Positions 1-23,571 of a stretch of 23,571 nucleotides of DNA are shown one piece after another; position 1 is the first letter of the stretch, and the number at the start of each line of letters is the position of its first letter. Location: IMG/VR virus record IMGVR_UViG_3300034356_001753, positions 1 through 23,571 of that record. The stretch is one strand, 5' to 3'. A program made the translations under genes and the position numbers. The DNA is from a virus. The notes beneath the pieces are model-generated. The model was not told where the DNA came from. It saw nothing but the letters and a program-made list of their open reading frames with translations, and did not search any database.

Positions 1-10
1 CCAAAGTTGA

Positions 11-2815
11 TTAAACGGGGTTCCAAGGGTCATTGTCCTCGCCAGTGCCCTTGACCTCGATGTCGTTCACATACTGTATGTTGGCATCCAACATATTTGG
101 AATGGTGAAGGTCAATTCATCCGTTTTGACCTGAACCGCCGCCACGTTGTTGGTAAGAATATCAACTTTTGTGTTGATTTGAGTAACTTCAGCACTTTGG
201 GCAAGTTGAACTTGCGAACCGAAAAATAGACCTCGTGTGTATACGCCCTTATCCATTGGGCAAGTAATCCGATAACCAGTGACGTTATCGACAATCACAA
301 TCTTGAAGCCAGGTGCATCCAAGAAGCGGAAAGTCACGTTGCCTACGTTGCCAAGGTTTGTGCCTGTTGCGTAATTCGCTTCTGGTGTGGCGTTTGCAAG
401 CTTCCACAGCGTAAAGTTGCCAGAACCGCCCTGAATCGTCACGGAAGAATTTCCCGCGCCATCTTCGATTGAGGCGGTAATAACTTCAGTTGTCGCAGCC
501 GTTACCAGCTTTGGCGGTGTAGCAATGATTGTGCTGTATTTAGAACCAGCGGCAAGCACGCCCGATTTGATGGTGATGGTTGACCCTGTGATGGATTCCA
601 TAACCGAAGCGGAAGCGTTTACCGTTAAGTTGTAGTTGCCGATTTCCACCGCAGTGCCTGATCGCGTGGCAATTTGCCCCAATTTAATGAAGTCTTCTGA
701 CAAACGGCGATAAGCTGTGTAATCATAAAATTTGTTCAGCGTGTCAATGGCGGTATATGCTGCAACCGTAGCTTTAACCATTACATCCAAACCCACATCT
801 TCAACGTAGATCGGTTCGTAGAACAACAATCCACCAGTGTTAGCCGCAAAGCTACCTGATTGACGTTGTTTGCCGTATAGCTCAATTGCCCATGAATATG
901 TGCCAGCAGTGCCTGGTGGGATGTAATAGGAATAGTCGCCCGCTGTCGTGACTTCTTGTTGGAAATACTTGGTTACGCCTGAACCGTCATAAATGATGAT
1001 TGACGAACCGACAGTGATGTTTTCAAACTTCCAGATGGTCGATGTACCTGCGCTGTCAGTGTAAATGGCAAAGATGTTGCCCGTGTTCGTAATCGTTGCA
1101 GCGCGGATTGTCGTAAGGTTTGCACCTTCGTTAATCGTGCCGCTGTTGTTGATCGTCCATCCCACATAGTAGGTTTGACCGCTTGCCACCGTACACTCAT
1201 CGGGCTGTTGCAGGTTAGCAACTTGGTTCAGTTGGTACTGATACGCATCGTAAATCTGTTGGATTGTCAGAGTGCCTGTGACCGTCATCACCTTGGTGCT
1301 AAAGTTAAACGCTACACCTGTAATAGCCGCCGCGTTAGCAATCACCTTGTCAGTCGTTGGCAAACTTACATGAACGAATGTCGGGGTCGCTGCGCCGTTA
1401 CCAATCAATGAGACTGTCGAGCTTTGCTTGTCGTAGCCGTAGCGACTGGAGTAAACCACATGGGTTTCAGCACCCTTGGTCGTTCCAGTGCAGAAATAAG
1501 CATAAGTGCTTTCGTTGACACTGCTATTTGCCCAATCCCACGCATACACAAACTCGCTTGTCGCCGCACCTGCCACGGTTGCAATTGCTTGCTGTGTTAG
1601 GTCGAAGGTTACGTCAGTTGCTACGCCTTTAGGTTTAACTCCCGCCACGTTTGCGCCTACGGGTTGATAGTACATATACCCGTTTGACAACAAATTACCC
1701 GCTGTGTCTTGCGCTCGAATGGTGATCTGTTTGGAAAATTCCAGCACGTTAAACCGACCGCTAACAGCAGCAACCGAACGCCAAACAATGTTTGTGCCTA
1801 GCAAGTTGTTTTTGAGGCGTGTCCATGCTGAACCATATAGAACAATTTGAGCGCCAGCGTAATACGAAGCCAGAATGTAGGTGGTGACATAATTTTCAAT
1901 AAGCACCCGTGAAGCCACCGCCACCGATGCCAAGTTAATCTCTGGCCCGTCCGTGTCAACTGGTGTGTAACCAGCCAAACTAGTTTGAGGCACACCAAAG
2001 TTCAACCACACACCAACATAAGTTTTTGTAGCCGTAAAGTTGATAGCTGCTGTGGTGTTGTCTTGACGCAAACGAGCCTGACCTGTGCCTGTACCACGAG
2101 CGCAAAGAATCCAGCACAAATCGCCTGAAGTGGTAATGCGAGAGAAGTTATTAAAGTCAGTAGTCAGCCAGTCAGCACCATAGCGCACGCAAGCGTCAAT
2201 CATGGTGAACTTAGCAGGGTAAAGCACGTTCGTACTTACCAGCTTCATACCCTTGTTGCCGTTGTTTCCTTGCCAATCGAAACCCGGATAAGGGAATGGT
2301 GCGTTGGCTGCCGCTGCTTTGCGACCATTAAAAATAATCTCTCCGCCCGTTGCGCTGCCACGAACCTCAAATCGGTTAGAGCAAGAGCCATCGTTGCGGA
2401 GTTGTGCTACCCGTGATTCGACGGTTAACGTGCCTTCAATGAACAAATCTTGCCCACCAATATCAAATATCCGATAGAGGTCGCCACGGTTTGTAATGGT
2501 GAACCCTGTCGCAGCACCGAGGCTTAGGTTCATCGTGTCCGTGCCTGTTTGCGTGATGCCCGTTTGACAAGTAAACGCTTGCGCTGAAAACGTGCCAAAA
2601 GCCGTGTCGGTGGTCAATGACGTGGCCGAAGTGATGGCCGTGATGGTCTTAGTCACACCACCCACGGTGATAGTTCCACCCACCCGAGGGGCTGTGGTTG
2701 CAGGTGCGCCGCCAATCGCAAAGGCAAACGCCGTGCCAACGCCTGTGACGGTGGTTGTGCTTGAGCAGCTTACCGTGCCAACCCCTGCGACTGCTGTGGT
2801 TCGTGCAAACGTCAT
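11..2815 (-). CDS. Large phage tail/tail-fibre-like structural protein (934 aa)
   Basis: A long virion protein rich in Thr, Ser, Ala, Val, Gly and Asn, with the low-complexity beta-rich look of phage tail fibres. The N-terminus (residues 8-60) has Thr/Gly/Val runs of the kind found in repeat-built fibre shafts. The last 65 residues begin with a short heptad-like stretch (QLAQSAEVTQINTKVDIL) and end in a GTGEDNDPWNPV tail, an ending I recognise from other phage tail proteins. The AAGGA ribosome site sits 7 bases before the ATG. It is the most downstream gene of the terminase-portal operon inside the window, and its stop is 10 bases from the window edge. No enzymatic domain is recognisable. A host-contact or tail-shaft role is inferred from composition and position; it is less obviously the receptor-binding fibre than the gene at 20467-21843. 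Confidence 0.75.
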   Translation of the reverse strand: MTFARTTAVAGVGTVSCSSTTTVTGVGTAFAFAIGGAPATTAPRVGGTITVGGVTKTITAITSATSLTTDTAFGTFSAQAFTCQTGITQTGTDTMNLSLGAATGFTITNRGDLYRIFDIGGQDLFIEGTLTVESRVAQLRNDGSCSNRFEVRGSATGGEIIFNGRKAAAANAPFPYPGFDWQGNNGNKGMKLVSTNVLYPAKFTMIDACVRYGADWLTTDFNNFSRITTSGDLCWILCARGTGTGQARLRQDNTTAAINFTATKTYVGVWLNFGVPQTSLAGYTPVDTDGPEINLASVAVASRVLIENYVTTYILASYYAGAQIVLYGSAWTRLKNNLLGTNIVWRSVAAVSGRFNVLEFSKQITIRAQDTAGNLLSNGYMYYQPVGANVAGVKPKGVATDVTFDLTQQAIATVAGAATSEFVYAWDWANSSVNESTYAYFCTGTTKGAETHVVYSSRYGYDKQSSTVSLIGNGAATPTFVHVSLPTTDKVIANAAAITGVAFNFSTKVMTVTGTLTIQQIYDAYQYQLNQVANLQQPDECTVASGQTYYVGWTINNSGTINEGANLTTIRAATITNTGNIFAIYTDSAGTSTIWKFENITVGSSIIIYDGSGVTKYFQQEVTTAGDYSYYIPPGTAGTYSWAIELYGKQRQSGSFAANTGGLLFYEPIYVEDVGLDVMVKATVAAYTAIDTLNKFYDYTAYRRLSEDFIKLGQIATRSGTAVEIGNYNLTVNASASVMESITGSTITIKSGVLAAGSKYSTIIATPPKLVTAATTEVITASIEDGAGNSSVTIQGGSGNFTLWKLANATPEANYATGTNLGNVGNVTFRFLDAPGFKIVIVDNVTGYRITCPMDKGVYTRGLFFGSQVQLAQSAEVTQINTKVDILTNNVAAVQVKTDELTFTIPNMLDANIQYVNDIEVKGTGEDNDPWNPV

Positions 2816-2824
2816 TATTTATCC

Positions 2825-2992
2825 TTATTCCACACAAGCCGCCGAAGCTAGCCCGAAGTTGTCATTCTGCAAAGACGCCAATTGTTCTTGCGTCCGCTTG
2901 AGTTCTATTTTAACGCCTTGAGCATCAATATGGAACGAAATAGACGTAATAGACGCCAGCATCGCTACCACCCAAGGCATTAGCTTACTCAT
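2825..2992 (-). CDS. Small membrane-anchored hypothetical protein (55 aa)
   Basis: This 55-codon frame starts with an ATG that overlaps the end of the preceding gene by 8 bases and ends 9 bases before the tail gene. Residues 4-20 form one hydrophobic segment (LMPWVVAMLASITSISF), followed by a charged stretch (ELKRTQEQLASLQND) that could be a short coiled coil. This looks like a type II membrane protein with a short outer tail. It resembles a miniature spanin-like or virion membrane peptide only in topology; the true spanins are at 18777-19205. Function is unknown. Confidence 0.55.
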   Translation of the reverse strand: MSKLMPWVVAMLASITSISFHIDAQGVKIELKRTQEQLASLQNDNFGLASAACVE

Positions 2993-3122
2993 TGGGAGGC
3001 GTTTCGTCAGGTTTAGGTGGCTTCTTGCGCCCGTAATATCGCCCTTGTAATACTTTCAGTGCCCCAAGTCCTAAAACAAAGGGCAAGCCGTATATGGCGA
3101 GGTCGGCAAGTACCGCAGCCAT
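2985..3122 (-). CDS. Tiny membrane protein with basic-proline tail (45 aa)
   Basis: The ATG overlaps the stop of the upstream 98-aa gene (TAATG arrangement), and its own end overlaps the next gene, so it is translationally coupled on both sides. Residues 3-24 are hydrophobic (VLADLAIYGLPFVLGLGALKVL). They are followed by GRYYGRKKPPKPDETPPNE, a basic then proline-rich cytoplasmic-type tail. Similar one-helix peptides sit between portal and tail genes in other podovirus-like phages, but no function is known. Confidence 0.55.
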   Translation of the reverse strand: MAAVLADLAIYGLPFVLGLGALKVLQGRYYGRKKPPKPDETPPNE

Positions 3123-3418
3123 TACATTGCCTGAATAAAGACTGTTTTACCCTCAGTCGGGACAATCTCAAGACCAATGCCAGCGGCTACGATCTCAAAC
3201 GCACCTTCAGGCGTAGCAAACCATGTGCTGTATTGCTCTATGCCGTTTAGCTCATATGTCGATTCGCCAGCCCAAACAAGATTTGCGTCATACAGCGTGT
3301 ATTTAAAGACAACATGGTCAAAGAGGTTATCTTGAATTGAAACCACATTGAATTGTGTGGCGTTCATTCGCTTGCCATTGGCGAAGGCGAGTTGTGGGAC
3401 GATCTGAACTGTTTTCAT
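3122..3418 (-). CDS. Conserved-looking phage protein of unknown function (98 aa)
   Basis: The start is taken at the ATG giving MKTVQIVPQLAFANG. It has an AAAGG site upstream and overlaps the previous stop as ATGA, whereas the longer frame would run 72 bases into the previous gene. The protein is soluble, with alternating hydrophobic and polar residues suggesting a small beta-rich fold, and it contains WAGESTYEL and YSTWFATPEGAFEIVA. It has no transmembrane segment or catalytic motif that I can see. Its place among portal-to-tail genes suggests a minor structural or assembly protein (inference). Confidence 0.6.
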   Translation of the reverse strand: MKTVQIVPQLAFANGKRMNATQFNVVSIQDNLFDHVVFKYTLYDANLVWAGESTYELNGIEQYSTWFATPEGAFEIVAAGIGLEIVPTEGKTVFIQAM

Positions 3419-3711
3419 TTTGAAACCTTTGAATGAATGAATGAGTAATAGTAAATCAAAGCCATTATCCCAAGGTCTTTGGTCAACCACATAGGGAAAT
3501 AATGGTCAATTGGGTATGAGCCAAACTTCAAGAAGTGAATCGTCCGCACCACCTGGACAACAAGGCCAAAGACCAGCAGCGCAAATCCTACCTTTTGCAG
3601 AATGTGCATCTCTTGGCCGCTCATAAACACATAAATGAAAGCCATGCCAATAAAGAAGAAAGATGCCACCATCGAAATGGTTAGCCACATGGCGACCTGT
3701 TGTGCGTCCAT
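3415..3711 (-). CDS. Three-helix membrane protein (98 aa)
   Basis: Hydrophobic segments lie at about residues 7-29, 38-57 and 79-92, separated by short polar loops. The start overlaps the stop of the holin-like gene (TAATG) and the end overlaps the next start (ATGA), so it is coupled to both. Two adjacent membrane proteins behind the portal gene could be a holin/antiholin pair or virion membrane proteins. The endolysin cassette with its own holin candidate is elsewhere (18095-19205), so the lysis role here is uncertain. Confidence 0.6.
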   Translation of the reverse strand: MDAQQVAMWLTISMVASFFFIGMAFIYVFMSGQEMHILQKVGFALLVFGLVVQVVRTIHFLKFGSYPIDHYFPMWLTKDLGIMALIYYYSFIHSKVSK

Positions 3712-4079
3712 TACTTCACCTTAAATGTTTCTTTCACTTCTTTAGCCACTTCAACAATATCTTTATTGTCCATGCGGTCAAAGAACTTCACAAATGCCTT
3801 AATCACCGTAAATGCAACCAATCCAATTGCGCCACCCACAGCCATTGAGGTATTTACATCATTGGGATTCATGCCCATATAAACAGCCAAAGCACCGCCA
3901 AAGATGATGGAGATACCAACCGCACTACCGCCAACAATGCAAGCCGTAGCCGCACGGCCATAGCCATCTAAGGCAGGGGTTTTTCGGAGGAATAAAACAA
4001 GCAAGGACATAAACAAGGCGCTAAGACCATAGTTTAATTTAGCAATGGCAAAAGATATAGCCGTAGAGAGGGGTTCCAT
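3711..4079 (-). CDS. Putative holin-like membrane protein (122 aa)
   Basis: The start is at MEPLSTAISF, with an AAGGA ribosome site 6 bases upstream; the frame is open 27 bases further but that start lacks a site. Three hydrophobic segments (about 14-31, 46-68, 77-98) are followed by a charged C-terminal tail (DRMDNKDIVEVAKEVKETFKVK), the layout of three-helix (class I) holins. The TM1-TM2 loop contains RKTPALDGYGRAA and TM2 is glycine-rich. It follows the portal gene after a 45-base gap and heads a chain of overlapping small genes. The holin name rests on topology only; a virion membrane protein is the alternative. Confidence 0.5.
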   Translation of the reverse strand: MEPLSTAISFAIAKLNYGLSALFMSLLVLFLRKTPALDGYGRAATACIVGGSAVGISIIFGGALAVYMGMNPNDVNTSMAVGGAIGLVAFTVIKAFVKFFDRMDNKDIVEVAKEVKETFKVK

Positions 4080-4124
4080 GATTATCCTTTTAGAAAGTAA
4101 GAACAAAGTATTACTTCCCGCATT

Positions 4125-6368
4125 TTAGTCAGTAATCTCAACAGCACCAATAGCGCGTCCGGTTATCGGGTCACGCTCTAGCACACGGCGCTTGGGTCGT
4201 TTCATTTCGTCCACAGCGCCTACCAGTGAGGCAGAGACTTGGGCCAATGTATTGACGGCTTCGGCGATACCAGCACCTTGTTGGGCAGCGGATTGGCTCA
4301 GTGTCTCAGCGATCTCGTCAAACTTGCCACCTGAATCCACGGTGAACTGGTTGACGGGCTTCATTTGGGCTTGGGTCTGCATCTCAGCGATCTGCAACTT
4401 TGTCTGGGCATCCAATTGGGCTTTGTAAGCCTGGCGCTCAGTCTCGGCCTGTTGCTTCATTTGCTCCAACATCATGGCCTGTTCAGCCTTGAATTGCTCA
4501 ACCTGGGCAGTCGTTTGGGCTTTCATTTGCTCCATTTGTTGCGCGCTTTGGAGCTTCATCTGTTCAGCTTGCATGGTCTGTTGCATCTTGGCCTGTTCCA
4601 TCTGTTGCATGGCTTCGGCTTGTTGCTGTTCAGGCGATGGGCCTTGAGGCTCTTTAGGTGCGTTCATCTTTTCGATGGTTGTCTCCAGAGCCGATTCAAG
4701 CGAACGGCCACCCTTGAAGGTTCTCACCACAAACTGCAAGACCTCACCAATCAGCGGGGCCATTTCAGGCACTTGTTGAGCCATTGGCAGGGCATCACGC
4801 ATAGTCGTGCCGAACGCTTGCATGAACTCGGTTCTAGAGGCTTTCTCGGCCTGTTCGTCCATCTCGACCAAGCTATCAGACGCCACTTCAATGCGGAATG
4901 AACGGGCTGGTTCAGACTTCATCAACTGAATGGCTTGCTCGGCGTAAGGTGCGTCATCCGTGCCCATAATCCCCGACATCTGAATCAGGTTCTCAGGGGA
5001 ATACAGGTCGCACATCAATTGCGCCTTAATCCGCAGCAATTCAGAGGCGAACACGGCCACATCCATCTGCATACGCTTCAGGCGCATAGAGGCATACTGG
5101 CCCTTGATCTGTTGGGCAGTAGCAGTCTCAGAGGCCACGCTTGAGCCACGAATGATGTCGCTCAGTCCGGTAACGTCATAGACCACCTGTTTAGCCTGTT
5201 CACGGGCTTGATAGCATTGGTTCAATGCTTGGATGGTCTGATCTAGTGGCAGAAAGTCAATCGTGCCCTTAACGCCGCCTTTTTCAGAGAAAGCTGCCCA
5301 TGAATCTACGGGGATAAGCTGGTTGTCGAATCCCTCGTTCAGCATCCGCTGAATACCCGCTTGGGAGGCGTCATACACACCCACCACCTTGACCGCTTCA
5401 ATCAGCAACGAAATGCGGTTGGTCAGCTTATCGATCTCGTCCGCTTGGTCTTGGTAGAGAACGTAGTCAGGAACAGGCACAAGGGTTTCTGTCGTCTGAG
5501 TAGCGAACAAAGGACGGGGCAAAGGCCAAAAGTTGTCCAGGCCGTACGGGTCGTTCTTGTGGTCGAGCAGCTTATCCTCACCCTCTGCCACCCAATAGAC
5601 ACACTCGCTGGTCTTGTCCCAAATCTCCCAAATCTCTGCCTTTTTCATGGCTTCAGCGTCTGATTTGCTGAATCCCGACTTGAGCATATCGTCAAGACCT
5701 TGGGGGACGTGGGTCAGGTTGATGTCTTTGAATTCCTCACCGAAACGCTTAACGACTTCCTCTTTGCTCATGTAAACACGGCGAGCGCACCAAGTCACTT
5801 CCTCCCATGTTCGGGCAGGGGTGCAGCGGAAATCCTCCCAGTAAACATAGTCCACAGGTGTGGTTTCTACGTTCATCTCAGGGGTTTGCTCGCCATAGCT
5901 AGGCTGTTGGGCTTCGTCCGAGTATTCACCCTCAGGGCTTTCCATTGGGGACGATTGGATAATGTCCACGCTCTTAGACTCAAATCGAACCCATGCCACA
6001 CCGCGACCAGGCAATAGGCGATCCATCACCGCCAACTTGATGGAATGGTCGAAGTCTGAATTGTTGTCAATCTCGTATTGGAGCGCACGTTCCAGAATGG
6101 TCGAGGCTGTTCGTGCTACTGGGTCTTTGTCCTTCCAGCGGCGTTCCACCTGTGCGCGAGGTGTGCGGCCATACAAAGCGGGGAGCATGGTCTGTATGTT
6201 TGACCAAAGGACGTTGTAACGCTTAGAGGTGAATGACTGTGTGCGGTCGTCCCGATACCGCTTGACGATCTTTTTACCGCGCTTGCACCATGCTTCGTCC
6301 TCTCGCTTGGCTTGCTTGAGTTCGTTCTTCCAGCGTTTCGCTTCGGCAATAGGATTCATCTTTTTCAT
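4125..6368 (-). CDS. Portal protein, P22-like family
   Basis: The portal forms the dodecameric DNA channel at the capsid vertex, docking terminase during packaging and the tail afterwards. Family features include an N-terminal RYRDDRTQSFTSKRYNVLW segment, a TMLPALYGRTP motif typical of P22-type portals in podovirus-like phages, and a long central alpha/beta region. At 747 aa it matches the P22 portal (725 aa). The C-terminal roughly 100 residues before the end are an extreme Gln/Met/Glu/Ala heptad-like stretch (EQQQAEAMQQMEQAKM and onward), corresponding to the helical barrel region. The start chosen is the ATG that overlaps the stop of the 60-aa gene as ATGA, with GGA 7 bases upstream; an ATG 12 bases earlier has no usable site. 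It follows TerS and TerL as expected for a headful-packaging phage. Confidence 0.92.
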   Translation of the reverse strand: MKKMNPIAEAKRWKNELKQAKREDEAWCKRGKKIVKRYRDDRTQSFTSKRYNVLWSNIQTMLPALYGRTPRAQVERRWKDKDPVARTASTILERALQYEIDNNSDFDHSIKLAVMDRLLPGRGVAWVRFESKSVDIIQSSPMESPEGEYSDEAQQPSYGEQTPEMNVETTPVDYVYWEDFRCTPARTWEEVTWCARRVYMSKEEVVKRFGEEFKDINLTHVPQGLDDMLKSGFSKSDAEAMKKAEIWEIWDKTSECVYWVAEGEDKLLDHKNDPYGLDNFWPLPRPLFATQTTETLVPVPDYVLYQDQADEIDKLTNRISLLIEAVKVVGVYDASQAGIQRMLNEGFDNQLIPVDSWAAFSEKGGVKGTIDFLPLDQTIQALNQCYQAREQAKQVVYDVTGLSDIIRGSSVASETATAQQIKGQYASMRLKRMQMDVAVFASELLRIKAQLMCDLYSPENLIQMSGIMGTDDAPYAEQAIQLMKSEPARSFRIEVASDSLVEMDEQAEKASRTEFMQAFGTTMRDALPMAQQVPEMAPLIGEVLQFVVRTFKGGRSLESALETTIEKMNAPKEPQGPSPEQQQAEAMQQMEQAKMQQTMQAEQMKLQSAQQMEQMKAQTTAQVEQFKAEQAMMLEQMKQQAETERQAYKAQLDAQTKLQIAEMQTQAQMKPVNQFTVDSGGKFDEIAETLSQSAAQQGAGIAEAVNTLAQVSASLVGAVDEMKRPKRRVLERDPITGRAIGAVEITD

Positions 6369-6547
6369 TGCTTGTTCCATTCTTTAGCAATCGCTTCGGC
6401 GTGTTCCAGTGTGGTGAACTTAGCACCCGGTTTGTCAGGGAACGACAGGCAGTTAAACCCTTGAGCATTCTCAACACCTGCCCATTGGCCGTAATCAGCC
6501 GCTTTATATGGTGGAATTGCAAAATGCTTGGTTGGCTCTGCGTTCAT
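6365..6547 (-). CDS. Small protein between terminase and portal (60 aa)
   Basis: The start overlaps the terminase stop as ATGA and the end overlaps the portal start as ATGA, so the three genes are translated as a coupled unit. The protein is soluble and aromatic-rich (IPPYKAADYGQWAGVENAQGFNCLSF), with a C-terminal helix (TTLEHAEAIAKEWNK). I do not recognise a family. Its position suggests a packaging or head-assembly accessory factor (inference). Confidence 0.65.
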   Translation of the reverse strand: MNAEPTKHFAIPPYKAADYGQWAGVENAQGFNCLSFPDKPGAKFTTLEHAEAIAKEWNKQ

Positions 6548-7902
6548 ATGCGCTCATTCCTTCGGGGGGATTCTTTCCACAGGTCGTCCAGTGGAGCCGT
6601 AATAATGCGATTATTTTGCCCTTTTATGGCCCATTTGTCCATTTTTTCGTCAATTTTGGGCTTATGTTCCTGCATTACCTGACAGCCGTAAGCAAACGCA
6701 TCGGACGGATGGGACGCCCAATTGTGGTTTGGTTCACGGCTAAAAACGCCATTATCCTCAGAATACAGAAACTCCCATGCCCTTAAGCCGTCTAATCCAG
6801 CCTCGCACAGTTGAGCGTTAAAGGCGCACCTATCTATCACCTCACGGGCCGCGCTGATCTGATCTTGCTTCTTGGACTGAGGCACTAAGCCCACATAACT
6901 AGCCCCGAAAGCCGTGATGAACCGCTCCATCGTTGTATGGCGCGATTGGAAGGTCTTAGCCCTTGAGTCGTGGGGTAGCCACACCTTGCCCACTTGCTTG
7001 GCCCCTAGCTGCCTTATATTGTCTTGGATGCGGGGAATCCACTCATCAGCGTCTAGCCCGTTATCCCCATCGTATTTCAGGACGTTCACACCGCCTGGCA
7101 CACGTTGCCAATACCAAAATGATGCTGTGTCCCTAAAACCTAAGTCAGCCGATACCTCAATAGGCATCCCATCAGGGTCATACACCACATCGTTATGGAT
7201 GCGCTTATCTCTCTCAGCCTTCCCCACCCATCGAGCAAGAATAGCGCCTTGTGACGAGCCATAAGCCCCCTCCCAAATATGGGCGGCTCTATCTGGGTCG
7301 GTTCTGTAATCCTGCTCCATCTCTTGCCGAAGCACATCAGGGAACCAAGGGTTATCACGCCAATTGACCATGCGCCCAATAGCGTTTTGAGGCTTGTTCT
7401 TGCCGCGGAAAAACACATCTACGGGGTCAGTTTTGTATCTGGGGTTCCAGCTAAACAAAAGCTCAGAATCTGGGATGCGGATTGTCGGGCGCAATAACTC
7501 AAGGCTGTAACCGCTTAAAGTTTGCGCTTCCTCTACCCAAGCACGTTTGTAGCCCTCAAGCGACTTAACAGAATCAGCCGTGTGGTTCTGCATACCTTGG
7601 AACGTAATGATTCCAGTGCCATTGGTCGATAAAATCTTGGCGTCTTGAACTTCAAAGTAATAGCCAGCGTTTAGCTTTTCAATCTTTTGCTCAAGCAGCT
7701 TTTTTACGGACTGATCTAGCGACTTTTGCACTTGGCGCACACATACAGTACTTTCATTCTGGTCAATGGCGTGGGCCTCAATGATGTATTCGCCAAAAAA
7801 GTGCGACTTTCCAGAGCCACGGCCACCGTATGCAAATTTGTACCGTGCAGGCTCAAAATAATCAGCAGCCCATCTAGGGGTTGCGATTTCCAGTGCTTGC
7901 AT
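6544..7902 (-). CDS. terL: Terminase large subunit (ATPase and nuclease)
   Basis: This is the DNA-packaging motor that translocates concatemeric DNA into the prohead and cuts it. The Walker A motif GGRGSGKS is at residues 26-33, and the Walker B motif AWVEEA is at 121-126 with the catalytic Glu. A SWNP coupling-type motif is near 151. The RNase H-like nuclease domain begins near 250 with candidate metal ligands D253 (SADLGF), D312 (LPHDSRAK) and D401 (HPSDAFAYG). The 452-aa length and PBSX/Sf6-like (Terminase_3) pattern fit. The start overlaps the TerS stop (TAATG) and the stop overlaps the next start (ATGA). Partnering an Sf6-type small subunit suggests headful (pac) packaging. Confidence 0.95.
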   Translation of the reverse strand: MQALEIATPRWAADYFEPARYKFAYGGRGSGKSHFFGEYIIEAHAIDQNESTVCVRQVQKSLDQSVKKLLEQKIEKLNAGYYFEVQDAKILSTNGTGIITFQGMQNHTADSVKSLEGYKRAWVEEAQTLSGYSLELLRPTIRIPDSELLFSWNPRYKTDPVDVFFRGKNKPQNAIGRMVNWRDNPWFPDVLRQEMEQDYRTDPDRAAHIWEGAYGSSQGAILARWVGKAERDKRIHNDVVYDPDGMPIEVSADLGFRDTASFWYWQRVPGGVNVLKYDGDNGLDADEWIPRIQDNIRQLGAKQVGKVWLPHDSRAKTFQSRHTTMERFITAFGASYVGLVPQSKKQDQISAAREVIDRCAFNAQLCEAGLDGLRAWEFLYSEDNGVFSREPNHNWASHPSDAFAYGCQVMQEHKPKIDEKMDKWAIKGQNNRIITAPLDDLWKESPRRNERI

Positions 7903-8324
7903 TACTTTTTAGGGTCTACGATGACCCGCTTAATGGAGCCAATCAGCAATGGGTTTTGTTGGTCGCCAGAAAGCTCTAACTTGTCCCCGTAGATTTTGGG
8001 CAACATCTTGGACAGCATCCACTTGCGTGTATCCACCCTGAGACGGTTTCGAGCCACAGCCGTAGCACTGAGGTCTAGGCGTACATCGTCACCATCATAT
8101 TTAGCCTCTACCTCTGTTTCATCAGCGATATTGAGGATGGAATCGGCCAATTGCAAATAGCCAATTTCACGGCTTCGCGTGTATTGTGTAAGGAACTCAG
8201 GATTGGATTTAGTCCAATTGAGTACGGTTCTAGCTGATTCGCCTACTGATTCAGCGGCTTTGCGTAGGCTAGCACCATCCTCTAGCATGATGCAGATTTC
8301 GTCAGCTTTGTCTTGATTGAACAT
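7902..8324 (-). CDS. terS: Terminase small subunit, Sf6 gp1-like
   Basis: The small subunit recognises the packaging site and recruits TerL. An N-terminal helix-turn-helix region spans about residues 1-50 (ASLRKAAESVGESARTVLNWTKSNPEF). A helical oligomerisation core follows, ending in the diagnostic ARNRLRVDTRKWMLSKM and PKIYGDK, which closely parallels the Sf6 gp1 block with RLRVDTRKW and YGDK. Length of 140 aa matches Sf6 gp1 (about 139 aa). The start chosen is the third codon of the longest frame (MFNQDKADE), because GAGG lies 8 bases before it but only 2 before the first ATG (8330). It heads the terminase-portal gene chain. Confidence 0.88.
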   Translation of the reverse strand: MFNQDKADEICIMLEDGASLRKAAESVGESARTVLNWTKSNPEFLTQYTRSREIGYLQLADSILNIADETEVEAKYDGDDVRLDLSATAVARNRLRVDTRKWMLSKMLPKIYGDKLELSGDQQNPLLIGSIKRVIVDPKK

Positions 8325-8383
8325 TCTCATATCCTCGGGTTAGCCTAAGATGTGCGAATTATATTAGGTTTTGTTATTTAGGG

Positions 8384-8563
8384 TCATTTGATTACTCGGT
8401 ATCCAATGACGTCTTTGCCTCTAGCGCAATCAGTCCAGTAAAAGCAATCAGCAGTGTCTTTGGCTTGCTCACCATCCCGCAAAATCACCTCGACCATTGT
8501 GTCTTGAGGGACAGGGCAAGCGTCACCAGTCCAGTTTATCCAGACGTCTGCCTCTTCGCTCAT
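8384..8563 (-). CDS. Small conserved-looking phage protein (59 aa)
   Basis: A 59-codon frame whose start overlaps the stop of the upstream membrane protein gene as ATGA. The pattern WINWTGDACPVPQDTMVEVILRDGE near the N-terminus and IGYRVIK at the end resembles a widespread group of short phage proteins with 'P...T.VEV.xRDG' and a terminal YRVxK. It is soluble and acidic, and its function is unknown. It is followed by a 60-base gap before TerS. Confidence 0.6.
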   Translation of the reverse strand: MSEEADVWINWTGDACPVPQDTMVEVILRDGEQAKDTADCFYWTDCARGKDVIGYRVIK

Positions 8564-8751
8564 CGTTGCACCTCTTTTGACTTAACCTCACCCAAGGCTA
8601 ACAAGAACAAGAACGCCACAAAAGGGCTTAAAAAGAACGCTACTAATCCCCATCCAATTGGGCTGCGCTTCAGGCGGCTTGCGTACATACCTGCGGCCAC
8701 GCTGAGAGCGATAACCATAATAAAAAAAATTGCAAAAAACATATCTAACAT
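8560..8751 (-). CDS. Two-helix small membrane protein, first gene of the late operon (63 aa)
   Basis: The start at MLDMFF has a strong AAGGAG site 5 bases upstream. A longer frame reading from further up has no ribosome site. Hydrophobic segments are at about 3-24 and 33-54, separated by the basic SRLKRSP turn, giving an alpha-helical hairpin; the tail is charged (GEVKSKEVQR). It is the first gene behind the late promoter and folded leader. A membrane or superinfection role is possible, but no family is recognised. Confidence 0.6.
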   Translation of the reverse strand: MLDMFFAIFFIMVIALSVAAGMYASRLKRSPIGWGLVAFFLSPFVAFLFLLALGEVKSKEVQR

Positions 8752-8989
8752 ATCTTCTCCTTTTGTTGATTGACGGCCAGATAAAGCACTGTTTTTGTTT
8801 GCCCACTTGACCATAAGGTCGGTTGAGGTTGCAAGGTCGCTAACACCTTACCCGTCAAGGATGAAGATTGTTGCGGTTGCGATCCGCACAGAGCATCGGG
8901 ATTAAGGTCGTTTAGTGTGTTGTTGCAACAAGTGACACCAGAGACTTCCACTGACCGACTTCATACCTGCCAATCTTCATTCTTGACGG
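8752..8989 (-). ncRNA. Long structured 5' leader of the late operon (candidate RNA element)
   Basis: No convincing gene lies in this stretch. It contains an 18-base inverted repeat with a single mismatch (arms 8853-8870 and 8971-8988). Because the promoter at 8996-9025 should start transcription near 8989, the right arm would be the very 5' end of the mRNA, closing a domain of about 136 bases. Inside lie a 5-bp hairpin (8872-8888, TGCGG/CCGCA), a perfect 12-base palindrome TTGTTGCAACAA (8919-8930) that extends to GTGT/ACAC on either side, and a possible TCGG/CCGA pairing. AAGGTCG occurs three times (plus strand, near 8815, 8833 and 8904). Possible roles are RNA stabilisation, antitermination of the HK022 put type, or translational control; all are inference. 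Confidence 0.45.
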
Positions 8990-8995
8990 TGCTTA

Positions 8996-9025
8996 AGTAT
9001 AACAAAGTTTTGCGCTCTTGTGCAA
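8996..9025 (-). promoter_or_regulatory. Late-operon sigma70-like promoter
   Basis: On the minus strand TTGCAC (9025-9020) is separated by 18 bases from TATACT (9001-8996). The start of transcription would be near 8989, just after ninG ends (9028) and about 240 bases ahead of the first late gene. This corresponds to the place of lambda pR'. The spacer also carries GCAAAA close to the -10, as in the other phage promoters in this window. Confidence 0.6.
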
Positions 9026-9027
9026 AA

Positions 9028-9588
9028 TTATTGCCCTTTTTTTAGCTCTCTCAACTTAGCCCGATAGCTTGCGGCCAAGTCCCTCAGTTCGTCATGCGTG
9101 TATTTCCTTGGGGTTTGGTCGGCCTCTAGTGCCTCGACAGCTTCTAAGCCTATGCGCTCAATCAAGCCCTTACGGTACTCGACATGGTTCCCGCCCAAAT
9201 GGTTGTTGCAATACTTGGTTTGCCCGTGTACGTTGTTTTCCACAAAGCGCAGGTGTGGCGCTGAACCCACCGAACGGTAGTGGCCTGCATCAAAGCTGTT
9301 TGGGCCTGTGTTCAATGGTTTGCCGCAACAGATACAGGGTTTGTCTGCATCCCTAGCCCTGATAAAGGAGTTGAACGCTATTTGCGCGAGTTTCAGCAAC
9401 TCAGGCTTTGTTTTCATCGCGTCCAGCTTTTCCCGCACCGCCTTCTTGTCCTGGCGCTCAGACTTTGCCGCACGTTTCTGGTTTAGCTTTTCCACCAAAG
9501 CAACAGCGCAAAAGATGGAGCAAGCCTGTTGCATAGACCTTGAGGGGGTGAATGTCTCGCCGCAATGCTTGCACTTTTTGGGCTTCAT
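9028..9588 (-). CDS. ninG: NinG recombination protein
   Basis: NinG (Rap) acts on recombination intermediates in lambda as a Holliday-junction or branched-DNA endonuclease. The sequence shows an N-terminal zinc-finger pair (C6, C9 in CKHCG; C23, C27). A long basic helix covers about 32-60, then a second cysteine cluster CICCG (85-89). A nuclease-like core follows, with FDAGHYRSVG (H103), LRFVENNVHGQ and YCNNHLGGNHVEY, the typical NinG signature. The 186-aa length fits the family (about 200). The start overlaps the ninB stop as ATGA. It is the last gene of the early minus operon, directly before the late promoter. Confidence 0.92.
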   Translation of the reverse strand: MKPKKCKHCGETFTPSRSMQQACSIFCAVALVEKLNQKRAAKSERQDKKAVREKLDAMKTKPELLKLAQIAFNSFIRARDADKPCICCGKPLNTGPNSFDAGHYRSVGSAPHLRFVENNVHGQTKYCNNHLGGNHVEYRKGLIERIGLEAVEALEADQTPRKYTHDELRDLAASYRAKLRELKKGQ

Positions 9589-9956
9589 GGCCCATCCTTA
9601 AAAACAACACCAAGCGAAGTAACAGCATACGACTCCACCTGCTCGGTAAATTCTGAAAACGCCTTCACCCCCAGCTTGGCGCTACTTTTGCCAATCACCT
9701 GACCGCTTGGCAGTTCCTCCACCCCGAGAAACAACTGTTTGAACTGCTCATGCCAAACCTCGGCGCTGTATTTCCTCCCGTTCATCACGACTTGATCGGC
9801 GATCTGAGCCAAGATTCCATTGCCCCAATATCTCGCGTTTGCCTCGATTGAACGGGTTTTTTCCTTGACCTGCACCATCCACCCATCCGGTGCGTTTTTA
9901 ACGGCTTCCAGAGCGTTTAAACGGGCTTGGTGGTGGACTAGGACAAAGGTTTTCAC
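9585..9956 (-). CDS. ninB: NinB recombination protein (Orf family)
   Basis: NinB/Orf is the lambda recombination mediator that substitutes for host RecFOR by binding SSB-coated single-stranded DNA. The core motifs VKEKTRSIEANARYWGNGIL, FKQLFLG and KAFSEFTEQVESYA match the family. The frame is 123 aa against 146 in lambda, so it is slightly short. The start is GTG, overlapping the previous stop as GTGA with no clear ribosome site, implying translational coupling. The order ninB then ninG is as in lambda. Confidence 0.9.
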   Translation of the reverse strand: MKTFVLVHHQARLNALEAVKNAPDGWMVQVKEKTRSIEANARYWGNGILAQIADQVVMNGRKYSAEVWHEQFKQLFLGVEELPSGQVIGKSSAKLGVKAFSEFTEQVESYAVTSLGVVFKDGP

Positions 9957-10213
9957 GCTGCATCGACTTTCTCGATCTTTTCAATCATGCATTTAATAGC
10001 CAAATACCACAAATCGGCATCGTCATCTTCGTCAAGACTGCCTTTGAGCAAGGTTACGATTTTTGCTCGCTCCTTTTCGGCTACCAAAGCGGCAAAATCT
10101 GCCAAATCGTCCAAGTAAACGCCATCAGAAAAAGGCGTGTGAAATTCGTTAAGAGACTGGTTGTAGACAATGCCCGACTTCATTGCCATGCTCAAAACTT
10201 CATCTTTAGTCAT
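9953..10213 (-). CDS. Small acidic nin-region protein (86 aa)
   Basis: The start overlaps the preceding stop as ATGA and the end overlaps the GTG start of ninB. It contains DLADFAALVAEKERAKIV, a helix found in many uncharacterised phage early proteins, and an acidic run (DEDDDAD) near residue 61. No catalytic or DNA-binding motif is evident. It belongs to the nin-like block of dispensable early genes. Confidence 0.6.
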   Translation of the reverse strand: MTKDEVLSMAMKSGIVYNQSLNEFHTPFSDGVYLDDLADFAALVAEKERAKIVTLLKGSLDEDDDADLWYLAIKCMIEKIEKVDAA

Positions 10214-10467
10214 TTCATCCCCTTCGGCGCTTGGCCGTCAACCATTCTTAGCCACGGGCCAACATCACCATCAGAACGCTCCCACCTATAAAGCATCCTG
10301 TCTGGGTGTGTCTCTACGTGACGCTTTAAGCCGCATTTGCAAACCTGTTTTGTCGGCAAACACCAACGGTTTTCTGCCACGGTTTCCCAATCGTGTCTGT
10401 GCTTTTTTAACTTGACACCGAACCAGCTCAAAAAAATAGAAATGTAGTTTTTTTGCATTTTGTACAT
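10210..10467 (-). CDS. Small zinc-binding-like protein (85 aa)
   Basis: A hydrophobic N-terminal stretch (YISIFLSWFGV) is followed by HRHDWETV and a CxC pair in KQVCKCGLKRH, a pattern seen in short phage HDW/CxCG proteins that probably bind zinc. The start is uncertain: ATG at 10467 (used here) or 10458. Neither has a clear ribosome site, and both overlap the end of the 43-aa gene by 30-40 bases. It may depend on coupling or on frameshifting. The stop overlaps the next start as ATGA. Confidence 0.5.
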   Translation of the reverse strand: MYKMQKNYISIFLSWFGVKLKKHRHDWETVAENRWCLPTKQVCKCGLKRHVETHPDRMLYRWERSDGDVGPWLRMVDGQAPKGMK

Positions 10468-10559
10468 TCATACTGAAGATTGCCGATGTGCTTGCCGTGT
10501 TTATGGCCGTAAACAGCCGCGCACCAAAATTGCTTGACCCATTGTTTAATTTTTATCAT
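10428..10559 (-). CDS. Tiny Cys/His-rich protein (43 aa)
   Basis: A 43-codon frame that begins one base after the stop of the 72-aa gene. It carries VYGHKHGKHIGNLQYECTKC, a His-rich stretch and a CxxC pair that look like half of a zinc ribbon, and it ends in TTFLFF. Small proteins of this general form are common in phage early regions. The last 40 bases overlap the next gene in a different frame and contain two seven-base homopolymer runs. Confidence 0.5.
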   Translation of the reverse strand: MIKIKQWVKQFWCAAVYGHKHGKHIGNLQYECTKCKKTTFLFF

Positions 10560-10560
10560 C

Positions 10561-10779
10561 TCAGACTTTCGGCGCTACGTGTTTATCGTGCCATTTTTGG
10601 AAAACGGGCCAAACTGGGTCTTTTAGTTTTGGCTCATAAACCTTGGTGCAAGCGCGGTCAGTAAAGAATGTCGGGCCACCGTATGAGTGGTACTCCATCC
10701 AAATGTACCGCTTGCCAACATGGAACCGCGCCCACGGGTTCACGCAAACAATGCCGTTTGGTATGCGTTTGCAGGTCAT
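10561..10779 (-). CDS. Hypothetical early phage protein (72 aa)
   Basis: A soluble, basic, aromatic-rich protein (KRYIWMEYHSYGGPTFFTD) with three cysteines. The start overlaps the upstream HTH gene as ATGA and the stop is one base from the next ATG. I do not recognise a family. Confidence 0.55.
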   Translation of the reverse strand: MTCKRIPNGIVCVNPWARFHVGKRYIWMEYHSYGGPTFFTDRACTKVYEPKLKDPVWPVFQKWHDKHVAPKV

Positions 10780-10979
10780 TTGCCCACCTTCGGCGCTTGC
10801 CCAAAATATCGGTGGTACGACTTCCCAAACACCTTCGTTTTCGTGATCGTCCAGCCCCTGTCTTTCAGTTCGCTCATCCGCTTATGTGGGCAGACTGTCC
10901 GAGCCTCCATGATTATTTCAAAAGCTGTTACGCCTTTTTTGCGCTTGAGTAATCGCTCGACTGTTGCAATTTGGTTCAT
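10776..10979 (-). CDS. Small helix-turn-helix protein (67 aa)
   Basis: The pattern VERLLKRKKGVTAFEIIMEARTVCPHKRMSEL (split here as ERLLKRKKGVTAFEIIM and CPHKRMSELKDRGW) followed by ITKTK is the winged HTH seen in short phage proteins annotated as HTH_39-like domains. Helix 2/3 would be TAFEI and HKRMSELKD, and the wing GWTITKTKV. GAGG lies 6 bases before the ATG. It could regulate or bind DNA during replication; no target is evident. Confidence 0.65.
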   Translation of the reverse strand: MNQIATVERLLKRKKGVTAFEIIMEARTVCPHKRMSELKDRGWTITKTKVFGKSYHRYFGQAPKVGK

Positions 10980-10987
10980 GTCTCACC

Positions 10988-11113
10988 TCAAAAAGGAGCC
11001 GCTGGCATCTTTGCCAACTGGGATTGGTTGTATTCCTTAACCTGCGCCGAAGTCCAAGGTGTTGGCTTGGTTGCAGGGTAAGTGACTGCGAAGGGCCATG
11101 TGGGGGTTTTCAT
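10988..11113 (-). CDS. Very small hypothetical protein (41 aa)
   Basis: The ATG overlaps the previous stop as ATGA, and the stop lies 8 bases before the HTH gene, whose GAGG ribosome site overlaps this gene's end. Composition is Pro/Thr/Trp/Ala-rich (TYPATKPTPWTSAQVKEYNQ), probably extended. No known family. Coupling and spacing are the main support. Confidence 0.45.
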   Translation of the reverse strand: MKTPTWPFAVTYPATKPTPWTSAQVKEYNQSQLAKMPAAPF

Positions 11114-11388
11114 GGTTGGCCCTTGGAGTTCTTTTCTTTTAGCTTGGCCTCGACTGCCTCAAGCAGCGGCTGGTCATGCCAGTTTTCAGCATCTGCTTGC
11201 CGATAGATGGCTTCCTTTTCCTCATCCGTCAGCCCCGCCCAAGGCTTCGGCGCATTACAGCTCGTACCGGGCCAACAGCAGGGGTCAAGGGGTAATGCAT
11301 CTGCCAAAGCCTCGCGCATCATGTCGTAGGCCGTGCCACGGCTGACGCCAAGTTCACCAGCGATGATGTCTGCGATGTCGGGGGTCAT
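11110..11388 (-). CDS. Hypothetical protein with PWAGLTDEE motif (92 aa)
   Basis: The N-terminus (MTPDIADIIAGELGVSRGTAYDMM) reads as an HTH-like helix pair. The middle has Cys/Pro (CCWPGTSC), and then comes PWAGLTDEEKEAIYRQ, a short motif that recurs in many uncharacterised phage proteins and has a diverged copy (QWVGLTNEERLTEAA) in the neighbouring 136-aa protein. The C-terminus is a charged helix. The start overlaps the previous stop as ATGA. Confidence 0.55.
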   Translation of the reverse strand: MTPDIADIIAGELGVSRGTAYDMMREALADALPLDPCCWPGTSCNAPKPWAGLTDEEKEAIYRQADAENWHDQPLLEAVEAKLKEKNSKGQP

Positions 11389-11795
11389 GTGTTCTTCTCC
11401 TTGATTTTGGCTTCGAGGGCACGGGCAAAATCTTTGATGTTGCCAAGGCCGCAGTTCTCAATGTGCATTTCGCCAAAATGCCTTGCGGCTTCTGTCAACC
11501 TTTCCTCATTTGTCAGCCCAACCCATTGCCGTTGTGCTGCGGGTGGTGCATGAACGGTTACAACACTGAGCGCCCAATCAAGCCACTGCTCGGCGGTCAT
11601 GTCGTAGTAGCCAAACGGCCCCACAGAACAAAGGGCTTCGCCAACACGAAGTGCGCCATTGCGCCACGCCACAGGCTCCTGCACAGGTGATGCAAGCGAG
11701 TTTTCAATCATTGCTTGAAATTCCTTACGGTCTTCGTGCCCACTGTCGTACCAATCCAGTGCCAGTTTCAGTGCTTCGTCTTTCGCGTGTGTCAT
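11385..11795 (-). CDS. Hypothetical early protein with WVGLTNEE motif (136 aa)
   Basis: The start is set at MTHAKDEAL, preceded by a perfect AGGAG site within the phage's repeated ribosome cassette; the frame extends 33 bases upstream, but those bases overlap that leader. The protein is helical, with LKLALDWYDSG, AWRNGALRVGEA, QWVGLTNEERLTEAARHFGEM and a C-terminal FARALEAKIKEK. The end of this protein and of its 92-aa neighbour share a GLT(D/N)EE plus basic-helix layout, suggesting an old duplication (inference). It has its own promoter at 11820-11847. Confidence 0.6.
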   Translation of the reverse strand: MTHAKDEALKLALDWYDSGHEDRKEFQAMIENSLASPVQEPVAWRNGALRVGEALCSVGPFGYYDMTAEQWLDWALSVVTVHAPPAAQRQWVGLTNEERLTEAARHFGEMHIENCGLGNIKDFARALEAKIKEKNT

Positions 11796-11819
11796 GTAAT
11801 CTCCTGTTGTTGAACCTTC

Positions 11820-11847
11820 ATTATACAAATTTATTTTGTATCGTCAA
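11820..11847 (-). promoter_or_regulatory. Internal early promoter with overlapping palindrome
   Basis: On the minus strand TTGACG (11847-11842) is 16 bases from TATAAT (11825-11820), close to sigma70 consensus. An inverted repeat ATACAAA-N5-TTTGTAT (11823-11841) overlaps the -10 and spacer and could be an operator. Downstream comes the repeated leader CAACAACAGGAG and the start of the 136-aa gene. The promoter sits in the 3' end of the 59-aa gene. Confidence 0.6.
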
Positions 11848-12010
11848 TCTTTTTTTGTTGCATACTAGCCACTAACTCGCCCACCAAACCCGCATAAAGA
11901 CCACTTGGATGCGCCTCTAGCTCTTTTGCCCGAGCGTAGGCGTAAACCTTCCAGCCTTCGTGTTGGCAGAGTTTGAGTAGCTGGTTTAGTTGCTTTTCGT
12001 ATTCCGTCAC
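11831..12010 (-). CDS. Small early protein with GTG start (59 aa)
   Basis: GTG overlaps the previous stop as GTGA, the same arrangement as ninB. The product is a charged, helical protein (TEYEKQLNQLLKLCQHEGW, then YAYARAKELEAHPSGLYAGL). No family is recognised. Its final codons overlap the promoter of the next gene. Confidence 0.5.
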   Translation of the reverse strand: MTEYEKQLNQLLKLCQHEGWKVYAYARAKELEAHPSGLYAGLVGELVASMQQKKIDDTK

Positions 12011-12348
12011 GGCGCGTCTCGGTTGTAATACCGCTGCTCAGAGTCGGCTTGACGGGCGTTAGGGCTTGGGTTTTTGGTGAACACGCCACCCGAGACAATC
12101 CGCGCACCGCTGTCAATACACTTTTGAAACAGTTGGTCAGACCGGGCCTTTTCGCTTGTCTCGATAAACACGATCATGTCCACCACGAAGCGCAAGTCCA
12201 TGTCCGGTATCTTGTCGCCATGTACGCACACCACGGTCGGGGAGTCGTACTTAAACCAATCCACCTTAACCTTGCTGTCCACCAACGTGACAGACGGTGG
12301 CTTTATGCCTTGCATACGCATTTCGATCAATTCTTTGTTGCCGATCAT
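12007..12348 (-). CDS. Hypothetical protein coupled to helicase (113 aa)
   Basis: The start at MIGNKELIEMRMQG overlaps the helicase stop as ATGA. The longer frame upstream lies inside the helicase gene and is not needed. The protein alternates beta-like segments (SVTLVDSKVKVDWF, TVVCVHGDKI) and helices (RFVVDMIVFIETSEKARSDQLFQKCIDSG). Position right after the helicase suggests a replication accessory role, but no motif supports a specific function. Confidence 0.55.
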   Translation of the reverse strand: MIGNKELIEMRMQGIKPPSVTLVDSKVKVDWFKYDSPTVVCVHGDKIPDMDLRFVVDMIVFIETSEKARSDQLFQKCIDSGARIVSGGVFTKNPSPNARQADSEQRYYNRDAP

Positions 12349-13355
12349 AAGAATTTCCCCGTGTAAACCGAATGGATGTGCGGCCATGTTTTCCAGTACT
12401 CCATCAACGGGTCATCAGGATTGCCCTTAAGCTGGCTAGATTGACGATCAAACCAAAGGCCAAAGGTTTGCTCGCCAACCGAAGAACCGCTGTAATGGCG
12501 CTGCTTAACGCTCTTGATGAAGGTGTCGGGCATTTTCATCTTGTCGGCGTTTTGATCTTTTGCTTCCTTTTGGGCTTCGGCCTCTTTGGAAAGGTTGCGC
12601 CAAATTATGAACACGTTATCCACAATGTCAGTGATAGCCGATGAACCTTTGATGCTCGACTTATCGGGTTCCTCTCCAGACTTCACGGGCTTTTTGGTAT
12701 GGTGGACTAGGTGAACGTGGCATCCCGTTTCCTTCGCCATGTCGAACAAATCAGAAACAAAGTCCTTTTCGGCGTTGTAGTTATCCGTGCCGGGGATGCA
12801 CTTTTGCAGGTTGTCAATAATGAAGTGCTGAACGCCAAACTTATCAACGGCGTACTTCATCGAGCCAAGCAACAAATCTGAATCCACGTTGCCCAGGCGG
12901 TGAAACAGCCACATATTCTTTGTCCATTCGATCATCTCTCGCGCTGCATCATCCAAGGCTTCAAGCTGCTTTTCAGTAAGGTGGGAAGTATCCTCATCCT
13001 CAAAACAAACGTGGCTGTAAATCCTCAAAAGGCGCTTAAACGTCTCGGCGGCTGTCAGCTCAAGGCTTGCCAAACAAATCTTGTTTTCTTGGCTTAAAAG
13101 CGACATAAGAACTTGGTTCATCACCAAAGACTTACCCTGCCCAGACTCACCCGCCCAGATCGTTACCTCACCGGGGCGAAAGTGAAACAGCTTTTTTGTC
13201 TTTTCCCAAGGCATATAAACCCGCTTGCCTCGGTCTTTCGGGCGATACGATTCTTGCAGGTGCTCCAAGAAAGCCGACGAATGAACGATGGTTGTCGTGT
13301 GCTCGGTTGACTTCAGGTATTCGGCAAAATCAATGTTTTCAGGAATGTAGTTCAT
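12345..13355 (-). CDS. DnaB/RecA-fold replicative helicase
   Basis: A RecA-like motor that would unwind DNA at the phage fork, playing the part that lambda P performs by recruiting host DnaB. Walker A GESGQGKS is at residues 69-76, Walker B HFIID at 177-181, and a His-rich motif CHVHLVHHTKKP near 212-223 corresponds to motif H3. An ASLEL strand follows Walker A at about 95-100. The 336 aa cover the helicase domain without a DnaB N-terminal domain or a primase domain, so it resembles the T7 gp4 helicase half or other phage-type stand-alone helicases. It starts 3 bases after the O-like gene. Confidence 0.85.
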   Translation of the reverse strand: MNYIPENIDFAEYLKSTEHTTTIVHSSAFLEHLQESYRPKDRGKRVYMPWEKTKKLFHFRPGEVTIWAGESGQGKSLVMNQVLMSLLSQENKICLASLELTAAETFKRLLRIYSHVCFEDEDTSHLTEKQLEALDDAAREMIEWTKNMWLFHRLGNVDSDLLLGSMKYAVDKFGVQHFIIDNLQKCIPGTDNYNAEKDFVSDLFDMAKETGCHVHLVHHTKKPVKSGEEPDKSSIKGSSAITDIVDNVFIIWRNLSKEAEAQKEAKDQNADKMKMPDTFIKSVKQRHYSGSSVGEQTFGLWFDRQSSQLKGNPDDPLMEYWKTWPHIHSVYTGKFL

Positions 13356-13358
13356 GGC

Positions 13359-14075
13359 TTAAAACCAGTTTTTAACGGGTTGATCGACTGGGCTTGATGA
13401 ACTCCATCCATCCCACGATTGTTTATTCAGGTACACCAAAGGCGCGGGGACAAACTGACCATCCATCTTTGTCCAATCATCCGAAGTCGCCATGCTTTCC
13501 AAGTGACCAAGAATCTGATCGGCAATGCCGTCATATCCGCGCTTTGACCAAACATCATCACACTTCGACTTTGACCCCTTACGTTTGCAGTTTGGATATG
13601 TTGACCAAAACTCAGCGAAGCGTGTATTTGTATTACTTGAAGATGAAGATGAAGATGAAGATGAAGGGGTTGGTTTTTGCTTATCCTCTTGGATAACCTT
13701 AAGGTTAACCTTACCCATATCCTTTAAGGCCGGATTTCCACCCTTAGACCCGCCCGCAGCCCTTATCTGGCGTAGGTTTTCGTCTCTTATCATGCGTTTG
13801 GAGCAGATCGACCCATCCTCGGCAACTTCATAGACTCCAGCGTCTTTAAGCTCGGCCAACCAACCTTCGACAACATCTAAGGTTTCGCCAACCATGCGCC
13901 CAAGGTTTGCGGGAAGGATAACCTTATCGCCAACCTTTAGGTGCCCATATGGTTTACCTTCGTGCATAAAACAGATCATGTCAATCCACAATCCACGCGC
14001 ACCAGTAGAGCATGACCTGAGAGCCGTATCACGAAGCCAATCACTAGGGTAAAACTGAAATGATGGGCGCTTCAT
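13359..14075 (-). CDS. Phage replication initiator (O-like), with poly-Ser linker
   Basis: A 238-aa protein in the position of lambda O. The N-terminal domain (1-95) begins MKRPSFQFYPSDW and contains TGARGLWIDMICFMHEG, a winged-HTH pattern of phage replication proteins (the YPSDW type). Ten serines (138-147) form a linker encoded by a hexanucleotide repeat. The C-terminal domain starts with TRFAEFWSTYP and ends in VYLNKQSWDGW, the usual helicase-loader or initiator ending. The start chosen is one base after the upstream stop; the frame is open 30 bases further but that overlaps the previous gene. It is likely to bind the AACCTT repeats inside its own gene. Confidence 0.75.
   Translation of the reverse strand: MKRPSFQFYPSDWLRDTALRSCSTGARGLWIDMICFMHEGKPYGHLKVGDKVILPANLGRMVGETLDVVEGWLAELKDAGVYEVAEDGSICSKRMIRDENLRQIRAAGGSKGGNPALKDMGKVNLKVIQEDKQKPTPSSSSSSSSSSNTNTRFAEFWSTYPNCKRKGSKSKCDDVWSKRGYDGIADQILGHLESMATSDDWTKMDGQFVPAPLVYLNKQSWDGWSSSSPVDQPVKNWF
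13639..13666 (+). repeat. GAAGAT hexanucleotide repeat in the O-like gene
   Basis: Four exact copies of GAAGAT plus GAAG, all purine except the T every sixth base; the complementary strand encodes alternating TCT and TCA serine codons. Length changes by whole units would keep the reading frame and only alter the linker. It lies 28 bases from the first AACCTT hexamer. Confidence 0.85.
13695..13937. other. Candidate replication origin: AACCTT hexamer cluster
   Basis: AACCTT or its complement occurs eight times in 243 bases: at 13695, 13701 (inverse), 13707, 13862, 13879 (inverse), 13902 (inverse), 13920 and 13932. Two copies share GGATAACCTTA (13691 and 13916), and the first three form an inverted cluster that includes the palindrome AACCTTAAGGTT. 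An approximate core is AACCTTA. Lambda carries its iterons inside gene O next to a strand-asymmetric tract; here the GAAGAT repeat provides one. Part of the repetition reflects Lys-Val codons (AAG GTT), so it is not independent of the protein. Confidence 0.45.
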
Positions 14076-14076
14076 G

Positions 14077-14259
14077 TCAGACCCCAAACTCTTTGGCAAG
14101 ATCAATCAAACGGCGCTCAATTTCGGCTGGCGTGTAATCTGCCGACTTGTTGCGAAGAAAAGCTTGCTTTGCTTGCGAGTAGCTTGCCCACTGATTCCGC
14201 AATGTCGGGCGGTGTGCCTGAATGACATTTTTTGCGGGTTGTACTTTCGATGCGTACAT
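14077..14259 (-). CDS. Small protein before the O-like gene (60 aa)
   Basis: The start at MYASKVQPAKNV has GGAG 7 bases upstream; the longer frame would pass through the terminator and is discarded. The product is basic and helical (LRNQWASYSQAKQAFLRNK, then AEIERRLIDLAKEFG). It occupies the place of lambda cII, between the tR1-like terminator and O, but no HTH is evident. Its ribosome site begins right after the terminator's T-run. Confidence 0.6.
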   Translation of the reverse strand: MYASKVQPAKNVIQAHRPTLRNQWASYSQAKQAFLRNKSADYTPAEIERRLIDLAKEFGV

Positions 14260-14269
14260 AAAGACTCCA

Positions 14270-14317
14270 AAAAGAAAACCCCAGAAGGCCCGTGGTAACA
14301 GCACGAACATTCTGGGG
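14270..14317 (-). terminator. Intrinsic terminator between regulator and replication genes
   Basis: On the minus strand CCCCAGAA (14317-14310) pairs with TTCTGGGG (14286-14279), with an inner CGTG/CACG pairing, and is followed by TTTTCTTTTT (14278-14269). This is a classical stem plus T-run. It lies at the position of lambda tR1, so replication genes need read-through or a weak terminator. Confidence 0.75.
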
Positions 14318-14325
14318 TCAGCCTT

Positions 14326-14371
14326 ACGGCTTAGATTTCTACGGGTCTGTTACACCCAAAATCTAAGCCGT
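14326..14371 (-). other. 13-bp perfect hairpin upstream of terminator
   Basis: ACGGCTTAGATTT (14326-14338) and its exact complement (14359-14371) enclose a 20-base loop that contains its own GGGT/ACCC pairing. There is no T-run, so it is not a terminator. In the minus transcript it lies between the regulator's stop codon and the terminator, 8 bases from the terminator stem. It is a candidate antitermination or RNA-stability element. Confidence 0.6.
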
Positions 14372-14384
14372 CTAGGAAACGATT

Positions 14385-14585
14385 TTACTTGCTCAACTTA
14401 CGAAAAGCAAGCCCAAATTTATCATCGAGAATCGGACGCCACTTATAGGCAACCCCGTTCCTTGTCCACGCTTCGACCTGTGGGCCGCTGGATGCGCCTA
14501 GCTTTTCAGCAACGACACGGTATGAGCCGCAGATAGAACGGGCGTAGGCAAGAAGGGAGGAATAGTATTGGTCGGTTTTTTTCAT
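14385..14585 (-). CDS. Cro-like early regulator (66 aa)
   Basis: A small HTH-type protein. Residues 12-42 (AYARSICGSYRVVAEKLGASSGPQVEAW) read as an HTH with VVAEKLG as helix 2 and SGPQVEAWTRNG as the recognition side, in the style of Cro/YdaS-like phage regulators. The start is the ATG at 14585; the frame extends far upstream but would cross the operators. The -10 TATACT at 14597-14592 places transcription start at about the ATG, so the mRNA is probably leaderless. It faces away from the plus-strand early operon across repeated TGTTG elements, making it the likely switch protein. Confidence 0.65.
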   Translation of the reverse strand: MKKTDQYYSSLLAYARSICGSYRVVAEKLGASSGPQVEAWTRNGVAYKWRPILDDKFGLAFRKLSK

Positions 14586-14591
14586 GCGCGT

Positions 14592-14673
14592 AGTATAACA
14601 AAGAGTGTTGCAGTGTTGTAAAAATATTTTTTGTTGTAAATGTTGCCACGCTTGCAAAATTCTGTTGTATACT
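14592..14673. promoter_or_regulatory. Divergent early promoters and TGTTG operators
   Basis: Minus promoter: TATACT at 14597-14592 with a poor -35. Plus promoter: GCAAAA (14654-14659), 8 bases, then TATACT (14668-14673), without a good -35. TGTTG occurs five times in the same orientation at 14606, 14614, 14632, 14641 and 14663; three copies read TGTTGTA. The last overlaps the plus -10. The spacing (8, 18, 9, 22) fits paired binding of a small dimeric regulator. This resembles a lambda-type switch region. Confidence 0.6.
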
Positions 14674-14697
14674 TGAGGCTCAACAACAGGAGATAAC

Positions 14698-14994
14698 ATG
14701 ACTTTTGACGCACAGGAAGATCGCCACCGCTTTGAAGATCACACGCCGATGGATGAAACGGATGCAGAGATTCAAGGCTTGGTTAACGTGTTGACCGACC
14801 CAAAGATTTTGGCCGATGCTTTTGCCGACTTCATCGTCTACTCAGACGAAGGCTTGGCGGCGCTGGCAATCATTCTCGGGGCTAACTCAACTGATCGCAA
14901 AATGGCGGCTATTGAGAAGCTGAAACACGCTTACATTGACGCGCCTTACACCGTGACTGTTCGTGAGGCCGAAGTCACTAAACTTTTGAGTTAA
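14698..14994 (+). CDS. First gene of the plus-strand early operon (98 aa)
   Basis: AGGAG lies 7 bases before the ATG in the repeated leader cassette. The product is acidic and helical (DAEIQGLVNVLTDPKILADAFADF, split as NVLTDPKILADAFADF and EGLAALAIILG), with a C-terminal VREAEVTKLLS. No HTH and no arginine-rich N-type motif, so it is not an obvious antiterminator although it occupies the place of lambda N. Function unknown. Confidence 0.65.
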   Translation: MTFDAQEDRHRFEDHTPMDETDAEIQGLVNVLTDPKILADAFADFIVYSDEGLAALAIILGANSTDRKMAAIEKLKHAYIDAPYTVTVREAEVTKLLS

Positions 14995-15007
14995 TGGGGG
15001 GAATGAC

Positions 15008-15106
15008 ATGGTTATTTACCGCCTTTTCAAGTTCTACCGTAGAAGCGGTATGACTACAATCAGCGCCTTTCACCGGGCAGTTATCACGGCCTTTCGGGGC
15101 TACTAA
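15008..15106 (+). CDS. Very small basic protein (32 aa)
   Basis: The ATG at 15008 follows a GGGGGGA purine run. The product is basic (YRLFKFYRRSGMTTISAFHRA), ending in FRGY, with an amphipathic look. Its stop (TAA) runs straight into the AAGGAG ribosome site of the Sak-like gene. Another ATG at 15003 in a different frame gives only 16 codons. Support is spacing and composition only. Confidence 0.4.
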   Translation: MVIYRLFKFYRRSGMTTISAFHRAVITAFRGY

Positions 15107-15115
15107 GGAGAGAAC

Positions 15116-15742
15116 ATGAGCATCGCAACACTGCTTACAACGAACGTAAACGAGCATACAGAGCGCAAACAGAACCTGACCTACCTCTCGTGGGCATGGG
15201 CATGGGCAGAGGCTTTAAAAGCCGATCCAAAGGCCACCTACAAAGTGGAGATGTTTGGCGACAAGTGCTTTATGGATATCAACGGCACGGCAATGGTCTG
15301 GGTCACGGTCACAATCTTTGACAAAGCCATGACCTGCCAGCTACCCGTGATGGATCACCGCAACAAGGCAATCCCAAAGCCTGACGCTTTCCAAGTGAAC
15401 ACGGCAATCATGCGCTGCATGACAAAGGCACTCAGCTTGCACGGCCTGGGGTTGTATATCTATGCCGGAGAGGACTTGCCCGAAGGCGAAGAACCCGCAC
15501 CAATCCCTGCACCTGCGCCCAAGATGGTTCACCGTCCCATTGGCAATCCAGAGGAAAACGTCACAGCCGAAGAACAGGCTTATTTGCGTGAACTCGCAAG
15601 CCGTTTGACCGACATGGTTGATGCAGGTTCAGGCCCAGTCGCAGCCGAAGCGTTAAAGGGTGAGAATTTGGAGGAGCCACAAAAACTGTTTATCTGGAGC
15701 TTGCTCCCGTCCCATGTTCGATCAGCAATCAAGAAAGGTTAA
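15116..15742 (+). CDS. Sak/DUF1071-type single-strand annealing protein
   Basis: This recombinase anneals complementary single strands in phage recombination, analogous to lambda Bet or P22 Erf. The N-terminal half (1-125) carries the DUF1071 signature: NLTYLSWAWAWAEALKA, FMDINGTAMVWVTVTI, and DAFQVNTAIMRCMTKALSLHGLGLYIYAGEDL in three adjoining parts. The C-terminal half has a Pro/Ala linker and a helical domain (EEQAYLRELASRL). AAGGAG lies 5 bases before the ATG. The 208-aa length fits. Its neighbours are MazG-like and SSB-like genes, a typical recombination module. Confidence 0.85.
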   Translation: MSIATLLTTNVNEHTERKQNLTYLSWAWAWAEALKADPKATYKVEMFGDKCFMDINGTAMVWVTVTIFDKAMTCQLPVMDHRNKAIPKPDAFQVNTAIMRCMTKALSLHGLGLYIYAGEDLPEGEEPAPIPAPAPKMVHRPIGNPEENVTAEEQAYLRELASRLTDMVDAGSGPVAAEALKGENLEEPQKLFIWSLLPSHVRSAIKKG

Positions 15743-15744
15743 GA

Positions 15745-16104
15745 ATGAGTTTTGCAGACGTAGAACTGTCCGTGGTTAGATGGGCAGAGGCAAGGAAAAT
15801 CTACCCCAACAGCAACCCCAAGGCTCAGAGCATGAAAACGCTTGAGGAGGCGGGGGAACTGTTGGAAGCGGCCACGGCCCTCAAGGTCTTGAAAGATGCA
15901 GAGATGGAACACACGCCTATCTATGCTCACTGGCAAGACAAATACAGGGATGCCATTGGGGACGTTATGGTGACTTTAACCATCGGTGCAGCTTTGGCCG
16001 ATGTTGACCTGGTGGAGTGCTTTAAAGGCGCTTATGAGGAAATCAAAGACCGCAAGGGCCACATGAACAGTAGTGGTTTATTTATCAAAGAGGAAGCAAA
16101 GTAA
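15745..16104 (+). CDS. MazG-like nucleotide pyrophosphohydrolase
   Basis: A member of the all-alpha NTP pyrophosphohydrolase group that hydrolyses nucleoside triphosphates or related nucleotides. Metal-binding residues are suggested by E34, E35 and E38 (TLEEAGELLEA) and by D69 and D73 (RDAIGDVMVTL). The family's usual ExxD has Ala in the Glu position, with Asp one residue before it, a pattern also seen in other phage MazG-like proteins. It ends with AYEEIKDRKGHMNSSGLFIKE, typical of the phage subfamily. It starts two bases after the Sak-like stop and overlaps the next start. Confidence 0.75.
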   Translation: MSFADVELSVVRWAEARKIYPNSNPKAQSMKTLEEAGELLEAATALKVLKDAEMEHTPIYAHWQDKYRDAIGDVMVTLTIGAALADVDLVECFKGAYEEIKDRKGHMNSSGLFIKEEAK

Positions 16105-16415
16105 TGGCACACAAAACACACGACCTAGCGGTCAAAGTCGGTTCATACACCAACCAACAAGGCGAACAAAAGAATCGCTATCAGAACGTGGGCGCTTTGA
16201 TGCAAGGCGATAACGGGCCTTTTATCATGCTTGCCAAGTGGTTTAACCCCGCTGGCGTTCAAGATGATCGTGGCGGTGAATCCATCCTGATTTCGGTCTT
16301 TGAGCCACGCCAAGATGGTCAGCAAGCACCAGCACAGCGGCCAGCTTCACGACCTGCACAGCGGGGAGCGCCAGCGCCTCGACAATCAAACGATTTTGAC
16401 GACCCGCCTTTTTGA
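16104..16415 (+). CDS. SSB-like protein with acidic tip
   Basis: The start overlaps the previous stop (TAATG). The N-terminal 70 residues look like a compact beta domain (LAVKVGSYTNQQGEQKNRYQ, then GALMQGDNGPFIML and SILISVFEP). A disordered Gln/Pro/Arg/Ala linker follows, and the protein ends NDFDDPPF. That end closely matches the DFDDDIPF tip of bacterial SSB, which recruits repair and replication proteins. The SSB assignment is by this layout and by the Sak neighbour; the core is not a textbook OB fold by eye. Confidence 0.6.
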   Translation: MAHKTHDLAVKVGSYTNQQGEQKNRYQNVGALMQGDNGPFIMLAKWFNPAGVQDDRGGESILISVFEPRQDGQQAPAQRPASRPAQRGAPAPRQSNDFDDPPF

Positions 16416-16426
16416 GGCATAAATAC

Positions 16427-16450
16427 AACAGCCCTTCGGGGCTGTTTCTA
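16427..16450 (+). terminator. Intrinsic terminator after SSB-like gene
   Basis: AACAGCCC (16427-16434), TTCG tetraloop, GGGCTGTT (16439-16446), then TTCTA. The stem is perfect with a very stable tetraloop, but the T-run is short, so termination may be partial. It closes the recombination genes. Confidence 0.7.
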
Positions 16451-16476
16451 CATAAGGGTTTGTCCCTATATGTGGT

Positions 16477-16524
16477 GCAAAGTTTTGTTGTATAGTAGAG
16501 GCTTCAACAACAGGAGATAACATG
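16477..16524 (+). promoter_or_regulatory. Second early promoter with repeated leader cassette
   Basis: GCAAAG, 8 bases, TATAGT (16491-16496) with TGTTG directly before the -10, then GAGGCTTCAACAACAGGAGATAACATG in two parts to the start codon at 16522. The leader is near-identical to that at 14668-14700. No proper -35 is seen, so an activator or another contact is likely. Confidence 0.6.
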
Positions 16525-16659
16525 AAACACAAACCAATGGCAACCTACAACCGCAAGGGCTACGACAAAGGCGACCTTCTCGTTATCGGGGTCTGCTTTG
16601 CAATCTTTGTAGCGATTGCAGTGATGCACTTTGCTGGCTGGTTGCCAGGTGACGTATGA
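16522..16659 (+). CDS. Small membrane protein (45 aa)
   Basis: The ATG follows AGGAG in the repeated cassette. A polar, basic N-terminus (MKHKPMATYNRKGYDKGD) precedes one hydrophobic helix (LLVIGVCFAIFVAIAVMHF) and a short tail. The stop overlaps the next start as ATGA. No family is recognised. Confidence 0.6.
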   Translation: MKHKPMATYNRKGYDKGDLLVIGVCFAIFVAIAVMHFAGWLPGDV

Positions 16660-16871
16660 GATACATCGTCATTCTTTTAGCCCTAGCTTTGGGGACAGTT
16701 TTGATTAACTGGTCTTTTGAGTTAGGTGAAAAACAAGGGTATGCCAAGGGCTACTCTGATGGAAAACGGGTTGAGCCTAGCACCTCACAATGTCTAGGTT
16801 TTTGGTTTGGCGGGAAAGTGCCTGATAACCGGATGAATGAATTGAGAAACTTTTGCAAGGAGATGAAATGA
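16656..16871 (+). CDS. Small membrane-anchored protein (71 aa)
   Basis: The N-terminal hydrophobic segment (YIVILLALALGTVLINW) is an anchor or uncleaved signal, with no clear cleavage site. A short charged stretch (FELGEKQGYAKGYSDGKR) and a C-terminal half with two cysteines (QCLGFWFGG, NFCKEMK) follow, possibly bonded in the periplasm. It overlaps both neighbours as ATGA. Confidence 0.6.
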   Translation: MRYIVILLALALGTVLINWSFELGEKQGYAKGYSDGKRVEPSTSQCLGFWFGGKVPDNRMNELRNFCKEMK

Positions 16872-17035
16872 GCCAAGACCACGAGAGTTGCCCACAATGC
16901 GGGGCTGATGACTACGAAACCCACCGACCCCATTGGGCTGATGGTGTAGCGCCTTTTAAGCCGTTCTGTGAATGCCGATGTGGTGCTACTTGGGATGAAG
17001 ATCAGCCATTGCCAACAACAGGGGAAACCAAATGA
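16868..17035 (+). CDS. Zinc-ribbon-like small protein (55 aa)
   Basis: The start is at MSQDHESC, overlapping the previous stop as ATGA with AAGGAG 5 bases upstream. CPQCG near the N-terminus and CECRCG near residue 40 form a four-cysteine zinc-ribbon arrangement. THRPHWADG lies between. The type occurs widely in phage accessory genes; function unknown. Confidence 0.6.
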   Translation: MSQDHESCPQCGADDYETHRPHWADGVAPFKPFCECRCGATWDEDQPLPTTGETK

Positions 17036-17214
17036 CCCCCAAACGCCACGACCCTTTGACCTACCGTTACCCCAGGACGGCCAGCCAAGCCTTTGGTTAC
17101 GAAAGCCCCGTAGAGTTGCCAAAAGAACCCTCATTGCTTCGTTGGTGGGGCGAGATGTTTGTAGCCCTCAACATAGTTCTTTTCTGCATCTTTGTCGTAA
17201 AGGTGGTTTTATGA
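17032..17214 (+). CDS. Small protein with RYPRT motif and C-terminal helix (60 aa)
   Basis: A soluble N-terminal half with RYPRTASQAFGYESP resembles short phage proteins having RYPRT...AFG near the start. A C-terminal transmembrane segment (MFVALNIVLFCIFVVKVVL) makes it probably tail-anchored. It overlaps both neighbours as ATGA. Confidence 0.6.
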   Translation: MTPKRHDPLTYRYPRTASQAFGYESPVELPKEPSLLRWWGEMFVALNIVLFCIFVVKVVL

Positions 17215-17429
17215 ACAGCGACCACAAAAGAATCACCATCCCCGTGGACGACAACATAGACAAAATCCGTGCTTTCATCCAAACACAAACAGGGGTTGAA
17301 ATGACTTACACCCAGTTATTTAACCACCTGATTCACTTCTACATCACCCACGCCGCCGAACCTCGCACGAAATGGGCACCAATCTTTCACGATGTCTCCC
17401 GAACCAATCGACCTAATCCGAGCAACTAA
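17211..17429 (+). CDS. Possible ribbon-helix-helix protein (72 aa)
   Basis: The start overlaps the previous stop as ATGA. KRITIPVDDNIDKIRAF looks like the beta-strand plus helix 1 of Arc/MetJ-type regulators, and EMTYTQLFNHLIHFYI like the second helix. A longer frame begins upstream but overlaps two genes. RHH identity is by pattern only. Confidence 0.5.
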   Translation: MNSDHKRITIPVDDNIDKIRAFIQTQTGVEMTYTQLFNHLIHFYITHAAEPRTKWAPIFHDVSRTNRPNPSN

Positions 17430-17673
17430 AAACCCGTGGGGGCTTACAGAATCCCAGTGCTATGTGCTGAGAATGTATTGCACCTACGGAAACAACAAAC
17501 GAACCGTCAACGCCACGAACACCAGCGCAAAGAATATTGAACACCACCTACTTGTTGCCCGTAAAAAGATGGGTTTTCGAGGCAGTGACATTCGACTATT
17601 CCTTCAATGGAATACATGGGTAAATCAACTGGAACTTTTTTATGAACACAGCACACAATCGAATCATCGCTGA
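17392..17673 (+). CDS. LuxR/sigma4-like HTH protein (93 aa)
   Basis: The core LTESQCYVLRMYCTYGNN, then KNIEHHLLVARKKMGF, follows the LuxR C-terminal (GerE) pattern LTxxExxVL...KTVExHLxxxxxKLG, and so is a likely DNA-binding domain. There is no receiver or autoinducer domain. The ATG overlaps the 72-aa gene by 38 bases in another frame, and its own end overlaps the next gene by 32 bases. Confidence 0.6.
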   Translation: MSPEPIDLIRATKNPWGLTESQCYVLRMYCTYGNNKRTVNATNTSAKNIEHHLLVARKKMGFRGSDIRLFLQWNTWVNQLELFYEHSTQSNHR

Positions 17674-18013
17674 ACTTGCCTCATTCCCAAACATCACGGT
17701 TTACCGCCTAGCCACCAATCTGGACATGGAACTGGAAAACGTGCGCCAATATATGCGTGAACTTGTTGAACTTAAGAAAGCCACTTGCAATTACGGACGC
17801 TGGAAATTGTGGGAAATGGCGCAGGTAACAGGCCCACGCTTTATCCCTTCAGGGAAATACGATGGAGCCGAATTAAAGCCGTTTACATGCCGTCCGGGGT
17901 CGATGGATGCCTATGCATTGCCCAGTCTAGATAATGGCGAGAAAACAGCTTATAACGGCCCTAAACCGATTTTGACGACTCAGCTTGTTGACCGACAGAA
18001 TCATCATAACTGA
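17642..18013 (+). CDS. Phage protein with winged-HTH-like N-terminus (123 aa)
   Basis: Residues 5-55 (IIAELASFPNITVYRLATNL, then NVRQYMRELVELKKATC) read as a winged HTH of the ArsR/MarR style. The C-terminal half has TCRPGSMDAYALPSLDNGE and PKPIL, found at the end of other phage regulatory or early proteins. It is the last gene of the plus early operon, ending 3 bases before the shared intergenic hairpin. Role in early regulation is inferred. Confidence 0.6.
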   Translation: MNTAHNRIIAELASFPNITVYRLATNLDMELENVRQYMRELVELKKATCNYGRWKLWEMAQVTGPRFIPSGKYDGAELKPFTCRPGSMDAYALPSLDNGEKTAYNGPKPILTTQLVDRQNHHN

Positions 18014-18015
18014 CG

Positions 18016-18045
18016 AAAAAAAGCCCCGGTTTTTTAGGCCGGGGC
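18016..18045 (-). terminator. Strong intrinsic terminator of the lysis operon
   Basis: On the minus strand GCCCCGG (18045-18039), a 9-base loop, CCGGGGC (18029-18023) and TTTTTTT (18022-18016). It ends transcription coming from the endolysin gene, whose stop is at 18095. On the plus strand the same hairpin has no T-run after it, so it may only pause RNA polymerase leaving the early operon. Confidence 0.85.
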
Positions 18046-18057
18046 AAAGGTTTTGCA

Positions 18058-18102
18058 ACCACAGGAGAGACAATGACAATCTCTGTGACCGATTTTAACT
18101 GA
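18058..18102 (+). other. Orphan ribosome site and start codon
   Basis: GCAACCACAGGAGAGACAATG (two parts: GCAACCACAGGAG and the ATG at 18073) resembles the repeated early leader, but the frame stops after nine codons inside the oppositely oriented endolysin gene. The region also folds (CACAG/CTGTG). It may be the 5' remnant of an early gene. Confidence 0.35.
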
Positions 18103-18544
18103 TTCCAGGTGTGTATTGTGTTTTGCCGCCCACGCTTTTAGCGGTCAAGGTCTGGTTTTTCAGGTTATCGGGACTGTATGAGACATGAACCCACCCTGAG
18201 TCGGGGACGCCCTTGGTGTAAAACTCCAAAATTAGCTGCGTGAACTTGAGGTTATCCCGAATCCACTCAGCAAGGGTCTTATTGTCCATTCCTAGCACTT
18301 CAATATCAGCGGCCATACCAAGGGTGTGGTCTGAGGTCTTGGAGCCTCCAACAGCCTTATTTACCTCTGGACTACGATAACCCGAGTTCACAATTACAGG
18401 CCCACATTTATCCCGAATCGGTTGTAAGACGTTATCAACCAATGCTTGCAGGTTGTCAATCACCCTCAGACTTGGGGTGTTGTCTTTGTTGCGGACAGAG
18501 GTTTTAGACAGTTCGGCAACAGTGAAATGCTTGGATAAGTTCAT
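18095..18544 (-). CDS. Endolysin, peptidase M15A-like
   Basis: A zinc peptidase that cuts peptidoglycan cross-links to release virions. The diagnostic SGYRSPEVNKAVGG and SDHTLGMAADIEV give zinc ligands H73 and D80; GWVHVSY supplies H120, and E107 (LILEFY) is a candidate catalytic residue. The 149-aa length is usual for these endolysins. There is no signal peptide, so it needs a holin. Its start overlaps the holin stop as ATGA, and it is last in the lysis operon before the terminator. Confidence 0.88.
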   Translation of the reverse strand: MNLSKHFTVAELSKTSVRNKDNTPSLRVIDNLQALVDNVLQPIRDKCGPVIVNSGYRSPEVNKAVGGSKTSDHTLGMAADIEVLGMDNKTLAEWIRDNLKFTQLILEFYTKGVPDSGWVHVSYSPDNLKNQTLTAKSVGGKTQYTPGIS

Positions 18545-18780
18545 TTTTTCAGCGTGTTGAGTTCTTCAGTTTTAGCCTTAGAACCAGCGGACGAACCGAA
18601 GTAAAAATTGATGATTGTTGCCACCACACTACCTAGCAAAAAGCCAAGGATAGTGTCGGCGAAGCGCACATTCTCAGAGGGAATCGTCCCAAAGGTAATG
18701 AAGCCAATGTAGAGGGCAGAGGCAATCGACCAACAGATCGCCAACCAGATAGGGAATTGCTTTACAAAGTTATCACTCAT
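18541..18780 (-). CDS. Holin (two-helix, 79 aa)
   Basis: The start at MSDNFVKQF overlaps the spanin stop as ATGA; an ATG 9 bases earlier is a possible longer start. Two hydrophobic segments (about 7-31 and 40-60) and a charged C-terminus (GSSAGSKAKTEELNTLKK) fit a class II holin. NFYFGSSAGSKAKTE is an ending found in other phage holin-like membrane proteins. Position directly before the endolysin supports the role: a timed membrane hole that releases the endolysin. Confidence 0.75.
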   Translation of the reverse strand: MSDNFVKQFPIWLAICWSIASALYIGFITFGTIPSENVRFADTILGFLLGSVVATIINFYFGSSAGSKAKTEELNTLKK

Positions 18781-19205
18781 TTTGGCCATGCCTCAAAAAT
18801 TAGTTGGGCGTTTGCTGAGAGATCGTCAGCCGTTCTCGCCATTTCGACAATTTCTGTTGAACACTCTGCGAATACGTCACTGAGGGCTTCAACATAAGCG
18901 GGGGAGGCGCAGGAATTGACGCCTTCACCTCGACCGTGTGCGATTTGGTCGCGCAACCGAACAAGCTCAGACTTAGCCCCGTCAGCAGCAGCACGGTTTT
19001 TGCTCGCAACAATTTGGGCGTTTGTAAGTGCTTCATCTTTTACCTTTTGAAGTCGCAAAGACTCATCAGCCGCCGATTGGATAGCAGCCTTTTCACGTTC
19101 GGTTGCTTGATGCTGAATTTGTTCAATCTCATACCCCAAGCGCCAGCCGTTGATTAAAAAACCAACAGCCAGCCCCGCAGCGAATAAACCTGCTTTTAGG
19201 TACAT
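18777..19205 (-). CDS. Rz: Rz-like inner-membrane spanin
   Basis: An N-terminal membrane anchor (YLKAGLFAAGLAVGFLING) is followed by a long periplasmic helical region (EIEQIQHQATEREKAAIQSA onward) and a final helical part, as in i-spanins. With the embedded Rz1 lipoprotein it would fuse inner and outer membranes at the end of lysis. Length of 142 aa is close to lambda Rz (153). It overlaps the lipoprotein gene before it (TGATG) and the holin after it. Confidence 0.8.
   Translation of the reverse strand: MYLKAGLFAAGLAVGFLINGWRLGYEIEQIQHQATEREKAAIQSAADESLRLQKVKDEALTNAQIVASKNRAAADGAKSELVRLRDQIAHGRGEGVNSCASPAYVEALSDVFAECSTEIVEMARTADDLSANAQLIFEAWPK
18800..19036 (-). CDS. Rz1: Rz1-like outer-membrane spanin lipoprotein, embedded in Rz
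   Basis: The frame lies entirely inside the Rz gene in a different register, the classical Rz/Rz1 architecture. A basic N-terminus and hydrophobic stretch (AKTVLLLTGLSLSLFGC) end in the lipobox LFGC with C28 as the lipidated residue. The mature part is proline-rich (IPAPPPLMLKP), as in other Rz1 proteins, then helical. This is stronger evidence than the frame length, because a random overlapping frame would not give a lipobox and a Pro-rich tract. Confidence 0.8.
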   Translation of the reverse strand: MKHLQTPKLLRAKTVLLLTGLSLSLFGCATKSHTVEVKASIPAPPPLMLKPSVTYSQSVQQKLSKWRERLTISQQTPN

Positions 19206-19666
19206 CAGTTGCCGTAGAGCAAGACTTGACCAGAATTTCCGACAATGGGTTCTTTGCGGCCCTGAACCAAGTCCACAATCATGTCATTGCTAGACTCTTG
19301 GTTTTTCACCGAGTTGTTGCTGTTTGTGATCGCCACATCGGTCTGAGCCTTGATGCCGTAGATTTGGGTCAGCGAAGGAACAATCAAAGATGCCCAGGGG
19401 AGGATTTGTTCTGCCACAGACTTAGGTGCGGCAATCATGGATTGAGAGCCTTTGTTCTGCGCCTTCAGTGCGAAATACATCAAGCCCATGCCTTTTGCCT
19501 GAGCGTCACCAGTAGCGGCCATGTTAGCAATCGCAGTATCGGCCCGAAGCTCGTTGTCAGCTTGGCGTTTTTCACGTTCGGCAATAGCGTTGTAGTAGGC
19601 ATCTTGACCCGTGGCGCAAGCCGTCAAGGTCAAAACCAGAGCAGTGGCAAGGATGATGCGTTTCAT
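19205..19666 (-). CDS. Phage lipoprotein (153 aa)
   Basis: A type II signal peptide with lipobox LTAC (C17) predicts an outer-membrane lipoprotein. The mature part begins with a long helical region (YNAIAEREKRQADNELRAD), has a middle hydrophobic part (ASLIVPSLTQIYGI), and ends in a Gly-rich tail. Its position between fibre-linked genes and the spanins suggests a lysis or superinfection-exclusion role, but no family is recognised. It overlaps both neighbours. Confidence 0.65.
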   Translation of the reverse strand: MKRIILATALVLTLTACATGQDAYYNAIAEREKRQADNELRADTAIANMAATGDAQAKGMGLMYFALKAQNKGSQSMIAAPKSVAEQILPWASLIVPSLTQIYGIKAQTDVAITNSNNSVKNQESSNDMIVDLVQGRKEPIVGNSGQVLLYGN

Positions 19667-19908
19667 TTGATTTCCTTTGATAACAAAGATTTGGCCCGTT
19701 CAATGTCAGCCTCGTATGACTTTTTGCAATGCTCTTTCTCAAAGACATACAGCAAAATATCAATGGTTTTCTGCGTCTTAGTCCAGCCTTGGCGATAAGA
19801 CCGACCCGAGATTGATTCGTTAGGATTGGTTTCGTCTAGCCGTGGCAAAAAAGCCACGTTGCACAGTTGGCTAAAAGCGTCACCAATGGCTAGGAATCGC
19901 TTAAGCAT
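19663..19908 (-). CDS. Small protein of the NESISGR type (81 aa)
   Basis: The start at MLKRFLAIGDAFSQL overlaps the previous stop by 8 bases; the longer frame upstream overlaps that gene and is rejected. NPNESISGRSYRQGW and KEHCKKSYEADIERAK recall a group of small phage proteins with NE(T/S)xSxRA(W/Y)R and a later HCxxSY, found near tail-fibre and lysis genes. Function unknown. The stop overlaps the lipoprotein start as ATGA. Confidence 0.6.
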   Translation of the reverse strand: MLKRFLAIGDAFSQLCNVAFLPRLDETNPNESISGRSYRQGWTKTQKTIDILLYVFEKEHCKKSYEADIERAKSLLSKEIK

Positions 19909-20212
19909 CAGGCCACTCCAAGACAGGTAACTCACCCTTGATAGCGTCATACCCGCTAGGCATTGGGCGAGTTCCTGCTTTGACTTCCTCATAGATGTCA
20001 TACAGCTTGGCCCACGTTGCATCCCGTGATTCAACACAGTATTGCCCTTCATCAGCAAACTTTGGATTGGCGCTCGTGGCATAAGTGCAAGCACTCAAAA
20101 TGCCGTCATAATTGCGAGTCTTGGCAAAAGCATCCAAACGGTCTTGGGTTGCTTGGGTGATGCTGTTCTTGATGGTTTCTGCTTGTTTAGCAGGGTCAAT
20201 CTTGATAATCAT
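19901..20212 (-). CDS. Tail-fibre-linked hypothetical protein (103 aa)
   Basis: Overlaps the previous gene's stop as ATGA. It is helical and Ala-rich (KQAETIKNSITQATQDRLDAF, split here as ETIKNSITQATQ and DRLDAFAKTR), with IYEEVKAGTRPMPSG and ELPVLEWPDA at the end. Proteins with this pattern sit beside fibre genes in other phages and may take part in tail assembly (inference). Confidence 0.6.
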   Translation of the reverse strand: MIIKIDPAKQAETIKNSITQATQDRLDAFAKTRNYDGILSACTYATSANPKFADEGQYCVESRDATWAKLYDIYEEVKAGTRPMPSGYDAIKGELPVLEWPDA

Positions 20213-20457
20213 GGCTTCACCTCAAATTCGCTAGAAACACCACCAACACCGTCAGTCAGGTCAGCTTCGTCAACCGTCCAAGCATTGCGCTCAGAGCGAT
20301 CAGATGGAATGTCAGCAGCGTCCACGATTTTGAATGGCTTGCCAGCAGGAACGTCCTTGATTGCAATGGCTTGGATGCTGTGCTGCTCAAGGGCTTCTGG
20401 TGTAGGGATGATGACAGCGACCACGCCGTTGTCTTGGTTGTAGATGATTCGGTTCAT
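20209..20457 (-). CDS. Tail-fibre-linked protein, PSDRS type (82 aa)
   Basis: AAGGA lies 6 bases before the ATG. The sequence VAVIIPTPEALEQHSIQAIA, then KDVPAGKPFKIVDAADIPSD, is a layout I recognise from small proteins directly downstream of phage tail-fibre genes. It is probably a fibre-assembly chaperone or tip component; evidence for that is position only. It begins 9 bases after the fibre stop. Confidence 0.65.
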   Translation of the reverse strand: MNRIIYNQDNGVVAVIIPTPEALEQHSIQAIAIKDVPAGKPFKIVDAADIPSDRSERNAWTVDEADLTDGVGGVSSEFEVKP

Positions 20458-20466
20458 GGTGTGTCC

Positions 20467-21843
20467 TTAGCGGAAGATGGATACCATTACGGGGTCTGCG
20501 TCAAACACACCACCAACTGAAACTGCTGCAAATGTCGCTGTAAATCGAAAACTACCTGCAAGCCTTGTTGCAGTAGAGTACCCACTTATGGAGTACGCGC
20601 CAGAGGTGTTTGGGGTACTTCCATTCCCGAGTGCTCCAGTTGCAGCATAATTCGCATCAGGCAGCGCAGTCGTGAAGTTCACCGTGTAATCGCCAGTCCC
20701 GTTATCCGTGATGCTCGACACGTTCCCACTCGCACGGATCGCCACAGTGCCAGTACCATTGAAGTTCACCCATGCGCGGCAAGCGTAGATTGGGGCAGAA
20801 CCCGATGCGTTTAGCGCCGCCTTAATGTCAGGCGACAGCGCCAATCCACCATAACCCTGAATCTTGCTTGGAGCCGATGCCCATGTCCCCGCCGTTGATT
20901 GGGTGCTTTCAACAAAACCAACCACTCGGAAAGGAACGTTCGTTCGTGCTGTGGTCGAATAAACCACCGTGGCACTGTCTGAAGCCGTGTCCAGAACCGT
21001 AGTGCTAATCAAAGCCGATTCGTCCAAGGTGACCGAACTATTGCACACAGCAATCTCAACCGTTCCAGCGTTGTCAATCGCAAGAATCATCACCCGAGAC
21101 AAAACAGCGTTTGTAGTCCCCAAAGTAGCACCGGATGGAACCACAGCACTGATAGCCGACCCAATGTTGCGGGTAGTTACAACACCACTTCCAAGCGTAG
21201 CAGACCGGAAATCAAGGGCTGTCGGGTTTAGAGTAACCGTCAAGGCATTAGACGCAACCGAAGCCGTCACAGGCTCAATCTTGCTCGTTTGAGCAATGGC
21301 GTTACCTTTTTGGTAAGCAACCACAATCCACTTATCAGCCGTTCCCAAAGTAGCGCCTGGAATCACAATCAGCGAGTCACCAGCCGCAGTCGTGATGTTT
21401 GCATTGCCGGGTAGAACCAATGTGCTTGAGTTTGTAAGCGTCACAGCGCCCTCAAACGTGAGGAACCTTGGCCCTCTAAAGTTGCTGCCGAACGAGGTGA
21501 TCGTGGTCGTGCCAGTCACCCGAAGGAAGCTAGTATTTTGAACGCCAATGTCGGTTGTCGCAGCAGAGGCAATGTCAGCCTGAGTGCTTGCACCAAAAAG
21601 CTGTGCCCATGTCGCTGCATCAGTCGTTGCAGTGCCAGCGGCTAGGTTCGTGATCTTATAGTTGGCAAGGTTCAAATTTCCCAACATGGGACTTTGCCCA
21701 TCACGACTCACGGACTGCGTAAGGGCCGCTGAAATATCGTTTAACAGCGCGTTCCAGTCACCAGCCGTAGCAAGCACCCCGTTTATTCCAGGACGCCATG
21801 AACTGTTGTTTGGTAAAAACTCTCCAGAACCATTGCGAGGCAT
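20467..21843 (-). CDS. Tail fibre (receptor-binding) protein
   Basis: The N-terminus (NNSSWRPGINGVLATAGDWN, then LNLANYKITNLAAGTATTDAAT) matches the attachment and 'keep in place' repeats common to fibres of many phages. The middle is beta-rich with Thr/Ala repeats. The C-terminal 110 residues (ACRAWVNFNGTGTVAIRASG, SSITDNGTGDYTVNFTTALP) form a receptor-binding tip type shared by many fibres. At 458 aa it is a short fibre. AAGGAAG precedes the ATG by 5 bases. It heads the tail-fibre and lysis operon. Confidence 0.88.
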   Translation of the reverse strand: MPRNGSGEFLPNNSSWRPGINGVLATAGDWNALLNDISAALTQSVSRDGQSPMLGNLNLANYKITNLAAGTATTDAATWAQLFGASTQADIASAATTDIGVQNTSFLRVTGTTTITSFGSNFRGPRFLTFEGAVTLTNSSTLVLPGNANITTAAGDSLIVIPGATLGTADKWIVVAYQKGNAIAQTSKIEPVTASVASNALTVTLNPTALDFRSATLGSGVVTTRNIGSAISAVVPSGATLGTTNAVLSRVMILAIDNAGTVEIAVCNSSVTLDESALISTTVLDTASDSATVVYSTTARTNVPFRVVGFVESTQSTAGTWASAPSKIQGYGGLALSPDIKAALNASGSAPIYACRAWVNFNGTGTVAIRASGNVSSITDNGTGDYTVNFTTALPDANYAATGALGNGSTPNTSGAYSISGYSTATRLAGSFRFTATFAAVSVGGVFDADPVMVSIFR

Positions 21844-21913
21844 CTTGCTTCCTTAAAAACTGATTCCCTACATTTTACCGCTTTAAATCTTTTTTTACCA
21901 TACTCACACAAGC

Positions 21914-21961
21914 GCAAAAATCTGTTGTATAGTAGAGTCCTCATCAACAGGAGAAACCATG
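21914..21961 (+). promoter_or_regulatory. Third repeated early promoter (exported-protein gene)
   Basis: GCAAAA, 8 bases, TATAGT (21928-21933) with TGTTG before the -10, then AGAGTCCTCATCAACAGGAG, leading to the ATG at 21959. It is a variant of the cassettes at 14654-14700 and 16477-16524. The opposing tail-fibre start is at 21843, leaving a 115-base intergenic region with no clear minus-strand promoter. Confidence 0.6.
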
Positions 21962-22324
21962 AAAACCTTAGCCTTCATTCTTGCCTTTTTTGCCTCTTTT
22001 GCTGCTCATGCTGAGTGGTTTGAACTGACCACATCAGGCGATAACATGACCACCTATTCTTACAAAATGGGTAGTTTAAAAAAGTCAAAAACAGACGCTC
22101 AAATCATCATCAGGGCCGAACACAACAACGGAGATAATCCAGACTTTCGCATCATCCGTATGACTGAGACAGACTGCCAAAACGAGTTTGGCGTTGTGCG
22201 CTTTTTTGACACATCAAACACTTTGCTGTTTTCCCACGCATACGTCAGGAACGGAGGCACTGTCGCTCAGTATCTTGGCGATTTTGTCTGTGAGTTGCGT
22301 AAAGACAAAAAAGGCATGATTTAA
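21959..22324 (+). CDS. Exported protein of unknown function (121 aa)
   Basis: A type I signal peptide (KTLAFILAFFASFAAHA) with cleavage predicted after A18 (AHA/EW). The mature 103 residues are beta-rich (WFELTTSGDNMTTYSYKMGSL, split) and have two cysteines (TDCQNEF, FVCELRK) that could bond. The layout resembles small periplasmic adhesin-E-like domain proteins, but this is not certain. It is isolated between divergent operons with its own early-type promoter, as a moron or accessory gene would be. Confidence 0.65.
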   Translation: MKTLAFILAFFASFAAHAEWFELTTSGDNMTTYSYKMGSLKKSKTDAQIIIRAEHNNGDNPDFRIIRMTETDCQNEFGVVRFFDTSNTLLFSHAYVRNGGTVAQYLGDFVCELRKDKKGMI

Positions 22325-22329
22325 GAGGC

Positions 22330-22357
22330 TTGACAGTCCTCGGGTTTTGTGCATAAT
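22330..22357 (+). promoter_or_regulatory. Strong sigma70-like promoter in gene-free stretch
   Basis: TTGACA (22330-22335), 16 bases, CATAAT (22352-22357). This is the best -35 match in the window. Transcription would begin near 22364, at the base of the first strong stem of the following RNA region. It is unlike the TGTTG-type promoters. Confidence 0.65.
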
Positions 22358-22363
22358 GTGGCT

Positions 22364-22760
22364 TGTCGATGCTGCCACATTGATGAACAACCAGGCCCCT
22401 TCGGTTCTGGCTCTCTGGGTTAAATCCCGAACGTGGCAGCGTGAGAGCAGGAACCCAAGGGGTTTGTGCTTTCTGGGGCTGAAACCGAAGTTTGTTCAGC
22501 ATAAAAAGCCACTTAGAAGGCTACCCAAAACCCCGACTGGTTTGAATGTGGGCGGGCCTAGCGGCATCAACTACGCATCAAACGAGAAGCGGTATAGGTG
22601 GGAAAGGGTCTGCAACACCGCGCAGATGGTTGGCGAAGATAGCGACCATGACCCGAACGGCTGTCGAGTGGCTATGTCCGCACTGGGTATTGCTTAAAGG
22701 CTTTTCTTCTTCACTGAGGAAAGGCTGAGTGACGCCGAACCGCTTGGGTTTTATAGATAG
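22364..22760 (+). ncRNA. Candidate structured noncoding RNA
   Basis: Bases 22325-22778 hold no convincing gene. Several stems appear along the predicted transcript: GCTGCCAC/GTGGCAGC (22371-22378, 22433-22440), CCAG/CTGG with a UUCG-containing loop (near 22391-22410), GGG/CCC around TTAAAT, GCTGAA/TTCAGC (22478-22483, 22495-22500), AGCC/GGCT (22507-22522), TCTGC/GCAGA (22609-22625), ATAGC/GCTAT enclosing GAC/GTC (22640s-22670s), and CACT/AGTG (near 22712-22731). It is headed by its own promoter and followed by an HNH endonuclease gene. No known RNA family was recognised. Confidence 0.4.
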
Positions 22761-22778
22761 TAGATAAAGGGGTAAATC

Positions 22779-23294
22779 ATGGAAATCACGCAAGACAAAT
22801 TAAAAGAGGCTTTGCACTACGATGCCGAAACTGGTGTTGTAACTTGGAGACAGGATCGCAAGTCAAATAAAGTCAAAGGTGAAATTGCCGGTTATTTATC
22901 TCCTTTTGATGGATATCGAAGAATACGCATCAACAACAATTTATATTTAGCGCATCGACTTATATGGGTCTATGTTATGGGCACATGGCCTAGTGAGCAC
23001 ATAGATCATGTTGATGGTGCTCGTGATAACAACAAATTTTCTAACTTGCGTCAGGCAACATCTAAACAAAATTGCGAGAACATTTGTATTGCAAAAAACA
23101 ACACATCTGGCTATCGCGGTGTTTATTTTGATAAATCTTGCAAAAAATGGAAAGCGGCTGTTCGTCACTACAAGCAACGATTCCATCTTGGCTATTTTGA
23201 AACTGCTGAAGAAGCAGGAAAAGCAGCCGCCGCCAAACGTGCAGAACTCTTTACCCACGACACGGGTCGCGATCAAGTGAATACTTTTGCCTGA
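22779..23294 (+). CDS. HNH homing endonuclease with AP2 domain
   Basis: Free-standing endonuclease of the HNH_3/AP2 type, a selfish element that cuts DNA and spreads by repair. The HNH core (about 58-100) has LAHRLIWVY, HIDHVDGARDNN with H77 and N84/N85, and FSNLRQATSKQN. The AP2 DNA-binding domain (about 107-155) has SGYRGVYFDKS and HLGYFETAEEAGKAAAAKRA. AAAGGGG is 6 bases before the ATG. It is more A+T-rich than neighbouring genes, consistent with separate origin. It is a free-standing gene here; no intron around it was demonstrated. Confidence 0.9.
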   Translation: MEITQDKLKEALHYDAETGVVTWRQDRKSNKVKGEIAGYLSPFDGYRRIRINNNLYLAHRLIWVYVMGTWPSEHIDHVDGARDNNKFSNLRQATSKQNCENICIAKNNTSGYRGVYFDKSCKKWKAAVRHYKQRFHLGYFETAEEAGKAAAAKRAELFTHDTGRDQVNTFA

Positions 23295-23324
23295 CTTGCT
23301 CCCGCCCTATCTTTATGAAACGAT

Positions 23325-23349
23325 ATAACCCTTAGTTTTTTTGGGTTAT
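23325..23349 (+). other. Hairpin after HNH gene
   Basis: ATAACCC (23325-23331) and GGGTTAT (23343-23349) with an 11-base T-rich loop. It has no T-run afterwards, so termination is doubtful; it may be a weak terminator or a translation-control stem just ahead of the next start. Confidence 0.45.
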
Positions 23350-23351
23350 GT

Positions 23352-23429
23352 ATGGATGAAGATAGTTTAAGAGTCGGGCTAATCGTAGCGTTTTGGGTCG
23401 CGGTGTTTTATTTGAGCAACAGAAAATAA
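23352..23429 (+). CDS. Tiny one-helix membrane peptide (25 aa)
   Basis: MDEDSLRVG is followed by a hydrophobic helix (LIVAFWVAVFYL) and SNRK. The frame lies immediately after the hairpin, with no clear ribosome site. It is supported only by composition and by the absence of any other gene here. Confidence 0.3.
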   Translation: MDEDSLRVGLIVAFWVAVFYLSNRK

Positions 23430-23430
23430 A

Positions 23431-23477
23431 AGCCCACGGCTACAAAATTGTGTTGTATGATGTGGGCTCTTAAGGAG
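23431..23477 (+). promoter_or_regulatory. Promoter flanked by inverted repeat
   Basis: ACAAAA (23442-23447), 8 bases, TATGAT (23456-23461) with TGTTG before the -10, the same layout as the other early cassettes. It lies between the arms AGCCCAC (23431-23437) and GTGGGCT (23462-23468). AAGGAG (23472-23477) then serves the gene at 23483. Confidence 0.5.
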
Positions 23478-23482
23478 TTGTC

Positions 23483-23571
23483 ATGGAATACTTAACATTA
23501 ATCGCAGTGTATCTAGCGTTTTTGTTTGGCGGCAAATGGATAGCCTTGCGAGAAATCAACAAACCAACGGG
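23483..23571 (+). CDS. Membrane protein fragment, cut by window end
   Basis: ATG with AAGGAG 5 bases upstream; 29 codons are visible. A hydrophobic start (YLTLIAVYLAFLFGG) then KWIALREINKPT suggests a short phage membrane protein. Promoter and ribosome site support it being real; the rest is outside the window. Confidence 0.6.
   Translation, partial: MEYLTLIAVYLAFLFGGKWIALREINKPT

What the first reader, a model, noticed from the sequence alone, without database searches (positions are those of the whole stretch)
22325..22778. Promoter-headed, stem-rich gene-free stretch beside a homing endonuclease
About 450 bases without a credible gene start with the best promoter of the window and contain at least seven stems. 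It does not match tRNA, tmRNA, group I intron or RNase P patterns by eye. It could be an undescribed phage RNA or an element mobilised with the HNH gene.
Basis: partly seen in the sequence, partly recalled or inferred. Interest (0 to 1): 0.6.

Follow-up and report, generated by a model that had tools for sequence, protein, structure and literature searches.

The report
Phage RNA matching its own tail
The gene-free stretch is a structured RNA made by phages of Betaproteobacteria (its core is the Rfam family 'Betaproteobacteria-1', function unknown), and comparison of about 150 relatives shows a guide-like loop whose fast-changing sequence copies the DNA just past the RNA's own end, which suggests that the RNA docks on that DNA, perhaps to start replication.

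Summary
Window 22540-22669 is a confident match to Rfam RF02932, Betaproteobacteria-1 RNA (68.1 bits, cut-off 49.4), so the core is a described family of unknown function. 151 core-like matches in phage contigs and betaproteobacterial genomes show much more. (1) The core holds three pseudoknots with strong covariation; I know of no description of them and could not read the family's presumed source paper. (2) In many phages a sigma-70-like promoter and a pseudoknotted, terminator-like 5' hairpin precede it. (3) A variable word in hairpin loop A recurs, same sense, just 3' of the last hairpin (B). A and B change together: own-pair score 7.66, best of 5000 permutations 5.96; phages with identical cores carry different but matched A/B pairs. 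Mismatches are skewed (A=G, B=A), as if A pairs with the complement of B. (4) DNA after B is AT-rich and C-poor, and the RNA often follows phage primase/helicase genes. Best guess (0.35): loop A docks on the template strand at B and seeds an RNA:DNA hybrid, like ColE1 RNA II at its origin. GC skew gave no support. The HNH gene is incidental. New: the A/B signature and the anatomy; not the core family.

The parts
22330..22357 (+). sigma-70-like promoter TTGACA-16-CATAAT
   Evidence: 11/12 consensus; sigma-70-like promoters lie at the same place before the 5' module in many relatives
22358..22475 (+). 5' module: leader, long hairpin followed by a U-rich tract (intrinsic-terminator-like), leader paired with the hairpin's internal loop (22371-22378 GCTGCCAC with 22433-22440 GTGGCAGC)
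   Evidence: fold z -3.84, 0 of 200 shuffles; same architecture with covarying leader/loop pairing in about 30 loci; no Rfam match
22540..22669 (+). Betaproteobacteria-1 RNA core (RF02932), all 120 model positions
   Evidence: 68.1 bits, E 7.6e-11, gathering 49.4
22570..22598 (+). pseudoknot PKc: 22570-22573 with 22595-22598 (3 of 4 pairs in the window)
   Evidence: 95% paired over 68 relatives, 4 of 4 pairs change on both sides
22589..22621 (+). helix P2: GCGGT 22589-22593 with ACCGC 22617-22621
   Evidence: 5/5 pairs here; 90% paired, 5 of 5 pairs change on both sides
22606..22654 (+). pseudoknot PKa: GGGTC 22606-22610 (P2 loop) with GACCC 22650-22654 (P3 loop)
   Evidence: 5/5 here; 97% paired, 5 of 5 pairs change on both sides
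22626..22649 (+). pseudoknot PKb: ATGGT 22626-22630 with ACCAT 22645-22649
   Evidence: 5/5 here; 85% paired, 5 of 5 pairs change on both sides
22638..22665 (+). helix P3: 22638-22643 with 22660-22665
   Evidence: 98.5% paired; one pair shows four types (CG, UA, AU, GC), four pairs never vary
22678..22688 (+). loop A, guide-like: CCGC-AC-TGGGT
   Evidence: A/B repeat over 111 distinct relatives, z 19 against permutations
22699..22725 (+). hairpin P5 between A and B
   Evidence: predicted fold; the equivalent hairpin is seen by eye in relatives
22740..22749 (+). B: CCGC-T-TGGGT, same-sense copy of A at the 3' end of the RNA
22746..22778 (+). C-poor, AT-rich tail after B
   Evidence: sequence; general in viral relatives
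22779..23294 (+). HNH_3 + AP2 homing endonuclease, free-standing neighbour, not part of the RNA system
   Evidence: PF13392, PF00847, phrog_99; not next to the RNA in relatives

Best explanation
Shown: the stretch encodes a structured phage RNA of the Betaproteobacteria-1 family (about 390 nt here, from the promoter to B). It has a 5' pseudoknotted terminator-like module, a core of three pseudoknots, a hairpin loop A, a hairpin P5, and a 3' segment B that repeats A in the same sense. Inferred: the core is a scaffold that presents loop A. As or after B is transcribed, loop A pairs with the template DNA strand at B, using two short blocks separated by a mismatched spacer, and so anchors the RNA on its own gene as an RNA:DNA hybrid (R-loop) that can spread into the C-poor, AT-rich, often repetitive DNA behind B. 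The likeliest use is to open and prime a replication origin, as ColE1 RNA II does. The 5' hairpin would act as an attenuator that sets how often the full RNA is made. Fast joint change of A and B would keep related phages from cross-reacting.
For: Family match. Covariation: 93.2% of cells paired against 73.1% shuffled and 33-45% slid, 316 two-sided changes against 74. A/B: own score 7.66, best of 5000 permutations 5.96, 111 distinct loci. In pairs with near-identical cores but different A, own B fits better in 65, equal in 24, worse in 3; L006, L008 and L030 share an identical core but carry three different matched A/B pairs. No excess of reverse complements of the shared word in cis: 11 seen, about 20 expected. 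Mismatches lean to A=G/B=A, 59 against 4 the other way, and 30 against 4 without a constant column: the direction expected if A pairs by wobble with the exact complement of B. After B in viral loci: 57% AT against 45% (mean percentile 0.91), repeats z 1.45 against 0.38, C 12-15% over 20-50 nt. Helicase and Toprim primase genes directly upstream in 41-49 loci, and in Acidovorax phage AP1. ColE1 precedent (PMC5043065).
Against: No GC-skew switch at the RNA. The purine-rich tail could be an ordinary leader before a gene. Some Paraburkholderia/Caballeronia copies lie among ordinary chromosomal genes, not replication genes. The A and B spacers do not match each other, so a plain hybrid would be interrupted. 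Part of the G/A skew may be base composition. One lineage (L007, L019, L025, L035, L065) has the core but no clear A/B repeat. No expression, R-loop or replication data exist here. That a loop of RNA II pairs with template DNA is from my own memory of the ColE1 literature, not from the review read.
Confidence: 0.35

Rival explanations
1. Trans-acting small RNA with two copies of one seed (A and B) that pairs with the same partner RNA or binds the same protein; A and B evolve together because the partner does.
For: A sits in a predicted hairpin loop and B in a tail behind the last hairpin; many copies have their own promoter-like box and chromosomal copies keep the word AGGGGCAT in both places; five viral loci have a terminator about 150 nt after the core.
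Against: B is in cis at a narrow distance 3' of A; the A=G/B=A skew is not predicted; no complementary partner was found near the locus; whole genomes were not searched for one.
Confidence: 0.2
2. Guide RNA for an RNA-guided recombinase or nuclease acting at B, in the manner of IS110 bridge RNAs.
For: A scaffold RNA with a programmable-looking loop whose two blocks match adjoining DNA; the same kind of RNA/DNA covariation defined bridge RNAs (PMC11208160).
Against: No IS110 transposase domain in 20 records with the RNA; no shared effector gene among neighbours; both blocks match one strand, whereas bridge RNA guides pair with opposite strands.
Confidence: 0.1
3. Cis-acting regulator of transcription or antitermination, such as HK022 put RNA, for the genes behind it.
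For: It lies between gene blocks in same-strand operons and, in many phages, behind a terminator-like hairpin.
Against: The terminator-like hairpin is upstream of the core, so the core cannot act on it; downstream genes vary widely; it does not explain A/B identity.
Confidence: 0.15
4. Element mobilised together with the neighbouring HNH gene.
For: The two are adjacent in the window, about 30 bases apart.
Against: Other relatives have no adjacent relative of this HNH gene.
Confidence: 0.02
5. A protein-coding gene in the 22347-22697 frame.
For: The frame is open for 116 codons.
Against: Stops in the same frame in all 9 relatives examined; no family match; compensatory RNA changes.
Confidence: 0.01

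Closest known systems
Rfam RF02932, Betaproteobacteria-1 RNA
   Same: The core 22540-22669 matches the whole model above the curated cut-off; so do the 12 relatives scanned.
   Different: The model covers 120 positions and no pseudoknots; the RNA here has three, a 5' module, and the A-P5-B part. The window's branch scores lower (68 bits against up to 110 in relatives) and has its own A/B spacer (AC / T).
ColE1 RNA II (replication preprimer)
   Same: A promoter-driven structured RNA that stays on its own template DNA downstream; a similar idea of how it works.
   Different: No sequence match, no antisense RNA I seen, origin activity not shown; ColE1 uses no initiator of its own and lacks a phage primase/helicase setting.
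IS110 bridge RNA
   Same: A structured RNA with a fast-changing loop whose two blocks covary with nearby DNA.
   Different: No recombinase; both blocks match one strand; one loop only; not at the end of a transposon.
HK022 put RNA
   Same: A phage cis-encoded structured RNA behind a promoter (own knowledge).
   Different: No terminator read-through role fits the order of parts; A/B repeat not known in put (own knowledge).

Membership tests
RF02932 Betaproteobacteria-1 RNA | covariance-model score at or above the gathering score (49.4) | tested here: met
   68.1 bits, full length 1-120
RF02932 Betaproteobacteria-1 RNA | consensus helices of the model present | tested here: met
   helices pair in the window; P2 and P3 covary over 68 relatives
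RF02932 Betaproteobacteria-1 RNA | description in its source publication | not testable with these tools
   the paper I believe to be the source is not held; no held paper uses the name
ColE1-like RNA-primed origin | persistent RNA:DNA hybrid at the origin | not testable with these tools
   needs R-loop mapping
ColE1-like RNA-primed origin | origin signature in the genome (GC-skew switch) | tested here: not met
   no difference across the RNA in 27-29 loci
ColE1-like RNA-primed origin | antisense inhibitor RNA I | not tested
   no expression data, opposite strand not analysed
IS110 bridge RNA system | IS110 recombinase encoded with the RNA | tested here: not met
   PF01548 in 0 of 20 records, several of them fragments
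IS110 bridge RNA system | loop guides pair with opposite strands of the DNA | tested here: not met
   both blocks are same-sense
HK022 put antitermination RNA | read-through of downstream terminators | not testable with these tools
   needs transcription assays
group I intron, RNase P, tRNA, tmRNA | Rfam or ARAGORN match | tested here: not met

The most novel reading that the evidence does not exclude
The RNA is a self-addressing RNA: a pseudoknotted scaffold carries a rapidly evolving guide loop that base-pairs with the DNA just behind its own gene, a previously unrecognised way for phages to mark and open their replication origin (or another site) with RNA.
Probability: 0.3. Interest if true: 0.88.

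Novelty: new variant of a known kind. Interest (0 to 1): 0.62.

Why it matters
A curated RNA family of unknown function gains an anatomy and a testable hypothesis. The matched, fast-changing A/B pair is the kind of signal that revealed other RNAs that read DNA, yet no recombinase or nuclease is seen with it. If A does pair with DNA at B, phages of Betaproteobacteria use a guide RNA on themselves, which would be a new way to control phage replication and possibly a compact programmable RNA-DNA docking system.

Tried and rejected
Protein-coding reading (broken frames, no families). HNH-linked element. Close DNA relatives of the window stretch in phage and plasmid records: none; conserved core patterns had to be used instead. 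A complementary partner of A/B in cis: none in excess. Antitermination by the core: wrong order of parts. Origin signature by GC skew: not seen. IS110 partner: absent. A regular downstream terminator: only 5 of 86 viral loci. Literature searches for the family name and its setting found nothing, and the presumed source paper is not held. Among the neighbour clusters scanned in Pfam and PHROGs no constant protein partner besides replication genes emerged.

Full report
What is there. The stretch has a good sigma-70-like promoter (22330-22357, 11 of 12), tied with one other site in the window, and no credible gene. ORFs in it match no Pfam or PHROG family, and the 22347-22697 frame carries stops in all nine relatives examined. 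Rfam finds one match in the whole window: RF02932, Betaproteobacteria-1 RNA, at 22540-22669, 68.1 bits, cut-off 49.4.

Relatives. The stretch has no close DNA match among annotated phages or plasmids. A pattern from the conserved core found 109 viral contigs and 55 genome contigs; 151 matches have the family's full core signature. Similarity to the window reaches furthest in L002, L136 and L107, from about 22530 to 22750. Among bacterial genomes the family is rare: 3 of 250 Burkholderiales genomes above cut-off, including the genome used as centre, and no further genome in 229 of the class. The window itself is a 23.6-kb phage fragment with terminase, portal, tail fibre, Sak annealing protein and helicase genes. 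One characterised phage with the RNA is Acidovorax phage AP1, where it follows helicase and primase genes.

Structure. Inspection of relatives suggested pairings that cross the family's helices. On an alignment of 68 divergent relatives, P2, P3 and three pseudoknots (PKa, PKb, PKc) pair in 93.2% of cells against 73.1% in shuffles and 33-45% when slid; 20 of 25 pairs change on both sides, with 316 two-sided cells against 74. A swap control gives the same result helix by helix. In the window PKa and PKb pair 5 of 5, P2 5 of 5, P3 6 of 6, PKc 3 of 4. The sequences are related and these numbers are not corrected for phylogeny, but several columns show all four Watson-Crick types.

5' module. Between the promoter and the core the window has a long hairpin followed by a U-rich tract, and the leader GCTGCCAC is complementary to GTGGCAGC in the hairpin's internal loop. 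The part folds 3.8 sd better than shuffles. Similar modules, many with a sigma-70-like promoter, occur in about 30 loci; the longest leader/loop complement averages 7.3 nt against 5.8 when loops are swapped (about four of the 34 listed look like false positives). Rfam has no match for it. I read it as an attenuator or a separate small RNA. A second class of phages lacks it and has the core directly behind a Toprim primase gene.

The A/B repeat. Downstream of P3, a hairpin loop holds a variable segment A, and the same word recurs just 3' of hairpin P5 (B). In the window A is CCGC-AC-TGGGT (22678-22688) and B is CCGC-T-TGGGT (22740-22749). Words of at least 7 nt are shared in 79 loci, with 49 different words in that set, though a minority are chance matches outside A and B. 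Own-pair scores average 7.66 over 111 distinct loci; the highest of 5000 permutations is 5.96. Among pairs with cores at least 93% identical but different A, own B fits better in 65, equal in 24, worse in 3. L006, L008 and L030 share an identical core but have three different, matched pairs. The spacer between the two blocks differs between A and B but in matched types, for example GGCUCC with YCACC, or GA with UC; this typing is by eye.

What A pairs with. There is no excess of the reverse complement in cis. Mismatches within the repeats are skewed: A=G with B=A 59 times, the reverse 4 times; without a constant column 30 against 4. This is the direction expected if A pairs, with wobble, to the exact complement of B, such as the template strand there. 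The skew may partly reflect base composition.

Surroundings of B. In viral loci the 90 nt after B are AT-rich (57% against 45%, mean percentile 0.91) and often repetitive (z 1.45 against 0.38; 19 of 69 above 2), and C is 12-15% at 10-50 nt. In the window 22746-22774 has no C. Primase, helicase, resolvase and DnaB-type genes are common neighbours. GC skew, however, shows no switch at the RNA.

Mechanism. I infer that loop A docks on the template strand at B and seeds an RNA:DNA hybrid, most likely to open or prime replication, as in ColE1 (review PMC5043065). The pairing of a ColE1 RNA II loop with template DNA is from my own knowledge. Steps shown: the RNA's structure and the A/B covariation. 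Steps inferred: DNA pairing, R-loop, origin use, attenuation by the 5' module. Rivals are a trans-acting RNA with two seeds, a guide for an unseen enzyme, and a cis regulator. Bridge RNAs give the closest analogy in the kind of evidence (PMC11208160), but no IS110 recombinase is present in 20 records and both blocks match the same strand.

Novelty. The family is known; the pseudoknots, 5' module and A/B repeat appear new, with the caveat that the family's presumed source paper could not be read. That the RNA is a genuine member of the family I hold at about 0.97, that A and B are functionally linked at about 0.9, and the DNA-docking mechanism at 0.35.

Noticed in passing
L112-L165 (Paraburkholderia, Caballeronia and relatives): Chromosomal copies of the RNA with their own promoter-like box lie among ordinary genes (LigD, MFS, catalase), 1-4 per genome, nearly all with the same word AGGGGCAT in A and B; L118 and L149 are cut off at loop A, one L124 copy and L164 lack the 5' half.
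   Followed up: partly
L007, L019, L025, L035, L065: A lineage keeps the core but has a short P4 loop (TAACA) and no clear A/B repeat.
   Followed up: no
L021:1642-1760: Core identical to L033, but the A hairpin and P5 are deleted so that the core runs straight into B.
   Followed up: no
L011, L075, L101, about +602 to +608 from TGGCGAAG: A third copy of the A/B word AAAAGCAAA at nearly the same distance downstream in three related loci.
   Followed up: no
L004, L016, L036, L038, L041 directly after B: Short AT-rich direct repeats with 8-11 base period (for example TATTAGA, TACAGGTAA), like iterons.
   Followed up: partly
21959-22324: Small ORF just upstream of the RNA, no family match; its first residues look like a signal peptide.
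   Followed up: no
11820-11847: Second strong promoter-like site of the window (minus strand, TTGACG-16-TATAAT).
   Followed up: no
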